From assembly GCF_014643535.1 (NCBI RefSeq), contig NZ_BMJQ01000012.1, forward strand, positions 186,001 through 250,000: a DNA stretch of 64,000 nt. Reading direction: 5' to 3'. Position numbers and translations under genes: made by a program. The stretch comes from Aliidongia dinghuensis (GTDB lineage Bacteria; Pseudomonadota; Alphaproteobacteria; ATCC43930; CGMCC-115725). Every line of letters starts with the position of its first letter. Position 1 is the first letter of the stretch. The notes under the pieces are model-generated. The model did not search any database and was not told where the DNA came from. It saw only the letters and a list, made by a program, of their open reading frames with translations. Below are positions 1 through 64,000 of the stretch, piece by piece.

Positions 1-328
1 ACCCGCCGACCCAGTCGCCGATCGCTGACCGAAACGCTTTCACGGCGACTTCCGCGTCTTCGTCGGATAGCGCCGTCTTTCCTAGGACCTGGAAGCCGAG
101 TAGCCCCTGATCGCCCTTCACGCGCGGTGCCCGCGGCTCAAGAGAGTAGAGAATAGGGCTGTTGTGCGCCGTAAGAGCCTGCTCGGCCGCGGCAGGCAAG
201 GCTTGAAACGAGCGGGCGCCAGCATCCTGGCGAGGGGATGGGCCTGCTTGACAGCCGGCCAGCGTCACCATCAGTGCAAGAAGAACCGCGCGACCCGTTC
301 CCAATATGCTCCTCCCCGGATTGCGCAT
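1..328 (-). CDS. Lipoprotein of unknown function, 3' end outside window
   Basis: An open frame begins at an ATG ending at base 328 and runs off the left edge (109 codons visible). The N-terminus is a short basic stretch, a hydrophobic core and the lipobox L-A-G-C, so it should be exported and lipid-anchored. A TTG eight codons downstream (base 304) is preceded by a good GGGGAGGA and may be the true start; both keep the lipobox. The mature part contains the segments ILYSLEP and GFQVLGKTALSD, which resemble a small family of uncharacterised proteobacterial proteins; I recall that only loosely and assign no function. Confidence 0.6.
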   Translation of the reverse strand, partial: MRNPGRSILGTGRAVLLALMVTLAGCQAGPSPRQDAGARSFQALPAAAEQALTAHNSPILYSLEPRAPRVKGDQGLLGFQVLGKTALSDEDAEVAVKAFRSAIGDWVGG

Positions 329-476
329 CGATCCAAAGGTTGTATTGGCGTATGCTTATGCGCCTCTGGATGGTATATGCCAGAAGTCCCTGGAGTACAC
401 AACGTTGACCAGGATACGGCGGAAGCGCACGCTGAAGCTCTGGCCAAGGATGTCTTGGGTGACGTCGTGACCCGAC

Positions 477-665
477 CTAGACGTAGCACTTGCCCGTCTC
501 GAAACCGCCATCGAGCGCGCATCGCGGAGGTTGCGCTTTGCGAAGGTGGTTCAGCTGCGCTTCGCGCCCTTTGAGGCGAGCAAGGACCGCGGCTTCTTCC
601 TGAGGAGTGGCGGCTATGGCCAGAAGTTTCTCAGGGACACCCTCGAATGCATTGCCCAAGGCCAT
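477..665 (-). CDS. Possible 62-residue hypothetical protein or gene fragment
   Basis: A short frame starting MALGNAFEGVPEKLLAIAA and ending GGFETGKCYV has a helix-rich, protein-like composition (charged residues alternating with Ala and Leu). No convincing ribosome binding site precedes the ATG, and the frame stays open further upstream into low-GC sequence. It may be the tail of a decayed gene rather than a functional one. Nothing else in the roughly 390 bases between 329 and 721 could be supported. Confidence 0.25.
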   Translation of the reverse strand: MALGNAFEGVPEKLLAIAATPQEEAAVLARLKGREAQLNHLRKAQPPRCALDGGFETGKCYV

Positions 666-721
666 CCTATCAATCGAAATGGGAATTGATGTCCTGGGCG
701 ACCGGCCGAAAAGCAAATTAG

Positions 722-991
722 ATGACCATATTTGATCAATTAATTTCGGGAAAAATAAATAATAAGCACAAGTTTGTTCTTGTATACGGCGCGCTTGACT
801 TTGGATGCGTTTCCTCAATAATATTCATATTGCTTGCCGGAGCGTGGAAGTCCCTATCAGAGATGTTGCTAATTTTCTTTATATTTCTACCTGCGGGGTA
901 TCTCTGGGGATGGGGGATGTGGGTTTATCTATATTGGGCAAAACGCGGCATGCGAACCTTGGCCAGCAAGCTGTCCCGATCGAAGAAATAA
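722..991 (+). CDS. Small two-helix membrane protein, unknown function
   Basis: An 89-residue protein with two hydrophobic segments, roughly residues 18-42 and 48-73 (the second rich in Trp, Tyr and Phe), ending in a basic tail RTLASKLSRSKK. This predicts an inner-membrane protein with a cytoplasmic basic C-terminus. The gene is visibly richer in A+T than everything around it, with A/T-ending codons unusual for this genome. That supports recent acquisition and fits the recombinase remnant just downstream. No strong Shine-Dalgarno is visible. I do not recognise the family. Confidence 0.5.
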   Translation: MTIFDQLISGKINNKHKFVLVYGALDFGCVSSIIFILLAGAWKSLSEMLLIFFIFLPAGYLWGWGMWVYLYWAKRGMRTLASKLSRSKK

Positions 992-1179
992 GTAAGCAAT
1001 CGACCAAAATCCCAATGAACACAGACTGTTTTTCGATCATGGTTAAAGGCCACGATATTGGCCGGACGCGCACGTTACGGTCGCACCTCAGCTCTTTGCT
1101 GATGGGCACTCCGGTATTGTGGCGGTACCTATGTCAACGTGATCCGCATGGCCGATAGCGTTCCCAATCAGAGAGGTCT

Positions 1180-1730
1180 CTAAGCTCCTGCAGAGCGGCC
1201 ATCACTTGTTAACAGCCGATACACACTCGCTCTGCCGATCCCGAGCTTTGCCGCGATCTCCGTCGCCCCAACGCCGGCCGCGTGCAGCTCGCGCACCTCA
1301 TCCGCCTTTGCCCGCGCAGTCGGCTTCCGGCCCTTGTACTTGCCCTCGGCCTTCGCCTTGGCGATGCCCTCGCGCTGCCGTTCCAGCATGATCTCGCGCT
1401 CGAACTCGGCGATGCCTCCTAGGACCGTCAGCATCGCCTTGCCGGTTGCTGTGCCTGTGTCGATCCCCAGGTTAAGGATGCGCAGCGCGGCGTTCTTGGC
1501 GCGCAGCGACTCGACAATATCGAGCAGGTGAGCAACCGACCGCGCCAACCGGTCGAGCTTGGTGACAACCAGGGTATCGCCCTCGCGGACAAAATCTAGC
1601 GCGGCGGCGAGCTGGTCGCGCTGCTTCACGTCGACTGACGAGACCTGCTCGCGGAATAAGCGCGGTGTCATGCTGGCGGACGCAATTGCGCGCTTGGAGC
1701 TTGGGCGTCACCATGGACGTAACCGAATAT
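1180..1730 (-). pseudogene. Serine recombinase (resolvase/invertase), 5' end decayed
   Basis: Bases 1180-1671 encode most of a serine recombinase: LFREQVSSVD, the REGDTLVVTKLDRLARS core, the long E helix (GGIAEFEREIMLERQREGI) and a complete C-terminal helix-turn-helix (GATEIAAKLGIGRASVYRLL). The N-terminal strand with the catalytic serine is not in frame. Upstream, another frame reads I-F-G-Y-V-H-G-D-A-Q where intact relatives read M-[LF]-G-Y-A-R-V-S-T-x-x-Q. The expected ATG is ATA, the ARVS serine motif is gone, and a stop follows before the frame shifts back. The enzyme should be catalytically dead. It probably once served a transposon or integron-like element. Confidence 0.8.
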
Positions 1731-1743
1731 TGAGGAGGCGACC

Positions 1744-2205
1744 TTGAATTGTGGCTGCTATGTCAGGCAGGGATTGGTCTATCTCCCGACTTGGGCCAAG
1801 ACAGTGGACGGGGTCTACCTTGCCCAGGAGCCTCTGGCGGTCGTTTCGGTCCGGGATACTCCCGAGCTTGAGCTTGCCTTCAAAGAAAAGTTCCTTCACG
1901 GCAACCCCCGGATTCCGCGACCAGATTTCCGGGCCCTGAAGCCGATCTTCGAAACCCATGCCGGCGTAAAGAGCTGGTCGTCTTTCGAACGCGGCGCAGC
2001 ATCCTGGTCGGTCACCGAAAGGGACGGGATATATGAAATCTGTATCGGCCGTCGCTGTCGGAACGGCGGATGGGAGGACGATCACGAACGGAAGGTGATC
2101 TTTCCGCCCGGAACGACCCTTGACGAAGCGTGCCGGCGCATTGTCGAGATTATTCAAGCCGAAGCCGGGGCGATCCGACCCCGCTCGATCCACCCAGGAT
2201 CGTGA
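1744..2205 (+). CDS. Conserved-looking hypothetical protein, 153 residues
   Basis: A soluble protein starting at TTG with a strong AGGAGG five bases upstream (1733-1738), which makes translation credible. There is no signal peptide or membrane segment. It contains many aromatic residues (YLPTWAKTVDGVYL, SSFERGAASWSV) and a C-terminal amphipathic helix. Lying beside a degenerate recombinase and an AT-rich membrane gene, it is probably accessory-genome cargo; its shape would suit an immunity-type protein but nothing in the sequence proves it. The following 258 bases (2206-2463) hold nothing I can support. Confidence 0.6.
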   Translation: MNCGCYVRQGLVYLPTWAKTVDGVYLAQEPLAVVSVRDTPELELAFKEKFLHGNPRIPRPDFRALKPIFETHAGVKSWSSFERGAASWSVTERDGIYEICIGRRCRNGGWEDDHERKVIFPPGTTLDEACRRIVEIIQAEAGAIRPRSIHPGS

Positions 2206-2463
2206 ACGCCGGTGGCTCAACCTGTTGCGCGCGTGAACGGTTGCTCCGCGACGGTACTCGGCAGCTGCCAGTTATCCAGAGACAACGATGACTGCACACC
2301 GACCGGTCGGCTTGTTCGTCCTTTCGGCCCAGGGAAATTGACAAAGGCCAGTTCGCGCCTTCATCGCCATCGAAACGTAGCTCTGACACGCTTCGATACT
2401 GGTCACGTTCGCGGCGATCTCGTGTCGCCTGTTGCCTGAGCGTCCATTGCCCAAGCGGCAGCG

Positions 2464-4695
2464 TCAGGCCAGCGGCATTTCGCTTCGAAGCAGTGCGGAC
2501 ACTTCGTCGAGTGCGATCGGCCGGCTGAAGAAATAGCCTTGGGCGTGATCGCAGTCGCGCTCGCGCAGCAGCGCGTACTGCGCCTCGGTCTCGACACCTT
2601 CCGCGATCACTTCCATGCCGAGGCCGTGCGCCATGGCGATCAGCGTTTCGATCAGACGTACCGAATTGTCGTTGTGGCTCGAGGCGACGAATGTCCGATC
2701 GATCTTCAAGATGTCGAACGGGTAGCGCTGCAGATAGGCGAGCGAAGAATAACCCGTGCCGAAATCATCGATCGACAGGCGCACGCCCAGCGCGCACAGC
2801 CGGTCGAGATTGGCCGTGATCTCCGCCGTGTCGTCGAGCAGCACGCTTTCCGTGATCTCGAGCTCCAGGCAGCGGGCGGGAAGGTCGTTGCGGCGGAGCG
2901 CCTGCTCGACGAAGCCGGCGAAGCCAGGCACCTGGAGCTGGCGCGGCGAGACATTGACCGCGACGCGGGCGAGTGGCGTGTCGCCCAGAAGATGCTCGCG
3001 CATCTGGGCGCAGGCCGTCTCGATCACCCAATTGCCGATCCCGGTAATGAGGCCGGTTTCCTCGGCGATCGGCACGAAATCGTCGGGCGTTGCGAGCGCA
3101 CCGTCCGGCTGACGCCAGCGGATGAGCGCCTCGACCCGCCCGATGCGGCCGGTCGGCAGGTCGACGATCGGCTGGTAATGCAGAACGAATTCGTTGCGCT
3201 CGACAGCGCCGCGCAGCCGGGCCTCGACGGCGAGCCTCGCCTGCATCTGCTGATCGATCTCGCGGGTGAAGAACCGATACCCGTTGCCGCCCTGCTCCTT
3301 TGCCTTGTACATGGCGACATCGGCATTGCGCAGCAGGGTCTCGCTGTCCTTGCCGTCGCGCGGATAGAGCGTGATGCCGATGCTGGCCGTGACGAAATGC
3401 TCCTGGCCATTGATCAGGAAGGGCTGGGCGAAGGCCTCGACGATGCGGCCGGCAATCCGTTGGGCGCCGTCATCCTCTTCGACGGCCGGCAAGACCACGA
3501 TGAACTCGTCGCCGCCCATGCGGGCGAGCGTATCGGTTTCGCGCACGCAGCCGCTGAGGCGTTCCGTCGTGAGCTTCAGCAACCGATCGCCTGCGGCATG
3601 GCCGAGCGTGTCGTTGATGTCCTTGAACCGGTCGAGGTCGATGCACAGCAGGGCCGCCTGGCGCCGGTCGCCGGTCGTCGCGGCGATCGTCTGGCTGAGG
3701 CGCTCATGCAGCAACAGGCGGTTGGGCAAGCCGGTCAGGCTATCGTACTGCGCCAGCCGCAGCAGCTGCTGTTCGTAATCGAGCCGCACGCGGATATCCC
3801 GCTCGAGCTCGTCCTTGGCCTCGCGCAGATCCTCATAGGCGCGCTTGAGCCCGGTCGACATGTTGTTGAAGGCGCCGACGACGTGATCCAGCTCGTCGTC
3901 GATCTTCGGCCTGCGGCGGTTCAGGCGCAGGGGCGGCGACGGCGCGCGGAGATCATATTCATCGACGAAGTCGGCAATCTCGAACAAGTGGCGGGTGATC
4001 AGCCGGTGCACGATATAGAGAATGAACAGCGAAACGAGGAACGTCTTTACTCCCTGCGTCAGCAGCAGGACGATCGCGGTATTGCCGAGCCGCCGATAGA
4101 TTCCTTCCAGCGTCGCCTCGGCACGCAGGACACCGATCGCCCGCGTCTGGCCGCTCTCGGTCCGGGTGAGCGGCACTTCGCGGACAATCACGCCGCGGGC
4201 GCGGCTTGATCCGACGGAAACCACGAGCGGCTTCGCTCCCTCGGCCGCGGTCTCGCGCACTTCCAGCGACTGCATGTCCGGCAGGCGCAGGATGCCTTCC
4301 AATTGCAGCCGCAATTGACCGACATCGAGATTCCAGAGACTGCCGGCGAGGCTATCGACATAGCCGTTCTCGATCTCGGTAAGGCGGCTCACCACGGTCC
4401 GGGTCTCGTGGCGATAGTCGAGATAGAGCTGCAGCCCGGTGGACACGAACGTCACCGCCGAACTGAACAGCACGATGAGCGTGAGCAGCCTGCACGCGAC
4501 GCCCTGCCGGCGGCGCGCGAAGGGCGACAGAGGGTTCTGGACCAAGGCGCTTCGATGCGGTCCCGCCGACGCTATCCTGTCGTCGGCGACCCGTGCCGCC
4601 GTGGCCCTCTTCAGGTCCGCGGTGAAGGTCAAGCTGCCGAGCCATCGCATCCATGGATGGGAAGGGAGGCTCGTGAAGGGTGCGGTGTCTGTCAT
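2464..4695 (-). CDS. Membrane-bound GGDEF-EAL cyclic-di-GMP enzyme
   Basis: A 743-residue protein with a first membrane helix near 66-92, a periplasmic sensor domain (about 93-206), a second helix near 207-232, a HAMP linker, then GGDEF and EAL domains. The GGDEF motif is intact at 394-398, with an inhibitory RxxD site (RETD, 385-388) exactly five residues before it. The EAL motif is at 522-524. Later catalytic elements (NVSPRQL, LEITES, DDFGTGYSS, LKIDRTF, AEGVETEAQ) are all present. Both synthesis and breakdown of c-di-GMP are therefore possible, with periplasmic input choosing between them. It is transcribed alone; the start-site Shine-Dalgarno is weak. Confidence 0.9.
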   Translation of the reverse strand: MTDTAPFTSLPSHPWMRWLGSLTFTADLKRATAARVADDRIASAGPHRSALVQNPLSPFARRRQGVACRLLTLIVLFSSAVTFVSTGLQLYLDYRHETRTVVSRLTEIENGYVDSLAGSLWNLDVGQLRLQLEGILRLPDMQSLEVRETAAEGAKPLVVSVGSSRARGVIVREVPLTRTESGQTRAIGVLRAEATLEGIYRRLGNTAIVLLLTQGVKTFLVSLFILYIVHRLITRHLFEIADFVDEYDLRAPSPPLRLNRRRPKIDDELDHVVGAFNNMSTGLKRAYEDLREAKDELERDIRVRLDYEQQLLRLAQYDSLTGLPNRLLLHERLSQTIAATTGDRRQAALLCIDLDRFKDINDTLGHAAGDRLLKLTTERLSGCVRETDTLARMGGDEFIVVLPAVEEDDGAQRIAGRIVEAFAQPFLINGQEHFVTASIGITLYPRDGKDSETLLRNADVAMYKAKEQGGNGYRFFTREIDQQMQARLAVEARLRGAVERNEFVLHYQPIVDLPTGRIGRVEALIRWRQPDGALATPDDFVPIAEETGLITGIGNWVIETACAQMREHLLGDTPLARVAVNVSPRQLQVPGFAGFVEQALRRNDLPARCLELEITESVLLDDTAEITANLDRLCALGVRLSIDDFGTGYSSLAYLQRYPFDILKIDRTFVASSHNDNSVRLIETLIAMAHGLGMEVIAEGVETEAQYALLRERDCDHAQGYFFSRPIALDEVSALLRSEMPLA

Positions 4696-5254
4696 CGCTC
4701 GCTCGCTTCGGTCCCGGAATAGATCTTCGATAAAGGTTCGTCAAAATCGCCGTTTGGTGACTGCGTCGTATTGGACGCGGGTTTTCTGCAATATTGAATA
4801 TTCGATATTTTGTTACTCAATAATTCTGATCGGATCTCTCGATCAGCGCGCCATATCGCGCGCCGATCGTCAGTTGCGCTGGAAGTATCCGACCAAGTCT
4901 GCCCGATCACTTCTCGAAGATCGGCAATATCGCGCAACAAAAATACAATATTGAGTTGACGGTACCGGGCTCCGGTTGACGAAGGGTGAACTATGGGGCG
5001 ACGGCTTCGCCGATGACTCGCCTTGGTTGCAATGCCGGTGCCGGCCTCTTGCGGCCCGGCTCAACGCCGGCGGTCCGCCGGGGTGCCGCCGACACCCCCG
5101 AAGCGCCCCATTGCGGCGAACATCCGATTTGGAAAATTCGATTCGAGTGACCGGCTGCACCATTTTTCATGGATTTTCAACTTTTAGTTGAATAATCGAC
5201 CGTCAAAGGGCCGCCATCGGCGCTGCTTTTTCAGAGATCCATGGAGATATTGCC
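4696..5254. other. 559-base AT-rich intergenic region with inverted repeats
   Basis: No coding frame here looks real. The left half is locally AT-rich and contains an imperfect inverted repeat: CAATATTGAATATTCGATATTTTGT around 4790-4814 is roughly mirrored by ACAAAAATACAATATTGAG around 4937-4956. Between them lies a GC-rich imperfect hairpin (CGATC..GCGCG / CGCGC..GATCG). The arrangement could be a short non-autonomous element or a structured regulatory region. The right part is the leader of the oxygenase gene at 5255. Confidence 0.4.
5176..5192. promoter_or_regulatory. Inverted repeat TTCAACT-TTT-AGTTGAA upstream of oxygenase
   Basis: Perfect 7-base arms separated by TTT, about 60 bases upstream of the GTG start of the oxygenase gene. 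It could be an operator in the promoter region or a small leader hairpin. No adjacent regulator gene suggests which protein would bind it. Confidence 0.4.
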
Positions 5255-6322
5255 GTGATCAGGAAGACAAGCATCTATACGAAGCGCCTCTCCGACGCCG
5301 AGCGCGCGATGTTGCTCGACGCAGTCTCCGGAATTATTTATCCGGCGGGCAATTATCGGAAGTACTTGGAGGAGATCGCGGCAGCCAGACGCCGGGTTTC
5401 CGGCATCTTCTCCGACCTCATCGCGCGCGATGACCTGAGCCGCTCTTACCCACATTACGTGGGTGCGATCAAGATCGAGAACCTGCCGGTCGACGCGAAT
5501 CCGCCGATGCCTCCAACCCAAGGTGGTGGCCTCAAGTGGATCGAGAAGCCGAGCTACATTTCCGAGAACGTGCTCGTCCTCGTCGCGTCACTCTTCGGTC
5601 ATCCCTATTCGATGTTCTGCGAGGGCCGCGGGCTCGTGAACAATCTCGTGCCGACCCGCACGACCTCGACCGAGCTGACCGGCCTCGGTGCCGCGTCTGA
5701 TCTGCGCTTCCACATCGAGAATGCGGCGCTCCGCTTCCTCACCGGCTATGATTGCTCGCCGAAGGCCCTGTTCCTGACCGGCGTCCGGCAGGACGTGACG
5801 CCGCCCTTCACGCGGCTTAGTGATGCCCGGCCGGCGCTCGCCCTGCTGGGGCCAGAGGATCGCAAGGCGCTCGCCACCGCCTCCTACCGGCTGCGCCTGC
5901 CCTATCGCTGGCGCGGTTTCCGCGATGGCTACGACGAGCTGATCACCGCACGCGTGCCGCTTATCCGCGCGACGCCGGACGGTCTCCTGGTCAATGCGGT
6001 GCTCTACGGCGACATGATCGCCGATTGCGGCACCGCGGCGGGCGAGCGAGCGGTCAGGAATTTCGAGGCGGCGCTTGAAGAGGTGGCGCTGGATGAGGTC
6101 GTCCGGCCGGGCGAACTGCTGTGCATCGACAATCGCGTGACGCTCCACGCCCGCACGCCGTTCAAGGCGAGCTTCGACGACGAGGGGCGGGCCTATCGTT
6201 GGGCGCAGCGCGTGTTCGTGACCGAGAGACTCGAGAATTTCCGGCGCTGGAACGAGGTCGACGACAATGTCTTCGCGCCGACTTTCGCAGGCGCCCAGCG
6301 CGACCTCCAGCAGGTCGGATGA
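5255..6322 (+). CDS. Fe(II)/2-oxoglutarate oxygenase, clavaminate-synthase-like (amino-acid hydroxylase type)
   Basis: A 355-residue TauD/TfdA-superfamily oxygenase starting at GTG, with GGAGA seven bases upstream. The metal site is H153-x-E155 (segment LRFHIENAA) plus a distal H298 in VTLHARTPF, followed by Arg residues that would hold 2-oxoglutarate (RAYRWAQR). The HxE variant with Glu, and the sequence after it (FLTGYDCSPKALFLTGVRQD), are typical of clavaminate synthase, AsnO, VioC and free-lysine or -arginine hydroxylases rather than taurine dioxygenase. Beta- or gamma-hydroxylation of a free basic amino acid is therefore the best guess. The exporter gene begins seven bases after its stop, implying the product or a by-product is exported. 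Confidence 0.8.
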   Translation: MIRKTSIYTKRLSDAERAMLLDAVSGIIYPAGNYRKYLEEIAAARRRVSGIFSDLIARDDLSRSYPHYVGAIKIENLPVDANPPMPPTQGGGLKWIEKPSYISENVLVLVASLFGHPYSMFCEGRGLVNNLVPTRTTSTELTGLGAASDLRFHIENAALRFLTGYDCSPKALFLTGVRQDVTPPFTRLSDARPALALLGPEDRKALATASYRLRLPYRWRGFRDGYDELITARVPLIRATPDGLLVNAVLYGDMIADCGTAAGERAVRNFEAALEEVALDEVVRPGELLCIDNRVTLHARTPFKASFDDEGRAYRWAQRVFVTERLENFRRWNEVDDNVFAPTFAGAQRDLQQVG

Positions 6323-6329
6323 TCCGGCC

Positions 6330-7097
6330 ATGGACATCCCCGCGCATCTCGACCAAGTGGGCCTGCTGTTCACAGCCTCGTCGCTGGCGGGGTTCATCGA
6401 CGCGATCGCCGGTGGCGGCGGGCTGATTACGCTGCCCGCCCTGCTGCTGATGCCGATCGCGCCCATCCAGGCGCTCGCTACCAACAAGCTGCAAGGCAGC
6501 TTCGGGACGCTCACCGCCAGCCTTACCATGCTCCGCAGGGGCGTGGTGACGGTCGCGGAGGTGCGCCTGCTGTTCGTCGCGAGCCTGCTCGGCAGCACGC
6601 TCGGCGCCGTCCTGCTGCTGCTGATCGATCCGAAGTCGCTCGACCTCCTCGTTCCGGTCGTGCTGGTCGGCGTGGCGCTCTATTTCCTGCTGTCGCCCCG
6701 GACCGGAGACGGCGGCAGACCGCCACGGGTCGGGACGACCGTCTACCGATTGCTGGTCGTCCCCGGCATCGGCTTCTATGACGGCATGTTCGGACCCGGT
6801 TCCGGTTCGCTCTTTTCGGCCAGCGGCGTGTTCCTGCGCGGACAGAGCCTGCTGCGTGCCACCGCGACGGCAAAGGTGCTGAATTTCGCCGCCAACCTGG
6901 CGTCCCTGGTCGTTTTCGTCCTGGGCGACCAGGTGCAATGGGGCGTGGGGGTGGTCATGATCGTCGGCAACATGCTGGGCGCGCGCCTGGGGGCGCTCGC
7001 GGCCATCGGCGGCGGCGCCAGGCTGATCCGGCCGATGATCGTTCTCATCTGCCTGGCGATGCTGGTGCGCTATGCATGGCAGAACGGCCTCGTCTGA
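6330..7097 (+). CDS. TSUP (TauE/SafE/YfcA) family membrane exporter
   Basis: A 255-residue protein with about eight hydrophobic segments and the family's N-terminal signature GFIDAIAGGGGLITLPALL followed by ATNKLQGSFGTL. A second copy of the motif pattern starts at PGIGFYDGMFGPGSGSLF, showing the usual internal pseudo-repeat. The ATG at 6330 is chosen because the signature helix follows directly; an upstream in-frame ATG lies inside the oxygenase gene. TSUP proteins move small anions such as sulfite, sulfonates or organic acids. Tight coupling to the oxygenase suggests a shared pathway, but the substrate cannot be read from the sequence. Confidence 0.85.
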   Translation: MDIPAHLDQVGLLFTASSLAGFIDAIAGGGGLITLPALLLMPIAPIQALATNKLQGSFGTLTASLTMLRRGVVTVAEVRLLFVASLLGSTLGAVLLLLIDPKSLDLLVPVVLVGVALYFLLSPRTGDGGRPPRVGTTVYRLLVVPGIGFYDGMFGPGSGSLFSASGVFLRGQSLLRATATAKVLNFAANLASLVVFVLGDQVQWGVGVVMIVGNMLGARLGALAAIGGGARLIRPMIVLICLAMLVRYAWQNGLV

Positions 7098-7118
7098 CCC
7101 GGGCGTCCCGACAAAGGA

Positions 7119-7907
7119 TCAGCGCTGGCTGCCGTATTTCTCCATGATGCGGTCGATCGTGCCGTCGGCACGCACTTGTTCGATCGCGGCATTGACGGCG
7201 GCCATCGTCGCGGCGCTTCCGGCGCCCTTGGCGATGGCGAGATAGTTGGGGTCCTCGATGATCGGCACCGGCAGAATGGTGAACGCCGCCGGGTCGAGGC
7301 CGGCCCCTTGGACGGCCAGTCGGAGGCCCGCGGCGCCGGAGCTGATCACCGCCGCGTCGATCCGATCGCGCAGCAGCTTGCCGACCCGCGCCACGGCGTC
7401 GGTATCGTCTTCGACGGTGAAGGTCTTGACCGCACTGCTCCAGTCCCCGCCATAGGCAACGCCGCGAAGGGCACCCACGGTCTTGCCGGCCAGATCGTGG
7501 ACCGAGGTGAACGGAAACTCGTGGCCCATCTTCACCACGACGACGATGCGGTCGTAGACCAGCGGCTCGGAGAAGTCGAACAGCTGCTCGCGCTCCGGCG
7601 TCTTGGAAAAATGGGTAATGATGCCATGTCCGGCCCGCGCGTCCTCGACGGCGCGAGGCCAGGGCTCCAGCTTGACATTGACCTGAAATCCGGCGCGCGA
7701 CAGGACTTCGGTCGCCGCGTCGACCGCGTAGCCGCGCGGCGTCTCGCCATCCTGCCAGGCCTTGGGCGGCAAGCTGTCGGAACCGAGCAGCGTCACGGGC
7801 TCGCCCGCGACCGCGGCAGTCCCGAGCAAGCTGGCGCCGAGCAAGCCGGCCCCGAGCAGAATGCACAATGACCACAGGACGATGCCGACCGACGAAAAAA
7901 TGCGCAT
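7119..7907 (-). CDS. Periplasmic solute-binding protein, family 3 (amino-acid type)
   Basis: A 262-residue SBP_bac_3 protein. ATG at 7907 has GGAGG six bases upstream and begins a signal peptide (MRIFSSVGIVLWSLCILLGAG...) with likely cleavage near AAVAGEP. The mature part shows GYAVDAATEVL, LEPWPRAVEDARAGHGIITHFSKTPER and FSEPLVYDRIVVVV, all characteristic of the family. No ABC permease or ATPase is adjacent, so it is an orphan binding protein. It could work with a transporter elsewhere or feed a sensory system. It converges on the TSUP gene with about 20 bases between the stops. Confidence 0.85.
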   Translation of the reverse strand: MRIFSSVGIVLWSLCILLGAGLLGASLLGTAAVAGEPVTLLGSDSLPPKAWQDGETPRGYAVDAATEVLSRAGFQVNVKLEPWPRAVEDARAGHGIITHFSKTPEREQLFDFSEPLVYDRIVVVVKMGHEFPFTSVHDLAGKTVGALRGVAYGGDWSSAVKTFTVEDDTDAVARVGKLLRDRIDAAVISSGAAGLRLAVQGAGLDPAAFTILPVPIIEDPNYLAIAKGAGSAATMAAVNAAIEQVRADGTIDRIMEKYGSQR

Positions 7908-8167
7908 CGTGCGCCTCCGTGCCACCCGGTTCAGCATATCAGCTTATGCGTGTACCGCCATGCGCCATGAGGCGGCGCGGCATCAGGCGCGATGATCTGC
8001 GCTAGGATCCGCTCAAGGCCCGCCTCGAAGAAAATCCTCGTGCCGTCGTGGTTCCGCGTGGAGGATTGGCGGCGTCGCGCCGTAGAATCGGGCGCATCTC
8101 CTCCCGTGCTGCGGCGTTCTCGCGCGGCGCTCCCCGCCCACGACCAGCTTGATCGAGACCGAAGCCG

Positions 8168-10417
8168 ATGATGCAGCTCTTGTTCGGCGTCACGCTCTTC
8201 ACGGGCGCGGCACTTCTCTTCTGGATCCAGCTCGTCGTGTCGAAGATGCTGCTGCCGGTACTGGGCGGCAGTGCAGCGGTCTGGAACACCTGCATGGTGT
8301 TCTTCCAGGTCGCCCTGCTGCTGGGCTACCTCTATGCGCACGGCAGCATCCGCCGGCTCAGCGGCCGATTCATGGTCTTCCTCCATCCGGTCCTGCTCTT
8401 GGCCGCCGCTTCGTTGCTGCCGGTCTCCGTCGCCGGGCTCGGCGACCCGCCTGATGATGCCAACCCGATCCCGTGGCTGCTGCGCGCGCTCGTCATCACG
8501 GTGGGGCCGCCGTTCGTGGTGCTGGCCGGGACGGCGCCGCTGCTGCAGGCCTGGTTCGCGCGGCTCGGCACACGGTCGTCGCGCGATCCCTACTTCCTTT
8601 ATGCCGCGAGCAATCTCGGCAGCCTCGTGGCCCTCGCGTCATATCCGACGCTCATCGAGCCGCATCTCTCTCTGGTCGATCAGAACCGCGGCTGGACCGC
8701 AGCCTATCTGCTGTTGACCGTGCTCACCGCGCTCTCAGCCGGTGTCGTCTGGCACAAGGAACGTGTCCAGCCCGCCGCCGGCGTTAAGCCGACCGACGTC
8801 GACTCGACCGTAACCGAGGCCGCGCCCGGGACGGTGCCGGCACTCCTCCGGCTGCGCTGGATCGTGCTTGCCTTCGTGCCGTCGAGCCTGCTCCTGGGCG
8901 TCACGACGCATCTCACGACCGACGTCGCGGCGGCGCCGCTGTTCTGGGTCATTCCGCTGATGCTCTATCTTTTGAGCTTCGTGCTGGCGTTTCAGCGGGT
9001 CGTGGCACTGCCGGAGTGGCTGACGAGCCAGGCGCAGGCGCTGTTGATGGTGGCGCTTGCGGTGACGCTCCTCACCCAGCAGAGCGGCGAGGCCATGCCG
9101 CTCTTCGTCCTGCATCTCGCGGCCTTCTTCGTGACGGCATTGCTCTGTCATCAGGAAGTGGCCCGTCTGCGGCCACCGGTCGCGCAATTGACCGAATTCT
9201 ATCTCCTGGTGTCGGTCGGCGGGGCGCTCGGCGGCATCTTCAATGCGCTTCTGGCGCCCGTCGTCTTCACCGGCGTCGCCGAATATCCGCTGGTATTGGT
9301 GCTGGCCTGCCTGCTGCGGCCTGGTCTCCGGCTGCGGCGTGACTGGCTCTGGCAGGCGGCGGGCGACGCGCTGCTGCCGGTGGCGCTGCTGCTGTTCGTG
9401 GTGGGCGTGCCGCGCTACACCGGGCTCGACTGGACGGACGGCAACAGCACGATAACGCTCATTCTCGTGATCCTGCTGGCGCTCGTCGTCTTCGGCTTTG
9501 CGGCGCGGCCGATCCGCTTCGGCCTCGGCATCGCGGCGCTGCTCCTCGGAAGCACGCTCGGCGCGGACAGCGATCAGCTGCTGAAGCACGTGCGCAATTT
9601 CTACGGCGTGCTCAAGGTCGTGGCGCAAGAGCAGCCGCCGCTGCACGTGCTGTTCCACGGCACCACGACGCACGGCGCCCAGAGCCTGGACCCGGCCCGC
9701 CGCCTGCAGCCCTTGAGCTACTATCATCCGGACGGGCCGCTGGGTCAGCTGTTCGATACGGTCGGCGGCAGCTCGGTCACCGCGAATGTCGCGGTCGTGG
9801 GCCTCGGCACCGGTACCGTCGCCTGCTACGCCCATACGGGCGAACATTGGACCTTCTTCGAGATCAACCCGGCGGTGGTTTCGATCGCCCGCGACCCGTC
9901 GCTCTTCACGTTCGTCAAGGATTGTCCCGCCGCGCCCGCGATCGTGCTGGGTGATGCGCGCCGGTCGCTGGCGGCGGCGCCCGACGGCGCCTACGGCATG
10001 ATCATCCTCGACGCCTTCACCTCGGACGCGATCCCGATCCATCTGATGACGCGCGAGGCGGTGCGGCTCTATCTCGCCAAGCTCAGGCCGGGCGGGCTCA
10101 TCGTGTTCCATATCTCCAACCGCTATCTCGATCTGGCGCCGGTGCTGGCCGACATCGCGGGCTCGCTCGGCCTCGCCGCGCGCCACTGGTCCGACGAGGA
10201 CAGCACCGACGACGCCGACGACGACGCGGCGTCCGCTTCGTCCGGCGAGGCCTCGACGGACGAGAAGGACGCGTCCGAATGGGTCGTCGTCGCGCGGGCG
10301 CCGCAGGACCTGGCCGCCATCGCGGACGACAATCGGTGGCAGGCGCTCAAGCCGGCCGCCGGCCGGCGCGTCTGGACCGACGATTACTCCGACCTAATCG
10401 GAGCGCTCGCCCATTGA
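8168..10417 (+). CDS. Integral-membrane protein fused to a spermidine-synthase-like domain
   Basis: A 749-residue two-part protein. The first ~440 residues form many membrane helices (FTGAALLFWIQLVVSKMLLPVLGGSAAVWNTCMVFFQ is the usual start of this fusion). The C-terminal ~270 residues are an aminopropyltransferase-like Rossmann domain with the nucleotide loop VVGLGTGTVACYA, acidic FFEINPAVV, GDARRSL and the DAFTSDAIPIHLMTREA segment. A strongly acidic/Ser insertion (residues ~677-700, many Asp and Ser) is unusual. Related fusions are often annotated as polyamine synthases, but whether the transferase part makes polyamines is untested. No speD or other polyamine gene is near. Confidence 0.8.
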   Translation: MMQLLFGVTLFTGAALLFWIQLVVSKMLLPVLGGSAAVWNTCMVFFQVALLLGYLYAHGSIRRLSGRFMVFLHPVLLLAAASLLPVSVAGLGDPPDDANPIPWLLRALVITVGPPFVVLAGTAPLLQAWFARLGTRSSRDPYFLYAASNLGSLVALASYPTLIEPHLSLVDQNRGWTAAYLLLTVLTALSAGVVWHKERVQPAAGVKPTDVDSTVTEAAPGTVPALLRLRWIVLAFVPSSLLLGVTTHLTTDVAAAPLFWVIPLMLYLLSFVLAFQRVVALPEWLTSQAQALLMVALAVTLLTQQSGEAMPLFVLHLAAFFVTALLCHQEVARLRPPVAQLTEFYLLVSVGGALGGIFNALLAPVVFTGVAEYPLVLVLACLLRPGLRLRRDWLWQAAGDALLPVALLLFVVGVPRYTGLDWTDGNSTITLILVILLALVVFGFAARPIRFGLGIAALLLGSTLGADSDQLLKHVRNFYGVLKVVAQEQPPLHVLFHGTTTHGAQSLDPARRLQPLSYYHPDGPLGQLFDTVGGSSVTANVAVVGLGTGTVACYAHTGEHWTFFEINPAVVSIARDPSLFTFVKDCPAAPAIVLGDARRSLAAAPDGAYGMIILDAFTSDAIPIHLMTREAVRLYLAKLRPGGLIVFHISNRYLDLAPVLADIAGSLGLAARHWSDEDSTDDADDDAASASSGEASTDEKDASEWVVVARAPQDLAAIADDNRWQALKPAAGRRVWTDDYSDLIGALAH

Positions 10418-10474
10418 CCCCGCCGGTTCTGTGCTAGGCTCGCCCTGTAATTTTCGATCGGGAGGAGAGCCAAG

Positions 10475-12193
10475 ATGTCCAAGGGTCTGCGCAAGGGATT
10501 GACGAGCTACGGCGACGCGGGGTTCTCGCTGTTCCTGCGCAAGGCGTTCATCAAGGCCATGGGCTATTCCGACGATGCGCTCGACCGGCCGATCGTCGGC
10601 ATCACCAATACCTACAGCGACTACAATCCGTGCCACGGCAATGTGCCCGTGCTGATCGAGGCGGTGAAGCGCGGCGTCATGCTGGCGGGCGGCATGCCGA
10701 TGGTGTTCCCGACCATCTCGATCCACGAGAGCTTCGCGCACCCGACCTCGATGTTCCTGCGCAACCTCATGGCGATCGACACGGAGGAGATGATCCGCGC
10801 CCAGCCGATGGACGCGGTCGTGGTCATCGGCGGCTGCGACAAGACACTGCCGGCGCAGATCATGGCGGCGGCAAGCGTCGACCTGCCGACGGTCGTGGTG
10901 CCGGTCGGGCCGATGGTCGTCGGCCATCACAAGGGCGAGGAGCTTGGTGCCTGCACCGATTGCCGGCGGCTGTGGAGCGCCTATCGCGCCGGCGAGATCG
11001 ACGAGGCCGAGATCGATACGGTGAACGGGCGCCTGGCCCCCTCGGTCGGCACCTGCATGGTCATGGGCACGGCCAGCACCATGGCCTGCGTGACCGAGAC
11101 GCTGGGCCTCTCCCTGCCGATGAGCGCCACCATTCCGGCGCCCCATGCCGAGCGCGTGCGGCTCGCCGAGGCAAGCGGCAAGCGTGCCGCCGAAATGGCC
11201 GTCACGGGCGGGCCGAAGCCCAGCGAGCTCCTGACCCCGGCCGCGTTCCGCAACGCCGCGACCGTTCTGCAGGCGATCGGCGGCTCGACCAACGGCTTGA
11301 TCCATCTGACGGCGATCGCCGGCCGCGTTGGCCATGCGCTCGATTTCGCCGAGTTCGATCGGCTCGGCCGCGAGGTGCCAGTGCTGATCGACCTGAAGCC
11401 CTCGGGCCAGCATTACATGGAGCATTTCCACCATGCCGGCGGCCTGCCGCGCCTCTTGGCACAGCTGGGCGACCGGATCGATCTCGACTGCCGGACCGTC
11501 GCCGGCGGCACGCTGCGCGAAGTGGCCGCCGCGGCCGAGATCGTGCCGGGCCAGGACGTGATCCGCTCGGTCCAGGACCCGATCAAGCCCGAGGGCTCGA
11601 TGGCGGTGCTGACCGGCAACCTGGCGCCGCGCGGTGCGCTCATCAAGCATGCGGCCGCCTCGCCTCGGCTCCTGCAGCATACCGGCCGCGCGGTGGTGTT
11701 CGACTCGGTCGAGGACCTGGCGGCGCGCATCGACGCGCCCGATCTCGACGTCGGGCCCGACGACGTGCTGGTCCTGCGCAATACCGGCCCCAAGGGTGCG
11801 CCCGGCATGCCCGAGGCCGGCTACCTGCCGATCCCGAAGAAGCTCGGCCGCCAGGGCGTCAAGGACATGGTGCGCATCTCCGATGCCCGCATGAGCGGCA
11901 CGGCATTCGGCACGATCGTGCTGCACGTGACGCCGGAATCGGCGGTTGGCGGACCGCTGGCGCTCGTGCAAACCGGCGATCAGATCCGGCTCGACGTCGC
12001 GGCCCGGCGCATCGACCTGCTGGTCGACGAGGCCGAGCTGGAGCGGCGCCGGGCGGCCCTGCCGGCAACGGCCAAGCCCGACTGGGCGCGGCGCGGCTAT
12101 GCCCGGCTGTTCCACGACAGCGTGCTGCAGGCCGACGCGGGCTGCGACTTCGACTTCCTGGTTGACCGCGACGGGGCTGAGGAGCCGGCTTAG
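10475..12193 (+). CDS. IlvD/Edd-family dehydratase, probable sugar-acid (pentonate) dehydratase
   Basis: A 572-residue iron-sulfur dehydratase preceded by GGGAGGAG. The three cysteines expected to hold the cluster are C53 (YNPCHGNV), C121 (GGCDKTLPA) and C194 (GTCMVMGTAS). The cluster is probably [2Fe-2S], as in L-arabinonate and xylonate dehydratases. The segment SGQHYMEHFHHAGG and the overall length are closer to sugar-acid dehydratases than to the branched-chain enzyme IlvD, so dehydration of an aldonic acid to its 2-keto-3-deoxy form is more likely than valine/isoleucine synthesis. No other sugar-acid gene is adjacent. Its stop overlaps the stop of the convergent AraC-type gene. Confidence 0.8.
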   Translation: MSKGLRKGLTSYGDAGFSLFLRKAFIKAMGYSDDALDRPIVGITNTYSDYNPCHGNVPVLIEAVKRGVMLAGGMPMVFPTISIHESFAHPTSMFLRNLMAIDTEEMIRAQPMDAVVVIGGCDKTLPAQIMAAASVDLPTVVVPVGPMVVGHHKGEELGACTDCRRLWSAYRAGEIDEAEIDTVNGRLAPSVGTCMVMGTASTMACVTETLGLSLPMSATIPAPHAERVRLAEASGKRAAEMAVTGGPKPSELLTPAAFRNAATVLQAIGGSTNGLIHLTAIAGRVGHALDFAEFDRLGREVPVLIDLKPSGQHYMEHFHHAGGLPRLLAQLGDRIDLDCRTVAGGTLREVAAAAEIVPGQDVIRSVQDPIKPEGSMAVLTGNLAPRGALIKHAAASPRLLQHTGRAVVFDSVEDLAARIDAPDLDVGPDDVLVLRNTGPKGAPGMPEAGYLPIPKKLGRQGVKDMVRISDARMSGTAFGTIVLHVTPESAVGGPLALVQTGDQIRLDVAARRIDLLVDEAELERRRAALPATAKPDWARRGYARLFHDSVLQADAGCDFDFLVDRDGAEEPA

Positions 12194-13137
12194 GCAGCCG
12201 CCCCCGACCGGCGCGCCTCGCCCGGCCTGATGCCGAAGCGGCGCTGGAAGGCGCGGCTGAACGTGCTCTCCGACTGATAGCCGACCTCGGCCGCGATCGC
12301 GGCGAGGGTCGCGGTGCCGGCCAGGAGCTTGTGCCGGGCGAGGCCGAGCCGGAGCTCGGTCAGGACGGCGAGCGGCGCCATGCCGGCAGTCTTCTGAAAC
12401 AGGCGCACCAGGGTCGCGCGCGAGGCGCCCGCATGGGCCGCAAGCTCGTCGAGCGCCCAGTCGTGCGCCGGCGCCTCGAGCATGGCGGCGAGCGCCCGCG
12501 CCGACTGGCGCTGGCCCAGGAGCGCCAGCAGGCCCGGATGAGCGGGCTCGCGCGCCAGATAGGTGCGCAGCACCATGACCAGGAGCGCGCTCGCGAGATC
12601 GGTCGCAATCGCGACGGCACCCGGGCGTGCTCCATCGAGCTCATCGCGGATCGCCGCCATCAGCTGCCGCAGCTGGTCGCTGTCCGGATCCTGCCGGGCG
12701 CGCAGCACGATGACCGGCGGCAGGGTCGCCAGGATCAGGTTCTGGTGCGCCTGCTCGAACATCAGCCGGCCGCACACGATTTCCGTGTCGGGCTCGTCCT
12801 CGACATTCGTCTTGAGCAGGATCGCACCGGTATGGCCGAGCCGGAGTGCGGCCGCCCGCTGGAGGCTTGCTGGCGTCGTCGGGCCGCGTAGCGAGTGGGC
12901 GCCGCCATGAGGCAGCACGGCGACATCGCCGGCCTCGAGCGGGATCGGTGCGAGGCCGGCCACCTCGATCCCGCAGCTTCCGCGCGCCACCAGATGGAAC
13001 GGTGCCCAGCCGCCGGTCGAGATCTCGTGCGGCGAGGCCCATTGCGCGCCGAACCGGCACAGGCTTTCGAGCTCCGGCCGGACGCGCAGCAGCGGCGCGA
13101 GCCCGCTCAAGGCATCGGGCGATCCGGACGGCGTCAT
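12190..13137 (-). CDS. AraC-family regulator, RclR-like (reactive chlorine sensor)
   Basis: 315 residues with an N-terminal cupin-type domain (APIPLEAGDVAVLPHGGAHSL) and a C-terminal AraC double helix-turn-helix (WALDELAAHAGASRATLVRLFQ; LAAIAAEVGYQSESTFSRAFQRRFG). The ATG at 13137 is used because longer frames would run into the divergent gene. Cys27 (ESLCRFGAQW) and Cys122 (TEIVCGRL) sit at the places of the two redox cysteines of Escherichia coli RclR, as I recall that sequence; a third, Cys55, is extra. Divergence from an AhpD-like gene and an RclC-like gene strengthens the match. Role inferred: oxidant-triggered activation of those two genes. Confidence 0.75.
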   Translation of the reverse strand: MTPSGSPDALSGLAPLLRVRPELESLCRFGAQWASPHEISTGGWAPFHLVARGSCGIEVAGLAPIPLEAGDVAVLPHGGAHSLRGPTTPASLQRAAALRLGHTGAILLKTNVEDEPDTEIVCGRLMFEQAHQNLILATLPPVIVLRARQDPDSDQLRQLMAAIRDELDGARPGAVAIATDLASALLVMVLRTYLAREPAHPGLLALLGQRQSARALAAMLEAPAHDWALDELAAHAGASRATLVRLFQKTAGMAPLAVLTELRLGLARHKLLAGTATLAAIAAEVGYQSESTFSRAFQRRFGIRPGEARRSGAAA

Positions 13138-13169
13138 GTCGGATAGCGCTCCTCCTGCGCAAGATCGAT

Positions 13170-13252
13170 CCGTTGGGCCATTTCGCTGATCCTTGCTGCC
13201 ATCGGGCGTGACGAGGCTCGGCCTTACCTTCTGTGCATCGGCCGCTGGGCCA
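13170..13252. promoter_or_regulatory. Direct repeats CCG(T/C)TGGGCCA in the divergent promoter region
   Basis: CCGTTGGGCCA at 13170-13180 and CCGCTGGGCCA at 13242-13252 differ at one base and lie 72 bases apart in the same orientation, between the AraC-type gene and the gene at 13285. Paired direct repeats are typical of AraC-family binding sites, so these are candidate sites for the RclR-like regulator. Confidence 0.35.
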
Positions 13253-13284
13253 GGCCAAGCGGTTCTGAGAACAGGAGATTTAAG

Positions 13285-13632
13285 ATGTCCATGCTCGATT
13301 GGAACACCTATCGCCAGCAGCTGACCGTCAAGGTCGGCGAGATCGCCAAGCTCAGCCCGGACACGATCAAGGGCTATCAGGCACTGAGCGCCGCCGGCCA
13401 GAAGACCGACTTGCTCGGCGCCAAGACGCGGGAGCTGATCTCGCTCGCGGTTGCGGTCGCGATCCGCTGCGACGGCTGTATCACGGTGCACACCAAGGCG
13501 GCGATCGACCAGGGGGCGACCCGCGAGGAGATCGCCGAGGCCTTGGGGGTCGCGACCGCGATCAATGCCGGCGCCGGCATCGTCTATTCGGCCCGCGTGC
13601 TCGACGCCTACGCCCAGGCGACCAACGCCTGA
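13285..13632 (+). CDS. Carboxymuconolactone decarboxylase family protein, AhpD-like
   Basis: A 115-residue all-helical protein with the AhpD peroxidase-type motif C62-D-G-C65-I-T-V-H69 (CxxC then His), so a thiol-disulfide or peroxide-reducing role is more likely than aromatic-ring lactone chemistry. ACAGGAGAT precedes the ATG. It is the first gene of a two-gene unit with the RclC-like gene, starting about 150 bases from the divergent RclR-like regulator. The context supports an oxidant-defence function, possibly reducing oxidised thiols or chloramines; the substrate is unproven. Confidence 0.8.
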   Translation: MSMLDWNTYRQQLTVKVGEIAKLSPDTIKGYQALSAAGQKTDLLGAKTRELISLAVAVAIRCDGCITVHTKAAIDQGATREEIAEALGVATAINAGAGIVYSARVLDAYAQATNA

Positions 13633-13673
13633 ACCCGCTCTCCCAACCCGTGCTTGCGAAAGGAGTCTGGATC

Positions 13674-14303
13674 ATGCGCTCCCTTGTCGACACTGTGCTG
13701 GCCCGTCTCGGGGCCAGCGACCGCCTGGGCCTCGCCCTCATGCGCGTTGCCGTCGCGGTCATCTTCCTGTGGATCGGCGCCTTGAAGTTCGTGCCGTACG
13801 AGGCCGACAGCATCACGCCGTTCGTCGCCAACAACCCGGTCATGTCGCTGTTCTACAAGCATCCCGACCAGTATCGGGCGCATCTGACCCGCGAGGGCCA
13901 GCTGGTGCCGGCCGAGCGCGCCTGGCAGACCGAGAACAACACCTACGGCTTCTCCACCGGCTTGGGCGTCGTTGAACTGACCATCGGTACGCTGGTGCTG
14001 CTTGACCCGATCTCGGTGCCGCTGGGCTTCCTGGGCGCGCTCTTGGCGTTCCTGACGCCGTTCGTCACGCTCTCGTTCCTGGTGACGACGCCCGAAGCCT
14101 GGGTCCCGGCGCTGGGCGACGCGGAGCATGGCTTCCCCTATCTCTCCGGCGCCGGCCGGCTGGTGCTGAAGGATACGGCGATCCTGGCGGGCGGCCTGCT
14201 CATCCTGGCGGACTCGGCCCGCTCGCTCAGGCGGAAGCTCGCCGCCCGGTCACAGAAGCGAGGGGCGGTCGAGACGAAAGGGGTGACGGTGGCAGCCGAA
14301 TGA
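13674..14303 (+). CDS. rclC: RclC/YkgB (DUF417) family inner-membrane protein
   Basis: 209 residues, four predicted membrane helices. The family pattern is clear: LMRVAVAVIFLWIGALKFVPYEADSITPFVANNPVM, then GVVELTIGTLVLLDP and a helix ending in PFVTLSFLVTTPEAW. AAGGAG lies nine bases before the ATG. In E. coli, rclC is induced by RclR under hypochlorous-acid stress; its biochemical role is unknown. Here rclA (the flavin reductase) and rclB are absent and an AhpD-like gene takes their place. The symbol reflects family membership and context. Confidence 0.75.
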   Translation: MRSLVDTVLARLGASDRLGLALMRVAVAVIFLWIGALKFVPYEADSITPFVANNPVMSLFYKHPDQYRAHLTREGQLVPAERAWQTENNTYGFSTGLGVVELTIGTLVLLDPISVPLGFLGALLAFLTPFVTLSFLVTTPEAWVPALGDAEHGFPYLSGAGRLVLKDTAILAGGLLILADSARSLRRKLAARSQKRGAVETKGVTVAAE

Positions 14304-14336
14304 TCTTGGCCGTTCCCCTCGATCCCCAAAAAACCA

Positions 14337-14370
14337 TTCGAGCGCCCTTCCGATCGGGAGGGCGCTCGAA
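14337..14370 (+). terminator. Strong hairpin after the rclC-like gene
   Basis: Arms TTCGAGCGCCCT and AGGGCGCTCGAA are perfectly complementary (12 bp) with further pairing of CC/GG around GATC. The hairpin starts 33 bases past the stop. It lacks a T-tract on either side, so it may act with Rho or protect the 3' end rather than be a classic intrinsic terminator. Confidence 0.5.
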
Positions 14371-14446
14371 CGTGTCGAACGACGTCGTCCGGGCCGCCGT
14401 CCACTTCTGCGAGAGGTGGCGACCGTTTCTACTTGGACCGTCCTGC

Positions 14447-14572
14447 TCAGTGCGTTTGCAGTGCCGCTACAGCCAGAAGTGGCACCAGAAGAGCGAGGGT
14501 GAACAGGCCGCAGAGCGCCGAAATGCGCTCAAACCACGTCCATTTTTTCCAGTCTGATTGAAGATCCTGCAT
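14447..14572 (-). CDS. Possible 41-residue single-helix membrane protein
   Basis: A small frame reads MQDLQSDWKKWTWFERISAL then a hydrophobic run (LFTLALLVPLLAVAAL) and QTH. The layout (polar Trp-rich amphipathic start, one membrane helix, three-residue tail) is what real small membrane proteins look like. The ribosome site is weak (GCGAG). It lies alone between the rclC terminator hairpin and the opgC promoter region. Confidence 0.4.
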   Translation of the reverse strand: MQDLQSDWKKWTWFERISALCGLFTLALLVPLLAVAALQTH

Positions 14573-14882
14573 GATAAACACTCGCAGAACTCTCTGAATG
14601 TTCTCGCAATACCGGCCCTTCATCGAAAGTGTCGTGTACAGCTTTCAGAATGATGGTGGCGGCATTGAGAGTGCATCAGGAATGGTTCAGATATTGCTAA
14701 CAGCATAGAAAGCCGGTCGATTTTTCAGAAATTATTATCCGATATTTGTTTCGTATTTTAGATTCTGTTGTATGGCATTTTATCGATCGAGGAGCCGTGC
14801 CGATCTGCCGCACCAGATCGCGCTGGAACAGCGGGCATCGGATCTGAGTTAATGGGTCAAAGAGGCCCGCCGGAGCACCACC
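14573..14882. other. AT-rich region upstream of opgC
   Basis: About 310 bases without a supportable gene. The stretch around 14710-14790 is markedly AT-rich (ATTATTATCCGATATTTG and nearby) and presumably carries promoters for opgC and perhaps for the small leftward ORF. No clear palindromic operator was seen. Confidence 0.4.
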
Positions 14883-16010
14883 ATGGGTTCGCCGAGGATT
14901 CTCGTACGCCGGGATCCGCGCGTCGATCTGTTGCGCGGCATCGCGCTGCTGACGATCTTCGTCGATCACGTGCCGGGCAACCTACTCGGGTATCTGACGT
15001 TCCGTAATTTCGGGTTCAGCGACGCGGCCGAGCTGTTCGTCGTGCTCGCCGGCTTTTCCTCGATGATGGCCTACGGCAGCTGTTTCGAGCGCGACGGCAC
15101 CATGCCGGGGCTGCGCCGGATCGGCGCCCGCTGCCTCAGGCTCTACCTGGTCCAGATGGGGCTTCTGGTCGCGACGCTCGGCATCGTCTGGGCTTGGGGG
15201 CGGCGCTTCGGGCTCGACATCTCGCCGATCCAGCCGATTCTCGACCGCGGCATGCGCAGCGGCATGACCCACGGGCTGATCCTCGAGGCGCTGCCGGCCT
15301 ATCTCGACATCCTGCCGCTCTATATCGTGCTGATCGGCGTGTTCCCCGTCGTCTATCTGCTGATGCGCAGGAACCCGATCGCCGCCCTCGGCCTGTCCGC
15401 CGGCTTGTGGCTGCTGACCAATCTCCACCCCGCGCTCAACCTGCCCAACACGGTCTATCAGCGGCGCTGGTTCCTCGATCCGTTCGCCTGGCAGTTCCTG
15501 TTCGCGATCGGCATCGGGCTCGCCATGGTGATGCGCCGGCGCGACGGCCGCCTGCCGACCGTTCCGGGCCTCAGCGCCGCCGCCTGGGCCTACCTGCTGT
15601 TCGCGCTGCTGGTCGCCGCCCCCTGGCACACCTGGGGCCTGTGGGACGTCCAGTTCATCGCGGTGCCGCTGACCGACAAGACCGTGCTGGCACCGTTCCG
15701 GCTCATCAACATCTTGGCCGTCCTCTATCTGGCGCTCACCTCGGGCTGGTTCCGGGCTTTGGCCGAGCGGCCGCTGGTGAAGCCGGTCATCGCCTGCGGC
15801 AAGCATTCGCTCGAGGTGTTCGCCGTCGGCACGCTTCTGTCGCTGATTGGGCGCCTGTCGTTCGAGACCTTCGGCACGCCGCTCTGGCTGCAGATCGCGG
15901 TGAACGGCATCGGCTTCCTGGTGTTGTTCCGGCTCGGCCGCCTGCTCGAGGCCGGCCGGACCGCATCTCGGCCCGCCCAGCCGGTTTCCCGTATCCATCT
16001 CAGCCACTGA
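14883..16010 (+). CDS. opgC: OpgC: membrane acyltransferase modifying periplasmic glucans
   Basis: 375 residues with about ten membrane helices and the OpgC start DPRVDLLRGIALLTIFVDHVPGN followed by FGFSDAAELFVVLAGFSSMMAYG, which is characteristic of the family. GGAG is eight bases before the ATG. In Rhodobacter and relatives OpgC adds succinyl groups to osmoregulated periplasmic glucans. Those glucans are made by the opgG/opgH genes about 20 kb away in this window, so modification and synthesis genes are separated. The C-terminal GKHSLEVFAVGTLLS is also typical. Confidence 0.9.
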   Translation: MGSPRILVRRDPRVDLLRGIALLTIFVDHVPGNLLGYLTFRNFGFSDAAELFVVLAGFSSMMAYGSCFERDGTMPGLRRIGARCLRLYLVQMGLLVATLGIVWAWGRRFGLDISPIQPILDRGMRSGMTHGLILEALPAYLDILPLYIVLIGVFPVVYLLMRRNPIAALGLSAGLWLLTNLHPALNLPNTVYQRRWFLDPFAWQFLFAIGIGLAMVMRRRDGRLPTVPGLSAAAWAYLLFALLVAAPWHTWGLWDVQFIAVPLTDKTVLAPFRLINILAVLYLALTSGWFRALAERPLVKPVIACGKHSLEVFAVGTLLSLIGRLSFETFGTPLWLQIAVNGIGFLVLFRLGRLLEAGRTASRPAQPVSRIHLSH

Positions 16011-16018
16011 AACCCTGG

Positions 16019-16061
16019 CCACTTCGGCCCCCAGCCACATCGGCCCCAACCACTTCGGCAA
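16019..16061. repeat. Short tandem repeat, three imperfect ~16-base units
   Basis: CCACTTCGGCCCCCAG, CCACATCGGCCCCAA and CCACTTCGGCAA follow one another directly after the opgC stop, between it and the SGNH hydrolase gene. Nothing suggests a function; slippage is the likely origin. Confidence 0.5.
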
Positions 16062-16095
16062 TGCAATTTTAAGCAAAGCCGGGCATGCTGGGCCC

Positions 16096-16959
16096 ATGAC
16101 GTTCCTCCCAAGCCTTGGCGGCGGTCGGGTGGTCGAAGGATCCCGGACCCGCCGCCATTTTGTTGCCCCCGTCCTCGCCCTCGTGGCCGCGACGGCGATC
16201 GGTACCAGCGCAAGTCGCCCGGCGGCGGCCGACGCCATCCGGCTCGCGACCTCGCCGCTGGCGCAGCCGGCAGCCGCCTTGCCGCATGTCGCGGCCCGTC
16301 TCGCCCATCGCGCGCCGATCACCATCGTCGCGTTCGGCTCCTCCTCGACCGAGGGCATCGGCGCCAGCTCGCCGAGCCATGCCTATCCGGCACGGCTCGA
16401 GGCGGACCTGGCGGCCCTGGTGCCGGCGGGCGAGGCCGTCACCGTGGTCAATCGCGGCATCGGCGGCGAGGATGCCGACGACATGCTGGCCCGCCTGCAG
16501 AAGGACGTGATCCAGCGCAAGCCCGACCTGGTCATCTGGCAGACCGGCACGAACGATCCGCTCCGCAAGGTGCCGCTCGACCGGTTCGAGACGCTGACCC
16601 GCGACGGCATCGCCCGCATGCGGGCGGCCGGCATCGATGTCGTGCTGATGGAGCCGCAGGATTGCCGGATGATGCGCGCGACGCCCGGCGCCTTTGCGTT
16701 TCGTGACGCGGTCCGCCGCATCGGCGCGGACACGGCGGTGCCCGTCGTGCGCCGCTACGACCTGATGCATCGCTGGCTTGCCGAGGGCAAGGTGACCGAG
16801 ACGCAGCTCATGGCGGGCGACGGCCTGCACATGGCGGACGCGGGCTATGAGCAGCTGGCGGCCGAGGTCGCGCGCGAGCTCCTGGCCGATGCCCGCCGTC
16901 CGGCCGCCGCCGCGGCGCAGGCCCCTGACGAGGCGAGACGCGCAACGTTGCAGCCGTGA
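16096..16959 (+). CDS. Exported SGNH/GDSL-type hydrolase
   Basis: 287 residues. An N-terminal RTRR stretch and hydrophobic region ending ASRPAAADA look like a signal peptide, possibly Tat-like. All four SGNH blocks are visible: FGSSSTEG (nucleophile Ser83), NRGIGGED (Gly), WQTGTND (Asn153) and GDGLHMADAGY (Asp242, His245). It should be a periplasmic esterase or acetyl-hydrolase. Lying just after opgC, it might act on glucan or other envelope acyl groups, but that is inference. Its stop overlaps the GTG of crcB. Confidence 0.8.
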   Translation: MTFLPSLGGGRVVEGSRTRRHFVAPVLALVAATAIGTSASRPAAADAIRLATSPLAQPAAALPHVAARLAHRAPITIVAFGSSSTEGIGASSPSHAYPARLEADLAALVPAGEAVTVVNRGIGGEDADDMLARLQKDVIQRKPDLVIWQTGTNDPLRKVPLDRFETLTRDGIARMRAAGIDVVLMEPQDCRMMRATPGAFAFRDAVRRIGADTAVPVVRRYDLMHRWLAEGKVTETQLMAGDGLHMADAGYEQLAAEVARELLADARRPAAAAAQAPDEARRATLQP

Positions 16960-17339
16960 TTCAAACCTACGCCTGGGTGGCGCTCGGCGGCGCCATCGGC
17001 AGCATGGCCCGTTTCTGGATGGCGAACGTGGTCGCGGTCCTGACCGGGCCGGCCTTTCCCTGGGGCACGCTCGGCATCAACATCATCGGCTCGTTCGTGA
17101 TCGGCCTCGTCGCGTCGCTGACCGGGCCGGACGGAAGCTACGACGTGCCGTCGGACGCGCGCATCTTCCTGATGGTCGGGATCTGCGGCGGCTTCACCAC
17201 CTTCTCGTCCTTCAGCCTGCAGACCCTGGTGCTGCTGCAGGCCGGCGAATTCCTGCGTGCCGGCGGCTACATCCTGGGCTCGGTGGCGCTGTGCCTGATC
17301 TTCGTCTGGGTCGGCTACGTGCTGGGCATCACCCGCTGA
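16956..17339 (+). CDS. crcB: Fluoride ion channel CrcB/FluC
   Basis: 127 residues, four membrane helices, with the family markers GGAIGSMARFWMAN, FPWGTLGINIIGSFVIG (central Asn) and GGFTTFSSFSLQ (the Phe-box and TTFSS track). FluC channels work as antiparallel dimers that let toxic cytoplasmic fluoride leave the cell. It starts at GTG inside GTGA, overlapping the hydrolase stop by four bases, so translation is coupled. No fluoride riboswitch was found upstream; the gene simply rides on the hydrolase message. Confidence 0.9.
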   Translation: MIQTYAWVALGGAIGSMARFWMANVVAVLTGPAFPWGTLGINIIGSFVIGLVASLTGPDGSYDVPSDARIFLMVGICGGFTTFSSFSLQTLVLLQAGEFLRAGGYILGSVALCLIFVWVGYVLGITR

Positions 17340-17350
17340 TGGCTTGACCC

Positions 17351-17372
17351 GGCGGCGGGGATGCCCGCTGCC
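17351..17372. terminator. Hairpin between convergent crcB and chemoreceptor genes
   Basis: GGCGGCGGG pairs with CCCGCTGCC (nine pairs, one G-U) around GATG. It lies in the 46-base gap between two convergent stops, so it could end transcription from both sides. No T-run. Confidence 0.4.
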
Positions 17373-17385
17373 AGGTCTTGCGTCG

Positions 17386-19485
17386 TCAGGCGGCGCGGAT
17401 CTGGTCGAGGAATCCCGCGACGTCGCCCTTCAAGACATCGGCCTCGGTGCCCATGGCGTGGGCCGCTTCGCCGACCTCGCCCGCGACGGTGCTCGCCTGG
17501 TCGACCGAGGCGGAGACGCCGTTGATGCTGGCCGAGATCTGGTCGGCCGCACGCGCCACCTCCTGGACATTGCGGGCGATCTCGCTCGTGGCCGCCCCCT
17601 GCTCCTCGACCGCGGCCGCGATGCCGGCGGTGATGCCGCCCATCTCGCGGATCACTTCCGAAATCGCGCGCACGCCCTCGACCGCGTCATGGGTCATGCC
17701 CTGGATCTGGCTGATCTGCTGGGTGATGTCCTCGGTCGCCCGCGCCGTCTGGTTGGCAAGGCTTTTCACCTCCGAGGCCACGACGGCGAAGCCCTTGCCG
17801 GCCTCGCCGGCCCGCGCCGCCTCGATCGTGGCGTTCAAGGCCAGCAAGTTGGTCTGGCTCGCGATGCTGCTGATCAGCGTCACGATCTCGCCGATCTTCT
17901 GGCTGGCCGCCGCCAGGCCGGCGATCGTCGTGTCGGTCTTGCCGGCCTTGTCCATGGCGTCGTTCGAGATCGCGGTCGACTGGCTCATCTGCCGGCTGAT
18001 CTCGGCGATCGAGCTCGACAGTTGCTCGGCCGCGGCCGCGACCGTGTTGACGCCGGCCGAGGCCTCGTGCGCCGCGGAGGCGACCGTCCCGGTCTCGGCG
18101 GCCGAGCGGCCGGCGGCCGTCGTCATCGCCTCCGACGAGGCCATGAGCCGCGCCGTCGCCTGGCCGACCGCGGCCAGGCTGGCACCGACCTGGCCGTCGA
18201 AACTGCGGCACAGCGTCTCGATCGCCGCGGCGCGCCGGGATGCTGCCGCCTGCTCCTCGATCCGGGCCGCGACGGCAAGCTCGTGCTGGCGGCCGTTCTC
18301 GCGCAGCAGGATGAGCGCCTGCTGCATGCGGCCGATCTCATCATCGCGCGTCTTTTCCGGGATCTCGACCGCGAAATCCTGCTGGGCCAGCCGGTCGATG
18401 GTTGCGGTCAGCTCAAGGATCGGCCCGCTCACCCGCCGACGCACGATCACGAACCCGGCCGCCGCCAGCCCGACCGCAACCAGCAGCAACAGCCCGTCCA
18501 GCACCAGGGTGCGCGTCGCCAGTCCAGCCTCGGGATCCGCCCGCGCCACCATCTGGTCGAGCGCCACGTTCAGCACGTCGACCGCATAGCCCGTGTATTC
18601 GGTGTTGAGCCTGCGCAGATCATCGATCGGCATGGTCGCTTTCTGCCCGGCGGCAAGCGCATCGACCAGCGCCTTCTGGCCGTCGTAAATCGAGCCGGAG
18701 AAATTGCCGTTCGCCTTGGTCACGGCCACGACCAGTGCCGGCGGCGCATCCTTGCGCGCCGCGGCCTCGGTTACGACGACCCAGGCGGCCGATGCGCGCG
18801 CCGTGTCCTGGTACCAGGCGAGCGCGTCGGCCGGCGACAGGCTCTGGTTCGAGGCCACCGCCGATTGCGTCAGCAGCGCTGCCAGACCGAGATTGAGCCG
18901 GGTCGCCCAGGCGGCGCGCTTGACCGACAGATAGTGGTCGACCACCGGATCGACCAGCTTCAAGGACGCCTCGAGCGGATCGCTGGCGCCGAGAATGCCG
19001 TCGAGCAGGGCCTGCGTGATTTTCGGCCAATCCTGCACGAGCTGGGCATCCCGCGCGGATTTCGGCTGATGGATCGCGGCGTCGACCTTGGGCCGCAAGG
19101 CGGCCACGGCGTCGTGGCTTGAGACGAGCCGGGCGATCGGGTCGGCAAGCTCGGGCAGGGCCAGGTCCTGCAGCGCCTTGAGACCGTCGGCATAGCCTTG
19201 CTCGGTCGCGGCGCGCAGCTTGGCGATATCGGCCTCGGTCGTGCTGCTGACCGGGGCATCGCCAAGCAAGCCGCTGATCTCAGCGCCGCGCTCGTTGCGC
19301 ATATTGATGAGCGCCTTGAACAGATGCCGGGAAGTGAGGCTCGCCGTTTCGACCCGATGGGCGTTGGCGCTCCGCTCGACCGCATCCGAGAGCGCCACGG
19401 CGCTCGCGATGACCAGCAGCAATCCCATGGTGCCGATGACGAGGCCAAGGATCGTGCGGATCGACAGATTGTTGAGGCGGAACAT
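17386..19485 (-). CDS. Methyl-accepting chemotaxis protein with a large periplasmic sensor
   Basis: 699 residues. ATG at 19485 has GGGAG eight bases upstream; longer frames add an implausible basic tail. A first membrane helix lies near 9-33. A ~300-residue periplasmic helical domain follows, including [15 protein letters not shown], which resembles nitrate/nitrite-type sensor domains. Then come a second helix, a HAMP domain ([19 protein letters not shown]) and the signalling domain, whose hairpin tip reads [39 protein letters not shown]. It should bind CheA/CheW in arrays. No che genes are nearby, and the ligand is unknown. Confidence 0.9.
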
Positions 19486-19644
19486 AAGGGTGCTCCCTGT
19501 GGGGCGGTTTTTGCTTGGGCCGGATCGCATTCTTGCGCCGGGCTGTCGTGGCCACGGGCGTCGTTGCGGCGATTGTTGCTTGCCTTGGTTAGGGAATCGT
19601 AACGGCCGGGCACAAACCACGTGCCTTATGGGCAATCTTCATGC

Positions 19645-19671
19645 TGCGAATGATATTGAAAATCATTCGCA
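19645..19671. promoter_or_regulatory. Fur-box-like palindrome
   Basis: TGCGAATGAT and ATCATTCGCA are perfect 10-base inverted arms separated by ATTGAAA. The core AATGATATTGAAAATCATT closely follows the GATAATGATAATCATTATC-type Fur consensus. It lies 40 bases upstream of the gene at 19712 and about 160 bases upstream of the divergent chemoreceptor gene, so the first is the more likely iron-regulated target. Confidence 0.7.
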
Positions 19672-19711
19672 ATATCGCTTAGTCTCGCTCGACCTGGAAC
19701 TACGGGAGACG

Positions 19712-20209
19712 ATGATGTCCGGACACACCCCTCACCATCCGACGAGCCTCAGCGAACTCGAGCTTGCCGAGCGGCTGGTCGTCTGGTCGTTCCGGCGCTG
19801 GGTGTCCGGCACGGAGAATTGGGCGCTGGTCGAGCGCGAATTCCGGCGGCAATTCGCGGATACGGCCGCCCAGGGCGCGCTCCGCTCATTCGCCATGTTC
19901 GTCGAGGCGCTGCGCTGCCACGCGCGCCGGGTCATCCGGTATCACCAGCCCGGCTGCCCCTGTCTCGGTTCCGACGAGGTCTGCGTCCTGACCCTGGTGA
20001 CGGCGACCCAGGCCGGCGACATGAATCTCGCGACCGCGACCGGCCGCTGGCTGGTCCGGCCCGAAGGCCTGGACCGGCTGGTCGAAGCAGCGGCGGCGCT
20101 CGGCCGCGCGATGGCGTGCCAGGATCTCCTTCTGCCGCGCCGCCTGGGCGACGACGTGCGGCCGGTGCGCCCGGCCGTGCCGTTCGACGGCACGATCACA
20201 ATTCACTAA
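19712..20209 (+). CDS. Unknown 165-residue protein behind a Fur-type box
   Basis: No signal peptide or membrane helix. The start is one of two adjacent ATGs (19712, 19715) after GGGAG. The first half is helical (LAERLVVWSFRRWVSG, VEREFRRQFAD). The centre has a compact cysteine motif, C69, then HQPGCPCLGSDEVC with C82, C84 and C91, and a further Cys near the end. The cysteine group could bind iron, an Fe-S cluster or heme. With the upstream Fur box, a role in iron economy is likely, but I do not recognise the family by function. It converges on the SDR gene with six bases between stops. Confidence 0.65.
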   Translation: MMSGHTPHHPTSLSELELAERLVVWSFRRWVSGTENWALVEREFRRQFADTAAQGALRSFAMFVEALRCHARRVIRYHQPGCPCLGSDEVCVLTLVTATQAGDMNLATATGRWLVRPEGLDRLVEAAAALGRAMACQDLLLPRRLGDDVRPVRPAVPFDGTITIH

Positions 20210-20215
20210 GCGCGC

Positions 20216-21010
20216 CTATCCCGCGAGGCAGGTGAGCCCGCCGTCGACCGGCAGGCAGACGCCGGTGATGTAGCGTGCCTCGTCGGAGGCGAGGAAGAGT
20301 GCCGCGCGCGCCACGTCCCAGGCGTCGCCCATGCGGCCCATCGGGCTCCTGGCGTTGCGCGCGGCGATCATCGCCTCGGTATCGGCATAGCTGCCGGCGA
20401 TCTGGCGATGGATGAGCGGCGTGTCCATGAGCCCGGGCATGATCGCGTTCACCCGGATATTGTCCTTGGCGTAACGGATGGCGAGCGCGCGGGTCAGGTG
20501 GTTCAAGCCGGCCTTGGACGCCGAATAGGAATAATAATGGTAGTCGTTGATATGGATTGCGGCGGTCGACGAGATGTTGACGATGGCGCCGCCGCCCTGC
20601 TGCAGCATCGCCGGCACGACCGCCTTGGACGCCAGCATCGCGCCGGTCAGGTTGATGTCCATCACCCGCTGCCAGCGTTCCTTGGTGATGTCCTCGAGCT
20701 CGCCGATGTCGGTGATGCCGACGTTGTTGTGCAGCACGTCGATCCGGCCGAAGCGGGCGAGCGTCTCGGCGACGATCGCCTGGATCTGGGCCTCGTCGGT
20801 GACGTCGCCGGCGAGCGCCAGCGCCTCGCCGCCCTCGCTCGCGACGATCTTGGCGGTTTCCGCTGCCGCCTCCGCCCGCACGTCGACTGCGACCAGCTTC
20901 GCTCCTTCGCGGGCATAGAGCACGGCGGCGGCCTTGCCGTTGCCCCAGCCCGGGCCGGACGAGCCGGCGCCGAGCACCAGGGCGACCTTGTCGCGCATCC
21001 GCAAAGCCAT
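20216..21010 (-). CDS. Short-chain dehydrogenase/reductase
   Basis: 264 residues with a modified glycine-rich cofactor loop (LVLGAGSSGPGWGNGKAAAV), the NNVG segment, catalytic Ser (NISSTAA), YSYSASKAG (Tyr and Lys of YxxxK) and the C-terminal ITGVCLPVDGGLTC. It should oxidise or reduce an alcohol/ketone with NAD(P). The insertion in the glycine loop is less common than TGxxxGxG. It is the last gene of the IclR-led ThDP operon, 86 bases after the acetolactate-synthase-like gene, so it probably acts on that enzyme's hydroxyketone or aldehyde product. Confidence 0.85.
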   Translation of the reverse strand: MALRMRDKVALVLGAGSSGPGWGNGKAAAVLYAREGAKLVAVDVRAEAAAETAKIVASEGGEALALAGDVTDEAQIQAIVAETLARFGRIDVLHNNVGITDIGELEDITKERWQRVMDINLTGAMLASKAVVPAMLQQGGGAIVNISSTAAIHINDYHYYSYSASKAGLNHLTRALAIRYAKDNIRVNAIMPGLMDTPLIHRQIAGSYADTEAMIAARNARSPMGRMGDAWDVARAALFLASDEARYITGVCLPVDGGLTCLAG

Positions 21011-21096
21011 GGCGTCCCCCTGTTTGACTATTTGATTAGAGACGGATTCACGGATTGAGTGGATCGCTGCGCGATTCCACTCAATCCGATCCGGCT

Positions 21097-22839
21097 CTAG
21101 GCGACGCGGTCGCCCTTCTTGACCTGGACCGTGCGATTGTCGACTCCCGGCAGCATCTTGGCCGGATCGCGCGTCACGACCAGGTCGATCACCGTCGGCC
21201 CGCGCTCGGCGAGGCCCACCTCCAGCGCCGGACCCAGGTCGCCCGGCCGCTCGACGCGGATGCCGCGCACGCCCAGCGCGTCCGCGACCCGGGCATAGTT
21301 GGTCTCGGCCAGATCGGACGCGTGATAGGCGCCGCTGCCGTACATCAGGTGCTGCAGCGCCTTGACGTAGCCGGAGGCCGCATTGTTGACGACGATGATG
21401 GTGAAGGTGAGCCCGAGCCGGCGGGCGGTCTCCAGCTCGCCCAGCATCATGTTGAAGCCGCCGTCGCCGGTCAGGCTGACGACGGGCCGGCCGGGGGCGG
21501 CAAGCGCCGCGCCGATGGCACCGGGCAGGCCATAGCCGATCGAGGCGAAGCCGCGGTCCGGCACGAAGCCGCGGCCGGGCCGCTTGGTGTCGAACAACAG
21601 GCCGCCCCAGTGCGCCGCGAAGCCGCCGTCGGCGATCAGGATGCCGTCGGGGGCCAAGCGCTGATTGAGCTCGCCCATCAGCCGGCCCATGGAGACCGGC
21701 ACCTCGTCGGACGTGTATTTGCCGACGACGCCGGCCTTCCAGGCAGCATGGCGGCGCGCCACCTCGACGGCATAGGGCATCTGGCGCTGGCGGATGTCGC
21801 CGGCCTGGGGCGCAAGCAGCCGGTGCAGCTCCGCGATCGTCTCGCGCACGTCGCCCCAGAGCGCCAGTTCCGGCTCGTTGGTCCGGCCGAACTCCTCGGG
21901 CAGCAGGTCCAGATGCACGATGCGGGCGCCCTTGGGCGGCACGGTGAAACGCTTGGTCGCGATCTCGCCGAGCTTGCAGCCCACGACGAACACCAGGTCG
22001 GCCTCGGCGATAAGCGCGTTGGCGATCCGGTCGTAGCGGCCGAACAGGCCGGCACTCAACGGATCGGTGCAGGCGATCGCCCCTTTGCCGGTCATGGTAT
22101 GGGCGACCGGCAGGTTGAGCGCATGGGCGAACGCCGCAAGTGTGTCGGCCGCTTGACTCAAATGCACGCCACCGCCCGCCAGCAGGATCGGCCGCCGGGC
22201 CGCGGCCAGCAGGCCTGCCGCCCGCTCGACCGAGGCGACATCCGGCCGGCAGCGCACCGCCGGCGCCGCCTCGGTTGCAGGGTCGCCCGAGAACGCATCG
22301 GGCTCGAAGCCGTAGGTCGCATGGCACACGTCCTCCGGCACGTCGACCACGACCGGGCCCGGCCGGCCGGAGGTCGCGACACGGAACGCCCGGCGCATCA
22401 GCTCCGGGATGCGCTCGATCTGCTCGACCCGGATCACCTCCTTGGCGGCGGGCCTGAGGATGTCGATCTGGCGCGATTCCTGGGTCATGTTCTTCCAGGA
22501 ATGGCCGCGATGGCTGTCGCCGACGAGCACGACCATCGGCGTGCCGGCGTTCAAGGCCTCGACCAGGCCGGTGACGAGGTTGGTGGCGCCAGGCCCGAGC
22601 GTCGCGTCGGCGAGGCCGACCCGGCCGGTGAGCTTGGCATAAGCGTCGGCGGCAAAGACCGCGGCGCGCTCGTCGTTGATCAGGTGATGCTCGAGCGAGA
22701 GGCGCCTGGCCGCGTCGTAGAACGGCAGCAGCTGGAAGCCACCCATGCCGAACATCGGGCCGCCGTGGAAGGCCTGGATCATGCGGGCAAGCGCTTCGCC
22801 ACCGGTCATCTCGTTCGGGGTCATTTCATTCGTTGGCAT
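21097..22839 (-). CDS. ThDP-dependent acetolactate-synthase-like enzyme
   Basis: 580 residues with the three ThDP-enzyme domains. The catalytic Glu lies in NDERAAVFAADAYAK. The central domain includes RPILLAGGGVHLS. The ThDP/Mg motif is LTGDGGFNMMLGELETARRLGLTFTIIVVNN. It differs from biosynthetic IlvB and has no small-subunit gene alongside, so a catabolic carboligase or C-C lyase (for example acting on a 1,2-diketone or 2-oxoacid) is more likely. It starts one base before the end of the E1 beta gene region, in the same operon. The substrate cannot be deduced. Confidence 0.8.
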   Translation of the reverse strand: MPTNEMTPNEMTGGEALARMIQAFHGGPMFGMGGFQLLPFYDAARRLSLEHHLINDERAAVFAADAYAKLTGRVGLADATLGPGATNLVTGLVEALNAGTPMVVLVGDSHRGHSWKNMTQESRQIDILRPAAKEVIRVEQIERIPELMRRAFRVATSGRPGPVVVDVPEDVCHATYGFEPDAFSGDPATEAAPAVRCRPDVASVERAAGLLAAARRPILLAGGGVHLSQAADTLAAFAHALNLPVAHTMTGKGAIACTDPLSAGLFGRYDRIANALIAEADLVFVVGCKLGEIATKRFTVPPKGARIVHLDLLPEEFGRTNEPELALWGDVRETIAELHRLLAPQAGDIRQRQMPYAVEVARRHAAWKAGVVGKYTSDEVPVSMGRLMGELNQRLAPDGILIADGGFAAHWGGLLFDTKRPGRGFVPDRGFASIGYGLPGAIGAALAAPGRPVVSLTGDGGFNMMLGELETARRLGLTFTIIVVNNAASGYVKALQHLMYGSGAYHASDLAETNYARVADALGVRGIRVERPGDLGPALEVGLAERGPTVIDLVVTRDPAKMLPGVDNRTVQVKKGDRVA

Positions 22840-23817
22840 CTAGCTTCTCCCGACCATGTCCCGAACGGCCTCGACGATCGCCGGGGCCGTGACGCGCACC
22901 GCATTCTCGAGCGGCGGCGCATAGGCGATGAGCGTGCGCGGCGCGCCCAGGCGGCGGACTGGCGCCTTGAGCCGCTGCCCGAGGTGCTCCGCGATGGTCG
23001 CCGCGACCTCGGCGCCGAAGCCCGCAACCGCGACGGCCTCGTGGGCGACCAGCAGGCGGCCGGTCTTCTCCACGCTCTCGAGCACGCGCGCCTTGTCCCA
23101 GGGCCAGAGCGTGCGCAGGTCGATGAGCTCGACCTCGATGCCCTCACCCGCGAGCTTGCGCGCCGCCTCGACCGCGACATGGACCTGGGCCGACCAGCTG
23201 ACGATCGTCACGTCCCGGCCGGGCCGGATCACCCGCGCCTCGCCGAACGGCACCAGGTGCTCGCCGTCCGGCACCTCGTCCGTCAGGCCCCACAGGTTCT
23301 TATGCTCCATGAACACGACCGGGTCGTCGGACCGGATCGCGGTCTTCAGCAACCCCTTGACGTCGGCCGGGGTCGACGGGCAGGCGACGACCAGGCCCGG
23401 CACATGGGCGTACCAGGCCTCGAGCGACTGGGAATGCTGGGCGGCGGACGAGCGCCACATGCCGATCGGCTCGCGCACGACCAGCGGCACGCGGGTCTGG
23501 CCGCCGAACATGAAGCGCGCCTTGGCGGCCTGGTTCACGAGTTCGTCCATGGCGCAGAGCGCGAAGTCGGCAAAGCGCATCTCGACGACCGGCCGTGTGC
23601 CCATCATCGCGGCTCCGACCGCTGCCCCCAGGATCGCCGCCTCCGAGATCGGCGCGTCCGAGATGCGCTCCGGCCCGAATTCCTCGACCAGGCCCCGGTA
23701 CTGGCCGAACACGCCGCCGCGGCCCAGGTCCTCGCCGACGGCCCAGACCAGGGGGTCGCGGCGCATCTCCTCGGCAAGCGCCGCGCGGCCGGCCTCCATA
23801 TAGGTCGCAGTCGCCAT
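22840..23817 (-). CDS. 2-oxoacid/acetoin dehydrogenase E1 beta subunit
   Basis: 325 residues. Typical E1 beta landmarks are AVGEDLGRGGVFGQYRGL, RISDAPISEAAILGAAVGAAMMGTRPVVEMRFADF, GLVVACPSTPADVKGLL and LIDLRTLWPWD. The ATG overlaps the stop of the E1 alpha gene in TGATG, so the subunits are made together. E1 decarboxylates a 2-oxoacid or cleaves acetoin on ThDP and passes the acyl group to an E2 lipoyl enzyme. No E2 or E3 gene is present in this operon. Confidence 0.9.
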   Translation of the reverse strand: MATATYMEAGRAALAEEMRRDPLVWAVGEDLGRGGVFGQYRGLVEEFGPERISDAPISEAAILGAAVGAAMMGTRPVVEMRFADFALCAMDELVNQAAKARFMFGGQTRVPLVVREPIGMWRSSAAQHSQSLEAWYAHVPGLVVACPSTPADVKGLLKTAIRSDDPVVFMEHKNLWGLTDEVPDGEHLVPFGEARVIRPGRDVTIVSWSAQVHVAVEAARKLAGEGIEVELIDLRTLWPWDKARVLESVEKTGRLLVAHEAVAVAGFGAEVAATIAEHLGQRLKAPVRRLGAPRTLIAYAPPLENAVRVTAPAIVEAVRDMVGRS

Positions 23818-24821
23818 CAGAACGCCTCCCGGCGGGGATCGCCCGCATCCTGCACGTCGGTGAAGGCCGTCTCGGCCGGCGGGAACGGGGCGGCGAGCGC
23901 CTTGCCGTAGGCCGCACGCATCTCCTCGATCGCGGCCCTCGCGTCGGCGGCGAGTTCTTCGCTCAGCACGCCGGCGGCGCCCAGGATCTCGGCGGCGCGC
24001 CCGATCGGCTCGCCGCGGCGGCGGGCGGCGACCTCGTCGGCCGAGCGATATGTGGCGGCATCGGCGCCGGTATGGCCGGTCAGGCGATATGTCCGGGCAT
24101 GGAGGAAGCGTGGGCCCTCGCCGGCACGGATCGCGCGGACCGCCTCTGCCGTCGCCGCGTCGACCGCCAGCACGTCGTTGCCGTCGAGCTCGAATGTGGG
24201 AAGCCCGAGCGCCCGGGCGCGGGCACCGGCGCCGGCACCTGCGGTCATCGTGTGGGTCCGGGTCGTGGCAGCGAAGCCGTTGTCCTCGCACACGAACAGC
24301 ACCGGCAGCTTGAACACGGCGGCCCAGTTCAACCCCTCGAGGAACGGCCCGCGATTGATGGCGCCGTCGCCGAACAGGCAGCAGACGACATGCGGCTCGC
24401 GCTTCAGCTTGATCGCATGGGCGGCACCGGCGGCGATCACGATATTGGCCGCGACAACGCCGTTGGCACCCAGCATGCCGACCGAGAAGTCGGCGATATG
24501 CATGGAGCCGCCCTTGCCGCCGCAATTGCCGCCGACCCGGCCCAGGAGCTCGCACATCATCGCGGTGCTGTCGGCACCCTTGCCCAGCGTGTGGCCATGG
24601 CCGCGATGGGTCGACAGCAGGATGTCGCTCGGCGCCAGGTTCGCGGTGACGCCGGCCGCCACCGCCTCCTGCCCGATCGAGGGATGGATGGCGCCGAGGA
24701 CGACCTTGTCGTCCAGGCCGCGCAGCGCCTGCTCCTCGAAGGCGCGGATGCGCCACATCATGCGGTGATGGGCGCGCAGGCGTTTGATGTCGAGATTGTC
24801 GCCGGGCGACGGACCGGTCAT
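23817..24821 (-). CDS. 2-oxoacid/acetoin dehydrogenase E1 alpha subunit
   Basis: 334 residues with the E1 alpha signatures HPSIGQEAVAAGV, STHRGHGHTLGKGAD, GGKGGSMHIADFSVGMLGANGVVAANI and the ThDP loop LFGDGAINRGPFLEGLNWAAVFKLPVLFVCEDN. The GSMHI and G-x-GANGVV features match acetoin/pyruvate-type enzymes rather than the branched-chain type. Its start shares four bases with the stop of the IclR-type gene (ATGA), so it is the second gene of that operon. The partner subunit follows directly. Confidence 0.9.
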   Translation of the reverse strand: MTGPSPGDNLDIKRLRAHHRMMWRIRAFEEQALRGLDDKVVLGAIHPSIGQEAVAAGVTANLAPSDILLSTHRGHGHTLGKGADSTAMMCELLGRVGGNCGGKGGSMHIADFSVGMLGANGVVAANIVIAAGAAHAIKLKREPHVVCCLFGDGAINRGPFLEGLNWAAVFKLPVLFVCEDNGFAATTRTHTMTAGAGAGARARALGLPTFELDGNDVLAVDAATAEAVRAIRAGEGPRFLHARTYRLTGHTGADAATYRSADEVAARRRGEPIGRAAEILGAAGVLSEELAADARAAIEEMRAAYGKALAAPFPPAETAFTDVQDAGDPRREAF

Positions 24822-25639
24822 CGGAGCTGATCTCCCATCGAGGGGCTATGGACGAGACTGCCGGAAGTGGCGTCGAGGGCGAGCGGCGGCAGGCGGCGTT
24901 CGAGTTCCTCCGCCTCCGCGTGCAGCAGCGCCACAAGTTCGGCGCGCCGGTCGGGCGTCATGCGGTCGCGGATCGCGGCGAGGCTGAGCGCGAACAGCGG
25001 CCGGCCGTCGGCGTCGTGCACGGCGACCGCGACGGCGTTCATCGCCGGCACGATCAGCCCGTCGTTGAAGGCGTGGCCGTCGGCCCGGGTACGTTCGACC
25101 AGCCGCAGGATCGCGTCGGCGGTGAAGCCGCTGAAATCCTTAAGCCAGTCGGCGTTGCGCACCAGGATCAGGCGGATTTCCGCATCCGGCAATGCTGCAA
25201 GCAAGGCCAGGCTGCCGGCGCCGACGCCCAAGGGCCGACGGTCGCCGACGTCGAGCGTGAGCGTGCGGATCGGAAAGGCGCCGACCGCCCGGCCGATGCA
25301 GATGGCGGCAAGGCCCTCGCGCACGGAGGCAAAGCTCGTGTCGCCGGTCGCGGCGGCGAGACGGGCGAGCGCGCCGTCGGCCAGCTGCGCGACATCCTGC
25401 TGCAGTGCTGCGCGGCCCAAGGTGGCGACGACGGCGCCCAGGCGATAATGTTTGGTCGGCAGGTCCTGGCAGGCGAAGCCGACATCGGTCAGCGCGGCCA
25501 GCAGCCGATGGGTCGTCGCCGGGCCGAATCCGGTCGCCTTCGCGATGTCGGTCAGGCTCAAGCCGCCGGCGCCCTGGCCGGCCAGCACGCGCAGCAGTGC
25601 CGCGATCCGATCGACGGTCTTGACGGCCGTTTCCGGCAC
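24818..25639 (-). CDS. IclR-family transcriptional regulator
   Basis: 273 residues: an N-terminal winged helix (LSLTDIAKATGFGPATTHRLLAALTDVGFA) and a C-terminal ligand-binding GAF-like domain (PLGVGAGSLALLAALPD, MNAVAVAVHDADGRPLFALSLA). It is the first gene of the operon continuing with E1 alpha, E1 beta, the ThDP enzyme and the SDR, and is overlapped by E1 alpha. It therefore most likely controls its own operon, and perhaps the divergent unknown gene, through the inverted repeat at 25684-25722. The effector is probably the pathway substrate. Confidence 0.85.
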   Translation of the reverse strand: MPETAVKTVDRIAALLRVLAGQGAGGLSLTDIAKATGFGPATTHRLLAALTDVGFACQDLPTKHYRLGAVVATLGRAALQQDVAQLADGALARLAAATGDTSFASVREGLAAICIGRAVGAFPIRTLTLDVGDRRPLGVGAGSLALLAALPDAEIRLILVRNADWLKDFSGFTADAILRLVERTRADGHAFNDGLIVPAMNAVAVAVHDADGRPLFALSLAAIRDRMTPDRRAELVALLHAEAEELERRLPPLALDATSGSLVHSPSMGDQLR

Positions 25640-25683
25640 CGAGCCCCCTCCCGTTCCAGATTAGCCGGGTCTTCTCGCCTGCT

Positions 25684-25722
25684 TTTCCAAAATCGCCTAT
25701 TATCTAGGTCGAATTTTGGAAA
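25684..25722. promoter_or_regulatory. Inverted repeat, candidate IclR operator in a divergent promoter
   Basis: TTTCCAAAAT at 25684-25693 and ATTTTGGAAA at 25713-25722 are perfect 10-base inverted arms 19 bases apart, centred between the IclR-type gene and the divergent gene at 25749. The half-site TTTCCA/TGGAAA matches the sort of half-site bound by IclR-family proteins. Its position would let one regulator control both directions. Confidence 0.6.
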
Positions 25723-25748
25723 GAAGGTCAATCCCCGGGGACCGAGCC

Positions 25749-26552
25749 ATGGTCGATGTCGTTGTCGCACCCACCGTGACCAAGCTCGGACCGGAGGCGT
25801 CGGGCGCGGTGCTGGTGACCGGATCGCACGGCGGGCTCTATCCGGGCCGGCTCGCGGTTGCGGCAGGCGTGCGCGCGGCGATCTTTCATGACGCGGGCCT
25901 GGGGCGCGACGAGGCCGGCGTCGGCTCGCTCACCCTGCTCGATGGGCTCGGCATCGCCGCAGCGGCCGTATCGCACCTGAGCGCGCGCATCGGCGACACC
26001 GACGACATGCTGGCGCGCGGCCGGATCAGCCGCGCGAATGGCGCGGCCCAAGCGCTGGGCGTTGTGGCCGGCATGGCGTGTGTCGCCGCCGCGGACCTGC
26101 TGAAGGCGGCGGCGCACTCTCGCCACACGATCGCGAAGGGCAGCGAGGTACGCCTCGTGCTGGTCCGGCCGCGGCGGCCGATCGTGCTGATCGATTCCGC
26201 GGCCATGGTCGATCCGGTCGCCGACGTGGGTGCCATCGTCGTGACCGGCTCGCACGGCGGGCTTGTCGGCGGCGTGCCCGCCATGGCGCTCCGGGTCGAG
26301 GGTTTCGCCGGCATCTACAACGATGCCGGCATCGGCATCGACGAGGCTGGTGTCGGCCGGCTGCCGGCGCTCGACGCCCGCGGCATCGTCGGCCTGACGG
26401 TCTCGGCATCCTCCGCTCGGATCGGCGAGGCGCGCTCGACCTTCGAGGATGGCGTCATCTCGCGCGCCAACCGCACCGCTGCGGCGTTGGGTGCCGCGCC
26501 GGGCCTGCCGCTCAAGCCGCTGCTCGAAGCCTGGGCCGGTGGTCACAGTTAA
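25749..26552 (+). CDS. Unknown protein built from two copies of one domain
   Basis: 267 residues; ATG at 25749 is preceded by GGGGA. The sequence repeats itself: VTGSHGGL at 23-30 and 165-172; DAG-x-G-x-DEAGVG at 48-59 and 192-203; SARIG at 78-82 and 222-226; ISRAN at 93-97 and 237-241. Each half looks like an alpha/beta domain with conserved Ser-His-Gly-Gly and Asp-Glu-Ala-Gly signatures that could form an active site. No signal peptide is present. It diverges from the IclR/ThDP-enzyme operon and shares its promoter region, so it probably takes part in the same pathway. I do not recognise a known function. Confidence 0.75.
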   Translation: MVDVVVAPTVTKLGPEASGAVLVTGSHGGLYPGRLAVAAGVRAAIFHDAGLGRDEAGVGSLTLLDGLGIAAAAVSHLSARIGDTDDMLARGRISRANGAAQALGVVAGMACVAAADLLKAAAHSRHTIAKGSEVRLVLVRPRRPIVLIDSAAMVDPVADVGAIVVTGSHGGLVGGVPAMALRVEGFAGIYNDAGIGIDEAGVGRLPALDARGIVGLTVSASSARIGEARSTFEDGVISRANRTAAALGAAPGLPLKPLLEAWAGGHS

Positions 26553-26555
26553 TAA

Positions 26556-26615
26556 TTCGATATTTCTCGAAAAGTCGTTGACTCATCTGGCGCGCGATGA
26601 TATTTCGATAATCGA
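26556..26615 (+). promoter_or_regulatory. ars promoter with two candidate ArsR operators
   Basis: A -35-like TTGACT (26578-26583) and a TATTTC (26601-26606) are 17 bases apart. An inverted repeat TTCGA-N6-TCGAA (26556-26571) lies just before the -35. A second, TCGAT-A-ATCGA (26605-26615), overlaps the -10 and the likely transcription start. This is where an ArsR dimer would have to sit to block transcription. Confidence 0.55.
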
Positions 26616-26635
26616 TGGAATATGGAAATCAGCTG

Positions 26636-26992
26636 ATGAATGCGAAGCAGGTGATTGCGGCGCTCGGCGCCTTGGCCCATGACACACGCCTCGCCGCGTT
26701 CCGGCTGTTGGTCGAGCGTGGGCCCGATGGCCTGCCGGCGGGCATGCTCGCCGACGCGCTGGGCGTGCCGCCCTCGTCGCTCACCTTCCACCTGCAGCAG
26801 CTCGTCCATGCCGGGCTCATCACGCAGCGACGGTCGGGGCGCCAGCTGATCTATGCGACCGATTTCGCGGTCATGAACGGCCTCATGGCCTATTTGACCG
26901 AGAATTGCTGCGGCAACGCCGACACTTCGACCCCCGTCTGCTGCCCGCCCGCCGCCGCGGCGGCCGACCCTACCGACAGGAGATCCGCATGA
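26636..26992 (+). CDS. arsR: ArsR, arsenic-responsive repressor
   Basis: 118 residues. ATG 26636 is preferred over the one at 26615, which lies in an operator and lacks a ribosome site, while GGAAA precedes 26636. The winged helix is clear (LADALGVPPSSLTFHLQQLVHAGLI). The E. coli-type CVC sensing motif is absent; instead C91-C92 and C102-C103 stand near the C-terminus, matching the Acidithiobacillus-type ArsR in which a vicinal pair plus a later Cys bind As(III). It should repress the arsR-arsI-aqpS-arsC operon until trivalent arsenicals bind. The stop overlaps the arsI start (ATGA). Confidence 0.85.
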   Translation: MNAKQVIAALGALAHDTRLAAFRLLVERGPDGLPAGMLADALGVPPSSLTFHLQQLVHAGLITQRRSGRQLIYATDFAVMNGLMAYLTENCCGNADTSTPVCCPPAAAAADPTDRRSA

Positions 26993-27447
26993 AGCGCCTG
27001 CACGTCCATCTGGGCGTCGAGAATCTCGACAGCTCGATCCGGTTCTACACCGCGCTGTTCGCAGCGGAGCCGACCGTGCGCAAGCCCGACTATGCGAAAT
27101 GGCTGCTCGATGATCCGCGCGTCAATTTCGCGATCTCCGCGGGCCACGGTGCCGCCGGCATCCAGCATCTCGGCATCCAGGTCGAGGATGCCGACGAACT
27201 GACCGAAGTCTACGGCCGGCTGAAGCAGGCGGACGGGCCGGTGCTCGAGGAAGGCGCCACGGTCTGCTGCTACGCCCGGTCGGAAAAATCCTGGATCTCC
27301 GATCCGCAGGGGCTGGCATGGGAGACGTTCCTGACGCACGGCGACAGCACGGTCTACGGCGGCGGCCTGCCGGCGCCGGGCGGCAAGACCGACACGGCCG
27401 CGCCGCGGGCGCAGACCGCGTGCTGCGGTCCGGCCTCCGCGGCATGA
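26989..27447 (+). CDS. arsI: ArsI, C-As bond lyase (organoarsenical dioxygenase)
   Basis: 152 residues of the extradiol/glyoxalase fold, with AGGAG eight bases before the ATG. Metal ligands are visible as His5, His60 and Glu112 (2-His-1-carboxylate Fe(II) site), and the vicinal pair Cys93-Cys94 (TVCCYARSEKSW) would bind methylarsenite. This is the ArsI pattern. The enzyme cleaves the carbon-arsenic bond of trivalent organoarsenicals (MAs(III), aromatic arsenicals) to As(III). A second Cys pair (TACCGP) sits in the C-terminal tail. Cadmium-induced CadI proteins look alike, but the operon settles the role. Confidence 0.85.
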   Translation: MKRLHVHLGVENLDSSIRFYTALFAAEPTVRKPDYAKWLLDDPRVNFAISAGHGAAGIQHLGIQVEDADELTEVYGRLKQADGPVLEEGATVCCYARSEKSWISDPQGLAWETFLTHGDSTVYGGGLPAPGGKTDTAAPRAQTACCGPASAA

Positions 27448-28112
27448 TCCACCGGGCTGCAGTCGTCGAATTCATCGCCACCGGCTTCCTGCTGGTCGCG
27501 ATCGTCGGCTCGGGCATCATGGCTGAACGGCTGAGCGCCGGCAGCGTCGGGCTCGCCCTGCTGGCGAATGCGCTCGCGACCGGCGGGGCGCTTGCGGCAC
27601 TCATCCTGGCGTTCGGGCCGGCATCGGGCGCACATATGAACCCGATCGTGACACTCGCGGCCGCGGCGACGGCCGACCTCGACTGGCGGGCCGTGCCGGC
27701 CTATCTGCTGGCGCAAGTGGCCGGTGCCGTTGGCGGCGTCTGGCTCGCCCATGTCATGTTCGACCTGCCCGTCTGGCAATTCTCGACCCATGGGCGGACC
27801 GGCACCGGGCAATGGGTCGCGGAAGCCGTCGCAACGTTCGGGCTGCTGATGGTGATCTGGGGTTGTCGCGCCCATCGCGCACCGGTCACGGCCATCGCCG
27901 TGGCCGGCTATATCACGGGCGCCTATTGGTTCACCGCGTCGACGGCCTTCGCCAATCCGGCCGTGACCTTCGCCCGCATGCTGACCGACAGCTTCGCCGG
28001 GATCCGTCCCGCCGACGCGCCCGGCTTTCTCGCCGGCCAGACAGCCGGGCTGCTGCTGGCTTTGCCGCTGCTGCGCGGCGGCTGGCTCGAGCCTCGAAGG
28101 ACCGAACCATGA
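27444..28112 (+). CDS. aqpS: AqpS-type aquaglyceroporin for arsenite
   Basis: 222 residues, six membrane helices. The first pore motif is N66-P67-I68 (HMNPIVTL) instead of NPA; the second is N171-P172-A173 followed by Val174 where most aquaporins have the filter Arg. The same Arg-to-Val change marks Sinorhizobium meliloti AqpS, which replaces ArsB and lets As(III) flow out down its gradient. Start and stop overlap arsI and arsC by four bases each. With no ArsB, ACR3 or ArsP gene in the operon, this is the only arsenic exit route seen. Confidence 0.85.
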   Translation: MIHRAAVVEFIATGFLLVAIVGSGIMAERLSAGSVGLALLANALATGGALAALILAFGPASGAHMNPIVTLAAAATADLDWRAVPAYLLAQVAGAVGGVWLAHVMFDLPVWQFSTHGRTGTGQWVAEAVATFGLLMVIWGCRAHRAPVTAIAVAGYITGAYWFTASTAFANPAVTFARMLTDSFAGIRPADAPGFLAGQTAGLLLALPLLRGGWLEPRRTEP

Positions 28113-28516
28113 GCGTCACGATCTATCACAATCCCGACTGCGGGACCTCGCGCAACACGCTCGCCATGATCCGCAGCACGGGCGTTGAGCCGCGCGTCAT
28201 CGAATACCTGAAGACACCGCCGAGCCGGGATGAGATCCGGCAGCTGGTCCAGGCCATGGGCGTGCCGCTCGTGACCGTCATGCGCCGTAAGGGCACGCCG
28301 TTCGACGAACTCGGGTTGGGCGCCGACGGGCTCCCGGAGGACGCACTGCTCGACGCCATCGCCGCCCATCCGATCCTGCTCAACCGGCCGATCGTCGCGA
28401 CGCCGCTGGGCGTGAAGCTGTGCCGGCCGTCGGAGCTGGTGTTCGACTTGCTCGACGGGCCGCGTCCCGCCGTCTTCGTGAAGGAAGACGGCGAACGCGT
28501 CGTGCCCTCCGCTTAG
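28109..28516 (+). CDS. arsC: ArsC, glutaredoxin-linked arsenate reductase
   Basis: 135 residues of the ArsC/Spx fold. Catalytic Cys11 is in HNPDCGTSRNT, and the arsenate-binding arginines are in the PLVTVMRRKGTPFDELG and ILLNRPIV regions. It reduces As(V) to As(III), which AqpS can release. It is the last gene of the operon (4-base overlap with aqpS). Its stop overlaps the stop of the convergent dodecin gene, leaving no room for a terminator between them. Confidence 0.9.
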   Translation: MSVTIYHNPDCGTSRNTLAMIRSTGVEPRVIEYLKTPPSRDEIRQLVQAMGVPLVTVMRRKGTPFDELGLGADGLPEDALLDAIAAHPILLNRPIVATPLGVKLCRPSELVFDLLDGPRPAVFVKEDGERVVPSA

Positions 28517-28725
28517 CCTTCTTCGAGGGTGAAGCCGATCTTGAGCGTCACCTGGTAATGGGCGACCGCGCCGTCCTCGACGCCGCCGCGAATTTGCACG
28601 ACCTCGAACCAGCGCACGTTGCGGATGGTCGTGGAGGCGCGGGCGATGGCGTTCTGGATCGCGTCGGAGATGCTCTCCGACGAGGAACCGACAAGCTCGA
28701 CCAGCTTATAGATGTTCTCGGTCAT
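28513..28725 (-). CDS. Dodecin, small flavin-storage protein
   Basis: 70 residues; ATG 28725 with GGAAG upstream. The sequence MTENIYKLVELVGSSSESIS, DAIQNAIARASTTIRNVRWFEV, RGGVEDG and YQVTLKIGF is the whole dodecin fold (one helix on a three-stranded sheet). Bacterial dodecins assemble as dodecamers that bind and quench riboflavin or FMN; the Trp in NVRWFEV is the flavin-stacking residue. Monocistronic. Confidence 0.9.
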   Translation of the reverse strand: MTENIYKLVELVGSSSESISDAIQNAIARASTTIRNVRWFEVVQIRGGVEDGAVAHYQVTLKIGFTLEEG

Positions 28726-28921
28726 GGTGTGCGCTTCCTTCCATGGACGCGGGGCCGCCCGGGCTCGCTTGGAGATGAAGCGGGGGCGGCTCAGCGGGAC
28801 GCTGAAGGCGAGAAGACGCGGATGCTCAAGCGGTGCGACAGCGCCTGTCACGAGTGGCGCCCGGAAAGTGTAACGCGGATCTCGATCGATTGACATGGGG
28901 GCGGCTGGGCGCCGCCGGTGG

Positions 28922-29314
28922 TTAGTCCCGTCCGAGGATCGAGTCGAGCCGCCGCTTGAGATCGGCAGGCGACACCGGCTTCACCAGATAGCCGTTGACG
29001 GCGTGTTCCTTGGCGAACTCCACGACATTCTGGTGCGCGTCGCCGGTCAGGAACACGATGGGCGTCTGGCGGATTGCTGGCAATTTCGATTCTCGCACCG
29101 CCCTGAGGAACGCGCGGCCGTCGACCGGCTCCATATGCACGTCGCAGAACACGATATCGGGCCGCGTCCGCATGACCTCGAGCAGACCGCTTTGGCCGTC
29201 CGCCGCCTCGACGACCGACCGGACGCCGACCTGCAGCAGCATCCGCTTGATGAGCGATCGCGTGTGCGGGTTGTCCTCGACGATGAGTGCCGTGGCGGCT
29301 TCGTAGCTGGTCAT
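28922..29314 (-). CDS. Single-domain response regulator (CheY-like)
   Basis: 130 residues, receiver domain only. Acidic pocket VEDN, phospho-acceptor Asp58 (DIVFCDVHM), switch Thr (FLTGD) and Lys (YLVKPVSP) are all present. ATG 29314 has GAGGGAAA before it. It follows the hybrid kinase by 10 bases and should receive phosphate from that kinase's Hpt domain. Without an output domain it must act by protein contact, for example on motility or another kinase. Confidence 0.9.
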   Translation of the reverse strand: MTSYEAATALIVEDNPHTRSLIKRMLLQVGVRSVVEAADGQSGLLEVMRTRPDIVFCDVHMEPVDGRAFLRAVRESKLPAIRQTPIVFLTGDAHQNVVEFAKEHAVNGYLVKPVSPADLKRRLDSILGRD

Positions 29315-29324
29315 GTTTCCCTCA

Positions 29325-32300
29325 TCAGGCGACGCGGAGCAGCGCGGTTGCCTCGCGCAGTTCGGCTTCCGTCGGCGACAGCAGGTCGGCGAGCACGGCA
29401 GCGGTCTCGGCATCGCTCGCGTCGATGCAATCCTGCACGTCGCCGGCGATTCGGCCGAGACGCACGGCGCCGATCGAGCGCGCGGCGCCTTTGAGCGCAT
29501 GGGCAGCGTCGCGCGCCCCCGCCATGTTGCCGGCGCCGAGCGCGGCGGTGATCTCGCTCACCATGCCGGGCACGTCGTCGAGGAAGCCCGCAAGGAAGCG
29601 TCTCGCCTCATCGTCGAACGCACCGAACGCTTCGGCCAGCCGGTCCACGTCCAGGATCTGCGGATCGATCAGCGCCGCCGCGGCGCGCTCCGGTGTCGGT
29701 GCCGCCGGCTGGAGCGCGGTTTCGATCGACCGGCGCAGCGGTTGGGCCTGGGGCAGGAAGCGCTCGAGCGCGGCCGCGAGCGCCTTGGTGTCGATCGGCT
29801 TCGTCAGATAGCCGTCCATGCCGCTGTCGAGGCACTGCTGCTCGGTCCCGGTAAGCGCGTCGGCGGTGAGCGCGATGATCGGCAGACGGGGTGCCGCCGA
29901 ATTCTCTGCCTCGGCACTGCGGATCGCCGCAGTAAGCTGGAACCCGTCCATCTCCGGCATATGGAAGTCGGTCAAGAGCAGACCATACCGCTGGCGGCGC
30001 CATTGCTCGAGCGCGAGGCGGCCATGCTCGACGACATCGTGGGCGTAGCCGAGCTTCGCCAGGATGCGGCTGATCACGACCTGATTGGTCCGATTGTCTT
30101 CGGCGACCAGGATTAATGCGCCGGCAGCGAGCGCTTCGGCCCGCGACGGCGGCTGCCAAGCGGCGATCGACTTGTCCGAACCCGCCGCTGCCAATGTCGC
30201 CCGGCCGAGGGCTGCCGCGATGATGCTCCAGAGTGCCTGCCGCCGCAGAGGGCTGACGGCGGTCGCGAACAGGTCGGCGCGGTCCGTGTCGTCGAGCGTC
30301 GCGATCAAGCCGCGCGGCGCCACGAGTACGATCTTTGCGTCGCCGCAGGCGGGATCGGTGTGTATGGCCGCTGCCAGCGCAAGTGCGCGTTCGCTGTCGG
30401 CGCCGGCATGGACGAGCACGATCGGCGCTGCCGGTCCACTGACCGTCCGGCGGGCAAGCCCGGCCGGCACGGCGGTGGGCTCGTCGGTCCAAGCGACGTC
30501 GACGATACCGGCCGCCGCAAGCTGACGCCCGAGCGCCGCTCGGGCCCGGACCGGGAAATCGACCCCGACGACGCCGGCATCGGCGATCGCGACCGGCGGC
30601 GTCGCGACGCCCGGTTCGGCTATCGCGAGCGGCAGCTCGAACCAGAAGATCGAGCCAGTGCCGAGGATCGAGTCGACCCCGATCGCCCCGCCCATCATCC
30701 CGGTCAGGCGATGGCAGATCGACAGGCCGAGCCCGGTACCGCCGAAGCGCCGGGCGGTCGAGGCGTCGGCCTGGACGAAGGGCTGGAACAGCCGGGCGGC
30801 CTGCTCCTCGGTCAAGCCGATGCCGGTGTCGATGACCTCGAAGCGCACCGTCCGATTGGCGGCTCGGGTCTCGGTCGGCCGAACGACGAGCGCCACGCCG
30901 CCGCGCTTGGTGAACTTGACGGCATTGCCGATCAGGTTGAGCAGGATCTGGCGCAGCCGGGTGGGGTCGCCGGTCAGCCGATCGGGGATTGCGGGGTCGA
31001 GATCGACGACCAGTTCGAGCCCCTTCTCCTCGGTCCGGGTCGCGATCAGCTCGCCGATGCCCTCGACCATGTCCGACAGTGAAAAGCCGACATGCTCGAT
31101 CTCGAGCTTGCCGGCCTCGATCTTCGAGAAATCGAGAATGTCGTTGATGATGGTGAGGAGCGCCGAGGCCGAGGTGTGGATCACTTGGGCCATGCCGCGC
31201 TGGTCGACCGTGAGCTGGCTCTGCTCCAGGAGCTCGGCCATCGCCATGACGCCGTTCATCGGTGTCCGGATCTCGTGGCTCATCATGGCGAGGAACGAGG
31301 ATTTCGCCTTGGTCGCGGCCTCCGCCTCGTCCTTGGCGCGGCGCAGCTCGGCTTCGGCCTGCTGGCGCCGGGTGATGTCGCGGACGATGCCGGTCAGGTG
31401 GAAGCGCCCGTCGCTCTGCCAGCGGGCGAGCGACAGCTCGACCGGAATCTCGCGGCCGCCGCTGTCGCGCACGCTCGTGCGAAACGCATGCCCGATGAGA
31501 TCCGGCAACTCGCCGGCGATGAGGCGTTCCAGGAACAGCGCGCCGCCGCCGGGCGTCCCGGCCGAGGCGAAGTCGACGAAATTGCGGCCGACGAGCGGCC
31601 CGCCGTCGGGGTCGAACATGCGCTGGGCAGCGGGGTTGGCAAGGATGATCCGCCCGGCGTCGTCGAGCGTCACCATCGCGTCGGCGGCGGAGCTGGTTAC
31701 GGCCTGCATGCGCGCTTCGTTCTCGGCGAGCCGGCGCGCGTCGGCTTCGGCCCGCTCCTTGGCGTGAGCCAGAGCGCGCTCGGCCACGAGTTTCTCGCGC
31801 AACCCGTCGCGCAAGATGACGATCGCCCGCTGCAGCTTGGCGATCTCGTCGGCACTGCCGGTCTGCGACGGCTCGACCGCGAGATCACCCTGGGCCAGTG
31901 CTACGACATTGTCGGTCGCCCGGGTCAGCGGCCGGAGCAGCCGTCGGTTGATCAGCAGCAGGGCCGCTGCGGCCGCTACCGCGAGCGAGACGAGCGAGCT
32001 TGTCGCCATGGCGAAATTGAACAGGGCGCCATGTCGCTGGACGGTCAGGCTGTCCCGCACCAGGCCCAGCTCCAGATCGCGCGCCGTCGGTATCGTCGCC
32101 ATGAGCGGGATGTAGAAGCGGTTGAAGTCGGCGACGCTCACGCTCGCCGCTCCGCCGCTCTGTCGTGCGTAGATCTGGTTCTCGATGAAGCCGAAGCCGT
32201 CGTGGAAATATTTCTGGTCGATCGCCCGATAGGCCTCGGCGAATTGGATGGGCAGATCGTCGACGAAGGCGAAGCCGTGCAGCAGGTCGCTCAATTCCCG

Positions 32301-32981
32301 GATGCGGCCGAGCGTCGTGGTGAGCGCGCGGTATTCGTCGTCGGTGACCGTGTGGCCGGTGACAATGGTCGGGATGAAATAGGAGCCGAGCCGCCCGGCC
32401 TGTTCGCGCAGCTCCGAGGCGAGGTCCGCCGCCACGAGATGCTGGAACACGCCCGGATCGATGCCGGAAAGCGCCAGCTCGCCACGCTGTGCCAGCGGCA
32501 GCAGCAGGTCGACCGCGCCGAACATCACGGCGGTCGTGCGTCTGATCCGCGCGGCCGAGCGATCGGCGAGCGGCAAGGCCGCGATGTCGTCGACGCCCGC
32601 GCGCGCCGCACTGAGCACGGCCGGCACCCGTTCGACAAGCTGGCGCAGATCCGGATCGTCGGCGGGCCGGCTCCGCTTGAACAGGGCGACGGCCGATGCC
32701 AGCGCCCGGTCGGACGCGGTACGCGCCTCGGCCAGATCATGGACCGACTGCGCCGGCAGCGGCGGGTCGGCTCCCATCAGTGCATTGGCGGGCCCGCGCT
32801 CACGGCCGATGGCATCGATCGCGGCCAGCACGGCCGCATGGCGCTCGAGCGATTCGACGGCATGCTTCGACTGGGCGACCGCGGCATATTCCTTGCCGAT
32901 GATCGCGATCGACAGGATCATCGGCACCAGTATTGAAACGAGAATGAGCGCCTTGATCAGCGTGTAGATCTTGATGCGCAT
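29325..32981 (-). CDS. Large hybrid sensor histidine kinase with REC and Hpt domains
   Basis: 1218 residues. Order: membrane helix ~8-30; long periplasmic helical sensor ~31-320; second helix ~322-346; HAMP; PAS (~418-535); HisKA with His569 (MMSHEIRTPMNG); HATPase (NLIGNAVKF, DTGIGL, GGTGLGLSI); a degenerate receiver (~808-925) with no obvious phospho-Asp; a proper receiver with Asp1005 (LLLTDFHMPEMDG); and an Hpt domain with His1161 (AHALKGAARSIGA). The full His-Asp-His relay is therefore encoded in one protein, passing to the adjacent response regulator. The ATG at 32981 is chosen over a TTG 33 bases upstream. The signal sensed is unknown. Confidence 0.9.
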   Translation of the reverse strand: MRIKIYTLIKALILVSILVPMILSIAIIGKEYAAVAQSKHAVESLERHAAVLAAIDAIGRERGPANALMGADPPLPAQSVHDLAEARTASDRALASAVALFKRSRPADDPDLRQLVERVPAVLSAARAGVDDIAALPLADRSAARIRRTTAVMFGAVDLLLPLAQRGELALSGIDPGVFQHLVAADLASELREQAGRLGSYFIPTIVTGHTVTDDEYRALTTTLGRIRELSDLLHGFAFVDDLPIQFAEAYRAIDQKYFHDGFGFIENQIYARQSGGAASVSVADFNRFYIPLMATIPTARDLELGLVRDSLTVQRHGALFNFAMATSSLVSLAVAAAAALLLINRRLLRPLTRATDNVVALAQGDLAVEPSQTGSADEIAKLQRAIVILRDGLREKLVAERALAHAKERAEADARRLAENEARMQAVTSSAADAMVTLDDAGRIILANPAAQRMFDPDGGPLVGRNFVDFASAGTPGGGALFLERLIAGELPDLIGHAFRTSVRDSGGREIPVELSLARWQSDGRFHLTGIVRDITRRQQAEAELRRAKDEAEAATKAKSSFLAMMSHEIRTPMNGVMAMAELLEQSQLTVDQRGMAQVIHTSASALLTIINDILDFSKIEAGKLEIEHVGFSLSDMVEGIGELIATRTEEKGLELVVDLDPAIPDRLTGDPTRLRQILLNLIGNAVKFTKRGGVALVVRPTETRAANRTVRFEVIDTGIGLTEEQAARLFQPFVQADASTARRFGGTGLGLSICHRLTGMMGGAIGVDSILGTGSIFWFELPLAIAEPGVATPPVAIADAGVVGVDFPVRARAALGRQLAAAGIVDVAWTDEPTAVPAGLARRTVSGPAAPIVLVHAGADSERALALAAAIHTDPACGDAKIVLVAPRGLIATLDDTDRADLFATAVSPLRRQALWSIIAAALGRATLAAAGSDKSIAAWQPPSRAEALAAGALILVAEDNRTNQVVISRILAKLGYAHDVVEHGRLALEQWRRQRYGLLLTDFHMPEMDGFQLTAAIRSAEAENSAAPRLPIIALTADALTGTEQQCLDSGMDGYLTKPIDTKALAAALERFLPQAQPLRRSIETALQPAAPTPERAAAALIDPQILDVDRLAEAFGAFDDEARRFLAGFLDDVPGMVSEITAALGAGNMAGARDAAHALKGAARSIGAVRLGRIAGDVQDCIDASDAETAAVLADLLSPTEAELREATALLRVA

Positions 32982-33129
32982 CACACGAAACCCCGCCAAT
33001 ATCGGGATTTGCAATAAATCTAGACGATCCGGCGCGTCCGACTACGCGTTCTCAAGTCTTTGATCACAGGCGGCGAGATCGGTCAAATCAATTGCGCTCT
33101 TAGGTTGCGGGCGGCATTGCTCGCGCGAG

Positions 33130-33148
33130 CGGACGGCGATGCCGTCCG
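33130..33148 (-). terminator. Hairpin downstream of the opg/CocE operon
   Basis: CGGACGGC-GAT-GCCGTCCG, eight perfect pairs, 14 bases after the stop of the CocE-type gene. No T-run follows on the minus strand. Confidence 0.45.
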
Positions 33149-33161
33149 GCATCGGGGGTGC

Positions 33162-35072
33162 TCAGAGCGGCGTCAAGGCCCCGAACGGCACGATCGGCAG
33201 CACGATATGCGACGGGTGTGCGGGATCGAGGTGGACCCGGTTGATGGCGACGCGCTTGAGGCGCCCGGTGCCTTCCGGCGCGCCCGTGTTCGGGTTGACG
33301 TCGTATTTCGGGAAGTTGCTCGACGAGATGTCGAGCCGGATGCGGTGGCCGCGCCGGAACAGGTTCGCCGTCGCGAACGGCTCGATCGTGATCTCGTAGA
33401 CCCGGCCCGGCTCCATGAGCGTCGGCGCCTCGAACGAATCCCGGTAGCGGCAACGCAGGATGCCGTCGCTGAGGTTCATGGCGAATCCCAAGGGGTCGTC
33501 CGGCGTCGGCGGATGCACGTCGATGAGCTTCGCCGTGAAATCCGTGTCGGGCGCATCGGACGAGACGAAGAGCTTGACCGTGATCGGCCCGATCACCGCC
33601 AGGTCCTCCTCGAGCGGCGCCGTCTCGAACACCAGCACGTCGGCGCGCGCCGCGAGCGGCAGGCCGGGGCGCCTGCAGCCGAAGAAGCGCGCGTCCTCAC
33701 GCTGGTCGAAGGCGCCGCCCTCGAACACTGGCTTGCCCGAGGTCAAGGCGCCGCCGATCGTCGGTACCGGGTCGGCCGGGTCGAATGGATAGGCGATCGG
33801 CTCAGAAGCTGCCGGCGGCGCCGGGTCGAGCCGGCCGTCGCCATGCAGGTGATAAGCGACGAAGTGCGTCTGCGGCAGCGGCCAATCCTCGGCTGCGATC
33901 CAGCGGCCGCCATGGTCGAGCCGGCCTTCCTTTGTGCGCCGGCCGCTGCCGCCGCCCATCAGGAACAGCCGCACGGCCGGCTCGCGGTCGACGCCGTTGT
34001 CGATCCTTTTCAGCCAGTGGTCGAACCAGCGGCGGCGGAAGGCGCGCCAATTCTCCGCGACATTGCCGTCGAACGGTGCCGCCGGGCCGAACTCGACGTC
34101 GCCCGCGTGGCTGAGGTTGCGGTCGCCGTGCAGCCACGGCCCCATGATGAGGCGCACGGCCGAGCGCTTCCTGGCCTTGAGAGCGATGTAGTTGCCGGTC
34201 GCGGTCGGGACGTAGGCGTCGTACCAGCTCGACATATGAACCTGCGGCACGTCGGCGAATTGGTCGTAGAAGCCTTCGGCATAGATGCCGAGCCGGCGCC
34301 AGAAATCGTCAAACGTGCCGTGGGTCCATTGCTCGAACAGATAGGCTTCGTATTCCGGCACATGAGCGATCGGCGAATGGCCGGGCCGCCAGGGCATGGC
34401 GGCGAACCAGGCGCGGATGTCCTCGGCCTCGAGCGCCGCCTTGACGAGCGGGTCGGCGAGCGCCTGCGGGCTCTCCTTCGCCTGGTTGAAGGCCCAGGTC
34501 GCCTGCTTCAGCTCGAAGGCGCCGCCCTGCCGGATGCCGCAGCGATAGGCGTTCGAGAAGCCGCCGGAATCGAGCACCATGGATGCCAGCGCCGGCGGCG
34601 CCAGGCAGGCGAGGGCTGCCTGGGTATGAGCGGCGTACGAGAGCCCCATGGTCGCGACCCGGCCGTCGCACCAGGGCTGGCGCTGGATCCAGTCGACCGT
34701 GTCGGCGCCGTCCTCGCCCTCGCTCAAGTATTTCGTGAAATGACCGCCGGAGCCGTACCGGCCGCGGCAGTCCTGATAGACGACGATATAGCCGTGGCGG
34801 ACGAAGTCGGCTGCGACCTCAGCGCGGGAGAGCGGCTGGGTCTCGCCCCGATCCAGCTCGGAGCGCGAGGGTTCCGACTTGCCGTAGGGCGTGCGTTCCA
34901 GGATGACCGGAAAGGCGCCGGCGACAGGCTGGCCGTCCCGCGCCGGCCGGTGGATGTCGAGCGCCAGCGCGACCCCGTCGCTGAGCACCATGCGGACGTC
35001 GCTGTCCACGATGCTGTCGAATGGTGGGGTGGCGAACGGTGGGGTGGCGAACGGCGGGCTGGGCTCGGTCAT
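33162..35072 (-). CDS. CocE/NonD-family serine hydrolase
   Basis: 636 residues. The alpha/beta-hydrolase domain has the nucleophile elbow GLSYAAHTQ (Ser145), preceded by YIVVYQDCRGRYGSGG. A C-terminal jelly-roll-like domain includes NLSDGILRCRYRDSFE and GHRIRLDISSSNFP. The family includes X-Pro dipeptidyl peptidases, cocaine esterase and glutaryl-acylases. No signal peptide is seen. The gene starts 13 bases after the OpgG-like gene and belongs to the opg operon, so it might remove or transfer acyl groups on glucans or their precursors; that is inference. The N-terminus carries a PPFAT repeat. Confidence 0.8.
   Translation of the reverse strand: MTEPSPPFATPPFATPPFDSIVDSDVRMVLSDGVALALDIHRPARDGQPVAGAFPVILERTPYGKSEPSRSELDRGETQPLSRAEVAADFVRHGYIVVYQDCRGRYGSGGHFTKYLSEGEDGADTVDWIQRQPWCDGRVATMGLSYAAHTQAALACLAPPALASMVLDSGGFSNAYRCGIRQGGAFELKQATWAFNQAKESPQALADPLVKAALEAEDIRAWFAAMPWRPGHSPIAHVPEYEAYLFEQWTHGTFDDFWRRLGIYAEGFYDQFADVPQVHMSSWYDAYVPTATGNYIALKARKRSAVRLIMGPWLHGDRNLSHAGDVEFGPAAPFDGNVAENWRAFRRRWFDHWLKRIDNGVDREPAVRLFLMGGGSGRRTKEGRLDHGGRWIAAEDWPLPQTHFVAYHLHGDGRLDPAPPAASEPIAYPFDPADPVPTIGGALTSGKPVFEGGAFDQREDARFFGCRRPGLPLAARADVLVFETAPLEEDLAVIGPITVKLFVSSDAPDTDFTAKLIDVHPPTPDDPLGFAMNLSDGILRCRYRDSFEAPTLMEPGRVYEITIEPFATANLFRRGHRIRLDISSSNFPKYDVNPNTGAPEGTGRLKRVAINRVHLDPAHPSHIVLPIVPFGALTPL
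35020..35064. repeat. Three tandem 15-base units inside the hydrolase start
   Basis: AATGGTGGGGTGGCG, AACGGTGGGGTGGCG and AACGGCGGGCTGGGC sit head to tail. On the coding strand they encode PPFAT-PPFAT-type repeats at residues 6-18. Fifteen bases keep the frame, so copy number can vary without breaking the gene. Confidence 0.7.
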
Positions 35073-35085
35073 CGCGAGATCCCGC

Positions 35086-36657
35086 TCAGCCGGTCGGCAG
35101 GAACTGATAGAGCCAGGTCTCGGTCAAGGCGGTCCCCTCGTGGCGCAGGTAGCAGCGCAGGTCGATCGGCTCGGTCCCCCCGTCGACGGCGAGATCGAAG
35201 GTCAGCCGCCAGGTCTTCGTGCCGACCACCGGCAAGGCATTGGGGTTGACGATCTTGCCGCGCGACGCGGTCACGACCGGCTCGACACCGTCGAGCCGGG
35301 TCAGCGGCTCGAGCGGGGGGCCGGCAAAATCGACGACGAACTTCTTGGCTGCAGGCGGGCGCGGCCGCCCGGGCACGCCGCCGACGCCAACCCGGGTCGC
35401 GATGACACGGCCGGCCTCCGGCGGATGCGGCTCGTCGGCGAGCCAATATTGCTGATAGGCGAAGCGCAGCACGGCGCCGGCCTTGATCGGGCCCTTCGGC
35501 ACCCAGAAGGCGACGATATTGTCGTTGGTCTCGTCGCTGGTCGGCAGCTCGACCAGCTGGACCGCGCCCTCGCCCCAGGGCGCCAGCGGCTCGACCCAGA
35601 CGCTCGGGCGCCGGTTATAGAACACGGCATCGTCCTGGTAGCGCTGGAAGTCGCGCTCGCGCTGCAGCAGGCCGAAGCCGCGCGGGTCCTTGTCCATGAA
35701 GGCGCTAACACGCGTGCTGGCCGGGTCGTTGAGCGGCCGCCAGATCCGCTCGCCGGCACCGGTCGCGAGCGCCAGGCCGTCGCTGTCGTGGATCTCCGGC
35801 CGCCAGTCGATGCCTTGGGTGCGGTTGTGCTTGCCGTACCAGAACATGCTGGTGAGCGGCGCGATACCCAGGCGCTGGATCTCCTTGCGGATGAACAGCA
35901 CGCTCTCGATCTTCAGCACCGGCCGCGTGTCGCTCGACACCGCTATCCGGAACGCGCCCGAAAGGCTCGGCCCATCGAGCAGCGCGTGAATCAGAGCGTC
36001 GCCGCCCGGTGCCGCCGGCTCGGCGATCCAGAAGCTGGTGAAGCGGGGAAACTCCTCGTGTGCCGACGCCGTGTTGACCGCGACGCCGCGCGCCGACAGG
36101 CCGTATTGGTCGAGCTCGCCGGCGCTGCGGAAATAGCTCGCGCCCACGAACGACAGGAAATCCGTCCGCCCCCCCGGATGCATCAGGCGGAAGCCCGAGA
36201 AGCCGATGTCGTCGGGCAGCTTGCGCGCGAATTCGGCCGCGCCGAACTCGAACAGGCTCGGGCTGTACAGCACCTCGCGTGCCGTCGTGCCGGTCACCTG
36301 ATAGATGCGGACCGGCGCCTTCGAGAATTTGCCGGGATGGGACAGCTGGACCGGAAAGGGCGCGCCCGATCCGGCCGGCCACAGCGCCCGGTCGGCACGG
36401 AAGCGGATCTGCTGGGCCGCGTCATAGTCGATCCGATCGAGGATCTCGGCGTGCCGGATCACCGGCGGCTGATACGAATGACCGGCCAGCGCCTTGGCCT
36501 GTGCCACGACCCGGTCGAAATCGAACGGCTGGCTCGGCCCGAGCTTGATCGGGGCGTCGGCGGCGAAGGCGGCACGGAACGGCAGCGCCGGGCCGGCTGG
36601 ACCGAAAGCCAGCGCCGCGAGACCCGCGAGGGCGTGGCGTCGGCTGAGCAGGGTCAT
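35086..36657 (-). CDS. Periplasmic glucan biosynthesis protein, OpgG/OpgD family (second copy)
   Basis: 523 residues. It begins with a twin-arginine signal (LSRRHALAG, then hydrophobic, cleavage near AAFAADA). The family body is clear: PFDFDRVVAQAKALAGHSYQPP, VLYSPSLFEFGAAEF, GFSGFRLMHPGG, GASYFRSAGELDQYGLSARG, EIHDSDGLALATG, WRPLNDP and ETNDNIVAFWVP. OpgG/OpgD proteins act in the periplasm on the nascent beta-glucan backbone, shaping its branching or length. It is separated from opgH by about 150 bases with two hairpins. The first copy is at 38772-40319. Confidence 0.9.
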   Translation of the reverse strand: MTLLSRRHALAGLAALAFGPAGPALPFRAAFAADAPIKLGPSQPFDFDRVVAQAKALAGHSYQPPVIRHAEILDRIDYDAAQQIRFRADRALWPAGSGAPFPVQLSHPGKFSKAPVRIYQVTGTTAREVLYSPSLFEFGAAEFARKLPDDIGFSGFRLMHPGGRTDFLSFVGASYFRSAGELDQYGLSARGVAVNTASAHEEFPRFTSFWIAEPAAPGGDALIHALLDGPSLSGAFRIAVSSDTRPVLKIESVLFIRKEIQRLGIAPLTSMFWYGKHNRTQGIDWRPEIHDSDGLALATGAGERIWRPLNDPASTRVSAFMDKDPRGFGLLQRERDFQRYQDDAVFYNRRPSVWVEPLAPWGEGAVQLVELPTSDETNDNIVAFWVPKGPIKAGAVLRFAYQQYWLADEPHPPEAGRVIATRVGVGGVPGRPRPPAAKKFVVDFAGPPLEPLTRLDGVEPVVTASRGKIVNPNALPVVGTKTWRLTFDLAVDGGTEPIDLRCYLRHEGTALTETWLYQFLPTG

Positions 36658-36694
36658 GGCGGTCTTTCGTGCGGGAGGGCAGGCGGAAAAGGCA

Positions 36695-36720
36695 AAAGCG
36701 GCGCATGGGAGCGCCGCTTT
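36695..36720 (-). terminator. Intrinsic-terminator-like hairpin upstream of the second opgG copy
   Basis: AAAGCGGCGC and GCGCCGCTTT are perfect 10-base arms around ATGGGA. On the minus strand it is followed by TTTTGCCTTTT. It lies 38 bases before the start of the downstream gene. Confidence 0.65.
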
Positions 36721-36750
36721 CGACAGGATTCAAGAGAAAACTCGTCCCCG

Positions 36751-36794
36751 CGACGAAGGAGCCCGCTTGCGGAAAGGGCGGGCTGCCTTCGTCG
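36751..36794 (-). terminator. Long hairpin directly after opgH
   Basis: CGACGAAGGAGCCCGC pairs with GCGGGCTGCCTTCGTCG (16 pairs, one bulged base) around TTGCGGAAAGG. It begins 11 bases past the opgH stop and is followed on the minus strand by GTTTTCTCTT. Confidence 0.65.
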
Positions 36795-36805
36795 GTATGC
36801 CCGGA

Positions 36806-38728
36806 TCAGGCGATGTCTTGGACGCCGGCCTGTGGCAGCATCGGCTTCTTCTCCGGCCAGGACTCGTGGACCATGGCGACGCCGTTCTCGTCCGGCGTCA
36901 GGTGCGTCTCGTCGTGCTCGTCCGTTGCCGGCTCGACGGCCGGCTCCGGTGCCAAGCCACGGCTCAACGCCCGGCGCAGGCGCCGGAGCTCGGCCGGCGG
37001 CCGGGTCTCTTCCGGCGTCAGGAACAGGCCCCAGCGCTTGAGCTTGAGGCCGATGCTCGACCGGCTGGACAGCACCGACAGCGGGATCGCAACCGCGAGG
37101 CCGGCGAAGATCGGCGTCAGCCACCAGAAGAAGCCGGGCGCGATCCAGGCGACCGAGCCGGCCCAGGCGAGGCCCAGGAGGGTCTGCCCGGCATGGCGCT
37201 TCAGCCCCTCGCGCCAGCTCAGGCCGCGGTCGTCGCGCGGCTGCGCCTCCCAGGCGACGCTGCGGCCGGAGAAGGCGGCGCTCACGAACAGCGACTGGAA
37301 CATCATCATGACGGGCGCCAGCAGGGTCGAGAACACAGTCTCGATCACCATGCTCGCCAGCAGGCCGATGAGGCCGCCATACGGGCGGCGGCGGGCCCGG
37401 CTGAAGGCGACCAGCAGCACGCCCATGATCTTCGGCAGGAACAGCGCCAGAAGCGTCATGGTCAGGAGCAGGTTGATCTGGAAGTCGGTCGCGACCGGCC
37501 AGTTCGGGAACAGGTTGAAGCCGGGCTTGAAATAGACCGGGCCCTGGATCGCCCGCTCGACCGCGTCGGCCGTGCTGAGGCTCAAGAGTGCCAGCCAGAG
37601 CGGCGAGGTGAGGTAGCTCGCCACACCCATGGTCAGGTGCAGCCGGCCCATCAGGCGCAAGCCCGGGAAGCTCAGGAGCCGGCTGTGCTGCAGGTTGCCC
37701 TGGCACCAGCGCCGGTCGCGCGTCGCATAGTCGATGACGTTCGCCGGCATTTCCTCATAGGAGCCGGCGAGCTCCGGCACGATCCATACCTTATAGCCGC
37801 CCTTGCTGATGAGCGCCGCCTCGACGAAGTCGTGGCTGAGGATCTCGCCGCCCAAGGGTGCCTTGCCCGGCAGGATCGGCAGGCCGCAATGGCGCGCGAA
37901 GGCGGCGATGCGGATGATCGCGTTGTGGCCGTAGTAATTGCCTTCGCCGCCGGTCCAGAAAGCCAGGCCCGAGGCCATCACAGGCCCATAGAGCCGGCTT
38001 GCGAACTGCAGGATGCGGGCGAACGCGGTCTCGCGGTTGGCCGGCACCGGCAGGGTCTGGATGATGCCCGAGTCCGGATGCGCCTCCATGAGCCGGGCGA
38101 GCGCCACGATCGTGTCGCCGGACATGACACTGTCGGCGTCGAGCACGACCATGTGGGCATAGGCATTGCCCCAGCGCTTGACGAAATCCTCGATGTTGCC
38201 GGCCTTGCGGCCGATGTTCTTCGGGCGGCGGCGATAGAAGATCCGTGGGCCGCCGGCATGGCGCCGGCGCAGGCCCTCGACCATGCGCCGCTCGGCCATG
38301 CCGTGCTCCGCGCTGCGCGTGTCCGACAGGACGAAGAAGTCGAAATGCGCGCCTTCGCCCGTGCGCTCCAGGCTGACGAGCGTCGCCTCGAGCCCGGCTG
38401 AGACGCGCAGCGGATCCTCGTTGTAGACGGGCATGACCACGGCCGTGCGCTGGCCGAGCGGCCGGGCCGCGTCCGCGGCGAGCGCTGCGGGATCGCCGCC
38501 GATCAGCCGGACGGCGAAGCCGAAGACCGCGGTCCAGAAGCTGATCGCGAGCCAGCCGAAGCTGATGGTGAACAGCACCACGCCGGCGAAGCCCAGGAGG
38601 CCGAGGCCGTGGGCGGCCATCACCTGGGACATCAGCGACGCCGCGATGCCGGTGCTGCCGACCGTGAGGATCAGCAGGGCCGCGCGGCGTATGAACAGGG
38701 TCAGCGTCTGGGTCTTGTGATCATGCAT
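36806..38728 (-). CDS. opgH: OpgH, membrane glucosyltransferase for periplasmic glucans
   Basis: 640 residues; ATG 38728 with GGAGG nine bases upstream. Two N-terminal membrane helices precede a family 2 glycosyltransferase domain: TAVVMPVYNEDP, VVLDADSVMSGDTIV (metal-binding Asp), GGEILSHDFVEAALISKGGYKVW and the RDRRWCQGNLQH product motif. About five to six membrane helices follow, including KIMGVLLVAF. It polymerises glucose from UDP-glucose into beta-1,2-linked backbones and moves them to the periplasm, where OpgG acts. It starts 43 bases after the first opgG. Confidence 0.95.
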   Translation of the reverse strand: MHDHKTQTLTLFIRRAALLILTVGSTGIAASLMSQVMAAHGLGLLGFAGVVLFTISFGWLAISFWTAVFGFAVRLIGGDPAALAADAARPLGQRTAVVMPVYNEDPLRVSAGLEATLVSLERTGEGAHFDFFVLSDTRSAEHGMAERRMVEGLRRRHAGGPRIFYRRRPKNIGRKAGNIEDFVKRWGNAYAHMVVLDADSVMSGDTIVALARLMEAHPDSGIIQTLPVPANRETAFARILQFASRLYGPVMASGLAFWTGGEGNYYGHNAIIRIAAFARHCGLPILPGKAPLGGEILSHDFVEAALISKGGYKVWIVPELAGSYEEMPANVIDYATRDRRWCQGNLQHSRLLSFPGLRLMGRLHLTMGVASYLTSPLWLALLSLSTADAVERAIQGPVYFKPGFNLFPNWPVATDFQINLLLTMTLLALFLPKIMGVLLVAFSRARRRPYGGLIGLLASMVIETVFSTLLAPVMMMFQSLFVSAAFSGRSVAWEAQPRDDRGLSWREGLKRHAGQTLLGLAWAGSVAWIAPGFFWWLTPIFAGLAVAIPLSVLSSRSSIGLKLKRWGLFLTPEETRPPAELRRLRRALSRGLAPEPAVEPATDEHDETHLTPDENGVAMVHESWPEKKPMLPQAGVQDIA

Positions 38729-38771
38729 GGCAATGCCTCCGCACTGCACAACGGGCGAAACGGCATTTCAT

Positions 38772-40319
38772 TCATTCGGCCGTCCAACGAAATGTCCAGG
38801 TCTCTGTGAGCGATTTGTCGCGCAGCTTGAGGAAGGCGCGCATTTCCGCATCCTTCCGCCCGTCGGGCGTGAAGGTGAAGGCCGCGCGCCAGACCGTCTC
38901 TTCGAGCTTTTGGCAAACAACATCATCGACTTTGCCGGTCGACACCGTGACGATCGCCTCGACCGGCAACCGGTCCGACAGAGATGGGATATCGGCGCCG
39001 GTGAAGTCCAGCCAAAAGCGCAAGGGAGCCTTGTGATCGTCTTTGGCCGCGTCGACCGGCACCACGGGGCCTGTGCGCGTGCCGACGGTGCGGCCGATGG
39101 GCGGCATGGGCGTCGCCCCCGGCAGCGTGGTCGCCCGATAGGCGAATGCCACGGGTACGCCGGCCTTGACCGGCGTCTCCGGCACCCAGTAGGCGGCCAT
39201 GTTGTCGTTGATTTCCTCGTCGCTCGGGATCTCGACCAGCTCGACCCAGCCCTTGCCCCAGTCGCCCTCGGGCTCGATCCACAGGCTCGGCCGGCGCTGG
39301 TAATGCTCGATGACGTCCTCGTACTGGTGAAAGTCCGTCTCGCGCTGCATCAGCCCGAAGCCCTTGGGCGCCTGATCGGAAAAGGCGCTGACGCGCAGCG
39401 CCTTCGGGTTCATGAGCGGCCGCCAGACCCATTCGCCGGTGCCGGTGTGGAGCGCCAGGCCGTCGCTGTCGTGCACCTCGGGGCGCAGGTCCGAGAAGGG
39501 CCGGTTGGCGATCTTGCCATGCAGGTACATGGAGGTGAGCGGCGCCATGCCGAGCTTCTTGATGTCAAGCCGCGGGTAGAGCACGGCCTCGACATGGAGC
39601 CGCGTCTCGGTGTCGGGCGAGATTTCGAAGCGGTAGGCGCCGGTCGTGCTCTTGCTGTCCAGCAGCGCATAGATCACGAGGGTCGTGGCCTCGGGCGACG
39701 GCCGCTCGAGCCAGAACTTGGTGAAGGCGGGGAATTCCTCGCCCTGCGGGCTCGCCGTGTCGATGGCGAGGCCGCGGCCCGATAGGCCGTACTGCTCTCC
39801 CCGGCCGATCAGCCGGAAGTATGAAGCACCCTGGAACACGGCGAACTCGTCGAAATAGTCCGGCCGGTTCAGGGGGAAATGCAGGCGGAAGCCGGCGAAG
39901 CCCATGCTCTGGTCGAAATTGGTCTGAAACTTGTTCGGACCGAAATCGAACATCGACGGGCTGTATTCGACCTCGCGCACCTCGCCGCTCTCGATCGTAT
40001 GGATCGTGACCTTGCGGTCGTACTGGAAGCCGCGATGGAACATCTGGATCTGGAACAGGCCGCCGTCGCGCCAGAGCGCCTGGTCCGTCCGGTAGTCGAT
40101 CATCCGGAAATGCTGATAGTCGAGCGACTTCAGGGAATCCGGCAGCGGCGGGCTGCTGCCGTCATAGGGCTGCTTGGCGAGCTGGACTGCCTGGTCCTTG
40201 ACGGTGTCGAACGTGAAGCCGGCGGAATCGGCGCGGGCCGGTGCGGCGGGGCGTGCGAGCGCGCCCGCGGCTGCGGTGCCGGCCAGGGTGGCGATGAAGT
40301 GGCGACGTCTCATCCGCAT
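38772..40319 (-). CDS. opgG: Periplasmic glucan biosynthesis protein OpgG/OpgD
   Basis: 515 residues. The twin-arginine signal RRRHFIATLAGTAAAGALA argues for Tat export, which is normal for OpgD and less so for E. coli OpgG; the two are homologous and hard to tell apart. Landmarks: FDTVKDQAVQLAKQPYDG, EYSPSMFDFGPNKF, GFAGFRLHFPLNRPDY, GASYFRLIGRGEQYGLSGRGLAIDTA, VHDSDGLALHTG and EINDNMAAYWVPE. First gene of the leftward opg operon. The 291-base region between it and the rightward otsB gene must hold both promoters. Confidence 0.9.
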   Translation of the reverse strand: MRMRRRHFIATLAGTAAAGALARPAAPARADSAGFTFDTVKDQAVQLAKQPYDGSSPPLPDSLKSLDYQHFRMIDYRTDQALWRDGGLFQIQMFHRGFQYDRKVTIHTIESGEVREVEYSPSMFDFGPNKFQTNFDQSMGFAGFRLHFPLNRPDYFDEFAVFQGASYFRLIGRGEQYGLSGRGLAIDTASPQGEEFPAFTKFWLERPSPEATTLVIYALLDSKSTTGAYRFEISPDTETRLHVEAVLYPRLDIKKLGMAPLTSMYLHGKIANRPFSDLRPEVHDSDGLALHTGTGEWVWRPLMNPKALRVSAFSDQAPKGFGLMQRETDFHQYEDVIEHYQRRPSLWIEPEGDWGKGWVELVEIPSDEEINDNMAAYWVPETPVKAGVPVAFAYRATTLPGATPMPPIGRTVGTRTGPVVPVDAAKDDHKAPLRFWLDFTGADIPSLSDRLPVEAIVTVSTGKVDDVVCQKLEETVWRAAFTFTPDGRKDAEMRAFLKLRDKSLTETWTFRWTAE

Positions 40320-40610
40320 GGTCGATTCCGCATGGTCTAATCTGGGGTTCGCTCGGTGCCATGAATCCTTAGGGTGCGCAGCAGATATCGCACAGGTGCT
40401 TAACGCTTGGCGAGCGATGACCTATTGATGCCGGCATGGCTGCCTTGCGGTTCGCTCGGACCGGCCCTCGAATCCGGGCGCATTCGTCACCTTTTGGCCA
40501 CATTGATGGATCGAAGGCCGGCGTTCCGTTGTTGATGAGCCTGATAGCAAGCCCCACCAGCACGTTCGGATGACCCCGCCGACGAGCCCGGACCCGGATC
40601 TCGCCCGGCC

Positions 40611-41390
40611 ATGGCATGGGAGCCGGCCCTGGAATCCTCCATCGACCTCAGCCCACCGCCGGCGCGGCCGGGCTGGAGCTACTTTCTTGATTTCGACGGC
40701 ACGCTGGTCGATTTCGCGCGGACACCCGGCGAAGTATCGGTCGACGCGAGGCTTCGCGCGCTGCTCGATGCGGTGCACCGGGCGGTGCACGGCGCGCTCG
40801 CGATCGTGAGCGGCCGGCCGCTGGTCGAGCTCGATCAATTCCTGGCTCTGCCGCATCTGCCGATGGCGGGCCAGCACGGGCTCGAATGGCGTGATGCGTT
40901 CGGCTGCGTCGCTCGCGTCCCGCGCCTCAGCCTCTCGCCGCATATCGTCCAGGCTGCGCGGCACTGGGCGGCGGAGCGGCCGGGCGCACTCGCCGAGGTG
41001 AAAGATTTCTCGGTGGCGCTCCATGTCCGCGGCAATCCTCCGCTGCTGCCGGAAGCGCTCGCCTTCGGCCAGCAGCTGGTCGCGAGCGATCCGAGCCGCC
41101 TCATGCTGCAGCCCGGCGCCTTCGTCGTCGAGATCCGCTGCCGCGGCGGCAACAAGGGCGACATCGTCGACCGCTTCCTGCGCGACCGGCCGTTCCTCGG
41201 CCGCCGCCCGGTCTTCATCGGCGATGACCTGACCGACGAGTACGGCTTCATCGCGGCGGCGCGCGGCGGCGGCTTCGGCGTCCGGGTCGGCGAGCCACGG
41301 GAAACGAGCGCGCGGCACCGGCTGCTCGATCCGGCCGCCGTGCGCACTTGGCTGGGTCCGCTCGCTGCCGCCGATCAAGGGACGCATTAG
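40611..41390 (+). CDS. otsB: Trehalose-6-phosphate phosphatase
   Basis: 259 residues of the HAD superfamily. Motif I is FLDFDGTLVDFA (nucleophile Asp), motif II is in LAIVSGRPL, then AGQHGLEW, the lysine region RGGNKGDIVDRFL and motif IV IGDDLTDEYGF. It removes phosphate from trehalose-6-phosphate. It is the first gene of the otsB-GH15-otsA unit, diverging from the glucan operon. A Shine-Dalgarno is not evident before this ATG. Pairing an osmoprotectant operon with a glucan operon suggests joint osmotic control. Confidence 0.9.
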   Translation: MAWEPALESSIDLSPPPARPGWSYFLDFDGTLVDFARTPGEVSVDARLRALLDAVHRAVHGALAIVSGRPLVELDQFLALPHLPMAGQHGLEWRDAFGCVARVPRLSLSPHIVQAARHWAAERPGALAEVKDFSVALHVRGNPPLLPEALAFGQQLVASDPSRLMLQPGAFVVEIRCRGGNKGDIVDRFLRDRPFLGRRPVFIGDDLTDEYGFIAAARGGGFGVRVGEPRETSARHRLLDPAAVRTWLGPLAAADQGTH

Positions 41391-41401
41391 AGGGAGATGT
41401 A

Positions 41402-43264
41402 ATGACGACCAGGACCGAGCTTTCGCCCAAGACCGACCTTTCGCTGGGTGTCGTCGGCAACGGCAGCTATGCGGCATTGATCGATCGGCAGGGCCGGGTC
41501 GTCTGGGCATGCCTGCCGCGGCTCGACGGCGATCCGGTCTTCTGCGCGCTGCTGCGCGGCGACGGCGACGGCGACGGTGATGGGCACGGGGCCGAAGGCG
41601 GCAATCAGCCGGTGGGCGACCGGCACGACGGCGCCTTCGCCATCGAACTCGCCGGCTGCGCGCGCATCGAGCAGAACTATCGCGGCCACACGGCGATCCT
41701 CGAGACCCGCCTCTACGACCAGGCGGGCGGCGCGATCGAGATCGTCGATTTCGCGCCGCGGTTCGAGCGCTACGGCCGCACGTTCCGGCCGGTGACGCTG
41801 ATGCGTCATGTCCGGCCGATCTCCGGCACGCCGCAGATCACGATCCGGCTTCGGCCGCTTGCCGATTACGGGGCGACGCGGCCGGAGCGGACGCGCGGCA
41901 GCAATCATATCCGCTACCTCATCCCGGACGGGGCGATCCGGCTCACGACCGACGCGCCGGTCACCTACATCACCGACGAGATCCCGTTCGTGCTCGACCG
42001 GCCCTGCACGCTAGCGCTCGGCCCGGACGAGCCGATCATCGAGGCGCTGCCGGCGCTCACCGACGATTTCCTGGGGGCGACCGACCGCTATTGGCGCGAC
42101 TGGTCGCGCTCGCTCGCCGTGCCGTTCGAATGGCAGTCGGCCGTCATCCGCGCCGCGATCACGCTCAAGCTGTGCAGCTTCGAGGAGACCGGCGCCGTGG
42201 TCGCGGCACTCACGACCTCGATTCCGGAATCGCGCAACTCGGGCCGGAACTGGGACTATCGCTTCTGCTGGCTGCGCGACGCCTATTTCACGCTGCACGC
42301 GCTGAACCGCCTCGGCAAGACCCGGACGCTCGAGCGGTACCTCACCTACATCACCAACCTGGTCGTGCGGCTCGACGGCAAGCCGATGCAGCCGGTCTAC
42401 GGCATCGGCACCGAGGCGGCGCTGCATGAGCGGATCGTGGCACACCTGCCGGGCTATCGCGGCATGGGACCGGTGCGCGTCGGCAATGCCGCCTATGCCC
42501 AGGTGCAGAACGACAGCTACGGCGCGATCATCGTCGCCTGCGCCCATGTGTTCTACGACGAGCGGCTCGACCGGCCGGACCATCTCGACCTGTTCCGGCG
42601 CCTGGAGCGGCTGGGCGAAACCGCACTCTCGGTGTTCGACCAGCCCGACGCCGGCCTCTGGGAACTCAGGACGCGGGCTGCGGTCCACACGTTCTCGGCG
42701 GTCATGTGCTGGGCCGCGGTGGCACGCCTCGCCCGCATCGCGGGCCGGCTGGGCTTGGGCGAGCGCGCCGATTACTGGCGCGAGCACGCCCGGCGGCTCC
42801 GGCAAGAAATCGAGCGGCGTGCGTGGAATCCGACGCTCAACAGCTTCGTTGCGACGTTCGACGGCGACGATGCCGATGCGAGCCTGCTGCTGCTGTCCGA
42901 GCTCAATTTCCTCGAGCCGGACGACCCGCGGTTCGCAGGCACGGTCGACCATGTCGGGCGCATGCTGCTGCGCGGCGATTTCCTGCTGCGCTATGCGACG
43001 CCCGATGATTTCGGCGTGCCGGAGGTCGCGTTCACCGTCTGCAGCTTCTGGTACGTGAACGCGCTGGCCGTGATTGGCCGGCGCGACGAGGCAAGGGCAC
43101 TGTTCGTGAAGCTGCTCGAGCACCGCAATCCGCTGGGTCTCCTCTCCGAGGACATCGATACCGAGACCGGCGAGCTCTGGGGCAACTTCCCGCAGACCTA
43201 TTCCATGGTCGGCCTGATCCTGTGCGCGATCCGGCTGTCCAAGCCGTGGGATGAAGCGTTTTGA
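41402..43264 (+). CDS. Glycoside hydrolase family 15 (glucoamylase/trehalase-like)
   Basis: 620 residues with AGGGAGATG before the ATG. The N-terminal beta-domain starts SLGVVGNGSYAALIDRQGRVVWACLPR. The catalytic (alpha/alpha) barrel shows SIPESRNSGRNWDYRFCWLRDAYFTL, and the C-terminal part LLSEDIDTETGELWGNFPQTYSMVGLI includes the general acid/base pair region. GH15 enzymes cleave alpha-glucans or trehalose; trapped between otsB and otsA, a trehalose-turnover role is plausible. A GDGDGDGDGHG stretch (residues ~53-63) comes from a GGCGAC hexamer repeat and may vary in length. Cytoplasmic: no signal peptide. Confidence 0.9.
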   Translation: MTTRTELSPKTDLSLGVVGNGSYAALIDRQGRVVWACLPRLDGDPVFCALLRGDGDGDGDGHGAEGGNQPVGDRHDGAFAIELAGCARIEQNYRGHTAILETRLYDQAGGAIEIVDFAPRFERYGRTFRPVTLMRHVRPISGTPQITIRLRPLADYGATRPERTRGSNHIRYLIPDGAIRLTTDAPVTYITDEIPFVLDRPCTLALGPDEPIIEALPALTDDFLGATDRYWRDWSRSLAVPFEWQSAVIRAAITLKLCSFEETGAVVAALTTSIPESRNSGRNWDYRFCWLRDAYFTLHALNRLGKTRTLERYLTYITNLVVRLDGKPMQPVYGIGTEAALHERIVAHLPGYRGMGPVRVGNAAYAQVQNDSYGAIIVACAHVFYDERLDRPDHLDLFRRLERLGETALSVFDQPDAGLWELRTRAAVHTFSAVMCWAAVARLARIAGRLGLGERADYWREHARRLRQEIERRAWNPTLNSFVATFDGDDADASLLLLSELNFLEPDDPRFAGTVDHVGRMLLRGDFLLRYATPDDFGVPEVAFTVCSFWYVNALAVIGRRDEARALFVKLLEHRNPLGLLSEDIDTETGELWGNFPQTYSMVGLILCAIRLSKPWDEAF

Positions 43265-44631
43265 GCCGGCTCGTCGTCGTGACCAACCGGATCGCGCCGG
43301 TTGGCGAAGGCGGGCCGCCGCAGGGCGGCCTGGCGGTTGCCGTGCTCGAGGCGCTCAAGGAGCACGGCGGCGTCTGGCTCGGCTGGTCCGGCAAGATCGT
43401 CGAGACGCTGCCGGACAAGCCGCGCATCCGCCGGTACCGGAACAATCTCACCGTCGTCGAGCTCGACCTGACCCAGGCCGAATACGACACTTATTACCTG
43501 GGCTACGCCAACGGCACGCTCTGGCCGGCCTTCCATTACCGGCTCGACCTGATGGAGTTCTCGCGGCCCAATCTCGACGGCTATAGCGCGGTCAACCGGC
43601 GTTTCGCCCGGGCGCTCGATGGGTTGCTGCAGCCGGGCGACCGTGTCTGGGTCCATGACTACCACCTGATCCCGCTCGCGTCCGAGCTCCGCGCGCTCGA
43701 CATCTCGCTTCGGCTCGGATTCTTCCTGCACACGCCGTTTCCGGTGACGCAGGTGCTGCTCGGCGTGCCGTGGCACCGGAACCTGGTCGAGCACCTGACG
43801 GCCTACGACGTCATCGGGTTCCAGACCGATCGCGACGTGGCGGCCTTCGCCGACTACCTCGCCTCCGAGAAGCATGGGCAGGTCGGTCCAGACGGCGAGG
43901 GCGAGGCGTTCGGCCGGAAGTTCCAGGTCCAGGCCTTCCCGATCTCGATCGAGACCAGCAGCATGATCAAGCAGGCGGTCGACATGGAGGATTCGCCCCA
44001 GGTCCGGCGCTTGAAGGCGGCGCTGCGCGGCCGCCGGCTGCTGATCGGCGTCGATCGGCTCGATTATTCCAAGGGCCTGGTGCGCCGCATCCGGGCGGTC
44101 GAGCGGCTGTTCGCGGTGCACCCGCAATTCCGCAGCGCCGTCACCTTCATGCAGATCGCCCCGGCGACCCGCGGCGAGCTGCATCAGTACGCCTCGATCC
44201 GCAGCGAGCTCGAGCAGCACGCCGGCCGGATCAACGGCGCCTATGCCGACTATGACTGGATGCCGATCCGCTACATCAGCCGGTCCTACTCGCGCCGTAC
44301 GCTCGCGGGCTTCTACCGGGCGAGCGCCATCGGCCTCGTGACCCCGCTGATCGACGGCATGAACCTCGTCGCCAAGGAATATGTCGCCTGCCAGGACCCG
44401 ACCGACCCAGGCGTCCTGGTCTTGTCGCGCTTCGCCGGCGCCGCCCAGGAGCTCGACGGCGCGTTGATCGTCAATCCCTATGATTTCGAAGCGGTCGGCG
44501 ACGCGCTCGCAGGGGCGCTCGAGATGCCGCTCGACGAACGGCGCGACCGGCACCGCGTCCTCCTGGACCGGCTGAAGCGCTGGGACGTGACGGTCTGGCG
44601 CCGCGCGTTCGAAGCGGCGCTCGCCGCGTGA
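43261..44631 (+). CDS. otsA: Trehalose-6-phosphate synthase
   Basis: 456 residues of the GT20 family. It starts at TTG within TTGA, overlapping the GH15 stop. Landmarks: VVVTNRIAPVGEGGPPQGGLAVAV (N-loop), GYANGTLWPAFHYR, VWVHDYHLIPLASELR, GFFLHTPFPV, IGVDRLDYSKGLVRRIRA and the acceptor loop LIDGMNLVAKEYVACQ. It joins UDP-glucose (or another NDP-glucose) to glucose-6-phosphate, and OtsB then dephosphorylates the product. The overlap with GH15 makes synthesis and hydrolysis genes translationally linked. Confidence 0.95.
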   Translation: MSRLVVVTNRIAPVGEGGPPQGGLAVAVLEALKEHGGVWLGWSGKIVETLPDKPRIRRYRNNLTVVELDLTQAEYDTYYLGYANGTLWPAFHYRLDLMEFSRPNLDGYSAVNRRFARALDGLLQPGDRVWVHDYHLIPLASELRALDISLRLGFFLHTPFPVTQVLLGVPWHRNLVEHLTAYDVIGFQTDRDVAAFADYLASEKHGQVGPDGEGEAFGRKFQVQAFPISIETSSMIKQAVDMEDSPQVRRLKAALRGRRLLIGVDRLDYSKGLVRRIRAVERLFAVHPQFRSAVTFMQIAPATRGELHQYASIRSELEQHAGRINGAYADYDWMPIRYISRSYSRRTLAGFYRASAIGLVTPLIDGMNLVAKEYVACQDPTDPGVLVLSRFAGAAQELDGALIVNPYDFEAVGDALAGALEMPLDERRDRHRVLLDRLKRWDVTVWRRAFEAALAA

Positions 44632-44695
44632 ACCGGCGGACGCAAGCTGGGCGGGGCGCGAGCTACGGGCATAGGTCACTGGGGGAGATTGAGTA

Positions 44696-46267
44696 ATGGC
44701 CGAAAGACGATACCTGCCGCTCGAGGGCTCCGTGCGCAAGGCGCCGACGGGGGCGACGCTGCTCGGCCCCGTCGATCAGACGCAGCTCTTGACCGTCAGC
44801 GTCTATCTGCGCCCGCACGCGAAGCCGCCCTTGGGCGCCCGTCTCGACCATGCCGGGTTCGCCCGGGACTATGGCGCGCGTCCTGCCAACGTCGCCCGCA
44901 TCGAGCGCTACGCCGCCGACCACGGGTTGATGGTGGCCGACGTCGATCCGGCCCGGCGCCTGGTGCGGCTTGCCGGCACGGTCGACGCCCTCTGCCGCGC
45001 GTTCCGCACCAAGCTCGACCGCTACGGCGTCGGGGCTGGGGAGCATCGCGGCCGCAGCGGCCCGCTCTATGTCGGCGACGACATCGCCGACCTGGTGCTG
45101 GGCGTGTTCGGGCTCGACGATCGTCCGCAGGCGCGTGCGCAGTATCGCCTCGCCCCGGCTGCCGCGGCCGCGACCAGCTTCACCGCGCCCGAGATCGCCC
45201 AGCTCTATGACTTCCCGCCGGGCGACGGCAGCGGCGAGACGATCGCGCTCATCGAGCTCGGCGGCGGCTTCGTGCAGAGCGATCTCGACGGCTATTTCAA
45301 GGCGCTCGGCCTTGCGACGCCGACGGTCACGGCGGTGCCGGTCGATGCCGGCCGCAACACCCCGACCGGCGACCCGAACGGCCCCGACGGCGAGGTCATG
45401 CTCGACATCGAGGTCGCTGGCGCCGTCGCCCCTGGTGCCACGATCGGCGTCTATTTCGCGCCCAACACCGAGCAGGGCTTCATCGACGCCATCACCCAGG
45501 CGATCCATGACACGAAGCTGAAACCGTCCGTGCTGTCGATCAGCTGGGGTGCCCCGGAATCGACCTGGACCCAGCAGGCGGTGACCGTGATGGACCAGGC
45601 GTTCCAGACGGCGGCGAGCCTCGGCGTCACCGTCTGCGTCGCGGCCGGCGACGGTGGCTCGAGCGACGGGGCGACCGACGGTCTCGCCCATGCCGATTTC
45701 CCGGCGTCGAGCCCGAACGTGCTCGGCTGCGGCGGCACGCACGTCACGGCTGCCACGGACGGCACCGCAATCGCGAGCGAAACCGTCTGGAACGACGGTG
45801 CCCAGGGCGGCGCCGGGGGCGGCGGCATCAGCGCGCTCTTTCCGGTGCCGGCCTATCAGCAGGACCTGGCGCTGCCGCCGTCGGCCAATGCCGGCGCTGG
45901 TCCAGGGCGTGGCGTGCCGGACGTCGCCGGCAACGCCGACCCGCAGAGCGGCTATCAGGTGCTGGTCGACGGCCAGGCGACGGTAATCGGCGGCACCAGC
46001 GCCGTGGCGCCGCTGTGGGCCGGGCTCATCGCCCGCCTGAACGGCACGCTCGGCCAGCCGGTCGGCTTCATCAACCCGTTCCTTTACGCCCATGCCGCGA
46101 CCTGCCACGACATCACGCAGGGCAACAACGGCGCCTACGAGGCGACCCAAGGCTGGGACGCCTGCACCGGGCTGGGCTCGCCCGATGGCAGCGCCTTGCT
46201 GGCCGCTCTGCAGGCGGCGGGCGCCACCCCCTCGCCGGCTCCGTCCCCGACGCAAGCGTCGGCATAG
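44696..46267 (+). CDS. Sedolisin-type (S53) serine-carboxyl peptidase
   Basis: 523 residues with a GGGGGAGA ribosome site. The first ~160 residues are a pro-domain of the kumamolisin type (LTVSVYLRPHAKPP, LVRLAGTVDALCRAFRTKLDRY). The catalytic domain has the S53 set Glu233, Asp237 (GEVMLDIEVAGAVAPGA), oxyanion Asp319 (VAAGDGGSSDG) and Ser435 (IGGTSAVAPLWAG). The C-terminal calcium site is DITQGNNGAYEATQGWDACTGLG. Such enzymes work at acid pH outside the cell. No classical signal peptide is seen, as in kumamolisin, so the secretion route is unclear. The tail is Pro/Ser-rich. Confidence 0.9.
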   Translation: MAERRYLPLEGSVRKAPTGATLLGPVDQTQLLTVSVYLRPHAKPPLGARLDHAGFARDYGARPANVARIERYAADHGLMVADVDPARRLVRLAGTVDALCRAFRTKLDRYGVGAGEHRGRSGPLYVGDDIADLVLGVFGLDDRPQARAQYRLAPAAAAATSFTAPEIAQLYDFPPGDGSGETIALIELGGGFVQSDLDGYFKALGLATPTVTAVPVDAGRNTPTGDPNGPDGEVMLDIEVAGAVAPGATIGVYFAPNTEQGFIDAITQAIHDTKLKPSVLSISWGAPESTWTQQAVTVMDQAFQTAASLGVTVCVAAGDGGSSDGATDGLAHADFPASSPNVLGCGGTHVTAATDGTAIASETVWNDGAQGGAGGGGISALFPVPAYQQDLALPPSANAGAGPGRGVPDVAGNADPQSGYQVLVDGQATVIGGTSAVAPLWAGLIARLNGTLGQPVGFINPFLYAHAATCHDITQGNNGAYEATQGWDACTGLGSPDGSALLAALQAAGATPSPAPSPTQASA

Positions 46268-46311
46268 GCCGGCCGCATTCGGCATTGTTTCGCCCGTCCG
46301 CTCGTGCCAGC

Positions 46312-46323
46312 TTCGGAAACGAA
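46312..46323 (+). promoter_or_regulatory. GlpR-type operator TTCG-GAAA-CGAA before glpR
   Basis: TTCG-N4-CGAA followed by CATT, 19 bases before the glpR ATG. This is the core of the known GlpR consensus (TGTTCGWTAWCGAACA). It suggests that GlpR represses its own gene. Confidence 0.6.
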
Positions 46324-46342
46324 CATTGATCGAGGCCGAGGC

Positions 46343-47167
46343 ATGAGCGAGACGGGGCCAAGCGAACGGGTGACCGGCGATACAGGGGCTGGCGAACGGC
46401 GGGGCGCCACGGCACGCCATCAAGGTATCGTGGCGCTCGTCCGGCAGCGCGGCTTCATGGCGATCGAGGCGCTCGCCAATCATTTCGACGTCACGGTCCA
46501 GACCATCCGCCGCGACTTGAACCAGTTGTCGGAAGAGGGCCGCGTGCTGCGCTATCACGGCGGCGCCGGCCTGCCGTCGAGCGTCGAGAACATCGACTAT
46601 ACCGCGCGCCAGGTCATGAACCCGGTGGAGAAGGAGCGGATCGCCCGGCTCGTCGCGACCGAAATCCCGGCCCACGCGTCGCTGTTCATCAATATCGGCA
46701 CGACGACGGAGGCGGTCGCCCGCGCGCTCGCCGGGCACCAGGACCTGCGCGTCATCACCAACAACCTCAATGTCGCGGCAACACTCGCGCGCAGCACGGA
46801 TTTCAAGATCATCCTGACCGGCGGCACCGTGCGCAACCGCGACGGCGGCATCGTGGGTACGGCGTCCAGCGACATGATCGGCCAGTTCCGCGTCGATTAC
46901 GGCATCATCGGCATCAGCGGCATCGACGAGGACGGCACGCTGCTCGATTTCGATGCCGACGAGGTGCGCGCGGCCCAGGCGATCCTGCGCAACTCGCGCC
47001 AGGTGTTCCTGGTCGCCGACCATACGAAATTCGCCCGCCGGCCCATGGTGCGCATGGGGTCGATCACCGAGGTGACGGCGCTGTTCACCGACGAGCCGCC
47101 GCCGCCGGCGATCCAGCGGCTGCTCGGCGAGCATGATGTCGCGCTCAAGATCGCGCCGAAAGTTTAG
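46343..47167 (+). CDS. glpR: DeoR-family repressor of glycerol metabolism
   Basis: 274 residues; ATG 46343 after GAGG. Winged helix: HQGIVALVRQRGFMAIEALANHFDVTVQTIRRDLNQLSEEGRVLRYHGGA, the DeoR signature. The sugar-phosphate-sensing domain includes NIGTTTEAVARAL, ITNNLNVAA and FKIILTGGTVRNRDGGIVG. Position beside glpK and glpF, plus GlpR-like operators on both sides, supports GlpR, which releases DNA on binding glycerol-3-phosphate. It is a separate unit from glpK, 326 bases apart. Confidence 0.9.
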   Translation: MSETGPSERVTGDTGAGERRGATARHQGIVALVRQRGFMAIEALANHFDVTVQTIRRDLNQLSEEGRVLRYHGGAGLPSSVENIDYTARQVMNPVEKERIARLVATEIPAHASLFINIGTTTEAVARALAGHQDLRVITNNLNVAATLARSTDFKIILTGGTVRNRDGGIVGTASSDMIGQFRVDYGIIGISGIDEDGTLLDFDADEVRAAQAILRNSRQVFLVADHTKFARRPMVRMGSITEVTALFTDEPPPPAIQRLLGEHDVALKIAPKV

Positions 47168-47493
47168 TGTCGGTATCGAATATAAACATTTCGCTTGCGA
47201 ACGTGCGGAACTGATCATACGGTTCTCGTCATGGGTGTGCGGCACATTCGCTCGACCGATGTCGAGCCCGGAAGGGCGGTGCGGAATGGCCGGGAACAGC
47301 CAAATCTCGAATAATTCTAAATTGAAGCGAACGGCGGATCGGCTTGTTGTGTCGTCGAGGCACGGCACGTATCGCTGAACCGGTTGTTCGTTTTCGAATA
47401 TCGATCGACCGGACTCGGCGAAGCCGAGCCTGCCGCAGCCCATGTCGATTGCGGTAGGGCCGATCGAAGCAAAAAAGCGGAAGGGAGGATGTG
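47168..47493 (+). promoter_or_regulatory. glpR-glpK intergenic region with two GlpR-type operators
   Basis: TTCG-CTTG-CGAA lies at 47190-47201 and TTCG-TTTT-CGAA at 47387-47398; the second sits about 95 bases before glpK, a good place to block its promoter. A small hairpin CTCGGC-GAA-GCCGAG (47414-47428) follows. The rest of the 326 bases shows no gene. Confidence 0.6.
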
Positions 47494-48990
<1,497 letters not shown>

Positions 48991-49068
48991 GGTCCCACGA
49001 CCTTCCCCGCAGCACATGCAACCCCGCGAACCCGGCTCGATCCGGGGCGGGTATCAGGGAGGGAAAAC

Positions 49069-49794
49069 ATGCATTCGGCCTTCATGGGCGAAATGTTCGG
49101 GACCATGATCCTGATTCTGCTCGGCAACGGTGTCGTCGCCTGCGTTCTGCTCCAGGATTCAAAAGGGCAGAATTCCGGCTGGATCGTGATTACCGCCGGC
49201 TGGGCTTTCGCGGTGCTGGCCGGCGTCTTCACGGCGCTGGCGCTCGGCAGCGACGGCCATCTCAATCCCGCGGTGACGATCGGTGTCGCGGTGTCGACCG
49301 GTGACTGGAGCAAGTGCGCAACCTACATCCCGGCGCAGTTCCTGGGTGCCTTCCTGGGAGCGACGCTCGTCTGGCTGCAGTACCTGCCGCATTGGAGCCG
49401 GACCAAGGACGAGGGGCTGAAGCTTGCCTGCTTCTGCACCGCGCCTGCGATCCGCAACCTGCCCTCGAACGCGGTGAGCGAGATCATCGGCACCTTCGTC
49501 CTGGTGTTCGTCGCGGCGGCGATCTTCTCCAAGCATATTGCCGCCGGCGGGCTGCCGCCCGGCGTCGGGCCCTACCTGGTCGGCGTCCTCGTCTGGGGCA
49601 TCGGCCTCTCGCTCGGCGGCACCACCGGCTATGCGATCAATCCGGCACGCGATCTCGGGCCAAGGCTTGCCCACGCGCTGTTGCCGATCGCCGGCAAGGG
49701 CCGGTCCGACTGGGGCTATGCGCTGCTGCCGGTCATCGCGCCGGTGATCGGTGCCGGTGCCGCCGGCGTGCTGGTCAAATCCTTCGGGCTCTGA
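49069..49794 (+). CDS. glpF: Glycerol facilitator, aquaglyceroporin
   Basis: 241 residues, six membrane helices, with both pore motifs HLNPAVT and AINPARDLGPR (the second keeping the filter Arg, unlike the AqpS in this window). The loop before helix 4 (HWSRTKDEGLKLACFCTAPAIRNLP) is of the GlpF type with the extra length that fits glycerol. GGAGGG-like AGGGAGGG precedes the ATG. It follows glpK by 78 bases in the same operon and should let glycerol in for phosphorylation. Confidence 0.9.
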   Translation: MHSAFMGEMFGTMILILLGNGVVACVLLQDSKGQNSGWIVITAGWAFAVLAGVFTALALGSDGHLNPAVTIGVAVSTGDWSKCATYIPAQFLGAFLGATLVWLQYLPHWSRTKDEGLKLACFCTAPAIRNLPSNAVSEIIGTFVLVFVAAAIFSKHIAAGGLPPGVGPYLVGVLVWGIGLSLGGTTGYAINPARDLGPRLAHALLPIAGKGRSDWGYALLPVIAPVIGAGAAGVLVKSFGL

Positions 49795-49849
49795 TTGAGT
49801 GGGGTGCCGCCCGGGCGACCGGGCGGCGCACCCGAAACCGGAGGCTCGC

Positions 49850-50230
49850 TTGAAAATCGCGCTGATCGCCCATGACCGGCTGAAGCCGGCGTTCGTCGCC
49901 TGGGTCAAGAAGCACGAGGCCGTGTTCGCGCTCCACCAGATGGTGGCGACCGGCACGACCGGCAGCCAGATCAAGGCGGCCTCACCCGGGCTCGACATCC
50001 AGCTCGTCAAGAGCGGGCCCCTGGGCGGCGACCAGCAGATCGGCGCCATGATCGCCGATGGTTCGGTCGACGCCGTGATCTTCATGGCGGATCCCCTGAC
50101 GCCGATGCCGCACGACGTCGACGTCAAGGCGCTGGTGCGGCTCTCGACGCTCTACAACATCCCGATGGCCTGCAACGAGGCGACGGCGGAGCTGATGGTA
50201 AGCTGGCTCGCCCGCATGGTCTCGCACTGA
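49850..50230 (+). CDS. mgsA: Methylglyoxal synthase
   Basis: 126 residues starting at TTG with GGAGG six bases upstream. The family pattern is intact: [17 protein letters not shown] (His8), [27 protein letters not shown] (Asp61), [20 protein letters not shown] (Asp81, His88, Asp91) and [15 protein letters not shown]. It turns dihydroxyacetone phosphate into methylglyoxal and phosphate, a safety valve when triose phosphates build up. Placement in the glycerol operon 55 bases after glpF links it to glycerol overflow, which is uncommon. E. coli mgsA is not in a glp operon. Confidence 0.9.
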
Positions 50231-50333
50231 ACGGACGGCTGCCCCAAGCGAAATTCCTATCTCGATCCGATGCTTTTCCCATGCTAGCGTCCGCGCACCG
50301 CCGCACGGGAACAAGCACCGGAGAAAAAAGATC

Positions 50334-50531
50334 ATGGGGGAAAAGCCCGACAAATCCAGCGCGCCGTGGGTATGGGGTCTGCTCCTGCCCTATATCGCGC
50401 TGCTGTGGTTGCCGTTCTACAACGCGAAGGAACCGGCCATCGGCGGGTTCCCGTTCTTCTACTGGTATCAGTTCGCGTGGGTGCCGCTGACGTCGCTGCT
50501 CATCTACCTCGTCTATAGGAAGGTGAAATGA
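50334..50531 (+). CDS. DUF3311 small membrane protein, symporter partner
   Basis: 65 residues with two membrane helices (WVWGLLLPYIALLWLPFYN; FYWYQFAWVPLTSLLIYLVY), preceded by GGAG. The stop shares four bases with the following symporter start (ATGA). Such DUF3311 proteins commonly precede SSS-family solute symporters and are thought to be accessory subunits; the exact role is unknown. Confidence 0.85.
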   Translation: MGEKPDKSSAPWVWGLLLPYIALLWLPFYNAKEPAIGGFPFFYWYQFAWVPLTSLLIYLVYRKVK

Positions 50532-52063
50532 GCACCGATCAGATCAATTGGACGGCACTCGTCGTCTTCATCCTGTTCTTCGCGCTGGTTACGGTCCTGG
50601 GCTTCGTCGCCGCCCGCTGGAAGGCCGGCGATCTCTCGCAACTCCATGAATGGGGCCTGGGCGGCCGGCGCTTCGGCACGATCATCACCTGGTTCCTGGT
50701 CGGCGGCGACTTCTACACTGCCTATACGGTCATCGCCGTGCCGGCGCTCGTCTATGCGGTCGGCGCCTACGGCTTCTTCGCGCTGCCCTACACGATCATC
50801 GTCTATCCGCTCGTGTTCCTGGTCATGCCGCGACTCTGGGCGGTGTGCCAAAGGCATCAATACGTGACCGGCGCCGACTTCATCCACGGCCGCTACGGCA
50901 GCGCGTGGCTGGCGCTTGCGGTCGCCTTGACCGGCCTGCTCGCGACCATGCCCTATATCGCGCTGCAGCTCGTCGGCATGCAGGTCGTAATCGGCGCGCT
51001 GGGCTTGGGCGGCGAGGGCATCTGGGGCGAGCTGCCGCTGATCATCGCCTTCGTCATCCTGGCGGTCTACACCTACGCCTCGGGCCTGCGCGCACCGGCC
51101 ATGATCGCCTTCGTCAAGGACGTGATGATCTACATCGTGGTCATCGCCGCGATCGCGATCATCCCGCTGCAATTGGGCGGCTACGGCGCCGTGTTCGATG
51201 CGGCCGACAAGGCGTTCCAGGCCAAGGGCTCGGGCGGGCTCATCCTGGCGCCGGGCCAGTTCGTGCCGTTCGCGACCCTGGCCTTGGGCTCGGCCTTCGC
51301 CGCCTTCATGTACCCGCACACCATGACCGGCGTGCTGTCGTCCTCGTCGGGCGACGTGGTGCGCAAGAACGCCATGCTGCTGCCGGCCTATACGGTGCTC
51401 CTGGGGCTCATCGCCATGCTGGGCTACATGGGCATCGCGGCCGGGATCACGGTCAAATCGCCGACGCAGATCGTGCCGGCCCTGTTCCTCAAGATCTTCC
51501 CGGACTGGTTCGTGGGCTTCAGCTTTGCCGCGATCGCGATCGGTGCGCTCGTCCCGGCGGCGATCATGTCGATCGGCGCCGCCAACCTGTTCACCCGCAA
51601 CGTCTGGCGCACCTTCGTCAACCCGAACATCACGCCCCAGGCCGAGGCCGCATCGGCGAAGCTCGTGTCGCTGATCGTGAAGTTCGGCGCGCTGGTCTTC
51701 ATCGTGGCCCTGCCCACGCAGTTCGCGATCGATCTGCAGCTCCTGGGCGGCGTGTGGATCCTGCAGACCTTCCCGGCGATCGTGCTCGGGCTCTACAAGG
51801 CGCGGCTCCGGCCCCAGGCCCTGCTCCTGGGCTGGGCGGTCGGCATGGTGCTCGGCACCTGGCTCGCCTCGCTGACCGGCCTCAAGCCGGTCTATCCGCT
51901 GGTGATCGGCGGCGCGACCTACCCGGTCTATATCGGTGTCATCGCCGGGGCCGTGAATATCGTCGTCAGCGTGGTCGCGTCCGCCCTGTTCGGCGTGCTC
52001 GGGCTCGGCCACGGCAGCGATCAGACCCAGCCGGAGGACTATCAGCTGACCAAGGCGTCCTGA
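50528..52063 (+). CDS. mctP: Sodium:solute symporter family, monocarboxylate (MctP-like)
   Basis: 511 residues, about 13 membrane helices, SSS family. Landmarks: EWGLGGRRFGTIITWFLVGGDFYTAYTVIAVPAL, YVTGADFIHGRYGS, TYASGLRAPAMIAFVKDVMIY, FMYPHTMTGVLSSSSGDVVRKNA and IGALVPAAIMSIGAANLFTRN. The best-known close relative is MctP of Rhizobium, which imports lactate, pyruvate and other monocarboxylates, and DUF3311 upstream fits. The symbol reflects this similarity. No actP-type yjcH partner or acs gene is present, so acetate permease is less likely. A clear intrinsic terminator follows. Confidence 0.75.
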   Translation: MSTDQINWTALVVFILFFALVTVLGFVAARWKAGDLSQLHEWGLGGRRFGTIITWFLVGGDFYTAYTVIAVPALVYAVGAYGFFALPYTIIVYPLVFLVMPRLWAVCQRHQYVTGADFIHGRYGSAWLALAVALTGLLATMPYIALQLVGMQVVIGALGLGGEGIWGELPLIIAFVILAVYTYASGLRAPAMIAFVKDVMIYIVVIAAIAIIPLQLGGYGAVFDAADKAFQAKGSGGLILAPGQFVPFATLALGSAFAAFMYPHTMTGVLSSSSGDVVRKNAMLLPAYTVLLGLIAMLGYMGIAAGITVKSPTQIVPALFLKIFPDWFVGFSFAAIAIGALVPAAIMSIGAANLFTRNVWRTFVNPNITPQAEAASAKLVSLIVKFGALVFIVALPTQFAIDLQLLGGVWILQTFPAIVLGLYKARLRPQALLLGWAVGMVLGTWLASLTGLKPVYPLVIGGATYPVYIGVIAGAVNIVVSVVASALFGVLGLGHGSDQTQPEDYQLTKAS

Positions 52064-52097
52064 CGCCTTTCTGCATACCCTCTCGCGTGCCTGGGCG

Positions 52098-52133
52098 ACG
52101 GGCGGAGCGATTATGCTCCGCCCGTTGTTCTTT
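52098..52133 (+). terminator. Rho-independent terminator after mctP
   Basis: ACGGGCGGAGC and GCTCCGCCCGT form 11 perfect pairs around GATTAT, followed by TGTTCTTT. It begins 35 bases past the mctP stop. Confidence 0.85.
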
Positions 52134-52163
52134 AGCCGTCACCGCTTCGTGGGATTGGTCGCC

Positions 52164-52334
52164 ATGATCCGCTTTCGGCTCCTCGCCCTGCTGCTCGCCG
52201 CTGTGTCGCTCGCCGGCTGCGGTGCGGCTGCAGCACCCTGCCGGATCACTTCGGCCGTGCTCGACATCGTGCCGATCGTGGGCCATGCCGCGGCAGCGCC
52301 CACCGACGCCTGCGCCACGGCGATCGACCCCTAA
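52164..52334 (+). CDS. Small lipoprotein (DUF6726-like)
   Basis: 56 residues. A signal peptide with lipobox LAGC (MIRFRLLALLLAAVSLAGC) is followed by GAAAAPCRITSAVLDIVPIVGH and DACATAIDP. ATG 52164 is used because an upstream in-frame ATG (52113) lies inside the mctP terminator. The two remaining cysteines could form a disulfide. I recall similar ~50-residue lipoproteins with the PCRxTSA and VPxVGH patterns; no function is known. Confidence 0.65.
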   Translation: MIRFRLLALLLAAVSLAGCGAAAAPCRITSAVLDIVPIVGHAAAAPTDACATAIDP

Positions 52335-52484
52335 GCGATCGATCCTTGGCCTTGCTGCCGTCCTGAAGGCGGCGCCCAACCGTTTAGCCCTTGCGCGCGG
52401 GTGCGCTCTCGCCGCAGGCTGGCGACCCTACGGGAGGCGGGCCGAACCCGCCCCTGCCGCATCTTGGGGTTGGAGGCTGCCTTT

Positions 52485-53792
52485 ATGGACGAGACGCTGG
52501 AGAAACGCACGATCGCCAAGGTGACCTGGCGGATCATTCCGTTCCTGATCGTTTGCTACTTCGTATCCTTCCTCGACCGCGTGAATCTCGGCTTCGCCGG
52601 TGCTGCCGTCAGCAAGCATTTCGCCTTCTCGGCGACCGTGTTCGGCTTCGGCGCCGGCATCTTCTTCATCGGCTATTTCCTGTTCGAGGTGCCGAGCAAC
52701 ATCCTGCTCGATAAATTCGGCGCCCGGCGCTGGATCGCGCGCATCATGCTGACCTGGGGCCTGATCTCGGGTGCCACCGCCTTCATCCAAGGCGAAACGA
52801 GCTTCTACGTCATCCGCTTCCTTCTGGGCGTGGCCGAGGCCGGTTTCTTCCCCGGCATCATCCTCTATCTCACTTACTGGTTCCCGGCGGCCTACCGGGC
52901 GCGCATCGTCGGCTGGTTCATGGTTGCGATCCCGGTGTCGAGCGTCATCGGCGCGCCCGTGTCGCAATGGGTGCTGAGCATGGACGGCGCCGCCGGCCTT
53001 GCCGGCTGGCAATGGCTGTTCCTGATCGAGGCGGCACCATCGGTCCTCCTCGCCTTCGTCGTGCTGGGTTTCCTCACCGACAAGCCCCGGCATGCGGCCT
53101 GGCTCGCGGCGGACGAGCGCGCGTGGCTCGACGCTACGCTCGAGGCGGAGCGCCGGCGTCGCGAGGCGGTGAAAAAGTTCGGCCTGCGCGAGGCGCTGAC
53201 CAATCCGCGCGTGCTGCTGCTGTCGCTCGTCTATTTCGGCGACGTGGCCGCCCTCTACGGCATGGGCTTCTGGCTGCCGCAGATCCTGGGCCCCATGCAC
53301 CTCTCGCCGCTCGCCAATGTGGGGGCGCTCGCCATTCCCTATGCGGTGGGTGCCGTCGGCATGGTGCTGTGGGTCCGGCGCTCCGACCGGAGCGGCGAGC
53401 GCAAGCTCCACACGGCGATTCCGGCCTTCGTCGCGGCTCTCGGCCTCGCCCTGGTGCCGTTCCTGAGCGATCCGGCCGCGGCCGTGGCGGCGCTCTGCGT
53501 CGCCGCCCTCGGCATCTTCGCCATGCTGCCGGTGTTCTGGACGCTGCCGACCGCGTTCCTCACCGGCACGGCGGCGGCCGGCGGTATCGCGCTCGTCAAT
53601 TCGATCGGCAATCTCTCCGGCTATGTCGGCCCGCTGATCGTCGGCTGGCTCAAGGATCAGACCGGCGGCTATGCCGGCGGCATCTGGTTCCTCGCCGCCT
53701 GCGCCTTCTCCGCCGGCGTCATCGTGCTGCTGCTCGGTCACCGGCCGGAGTTCGAGAAGCTGCAGGCGCGCGGGGAGGCGGCGGCCGATTAG
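52485..53792 (+). CDS. MFS transporter, anion:cation symporter (organic-acid) family
   Basis: 435 residues, 12 predicted helices. The N-terminal LEKRTIAKVTWRIIPFLIVCYFVSFLDRVNLGFAG, FFIGYFLFEVPSNILLDKFGARRWIARIM and RFLLGVAEAGFFPGIILYLTYWFP are ACS-family signatures. Members carry sugar acids, phthalate, tartrate or other carboxylates. GGAGG lies ten bases before the ATG. It is a single-gene unit closed by a strong terminator, and no catabolic partner is adjacent. The dehydratase at 10475 is a possible but distant partner. Confidence 0.85.
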   Translation: MDETLEKRTIAKVTWRIIPFLIVCYFVSFLDRVNLGFAGAAVSKHFAFSATVFGFGAGIFFIGYFLFEVPSNILLDKFGARRWIARIMLTWGLISGATAFIQGETSFYVIRFLLGVAEAGFFPGIILYLTYWFPAAYRARIVGWFMVAIPVSSVIGAPVSQWVLSMDGAAGLAGWQWLFLIEAAPSVLLAFVVLGFLTDKPRHAAWLAADERAWLDATLEAERRRREAVKKFGLREALTNPRVLLLSLVYFGDVAALYGMGFWLPQILGPMHLSPLANVGALAIPYAVGAVGMVLWVRRSDRSGERKLHTAIPAFVAALGLALVPFLSDPAAAVAALCVAALGIFAMLPVFWTLPTAFLTGTAAAGGIALVNSIGNLSGYVGPLIVGWLKDQTGGYAGGIWFLAACAFSAGVIVLLLGHRPEFEKLQARGEAAAD

Positions 53793-53820
53793 GCGCCGAC
53801 GCCCGACGCATTACGATCTG

Positions 53821-53857
53821 GAGGGGGTGGGCGAAATCCCATCCCCTCTTTCTTTTT
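53821..53857 (+). terminator. Rho-independent terminator after the MFS gene
   Basis: GAGGGGGTGGG and CCCATCCCCTC pair over 11 positions (one G-U) around CGAAAT, followed by TTTCTTTTT. Confidence 0.9.
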
Positions 53858-53922
53858 CGAGCGCGACCAGCCACTTGATTGCCTGAGTCCGAATGGATAC
53901 GGGTTGCAAGAGGAGCGTACGC

Positions 53923-54372
53923 ATGGACATGGCGAAGCTGGGCGACCGGATCGGGCAGGAACTGGGCGTCTCGCCGTGGCTGGCGGTCGAGCAGGACCGG
54001 ATCGACCGGTTCGCGGAGGCGACGGACGACCATCAATGGATCCATGTCGATCGGGCGCGTGCCGCCGCCGGCCCGTTCGGCACCACGGTCGCGCACGGCT
54101 TCCTGACGCTCTCGCTGCTGGCGCCGACGGCGTACCAGGTGCTGGCCGACGCGTTCGCGGGTGCTACCGCCTTCAACTACGGGCTCGACAAGGTCCGCTT
54201 CGTGACGCCGGTTCGTGCCGGCGCCCGTGTGCGCAACCGCATCACGCTCCTCGCGATCGAGGAGAAGAGCCCCGGCCGCTGGCTCGTCACGACCGAAAAC
54301 CAGGTCGAGATCGAGGGTGAGGCGAAGCCCGCGCTCATCGCCGTCAGCCTGGTCATGATCCTGCCGGGATGA
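53923..54372 (+). CDS. MaoC-family (R)-specific enoyl-CoA hydratase
   Basis: 149 residues, single hot-dog fold. AGAGGAG lies eight bases before the ATG. The hydratase motif is DQDRIDRFAEATDDHQWIHVD, with the catalytic Asp and His, followed by GPFGTTVAHGFLTLSLLAP. Such enzymes hydrate trans-2-enoyl-CoA to (R)-3-hydroxyacyl-CoA for polyhydroxyalkanoate or fatty-acid side routes. The stop is directly followed by the GTG of the DUF445 gene. Confidence 0.85.
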   Translation: MDMAKLGDRIGQELGVSPWLAVEQDRIDRFAEATDDHQWIHVDRARAAAGPFGTTVAHGFLTLSLLAPTAYQVLADAFAGATAFNYGLDKVRFVTPVRAGARVRNRITLLAIEEKSPGRWLVTTENQVEIEGEAKPALIAVSLVMILPG

Positions 54373-55662
54373 GTGTTCACCTGGCATGAATTCTCGTTGG
54401 GCATGATCGATCTCGACCCCCGGCTCCGGGACAAGCGGCGGCGCCTCAGCCGCATGCGCTCGATTGCGACCGGGCTCCTCATCCTCATGCTGGGCCTGCT
54501 CGCCTTGGCCCTCGCCTTCCGGGCGCGCTGGCCGGCGCTCGACTGGCTCGCAGCCTTTGCCGAGGCGGCGACGGTCGGCGCCGTCGCCGACTGGTTTGCG
54601 GTCGTAGCCCTGTTCCGCCGGCCGCTCGGGCTGCCGATCCCCCATACGGCCCTCATCCCGCGCAACAAGGACCGGATCGGTGCCGAGCTCGGCCGCTTCA
54701 TCGAGCAGCATTTCCTGACCCCGGAGAATGTCGCGGGCAAGCTCGCCGAGCTCGATCCGGTCGGGCGCGGCGCCCGCTGGCTGTCGCTGCCGGTTAATCG
54801 CCGTGGTGTGGCGGCGCGGCTCGGGGAGGCCTTGCCGAGCCTGCTCGCGGCGCTGGACGATGCCGAGATCGAGCGGCTGATCGGTGGCGCCGTCACCCGC
54901 CGCCTGGGCGAGATCGACTTGGGCCGGATCGCCGGCGCAGTACTCGATTTCCTGACCGAGGACCGTCGCCATCAGGTGCTGCTCGACCAGGCGCTGGCCT
55001 TGGTCGCCGGCTGGCTCGACCGCAACCGCGTGCTCATCCTGGCCAGGTTCAGCGAGCAATCCTCATTCACGCCGCGCTTCGTCGACGGCTATATCGTGAA
55101 GCGCTTCGTCGACGGCGCGATCGACCTGATCGGCGAGGTTGCAGGCACCCCCGACCATGAGCTGCGGCACCGGTTCGACCGGGCGGTGCGCGATTTCGTC
55201 GGCCGCCTCGCGACCGACCCGGCGTTCCGCGCCCGTGCCGAGGCATTGAAGCACGACGCGCTCCGCCTTCTGGCGCCGGAACAGTTCGTGGCGACGCTGT
55301 GGCGCGAGCTGAAGCGGCACCTGGCCGAGCCCGTGAACGGCGCGCCCTCGCCACTGGTGAACCAGGCCGATCGGGCGCTCGGCCATCTGGCGCGCTCGCT
55401 GCGCGACGATGTGGAACTGAAGGCACGCGTCGACCGGGCGGTGGCGCGGCTCGCGGCGGGACTGACCGGCCGCTTCCGCCATCAGGTGGCCGCGCTCATA
55501 TCCGACGTGGTCCGTCGCTGGGACTTCCGCGAGGTCGGCGAACGGCTCGAGCTCGAGGTCGGCCGCGACCTGCAGTTCATCCGCCTGAACGGTACCCTCG
55601 TCGGCGGCCTGGTCGGGCTCGTCCTGCATGCGGTGTTGTACTGGACCGGCGTCGGCGGGTGA
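54373..55662 (+). CDS. DUF445 membrane-anchored protein
   Basis: 429 residues. An N-terminal helix (IATGLLILMLGLLALALAF) is followed by the DUF445 hallmark AAFAEAATVGAVADWFAVVALFRRPLGLPIPHTALIPRNKDRIG, a long helical middle and a C-terminal helix (NGTLVGGLVGLVLHAVLYWTG). It is probably an inner-membrane protein with a large soluble body. The function of the family is unknown. The GTG abuts the maoC stop without a gap; an alternative ATG lies at 54403. Confidence 0.85.
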   Translation: MFTWHEFSLGMIDLDPRLRDKRRRLSRMRSIATGLLILMLGLLALALAFRARWPALDWLAAFAEAATVGAVADWFAVVALFRRPLGLPIPHTALIPRNKDRIGAELGRFIEQHFLTPENVAGKLAELDPVGRGARWLSLPVNRRGVAARLGEALPSLLAALDDAEIERLIGGAVTRRLGEIDLGRIAGAVLDFLTEDRRHQVLLDQALALVAGWLDRNRVLILARFSEQSSFTPRFVDGYIVKRFVDGAIDLIGEVAGTPDHELRHRFDRAVRDFVGRLATDPAFRARAEALKHDALRLLAPEQFVATLWRELKRHLAEPVNGAPSPLVNQADRALGHLARSLRDDVELKARVDRAVARLAAGLTGRFRHQVAALISDVVRRWDFREVGERLELEVGRDLQFIRLNGTLVGGLVGLVLHAVLYWTGVGG

Positions 55663-55797
55663 GGATTAAGTCCGCCCGTCATCCCCGGGGCTTGACGGTG
55701 GAAGGGTGCGGGGGGCTCTGGCCCGGGCCGTCGTGCAATTGGAAATAGGCGCGGCCCGAACCTATATTTGTCGGAGTGCTGCTTCGGGGGCTGATCC

Positions 55798-56265
55798 ATG
55801 ATGATGAGCCGGTGGTCTTTGGCATTCGTTCTGCTCGCGTGCGCCGCTCCGGCGCTGGCCCCGGCGCTGGCCGACGAGCTGCCCGGCAATTCGACCGTGC
55901 TGCAGCCGGGGACCACGCTTTCGGCGCCGTCCCCCACCGCGCCATCCACCACCACGCCCGGCAAGGGCGCGCCGCTCGTGGGCCTGCAGCAGGGCGGGGC
56001 CTTGTCGCTGGCGCCGCCCGGTTCCGCCGCGGCTGCGCGCAACGAAGGCTTGGCCGGGGCGCAGGGCGGCGTCGATCTGAGTTACGTGCCCGCGGCCGAG
56101 CGCGACAGCTACTTCAATTCCAAGGATTTCGCCGAGCATAACAACGCGATCTCCCGGCCTGCGCGACATCCCTCGGCCTTGAGCCAGCTGGGCGGCGTTG
56201 CCGAGGGCATGGCGATCAACGGTGCGCTCGGCGCCGGCTCCAGCCTGATCCTCGGCGGTCACTGA
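55798..56265 (+). CDS. Secreted low-complexity protein, unknown function
   Basis: 155 residues with a good signal peptide (MMMSRWSLAFVLLACAAPALAPALADE, cleavage after ALA). The mature part begins with a Ser/Thr/Pro/Gly-rich region (TLSAPSPTAPSTTTPGKG), then a more ordered stretch YVPAAERDSYFNSKDFAEHNNA and a Gly-rich hydrophobic end. It resembles small envelope or surface proteins. GGGGG precedes the start. No relatives are recognised. Confidence 0.65.
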   Translation: MMMSRWSLAFVLLACAAPALAPALADELPGNSTVLQPGTTLSAPSPTAPSTTTPGKGAPLVGLQQGGALSLAPPGSAAAARNEGLAGAQGGVDLSYVPAAERDSYFNSKDFAEHNNAISRPARHPSALSQLGGVAEGMAINGALGAGSSLILGGH

Positions 56266-56348
56266 CCCACCCGCATCCCCGCCCCGCTTGCTCCGATCCG
56301 GCCGCATCGCCATGATGCCGGCCGGATCGGGTATGGGAGTGCGGTACT

Positions 56349-56987
56349 GTGGAAGGCAAGGCGGCGAAGCATGAGGCGCGGGTGCCGACCCACGCGGAAG
56401 CGCCGCGGACGTTTCAGCGCATGCTGTCGGGACGCCGGCTGCATCTACTCGACCCGAGCTCGATCGATCTCGAGATCACCGACCTCCTGATCGGCATCAG
56501 CCGGGTCAATCGCTGGTGCGGCCAGACCGTGGGCGAGGTGGGATTCAACGTGGCACATCATTGCTGCGTGGTCGAGCGCGTGCTGGTCGAGATGGTCTGG
56601 CCGGCGGCCCCGCTCGGTGCCAGGCGCTGGGCACTTGCCCACGACCTGCCCGAGGCCGTCTATGGCGACGTGGTGACGCCGGTCAAAGCGGTGCTGGGCC
56701 AGCCCTATCGCGAGCTCGAACATCGCCTCGAGGTGGCGCTGTGCCTGGCGCTGGGCTTCGGCACGACCGTGCCCGAGGACTGGCGCCGCCAGGTGAAACG
56801 CGCCGATACGATCGCGGCGGTGAGCGAAGCGGTCCGGCTCGCCGGCTGGTCGGAGGCCGAGGCGCGCAAGCTCGTCGGCGGCGGCTATCGCGGGCGGCTG
56901 TGGGACGGCCCGCTCGAGCCCTGGGACGAGCGGACGGCGCGCAGCAATTGGCTCGAGCAGTTTCGTGCGGCCGGGGGTCGCGCCTGA
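56349..56987 (+). CDS. HD-domain phosphohydrolase
   Basis: 212 residues starting at GTG. HD-fold metal site: FNVAHHCCVV (first His), WALAHDLPEAVYGDV (HD pair) and a later Asp in KRADTIAAVSE. The layout matches YfbR/5'-deoxynucleotidase-like proteins, typically RFGGH..YSVAEHS...HDAPEA; here the first part reads RVNRWCGQTVGEVGFNVAHHCC. It may remove phosphate from nucleotides, but substrate is not determinable. It is followed by a 156-base gap before cydA. Confidence 0.75.
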   Translation: MEGKAAKHEARVPTHAEAPRTFQRMLSGRRLHLLDPSSIDLEITDLLIGISRVNRWCGQTVGEVGFNVAHHCCVVERVLVEMVWPAAPLGARRWALAHDLPEAVYGDVVTPVKAVLGQPYRELEHRLEVALCLALGFGTTVPEDWRRQVKRADTIAAVSEAVRLAGWSEAEARKLVGGGYRGRLWDGPLEPWDERTARSNWLEQFRAAGGRA

Positions 56988-57143
56988 AGCGCGTCGTTCT
57001 TGAAAAATGGTTTTCATGACAAACACTTGATGCGACAATCTGGCCCGGCGACGGTCGGTTGCGCCGGGGGCCGATCCCACTAGGATCGCGCGTCGAGGAC
57101 GTCCCGCCGCCACGCCGAGGGCGCTTCCGAGAGGAGACATTGC

Positions 57144-58550
57144 ATGAGTCTCGATCCCGTCGTCCTGTCGCGTATCCAGTTCGTCTGGGTGGTTGCCTGG
57201 CACATTCTGCTGCCCGCCTTCACGGTCGGCATCGCCTCCTACATCACCATGCTGGAAGGGCTGCATGTCTGGACCGGCAAGCCGATCTATCTGCGCGTCT
57301 CGAAATTCTGGATCCGCATCTTCGCGGTCTCGTTCGGCATGGGCGTGGTCTCGGGCATCGTCATGCCGTTCCAGTTCGGCACGAACTGGAGCCGCTTCGC
57401 CGACGCCACCTCGAACGTGGTCGGGCCGCTGTTCGCCTATGAAGGCCTGACCGCCTTCTTCCTCGAGGCGGCGTTCCTGGGCGTGCTGCTGTTCGGCCGC
57501 AAGCTTGTGCCGCCCTGGGCGCATTTCATCGCTGCCTTCATGGTCGGGTTCGGGACCCTGCTGTCGTCCTTCTGGATCCTCGCGGTGAACAGCTGGATGC
57601 AGACCCCGGGCGGCTACACGATGGTCGACGGCCGCTTCCTGCCGGCCGACTGGACCGCCATCGTCTTCTCCGCCTCCTTCCCCTATCGCCTTGCCCATAC
57701 GGTGAGCGGCTTCTACGTCACGACCGCCTTCGTCGTGCTGGCGATCGGCGCCTATACGATCCGTTCGGCCAAGTTCGTCGAGGAGGGTCGGCTCATGCTG
57801 CGCATGGCGCTGGGCTTCCTCACCATCTTCGTGCCGCTGCAGATCGTGCTGGGCGACCTGCATGGCCTCAATACGCTCGAACACCAGCCGGCCAAGCTCG
57901 CCGCCATGGAGGGCCTGTGGGACGGCGGCAACGGCGTGCCGGCCTCGCTCTTCGGCATCCCCGACCAGAAGGCGGAGAAGAACGATCTCGAGATCGCCGT
58001 GCCCAAGCTCGGCAGCCTCTATCTCACCCACAGCTGGGACGGCGCCGTCAAAGGCTTGAAAGACTTTCCGCCCGACCAGCGGCCGCCGGTCATCGTCGTC
58101 TATTTCGCCTTCCGCATCATGGTCGGTATCGGCCTGCTGATGCTGGCGATCGTCGGCGTCGGCTGGCTCCTGCGCTGGCGCGGCCGGCTCTATGACACGG
58201 CCTGGTACCTGAAGGGCCTGCAATTGGCCCTGCCGCTGGGCTTCATCGCCGTGCTGGCCGGCTGGACCACGACCGAGGTTGGCCGGCAACCCTGGACGGT
58301 TTATGGCCTGATGCGCACGGCGGACTCGGTTTCGCCGTCCTTGACCGGCTTCGACGTGCTGCTGTCGCTCCTGCTCTACATGGCGATCTATCTGCTGGTC
58401 TATCCGACCGGCCTCGGCTTCATGCTGCGCATCGTGCGCCACGGGCCGCTCGATGATGATCCAGAGGTGGAGGTCGAGGTGGAAAGCGGCCGCCCGGCGC
58501 TGCCGGTCCACGCCCTGCCGTCCCAGCCCCCACACGGATGGCAGCCATGA
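57144..58550 (+). CDS. cydA: Cytochrome bd-type quinol oxidase subunit I (CIO type)
   Basis: 468 residues with nine helices. GAGAGGAG precedes the ATG. Heme ligands are identifiable: His20 (VVAWHILLP) and a later His in YRLAHTVSGFY; the conserved GRQPW is in TTEVGRQPWTVYG. The Q-loop is short, as in the cyanide-insensitive (CIO) subgroup. It oxidises quinol and reduces oxygen with high affinity. The C-terminal acidic tail (DDDPEVEVEVESG) is unusual. Its 3' end overlaps cydB by 13 bases. Confidence 0.95.
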   Translation: MSLDPVVLSRIQFVWVVAWHILLPAFTVGIASYITMLEGLHVWTGKPIYLRVSKFWIRIFAVSFGMGVVSGIVMPFQFGTNWSRFADATSNVVGPLFAYEGLTAFFLEAAFLGVLLFGRKLVPPWAHFIAAFMVGFGTLLSSFWILAVNSWMQTPGGYTMVDGRFLPADWTAIVFSASFPYRLAHTVSGFYVTTAFVVLAIGAYTIRSAKFVEEGRLMLRMALGFLTIFVPLQIVLGDLHGLNTLEHQPAKLAAMEGLWDGGNGVPASLFGIPDQKAEKNDLEIAVPKLGSLYLTHSWDGAVKGLKDFPPDQRPPVIVVYFAFRIMVGIGLLMLAIVGVGWLLRWRGRLYDTAWYLKGLQLALPLGFIAVLAGWTTTEVGRQPWTVYGLMRTADSVSPSLTGFDVLLSLLLYMAIYLLVYPTGLGFMLRIVRHGPLDDDPEVEVEVESGRPALPVHALPSQPPHGWQP

Positions 58551-59563
58551 ACGGGCCGGTTCTCGATCTGGTCGGGATCTGGACAGTGATCCTGGGCCTG
58601 GGCGTGTTCTTCTACGTGCTGCTGGACGGTTTCGACCTGGGCGTCGGCATGCTCTACGGGCTGCAGCGCCACTCGGACTACCGCGGCATCATCATGAACT
58701 CGATCGCGCCGATCTGGGACGGCAACGAGACCTGGCTGATCCTGGGCGGGCTGGCATTGCTCGCAGCCTTCCCGCTTGCCTTCGCCATCATCATCCCGGC
58801 GCTCTATTTCCCGGTGCTGCTGATGCTGCTGGCGCTCATCTTCCGCGGCGTCGCCTTCGAGTTCCGCTTCCGCGACAAGGCGCACCGCGGCTTCTGGGAC
58901 CATGCCTTCTGCTACGGCTCGGCCGTCGCGACCTTTGCCCAGGGCACGGTGCTGGGAGCCTTCATCCAGGGCTTCGAGATCGACGGGCGGCACTTCGTCG
59001 GCGGCTCGTTCGACTGGGTGACGCCGTTCTCGATCCTGACCGGCGTCGCGCTCATGGCGGGCTATTGCCTCTTGGGCGCTGGCTGGCTCGTGCTTAAGAC
59101 CGAGGGCGAGCTGCAGGACTGGGCGCGCCGCCAGGGCCGGCGGGCCTTGATCCTGGTGATGCTGGCGATCGCGGCGGTCAGCCTCTGGACCCCTTACGCC
59201 GAGGCCGATATCGCCGAGCGCTGGTTCTCCTGGCCGAACATCGTCTTCCTGGCGCCGGTGCCGCTCGCGAGCCTGGTCCTGGCGGCGGCGGCCTGGACGA
59301 GCTTCGGCAGCGGGCGGCGCGAAGCGATGCCGTTCGTCTATTCGATCGGCCTGTTCCTCACGGCCTATATCGGGCTCGCCGTCAGCCTGTGGCCGAACAT
59401 CGTGCCGCATCGCTATTCGCTGTGGGAGGCGGCATCCTCGGAGAGCACCCAGGCGTTCCTGCTGGTCGGTACCTTGTTCCTGCTGCCGGTGATCCTGCTC
59501 TACACCGGCTGGTCCTATTGGGTGTTCCGCGGCAAGGTCAAGGCGCACACGGGCTACCACTGA
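58538..59563 (+). CDS. cydB: Cytochrome bd-type quinol oxidase subunit II
   Basis: 341 residues, eight helices. Typical start: VGIWTVILGLGVFFYVLLDGFDLGVGMLYG, then SIAPIWDGNETWLILGGLALLAAFPLAF and RGVAFEFRFRDKAHRGFWD. It pairs with CydA. The start lies inside cydA (13-base overlap), so the two are coupled. No cydX-type small subunit fits in the 10-base gap to the next gene, and no cydDC exporter genes are nearby. Confidence 0.95.
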   Translation: MAAMNGPVLDLVGIWTVILGLGVFFYVLLDGFDLGVGMLYGLQRHSDYRGIIMNSIAPIWDGNETWLILGGLALLAAFPLAFAIIIPALYFPVLLMLLALIFRGVAFEFRFRDKAHRGFWDHAFCYGSAVATFAQGTVLGAFIQGFEIDGRHFVGGSFDWVTPFSILTGVALMAGYCLLGAGWLVLKTEGELQDWARRQGRRALILVMLAIAAVSLWTPYAEADIAERWFSWPNIVFLAPVPLASLVLAAAAWTSFGSGRREAMPFVYSIGLFLTAYIGLAVSLWPNIVPHRYSLWEAASSESTQAFLLVGTLFLLPVILLYTGWSYWVFRGKVKAHTGYH

Positions 59564-59573
59564 GAGGATCGCC

Positions 59574-60353
59574 ATGCCCAATGTACAGGGGCGCAGTATG
59601 TGGGGCGCTGTCCTGGTCGCGGCGGCGATGGTGGCGGCGTGGCCGGCGGCGGCCAACGATGTCCATCTCCTGACCACCGGCGCCTATCGCCAGGTGGCGC
59701 AGGCGCTCATCCCGCAATATGAGGCGGCGAGCGGCAACAAGGTCGTGGTCGAGAGCGATACGGCCGGCGGCATCATCCGCAAGATCGAGGGTGGCCAGCC
59801 GTTCGACCTGGTCGTGCTGACGACCCAGGCGGTCGGCGACCTGGTGACCGAGGGCAAGCTCTTGTCCGACAGTGCTACGGACCTCGCCAAGGTCGGCATC
59901 GGCGTCGCGGTCAGGACCGGCGCGCCGCATCCGGACGTCGGCAGCGTCGACGCGTTCAAGCACATGCTGATCAAGGCGAAGTCGATCGCCTATATCGATC
60001 CCAAGGCCGGCGGCTCGAGCGGCATCTATGTGAGCGGCCTCATCGAACGGATGGGCCTGACCCGAAAGCTCCGGCGCCGGACCGTGCTGGTCAACGGCGG
60101 GCTCGTCGCCGACCAGGTCGTGAACGGCAAGGCCGAGGTCGCCCTGCAGCAGATCAGCGAGTTGGCGAACTACCCCGGCGTCGACTTGGTCGGCCCGCTG
60201 CCGCGCGAGATCCAGAACTACACGGTCTATGGCGCCGGCGTGAGCCAAAGCGCGGCGGAGCCGGGTGCCGCCCGGGCACTCCTCGCCGTGTTCGCCGGCC
60301 CGAACGCCGCGCCGGTGCTTGAGGCGCGCGGCATGCAGCCGCCAGGGGCGTGA
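59574..60353 (+). CDS. ModA-like periplasmic substrate-binding protein
   Basis: 259 residues. Signal peptide MWGAVLVAAAMVAAWPAAAND, then VHLLTTGAYRQVAQALIPQYEAASGNKVVVESDTAGGIIRKIEGGQPFDLVVLTT and AYIDPKAGGSSGIYVSGLIERMG, the pattern of molybdate-type binding proteins. There is no ModB or ModC next to it, so it is an orphan relative whose ligand may be another anion or an organic molecule. It follows cydB by 10 bases with GAGAGGA upstream, so it is co-transcribed with the oxidase. Confidence 0.8.
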   Translation: MPNVQGRSMWGAVLVAAAMVAAWPAAANDVHLLTTGAYRQVAQALIPQYEAASGNKVVVESDTAGGIIRKIEGGQPFDLVVLTTQAVGDLVTEGKLLSDSATDLAKVGIGVAVRTGAPHPDVGSVDAFKHMLIKAKSIAYIDPKAGGSSGIYVSGLIERMGLTRKLRRRTVLVNGGLVADQVVNGKAEVALQQISELANYPGVDLVGPLPREIQNYTVYGAGVSQSAAEPGAARALLAVFAGPNAAPVLEARGMQPPGA

Positions 60354-60358
60354 GCCGA

Positions 60359-61252
60359 TTAATCAGCCACCGTCTCCTCGACTAGTCGGATGAAGGCGCG
60401 GACGGCGCCGGCTGTCTCGTCACGGCGGTGGGCGAGCAGCACGGTGCTGGCGGCGAGCGGCGTGTCGAGCGGACGATAGACGACGCCCTCGACTTGGACG
60501 CGCCTCAGCGAGTCGGGCAGGATGGTGATGCCGAGGCCGGCCGCGACCAGGCCGATGAGCGTCGGCGCCTCGCGCGCCTCCTGGGCCACGGTCGGGCTGA
60601 AGCCGTGGTCGGCGCAGATCGCGACGACCTGGTCCCAAAGCCCGGTGCCGGCGTCGCGCTCGAACATGATGAAGGGCTCGTTGGCGATGGCGGCGACCGG
60701 CACGACCGGCAGTGCTGCCAGCGGATGCTCGGTGCGGCACACCAGCATCAGCCGGTCGGCGACGACGGTGAGTGCCGCGACTTCGGGCGGGATCGGCGCG
60801 AAGGGCGAGCGGACGAAGGCGAGGTCGAGCTGGCGGGCGGCGAGGGCGGCCAGCTGCTCGCGCGTCGTCATGCCGACCAGCTTCAGATGCACCTCGGGAA
60901 AGCGCCGGCGGAAGGCATAGATCACCTGCGGCATGACCGGGGTAAAGGGCGAGGAAGCGGTGAAGCCCAGGCGGATCTCGCCGATCTCGCCGTCGCGCGC
61001 CCGGCGGACGACCGCGACCGCGCGCTCGGCCTGCGCCAGCGTCGCGCGCGCCTCGACGAGGAACAGCGCGCCGATCGGGGTCAGCGCCACCTTGCGCGAG
61101 CCGCGCTCGAAGAGCCGCGCGCCCAGCTCCTTCTCCAGCGCCTGGATCTGCTGGCTCAAGGGTGGTTGCTGGATGCCCAACCGCTCGGCGGCGCGGCCGA
61201 AATGCAGCTCGTCCGCGACGGCTACGAAATAGCGCAGGTGCCGCAGGTCCAT
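60359..61252 (-). CDS. LysR-family transcriptional regulator
   Basis: 297 residues. N-terminal helix-turn-helix: MDLRHLRYFVAVADELHFGRAAERLGIQQPPLSQQIQALEKELGARLFER. The effector domain begins IRLGFTASSPFTPVMPQVIYAFRRRFP. It diverges from an MFS gene like the ynfL/ynfM pair of E. coli, and the TATCGA-N10-TCGATA repeat lies 19 bases from its start. It should control the MFS gene and itself. It converges on the ModA-like gene with five bases between. Confidence 0.9.
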   Translation of the reverse strand: MDLRHLRYFVAVADELHFGRAAERLGIQQPPLSQQIQALEKELGARLFERGSRKVALTPIGALFLVEARATLAQAERAVAVVRRARDGEIGEIRLGFTASSPFTPVMPQVIYAFRRRFPEVHLKLVGMTTREQLAALAARQLDLAFVRSPFAPIPPEVAALTVVADRLMLVCRTEHPLAALPVVPVAAIANEPFIMFERDAGTGLWDQVVAICADHGFSPTVAQEAREAPTLIGLVAAGLGITILPDSLRRVQVEGVVYRPLDTPLAASTVLLAHRRDETAGAVRAFIRLVEETVAD

Positions 61253-61270
61253 CGACTGATATCTGATCCC

Positions 61271-61292
61271 TATCGAAAAACATGAATCGATA
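61271..61292. promoter_or_regulatory. LysR-type operator TATCGA-N10-TCGATA
   Basis: Perfect six-base inverted arms spaced 10 bases apart, 19 bases upstream of the lysR start and 78 upstream of the MFS gene. This fits the T-N11-A interrupted dyad bound by LysR-type regulators. Confidence 0.6.
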
Positions 61293-61369
61293 TATTAGAC
61301 ACCGAAGGACGGCCTGCCTACCTTTGGTGTACGCCCGGTTGTGCGGGCGGTTCGCAGAAAGCTCGTCCC

Positions 61370-62596
61370 ATGTCCACCCTCCCGCTCGCCGACGGGGTAT
61401 CCACGCGCATCCTCGGCGGCACGGCGCAGTTCCGCCGGACCAACCTTGCCCTGTTCCTGGCGGGTTTCTCGATCTTCGCGCTGCTCTATGGCGTGCAGCC
61501 GCTGATGCCGGTGTTCGCTCAGGAATTCCACGTCAGCCCGGCGACGAGCAGCCTCACCATCTCGCTTACGACCGGCGCGCTCGCGGTCATGATGCTGTTC
61601 GCCGGCGCGCTGTCCGACGCGATTGGGCGCAAGCGCATCATGTGCCTGTCGATGACGCTCTCGGCGCTGCTGACGCTTGGCGCCGCCTTCGTCGGCGACT
61701 TCACGCAGCTTATGGTGCTTCGCCTCTTGATGGGCGTCGCCTTGAGCGGCGTGCCGTCGATCGCCATGGCCTATCTGGGCGAGGAGATCGACCCGCGCTC
61801 GGTCGGGCTCGCCATGGGCCTGTTCATCGGCGGCAGCGGCTTCGGCGGCATGGTCGGCCGGGTCGTGACCGGCGCCTTGACGGACTATGCCTCCTGGCGC
61901 GTGGCTTTGCTGGTGCTGGGTGGCGCCGGCCTTGTCGCCGCGGTCGCGTTCTGGCGCAGCCTGCCGGAATCGCGCCATTTCATACCGCGTTCGTTTCATC
62001 CCTGGCGCCTCGTCACGGGCCTGGGTGAGCCCTTCGCGATCAAGGGCCTGCCCTGGCTGTTCGCCGCGGCGTTCCTGCTGATGGGCAGCTTCGTGACGCT
62101 CTACAATTACGTGGGCTTCCGCCTGATGGCGCCGCCGTTCAACTTGAGCCAGACCGTGACCGGCAGCCTGTTCACCGTTTATCTGGTCGGCATCTGGGCC
62201 TCGGCCTGGATCGGCGGCCTGGCCGACCGGTACGGCCGCCGGCGCATGCTGTGGATCGCCGTGCTGATCCTGCTGGCTGGTGTCGAGCTCACCCGGTCCC
62301 ATTCGCTGGCGGTGATCGTGCTCGGCATCGCCACCGTCACCTTCGGCTTCTTCGGCGGCCATTCGATCGCGTCCAGCTGGATCAGCCGGCGCGCCATGAC
62401 GTCCAAGGCCCAGGCGTCGTCGCTTTACCTGTTCTTCTACTACACCGGGTCGGCGCTGGTCGGGTCCTACGGCGGCGTCGTCTGGTCCCAAGGCGGCTGG
62501 ACCGGCGTCGCCAACCTGCTCACGCTGCTGCAGGTCGCGGCCCTGCTGGTGGCGCTGCGCCTGAGCTTCCTCAAACCCCTGTCGGTCGCCCCCTGA
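61370..62596 (+). CDS. MFS transporter, YnfM-like
   Basis: 408 residues, 12 helices. MFS motif A appears as AGALSDAIGRKRIMCLS after helix 2, repeated as GGLADRYGRRRMLW in the second half, with GVALSGVPSIAMAYLGEE and GLFIGGSGFGGMVGRV between. It is closest to the YnfM/drug-efflux type with a LysR regulator divergent. The cargo is unknown; export of toxic compounds or sugars is the usual guess for this group. Confidence 0.85.
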   Translation: MSTLPLADGVSTRILGGTAQFRRTNLALFLAGFSIFALLYGVQPLMPVFAQEFHVSPATSSLTISLTTGALAVMMLFAGALSDAIGRKRIMCLSMTLSALLTLGAAFVGDFTQLMVLRLLMGVALSGVPSIAMAYLGEEIDPRSVGLAMGLFIGGSGFGGMVGRVVTGALTDYASWRVALLVLGGAGLVAAVAFWRSLPESRHFIPRSFHPWRLVTGLGEPFAIKGLPWLFAAAFLLMGSFVTLYNYVGFRLMAPPFNLSQTVTGSLFTVYLVGIWASAWIGGLADRYGRRRMLWIAVLILLAGVELTRSHSLAVIVLGIATVTFGFFGGHSIASSWISRRAMTSKAQASSLYLFFYYTGSALVGSYGGVVWSQGGWTGVANLLTLLQVAALLVALRLSFLKPLSVAP

Positions 62597-62637
62597 CATT
62601 CGTATGATTCCGTACGGAAAAATGAGGGAGGCGGGCG

Positions 62638-63279
62638 ATGCGCATACTGGTGACCGGTTTCGATCCCTTCGGCGGCGAGCCGGTCAATCCGGCGCTGGAG
62701 GCGCTGAAGCGGCTGTCGGCCACCCTCGGCCCGCACGCGATCGAGCGCCGGCCGCTGCCGACCGTGTTCCATCGATCGCTCGACGTGCTGGGCGATGCGG
62801 TACGCACGCTCCGGCCGGATCTGCTGATCGCCGTCGGGCAGGCCGGCGGCCGAACCGAGATCTCGATCGAGCGCGTCGCGATCAACCTCGATGATGCACG
62901 CATCCCCGACAATGGCGGCCAGTCGCCGATCGACCAGCCGATCGTGCCGGGCGGACCGGCGGCCTATTTCACCAACCTGCCCCTGAAGGCCATGGTCCGG
63001 GCGCTCGGCGATGCCGGCATCCCGGCCAAGGTCTCGAACACCGCCGGCACCTTCGTGTGCAACCATGTGTTCTACGGCGCCATGCATCTGGTCGCGACCG
63101 AGTTTCCGCGGATGCGCGCCGGCTTCATCCATATCCCGTTCCTGCCGGAACAGGTGGCGCGTCACCCGGGGCAACCGTCGATGGCGGTCGAGACGGTCGT
63201 CGCCGGCCTGACCCTCGCCATCGAGACGGCGGCCGGCCGCACGGACGACATCGCCGTCGCCGACGACGCGACCCACTGA
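62638..63279 (+). CDS. pcp: Pyrrolidone-carboxylate peptidase (pyroglutamyl peptidase I)
   Basis: 213 residues, C15 family. Start ILVTGFDPFGGEPVNPAL. Catalytic residues: Glu78 (GRTEISIERVAINLDDARIPDN), Cys141 (NTAGTFVCNHVFYGAMH) and His165 (GFIHIPFLPEQ). It removes N-terminal pyroglutamate from peptides in the cytoplasm. GGGAGG precedes the ATG. The enoyl-CoA hydratase gene begins 18 bases later, so the two are likely co-transcribed. Confidence 0.95.
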   Translation: MRILVTGFDPFGGEPVNPALEALKRLSATLGPHAIERRPLPTVFHRSLDVLGDAVRTLRPDLLIAVGQAGGRTEISIERVAINLDDARIPDNGGQSPIDQPIVPGGPAAYFTNLPLKAMVRALGDAGIPAKVSNTAGTFVCNHVFYGAMHLVATEFPRMRAGFIHIPFLPEQVARHPGQPSMAVETVVAGLTLAIETAAGRTDDIAVADDATH

Positions 63280-63297
63280 CCTGAGGGGGTTACGATC

Positions 63298-64000
63298 ATG
63301 ACCATCCGCTTCGAGACGGACGGCCCGGTCGCGATCGTGACGATCGACCGGCCGGCGCGGCGCAACGCGGTCGACCGGGCGACGGCGGCGCTGCTGACGG
63401 AGGCGTTCCGACGCTTCGATGCCGATCCGGACCTGTCGGTCGCGATCCTGACCGGCGCCGGCGAGACGTTCTGTGCCGGGGCGGACCTGAAGGCGATCGC
63501 CGAGGGGGATCTGAACGATGTTAAGCCGGAGGGCGACGGCCCGATGGGCCCGACCCGGCTCCGGCTCGGCAAGCCGGTCATCGCCGCGATCGAAGGCCAT
63601 GCGGTCGCGGGCGGGCTGGAACTGGCGCTGTGGTGCGATCTGCGCGTCGTCGCGCGCGATGCTGTACTGGGCGTGTTCTGCCGGCGCTTCGGCGCGCCGC
63701 TCATCGACCTCGGCACGGTGCGCCTGCCGCGTCTCATCGGCCAGAGCCGCGCCATGGACCTGATCCTGACCGGGCGGGCGGTGGCGGCCGACGAGGCCCA
63801 TGCCATCGGGCTCGCCAACCGGCTGGCTGACCCGGGCCAGGCGCTCGCGGCGGCGCTGGCGTTGGCGCGGGAGCTCGCGGCCCTGCCGCAGACCTGCCTG
63901 CGCCATGACCGATTGTCGGTGCTGGAGCAATGGGATCTCGATCTCGACGCCGCCACGCGCAACGAGATCGCCCATGGGCGTCAGAGCCTCGATGCCGGCG
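63298..64000 (+). CDS. Enoyl-CoA hydratase/isomerase family protein (3' end outside window)
   Basis: The frame runs from ATG 63298 off the right edge (234 codons visible of about 250-260 usual). Crotonase signatures: VAIVTIDRPARRNAVDRAT, the oxyanion-hole pairs LTGAGETFCAGADLKAI and AIEGHAVAGGLELALWCDLRVV, and the later DLGTVRLPRLIGQSRAMDLILTGRAVAADEAHAIGLANRL. The usual second catalytic Glu region (RFG-x-P-x-x-LG) reads RRFGAPLIDLG, and the place of Glu is Ala or Pro-Leu-Ile. The reaction may therefore be isomerisation or another crotonase chemistry rather than simple hydration. Confidence 0.85.
   Translation, partial: MTIRFETDGPVAIVTIDRPARRNAVDRATAALLTEAFRRFDADPDLSVAILTGAGETFCAGADLKAIAEGDLNDVKPEGDGPMGPTRLRLGKPVIAAIEGHAVAGGLELALWCDLRVVARDAVLGVFCRRFGAPLIDLGTVRLPRLIGQSRAMDLILTGRAVAADEAHAIGLANRLADPGQALAAALALARELAALPQTCLRHDRLSVLEQWDLDLDAATRNEIAHGRQSLDAG

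Follow-up and report, generated by a model that had tools for sequence, protein, structure and literature searches.

Does this locus of Aliidongia dinghuensis encode a slimmed-down version of the hypochlorous acid response of Escherichia coli, as the original prediction had it, or a module of its own kind? The 64,000-nucleotide stretch of DNA analysed here (the window) contains a regulator gene facing ahpD-rclC, an arrangement that resembles the bleach-stress systems of E. coli and Pseudomonas. We consider it probable (about 0.7) that HOCl/HOSCN-like oxidants oxidise an RclR-family activator, which then switches on ahpD-rclC via a 21-bp-spaced repeat.

The regulator gene lies on the reverse strand (12190–13137), and the divergent genes for the AhpD-like protein (13285–13632, 115 amino acids) and RclC (13674–14303, 209 amino acids) lie on the forward strand, at the coordinates predicted originally. 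The listed open reading frame of the regulator opens at a GTG at 13491; the most likely start is the ATG at 13137, which gives a protein of 315 amino acids, and by eye a ribosome-site-like AGGAGGAG stands upstream of it. Ribosome sites were also recognized by eye on the forward strand ahead of ahpD (AGGAG, 13273–13277) and rclC (AAGGAG, 13660–13665). The gap of 41 bp between the two genes suggests a single operon. The two flanking genes scanned with Pfam were an ILVD/EDD-type dehydratase gene and an OpgC-type gene.

The regulator comprises a Cupin_6 sensor domain (PF12852, 113.2 bits) and an AraC helix-turn-helix (HTH_18, PF12833, 80 bits). E. coli RclR is activated via Cys21 and Cys89, according to the available part of a review (PMC7464077). 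In two separate alignments, with the translation from locus L025 as the E. coli reference, Cys27 of the window protein occupies the column of Cys21 and Cys122 that of Cys89, which bears out the predicted equivalence of the sensor cysteines. The two proteins are 31% identical. The score of 160.3 bits is below the cut-off of 400 for the NCBI RclR equivalog NF040475, and the regulator is therefore not filed as such; it is RclR-like in sharing one branch with E. coli RclR (SH-aLRT 96), but not at the level of the equivalog.

The cysteine pair alone is a weak mark, since among 103 Cupin_6 regulators sampled regardless of their neighbours, 75 have Cys122 and 28 have both residues (the 103 came from 112 context-blind loci, nine of which had no central regulator of scorable length). 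The use of the two cysteines as an RclR diagnostic was thus rejected, the second being common across the Cupin_6 family. Judging from the alignment and tree, the pattern Cys27-His37-His48-His81-Cys122 (CHHHC) appears to be a better mark of the RclR clade. It is kept in 42 of the 44 rows of the supported branch that includes the window regulator and E. coli RclR, in a quick 87-row tree made up of every CHHHC row (42) and 45 of the 93 others taken at random. All five residues fall in predicted strands. From the phylum search, the 30 best-scoring loci and every second one of the 112 others (56) were used, and regulator alignment A3 consists of the window and 43 of 51 regulator stretches. Among the eight omitted, L033's second regulator reads GSYHC in place of CHHHC. 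The pattern offers a means of distinguishing RclR-type sensors from the remaining Cupin_6 regulators.

The first divergent gene belongs to the CMD/AhpD-like family (PF02627, 72 bits). Its product scores 53.8 on the AhpD core model TIGR00778 (cut-off 27.8) and 21 bits on the AhpD subfamily TIGR00777 (cut-off 191.95), and we call it AhpD-like, not AhpD, because only the core-domain model is reached. It carries Glu50, Cys62-x-x-Cys65 and His69, with Gly64 at the remaining AhpD position; these are the positions that count in Mycobacterium tuberculosis AhpD. The CxxC, Glu and His are kept in 70 or 71 of 71 aligned AhpD-type open reading frames, window copies included. The neighbour is thus of the AhpD type, as had been proposed.

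The second divergent gene encodes a membrane protein without cysteine. The proposed RclC homologue was confirmed by a score of 303.9 bits on the RclC equivalog NF040476 (DUF417; cut-off 275), and the protein is 63% identical to E. coli RclC. In alignment A2, L034 and some other loci were left out and some rows were shortened. Loss of RclC makes E. coli sensitive to HOSCN, according to the available part of PMC12096828; the published accounts, as far as available, term the role of RclC unknown.

Searching the 64-kb window with E. coli RclA and RclB gave nothing significant (best E values 6.1 and 1.8), in agreement with their predicted absence. Six RclA relatives were found genome-wide; the best was assigned to a different FAD oxidoreductase family and, at 359.8, falls short of the RclA cut-off of 740, and another, L249, gave no family match, probably because of a wrong reading frame. 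With no match in the window and the best genomic RclA relative below the cut-off, the locus lacks the rclA and rclB that belong to an rclABC operon.

A direct repeat upstream of ahpD (GATCC-N5-GCCAT, second copy 21 bp downstream; 13167–13202, forward strand) is the predicted operator. The repeat is conserved: across 28 non-redundant promoters, 21 bp was the sole spacing with a strong excess of direct repeats (combined z 10.3), and z at the other 30 spacings did not exceed 2.3 in the upward or 3.3 in the downward direction. In seven of the 28, no 21-bp repeat matches in more than 8 of 16 bases. In leave-one-out analysis, the site came top within its own locus in all 13 cases; these sites were first picked by eye, and the spacing statistics are independent of that choice. 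The window site is the only exact match to the operator pattern in the 7.4-Mb genome. Up to three mismatches gave 68 matches (one exact, three with two mismatches and the rest with three), against one for the backward control. The pattern resembles common coding words; we therefore used only the exact match, and a dispersed regulon built on the loose matches was rejected. A possible −10 element (TTACCT, 13224–13229, forward strand), placed by eye beside related promoters, lies 21 nt past the operator; a scan for sigma-70 promoters and terminators found none, and TTACCT was not recovered by it. As far as our searches reach, the predicted operator, a direct repeat spaced by 21 bp that was also recovered at further copies of the module, appears to be new; it is a site usable for finding regulon members.

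Regulator clade, both sensor cysteines and RclC are thus shared with E. coli rclR-rclABC. In contrast, the window has AhpD instead of RclA and RclB, and the E. coli intergenic region has no matching 21-bp repeat (rclR-rclA: only 8 of 16 at 21 bp; the best tried was 12 of 16 at 20 bp). Also among the closest known systems is Pseudomonas aeruginosa rclR-rclX (PA14_07340, PA14_07355; PMC7950407), in which, in the available part of that account, an RclR-type AraC regulator likewise adjoins an AhpD-like CMD gene with CxxC and four of five AhpD catalytic residues; the window protein was compared with PA14_07355 by description. P. aeruginosa rclX is a single-gene operon without rclC, whereas the window has both ahpD and rclC. 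The same part reports that RclR induces rclX under HOCl and HOSCN and that the rclR and rclX deletion mutants are both sensitive, the latter to HOSCN only at a higher dose in LB. An effector other than that of E. coli had been predicted; an AhpD-like protein does stand in place of RclA and RclB, but rclX is a published precedent. Plasmid records and the genomes behind the Pseudomonas loci yielded no rclX identifiable by name. In Pseudomonas, three further AhpD genes with an RclR-like regulator as neighbour (L229–L231) are 43.9% identical to that of the window over 114 columns. In uropathogenic E. coli rcrARB (PMC9600549, available part), a DUF417 membrane protein, RcrB, is likewise under a redox-sensing regulator; however, this regulator, RcrR, is a TetR-family repressor.

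The regulator, AhpD and RclC genes are found together repeatedly among alpha-, beta- and gammaproteobacteria, and their association is therefore not due to chance. RclC is present in many members of these classes, often adjoining an AhpD-type thiol enzyme in place of RclA. At 48 of 80 loci, RclC has a CHHHC regulator no more than 2.5 kb away. Among the non-enteric RclC loci, 34 of 70 have the AhpD type no farther than 1.5 kb from RclC, indicating a form that recurs, not a cut-down E. coli operon, and the idea of a slimmed-down module was not upheld. In 25 of these 34 a CHHHC regulator is present as well; of the 70, 13 have the regulator without AhpD and 19 have neither near RclC (some being contig-end cuts or gene fragments, e.g., L083 and L101). 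A genome of the same genus (G001) keeps the regulator and AhpD and has no RclC. The AhpD linkage gives a partner for testing RclC.

In the mechanism that we favour, the RclR-clade AraC activator would bind, probably as a dimer, the 21-bp-spaced repeat that directly precedes the ahpD-rclC promoter. Oxidation of Cys27 and Cys122 in the cupin domain by a strong thiol oxidant (HOCl, HOSCN or chloramines being the likeliest) would lead the regulator to activate the operon. With its CxxC pair, AhpD may reduce the oxidant or the thiol products arising from it, and RclC may protect at the membrane. It is less likely that the same switch answers another signal, namely reactive electrophiles, quinones or organic peroxides, on which AhpD would act as peroxidase or as thiol reductase. 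CMD is a broad family, and close AhpD relatives, 61% and 64% identical to that of the window, occur on a Klebsiella and a Pantoea plasmid with genes for a TetR regulator, thioredoxin, alkene reductase and DsbA-family proteins, a combination suggestive of electrophile stress or of thiol stress in general. The placement of the regulator in the RclR clade argues against such a signal, as does RclC, which the published accounts available connect in E. coli with HOCl/HOSCN; moreover, the P. aeruginosa rclR mutant grew like the wild type with H2O2, tert-butyl hydroperoxide, methyl viologen, NEM, methylglyoxal and diamide (PMC7950407, available part).

A catabolic module, in which the CMD protein would be a decarboxylase of the carboxymuconolactone type, or an enzyme related to it, and the AraC protein a sensor of an aromatic metabolite, is very improbable. 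CMD is Pfam's name for the family and many AraC-type regulators bind small molecules, but the near-invariant CxxC, Glu and His and the score on the ahpD core model point elsewhere, the decarboxylase model TIGR02425 gives 28.3 against 155.7, and the two flanking genes scanned are not those of an aromatic pathway. We regard as doubtful, and only as a joint proposal, that RclR-clade sensors are metal-thiolate cupins rather than bare dithiol switches, the CHHHC residues forming one metal site from which HOCl/HOSCN oxidation would release the metal and so cause activation, and that RclC is a membrane partner of DoxX/NACHO fold that couples AhpD, the CxxC enzyme, to the quinone pool. The RclC model bears a weak resemblance to NACHO/DoxX-type membrane proteins: the best-scoring comparison was with NACHO/TMEM35A (Z 10.9, with 13 advised for helical bundles; rmsd 3.4, 128 aligned; next Z 7.6), and Foldseek gave no match at E ≤ 0.001.

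In their available parts, PMC7527725, with strict BLAST limits, places RclR, RclB and RclC mainly in Enterobacteriaceae, and PMC12096828 does so for RclB and RclC. In the open-licence literature, we found no joint mention of RclC/DUF417 and AhpD; among the matches listed, there was no RclR paper for RclR with metal or cupin, and none covered both RclC and alphaproteobacteria. The module and its operator are unpublished as far as these searches reach. Gene linkage, predicted operator and CHHHC residue pattern are what is added beyond the known spread of RclC. NCBI annotation already names RclC in some of these alpha-, beta- and gammaproteobacteria, and its spread is therefore not itself hidden.

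The closest tested system to the module is rclR-rclX of Pseudomonas aeruginosa, and the founding system is rclR-rclABC of Escherichia coli; both respond to HOCl and HOSCN, according to published work (PMC7950407, PMC12096828, PMC7464077). Enterobacteriaceae are named as the primary home of RclR, RclB and RclC under strict similarity limits in a section of one report (PMC7527725), and RclB and RclC are likewise placed primarily there in part of another (PMC12096828). NCBI annotation already has RclC by name on Rhizobium and Novosphingobium plasmids. Our analysis adds that, outside the enterics, RclC and RclR-clade regulators are, by sequence, linked with an AhpD-type partner and a common predicted operator.

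All three genes lie where the original prediction placed them. The regulator gene (12190-13137, minus strand; 315 aa) encodes a Cupin_6 domain and an AraC-type DNA-binding domain and is divergent from an AhpD-like gene (13285-13632, plus strand; 115 aa) and an RclC gene (13674-14303, plus strand; 209 aa), and the module is flanked by an ILVD/EDD-type dehydratase gene upstream and an OpgC-type gene downstream. The RclC protein, which contains no cysteine, scored 303.9, above the NCBI equivalog cut-off of 275. E. coli RclA and RclB had no significant match in the 64-kb window, in agreement with the predicted absence of both. The alphaproteobacterial origin also holds, since L007, a locus in the same-family genome G013, was identical across the 2,839 compared bases to L030, a Rhodospirillales MAG by title.

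Alignments place Cys27 of the window regulator in the same column as Cys21 of E. coli RclR, and its Cys122 in that of Cys89, confirming the proposed equivalence with the sensor cysteines; Cys21 and Cys89 form the activating disulfide of E. coli RclR, as stated in a passage of a review (PMC7464077). A context-blind sample of Cupin_6 regulators, drawn regardless of neighbours, comprised 112 loci, an uneven draw in which 30 were the best-scoring loci of a phylum search, and a central regulator of scorable length was obtained from 103. Cys122 was present in 75 of these 103, Cys27 in 29 and both in 28. A CMD-type gene lay within 1.2 kb of 13/28 two-cysteine regulators versus 8/75 others (Fisher p 0.0002, uncorrected for kinship), and many CMD matches near the sampled regulators were weak (19–39 bits). 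Cys27, His37, His48, His81 and Cys122 were invariant in all 44 rows of an alignment of the window regulator with 43 of 51 regulators from RclC loci; one of the eight regulators left out of this alignment (the second of L033) lacks the pattern (GSYHC). His48 and His81 were common among the context-blind regulators, while His37 occurred in 8/29 regulators with Cys27 versus 0/74 without it. As judged from these residues, the five-residue pattern (CHHHC) is a sharper mark than the two cysteines.

A quick tree of 87 rows, inferred by maximum likelihood with the five CHHHC columns left in, grouped all 42 CHHHC rows and two others in a single branch (SH-aLRT 96). This branch includes both E. coli RclR and the window regulator, the latter within a 19-row subclade with a support of 100. 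Because it shares this supported branch with E. coli RclR, the window regulator is assigned at the sequence level to the RclR clade, yet it scored 160.3, below the NCBI cut-off of 400 for the RclR equivalog.

The linkage of the three genes was examined by scanning a species-genome collection with an RclC alignment and keeping the best 80 of 132 relatives; a gene counted as AhpD if it scored above 90 bits against a profile built from relatives of the window AhpD. Ten of these best 80 loci were enteric by title, with a CHHHC regulator within 2.5 kb in 10/10 and AhpD within 1.5 kb in 0/10, and, among the 80, RclA at 69% identity or higher was confined to them. The 70 non-enteric loci, whose titles include Bradyrhizobium, Sphingomonas, Novosphingobium, Methylobacterium, Azospirillum, Inquilinus, Luteibacter, Dyella, Rhodanobacter, Massilia, Pararobbsia and Pseudomonas, carried both a CHHHC regulator and AhpD in 25 cases, AhpD with no scored CHHHC regulator within 2.5 kb in 9, a CHHHC regulator without AhpD in 13, another CMD type in 3, another regulator in 1 and neither partner in 19. 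In a set of 99 genomes made up of the window's own and those around it, 5 have AhpD at 65% or higher and 2 have RclC at E <= 1e-30. The same-genus genome G001 has the regulator and AhpD and lacks RclC; therefore, the core appears to comprise the regulator and AhpD, which is the P. aeruginosa pattern, with RclC as an optional second effector. Three Pseudomonas loci (L053, L102 and L103) show a second RclC/AhpD-like pairing, RclC followed by a different, peroxidase-related CMD type. On a Methylobacterium currus plasmid (L020, 4424-4959), RclC is split over two frames, by a frameshift or a sequencing error.

Self-similarity at spacings of 10–40 bp was compared with dinucleotide shuffles in 28 non-redundant AhpD-upstream regions with a divergent regulator-like gene. 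Spacing 21 alone was in strong excess, with a combined z of 10.3 that overstates independence since the loci are related; the other 30 spacings gave -3.3 to 2.3. The best 21-bp repeat was weak in 7/28 regions (at most 8 of 16 bases matching), and, by eye, the spacing is constant across alphaproteobacteria, xanthomonads and pseudomonads, with a half-site that differs among them. A half-site pair at 21 bp fits a dimer of AraC type. The predicted operator of the window, two copies of GATCC-N5-GCCAT at 13167-13202, is the only exact match in the 7.37-Mb genome; with up to three mismatches allowed, it is also the sole match in the window, against 0.12 expected. A matrix built on 13 sites picked by eye ranked the left-out site top in its own locus in 13/13 cases. 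When the other loci were scanned (1.44 Mb, both strands), 20/20 matches of at least 20 bits had a regulator, AhpD or RclC gene no more than 400 bp away, which is suggestive and no free test since these loci are rich in such genes; about 13 were new, some others duplicated training sites or the window, and a few of the 20 were on the downstream side of a gene. L020 has a new site upstream of the regulator's own gene. Two Sphingomonas ahpD-rclC operons (L041 and L044, near 4488-4525) have a new site and no RclR-type gene found within 5 kb; therefore, their regulator may act from elsewhere. By eye, a possible -10 element lies 21–23 nt past the predicted operator in several promoters, a distance that would fit an activator adjoining RNA polymerase; a sigma-70 scan gave no match. 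The E. coli rclR-rclA region has no good repeat at this 21-bp spacing.

Cys62, Cys65 and His69 were conserved in 71/71 aligned AhpD ORFs, window copies included, and Glu50 in 70/71. Scored on what we take to be the five catalytic residues of M. tuberculosis AhpD, the window protein has four. Its nearest solved sequences were 7y4r, a protein with a CMD domain, and 5dik, which bears the name AhpD; the latter is presumably Legionella Lpg0406, reportedly the template for the RclX model in the RclX study. RclX, the AhpD-like protein under RclR in P. aeruginosa, is likewise credited with 4/5 AhpD catalytic residues in a section of that study (PMC7950407). Plasmid records matching the window AhpD at some level numbered 1418, with 583 at 60–80% identity. 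The relatives on a Klebsiella plasmid (L022, NZ_CP069967.1; 61% identity) and a Pantoea plasmid (L023, NZ_CP020945.2; 64%) are clustered with TetR, thioredoxin, alkene reductase and DsbA-family genes, a setting that fits general thiol stress.

The RclC model (mean pLDDT 82) matched NACHO/TMEM35A best (Z 10.9, rmsd 3.4, 128 aligned), followed by a row at Z 7.6 and VKOR-type rows at 5.4–5.9. A helical bundle under about Z 13 may be a common arrangement, and the modelled resemblance is offered as a lead. We take DUF417, the domain family of RclC, to be a member of a DoxX-like group. In two more modules of the window's genome, L003 (G000:C2:215428-218841) and L004 (G000:C9:182040-185462), a Cupin_6 AraC regulator carrying both cysteines faces a DUF417 gene that is more distantly related; in L004, a peroxidase-related CMD gene lies between the two. 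The genome's nearest RclA relative (L248, G000:C6 near 242968; 40%) is of another FAD oxidoreductase type, and the ORF beside it resembles, on reading, a CxxC-bearing CMD protein of the peroxidase-related type.

Follow-up and report, generated by a model that had tools for sequence, protein, structure and literature searches.

A two-domain gene facing a ThDP-enzyme operon

The window examined here is a stretch of 64,000 nucleotides from Aliidongia dinghuensis. The gene of interest, D, starts with ATG and has an open reading frame of 267 residues. The initial annotation had described its product as two homologous halves, encoded by a gene that diverges from an IclR-led ThDP-enzyme operon and shares its promoter. 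The locus fits this description. The IclR gene, both E1 genes and the ThDP-enzyme gene are all found on the opposite strand, and the divergent starts of IclR and D are 109 bp apart, with the control region between them shared. The features are as follows (positions are those of the window; L and G numbers refer to loci and genomes).

20216-21010, minus strand: SDR oxidoreductase, downstream of the ThDP gene and in the same place in L001 and L003
21097-22839, minus strand: acetolactate-synthase-like ThDP enzyme, abutting E1-beta, with three ThDP-enzyme domains
22840-23817, minus strand: E1-beta, overlapping E1-alpha by 1 nt; family assigned by homology to L070:5936-6928
23817-24821, minus strand: E1-alpha (dehydrogenase E1 component), overlapping IclR by 4 nt
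24818-25639, minus strand: IclR-family regulator, divergent from D
25684-25722, no strand: perfect 10-bp inverted repeat TTTCCAAAAT-19-ATTTTGGAAA in the 109-bp IclR/D gap
25749-26552, plus strand: gene D, a 267-residue protein of two homologous DUF1805-like halves
25749-26123, plus strand: N-half of D, residues 1-125, with VTGSHGGL, DAGLGRDEAGVG, SARIG and ISRAN
26160-26549, plus strand: C-half of D, residues 138-267, with IDSA, VTGSHGGL, NDAGIGIDEAGVG, SARIG and ISRAN

D is a real, constrained gene under purifying selection, because changes at the third codon position dominate between D and its closest relative, L001 (78% protein identity; 46/31/116 differences at the three codon positions), and dN/dS is ~0.2. 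The SDR gene was considered as a universal partner of D and rejected, only three loci besides the window having fairly close relatives of it. Just after D, on the same strand at 26615-28516, lie ORFs that by eye are ArsR-like, VOC, aquaporin-like and arsenate-reductase-like and read like an arsenic resistance group, which is absent beside D in L001.

The inverted repeat between IclR and D, with its 10-bp arms and 19-bp spacer, is unique in the window, and 100 shuffles produced none as good. A comparable repeat occupies the same place in L001 (11-nt arms, 91% complementary, 23-nt spacer). Immediately upstream of IclR, loci L078, L082, L087, L092 and L095 have the palindrome TTCCGNNNNNCGGAA, and L082 has a second copy just upstream of E1-alpha. 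We regard the repeat at 25684-25722 and these palindromes as putative IclR operators.

D is a duplicated DUF1805-like domain

The D protein consists of one ~120-residue domain present twice; the copies are 49% identical across the 106 residues that align. When residues 1-130 were locally aligned with residues 131-267 the score was 209, against a mean of 39.2 (s.d. 7.1, maximum 78) for 2000 pairs of shuffled halves, a z of ~24 that confirms the homology of the halves. The landmarks sit where the initial annotation had placed them: VTGSHGGL at residues 23-30 and 165-172, DAGxGxDEAGVG at 48-59 and 192-203, SARIG at 78-82 and 222-226, and ISRAN at 93-97 and 237-241. The Ser-His-Gly-Gly and Asp-Glu-Ala-Gly signatures are thus present in both halves, as had been claimed.

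The same two-domain layout was seen in 64/64 two-domain relatives compared, for which the median identity between N- and C-domains is 41%. A search with a half profile found two copies in each complete two-domain relative and one copy in four short proteins; these single-domain relatives (L004 from Rubrivivax, L098, L099 and L103) are ~131-151 residues long. A tree built from 133 halves separates every N-half from the C-halves (moderate support at the split, 0.71), except for four divergent C-halves that do not join the others (L027, L028, L096 and L097). The duplication therefore appears ancient, and the simplest reading is that one ancient duplication and fusion gave rise to the two-domain family.

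The predicted structures carry this likeness to the level of the fold. In the full-length model (mean pLDDT 79.5, from an alignment of five sequences only) strands and helices follow one another in the same way in both halves. Modelled on its own from nine half sequences, the C-half reached pLDDT 78.7 and pTM 0.77. The top solved match was the same for both models: TA1206 of Thermoplasma acidophilum (PDB 1qw2), the solved member of DUF1805 (Pfam PF08827), a family with another match in Bacillus subtilis. The N-half region of the whole model matched it with Z 7.7 (80 aligned, 3.1 Å; next row 5.7) and the separate C-half with Z 7.0 (81 aligned, 3.4 Å; next row 4.9), each match spanning ~80 of 102 residues. 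These values stand ~2 Z units above the next row, yet below Z 8, and Foldseek placed 1qw2 first for both models with weak E-values of 0.21 and 0.27. The repeated strand/helix series and the common best match uphold the expectation of one fold in both halves. This analysis thus establishes both the duplication and the similar predicted fold of the halves.

In sequence, 21 of 22 D-family members match the Pfam DUF1805 profile at E up to 1, mainly through the C-terminal part of the half. Because D itself scores 21.4 bits, below the gathering cut-off of 29.5, and one of ten relatives scanned passes it (32.5 bits), we call D DUF1805-like and not a certified DUF1805 member. Two further features set the families apart. 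TA1206 has one domain of ~100 residues per chain, whereas D has two of ~120 residues in one chain, and the GSHGG and DAGxGxD segments distinguish D from DUF1805. Sequence searches of solved structures with the D protein and with a 22-member profile gave no convincing relative, NCBIfam gave no useful match, and the literature on DUF1805, YunC, TA1206 and the D gene cassette yielded incidental mentions or none, with no assigned DUF1805 function found.

Two candidate relatives of the halves were rejected. Matches of the half profile to RecA were summed weak repeats in fused constructs, and the Y-family DNA polymerase profile (IMS, PF00817) was matched by relatives over ~30 of its 148 positions, with no IMS match in D. 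In relatives of D, a stretch of ~30 residues in the C-terminal part of each half, G-x-IS-xx-N-xx-A-xx-LG-xx-xGM, does resemble part of Y-family DNA polymerases, and it is partly the same stretch that matches DUF1805. The likeness extends to sequence and structure (up to 41% identity over ~30 columns) and reflects either chance or an old shared motif.

Conserved residues mark two putative pockets

Conservation was counted over the 64 two-domain and four single-domain proteins. Among polar positions it is highest at S26/S168, H27/H169, D48/D192, R80/R224 and N97/N241, all five conserved in N-halves, C-halves and single-domain forms, together with D83/E227, where the residue is Asp or Glu; many glycines are conserved as well. 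The H27 position is Tyr in 7% of N-halves. A further conserved D-S/T point lies at the start of each half: it is D149-S150 in the C-half of D, and its N-half counterpart in D is P8-T9, where 81% of N-halves have Asp. The aligned sequences indicate that the halves have diverged from each other at two positions, 86/230 (Asp in most N-halves, Ser in C-halves) and 60/204 (Gly or Ser in N-halves, Arg in C-halves).

In the predicted model, the Ser, His, Asp and Arg positions (26, 27, 48, 80 and their counterparts) come after successive strands; it is at such strand ends that folds of this kind usually form a pocket. Some of the loops bearing conserved residues have the lowest model confidence, the DAGxG loops being among the least certain, and the pocket geometry is accordingly a putative one.

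D co-occurs with the ThDP and E1 genes

If D belongs to the neighbouring operon's pathway, it should accompany those genes in other genomes. Among 387 alphaproteobacterial genomes, D is found in 39 of the 40 with an orthologue of the ThDP enzyme and in 41 of the 41 with an orthologue of E1-alpha, in agreement with the pathway idea of the initial annotation (Fisher p ~1e-40 and ~1e-44, respectively, shared ancestry not being corrected for). Both orthologue sets are well separated: the 40 ThDP genomes score 691 bits or more, with the next best match at 375, and the best E1-alpha match per genome is at least 346 bits, with the next genome's best at 289 or less. D is present in 53 of the 387 genomes, 14 of which have no ThDP orthologue and 12 no E1-alpha orthologue. 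The sole ThDP genome without D, G109, also has no E1-alpha orthologue. Seventeen families have both D and a ThDP orthologue, and no family has a ThDP orthologue without D; in family f73 the two occur in different genomes.

Up to ~8 kb was read on either side of D, and at 32 of the 44 loci laid out at least one partner gene lies within that stretch. The arrangement varies. D diverges from an IclR-E1-alpha-E1-beta-ThDP row in the window, L001, L082, L087, L092 and L095, and it directly precedes the ThDP gene in L063, L068, L070, L072, L077 and L093, overlapping it by 4 nt in L093. In L078 a single strand carries IclR, E1-alpha, E1-beta, TRAP, ThDP and D, the last two ~5 bp apart. D is accompanied by E1 only in L074, L081 and L090, and by ThDP only in L064, L067, L069 and L093. 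In G356, a three-contig genome, D is apart from both partners and 408 kb from the ThDP gene, and in the draft genomes G102 and G200 it is far from both, on separate contigs. Because the arrangement varies and D is unlinked in some genomes, linkage alone cannot explain the association. TRAP genes recur near D loci.

L089 and L091 have, close to D, a single ThDP gene with an E1-alpha/beta pair on either side; the doubling suggests a duplicated specificity for two related substrates.

D occurs in other catabolic clusters

The ThDP pathway is not the only setting of the family: relatives from haloarchaea, Rhodococcus and Rhizobium are found in different catabolic clusters. In five of five haloarchaeal plasmids read (L025, L030, L105, L106 and L107), a VOC or unnamed gene is followed by D, then by the genes of a RuBisCO-like protein and of a four-carbon-acid-sugar kinase; four of the five rows also include an SDR, an aldolase and TRAP genes, and PGDH_C is nearby in some. 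Rhodococcus has D followed by an OB-fold gene, an AMP-binding gene and a thiolase, and the Rhodococcus and Rhizobium loci both have CoA-ester genes. The single-domain gene of Rubrivivax comes after a gene for a TctC carboxylate-binding protein. In family f67 (L065, L075, L076 and L088) D is beside ABC transporter, SDR or PhyH genes; because its neighbours there are without the ThDP cassette, D probably serves a different substrate. The thread common to the haloarchaeal, Rhodococcus and Rubrivivax contexts is carboxylate uptake together with the breakdown of oxo or hydroxy acids or acyl compounds.

The haloarchaeal row may encode a pathway of the apionate type, in which D would add a step. Because haloarchaeal D adjoins the RuBisCO-like, kinase and PGDH_C genes and 3-oxo-isoapionate is an acetolactate analogue, the alphaproteobacterial ThDP enzyme was considered as a candidate for handling this compound as well. 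ApnO presumably belongs to PGDH_C. The idea found no support in the window's group, where PGDH_C does not track D: PGDH_C (PF16896) occurs in 6 of the 387 genomes, two of them with D. One of these two is the window's own genome, which has PGDH_C on another contig (C21). The apiose pathway literature found consisted of background or unrelated papers.

Proposed role of D

We predict, with a probability of roughly 55%, that D is a two-pocket enzyme in an undescribed ThDP-dependent carboxylate catabolic pathway. D would be a soluble and presumably cytoplasmic enzyme of two fused DUF1805-like alpha/beta domains, in which the conserved polar set of each domain (Asp/Ser, Ser-His, Asp, Arg) would form a substrate pocket. 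A small oxo or hydroxy carboxylic acid would enter the cell, through a TRAP carrier in a number of species, and would then be processed, under the control of the IclR regulator, by the E1-alpha/beta pair together with the acetolactate-synthase-like enzyme, with D likely acting on the oxo or hydroxy acid before or after the ThDP-dependent C-C cleavage. Isomerisation, or hydrolysis such as lactone opening, is a doubtful first guess at the reaction.

In favor of an enzyme we count the co-occurrence, the tight coupling in L093 and L078, the conserved polar residues and the recurrent TRAP/TctC carboxylate carriers. The co-occurrence and the shared control region likewise support the suggestion, made in the initial annotation, that D is an unrecognised step of the pathway. 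Against an enzyme stand its presence in loci without E1 or ThDP genes and the fact that no catalytic DUF1805 relative was found. Given such loci, the chemistry of the family is not specific to these partners. The conserved residues might just as well hold a ligand that undergoes no reaction. The main rival is a regulatory or ligand-binding role.

In its regulatory form, which we consider unlikely, D would be a non-catalytic, ligand-sensing subunit that serves the acetolactate-synthase-like enzyme or the E1 pair in the way IlvN/IlvH serves acetolactate synthase. Like IlvN/IlvH, D is a small gene repeatedly beside an acetolactate-synthase-like gene, and IlvH too has a two-domain layout. Moreover, D overlaps the ThDP gene in L093 and tracks it genome by genome, and the recurrent neighbours of D loci include no gene recognised as a small regulatory subunit. 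However, the ACT family is absent from the Pfam matches of D up to E 1, and the haloarchaeal relatives have RuBisCO-like and acid-sugar kinase genes as neighbours, the stretch read there containing no ThDP gene. An Aminobacter relative, whose N terminus has a signal-like twin-Arg stretch, suggests export away from such a partner. About as improbable is a protein of general catabolic use that binds metabolites or handles cofactors, co-regulated and with no dedicated reaction. The very different clusters that contain D, with ThDP/E1 genes, with RuBisCO-like and kinase genes in haloarchaea and with CoA-ester genes in Rhodococcus and Rhizobium, would suit such a protein, but a specific step better explains why polar residues are conserved in both halves and why D, in alphaproteobacteria, is a near-obligate companion of one gene set. 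That D is a linked passenger sharing its promoter by chance is highly implausible: D is divergent and outside the operon in the window, but its presence in all of the E1-alpha genomes, unlinked ones included, already contradicts this idea, and its dN/dS of ~0.2 also speaks against it.

The E1 pair belongs to the general E1 family, as do AcoA/AcoB of acetoin dehydrogenase, which it may specifically resemble. Unlike the AcoA/AcoB system, D loci have no E2/E3 gene among their identified recurrent neighbours, and the window-type E1 pair is partnered by an acetolactate-synthase-like enzyme and D.

Where genes co-occur as strictly as these do, here across 17 alphaproteobacterial families, they normally form a pathway, and this one is unnamed in the family libraries searched. 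With D as a pathway enzyme, it is conceivable, though somewhat short of an even chance, that D is a new enzyme class, with the first activity assigned to a DUF1805-like fold, that D, E1-alpha/beta and the ThDP enzyme form an undescribed pathway, and that haloarchaea reuse a related enzyme with the RuBisCO-like protein and acid-sugar kinase. If true, the pathway would be present in ~1 in 10 of the alphaproteobacterial genomes sampled. The co-occurrence also gives a functional context to a DUF1805-like fold; the solved member has carried the label "unknown function" since 2004. The four core genes, the putative IclR operator and, often, a carboxylate carrier make a compact, testable target.

Distribution and unusual family members

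Relatives L001-L004 came from a scan of GTDB contigs, and D relatives are present in 18 of 39 same-family genomes, counting the window's own. In a 299-genome sample of the phylum, which is partly alphaproteobacterial and whose counts are not comparable with those of the 387-genome set, one genome outside the class Alphaproteobacteria (G595) has a relative, a single-domain one. A PHROGs search with D gave no match, and viral contigs held no D relatives. Thirteen plasmids carry relatives, including those of haloarchaea, Rhodococcus, Rhizobium, Aminobacter and Ponticoccus, and where annotated these are always "hypothetical protein"; querying plasmids with distant relatives brought up no record beyond these 13.

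In the relative on Aminobacter plasmid pAA02 (L027, CDS 7794-8747), the twin-Arg signal-like stretch (NRRIFLGSSALL...) is held in the upstream open frame, and its sequence suggests an exported form of the D family. Finally, contig C14 of the window's own genome (G000) has at 5490-5600 a 51-residue ORF (TATVAAESARIGDGESTLTQGVILAVN; L104) that resembles part of the C-half and is probably a decayed second copy of D.
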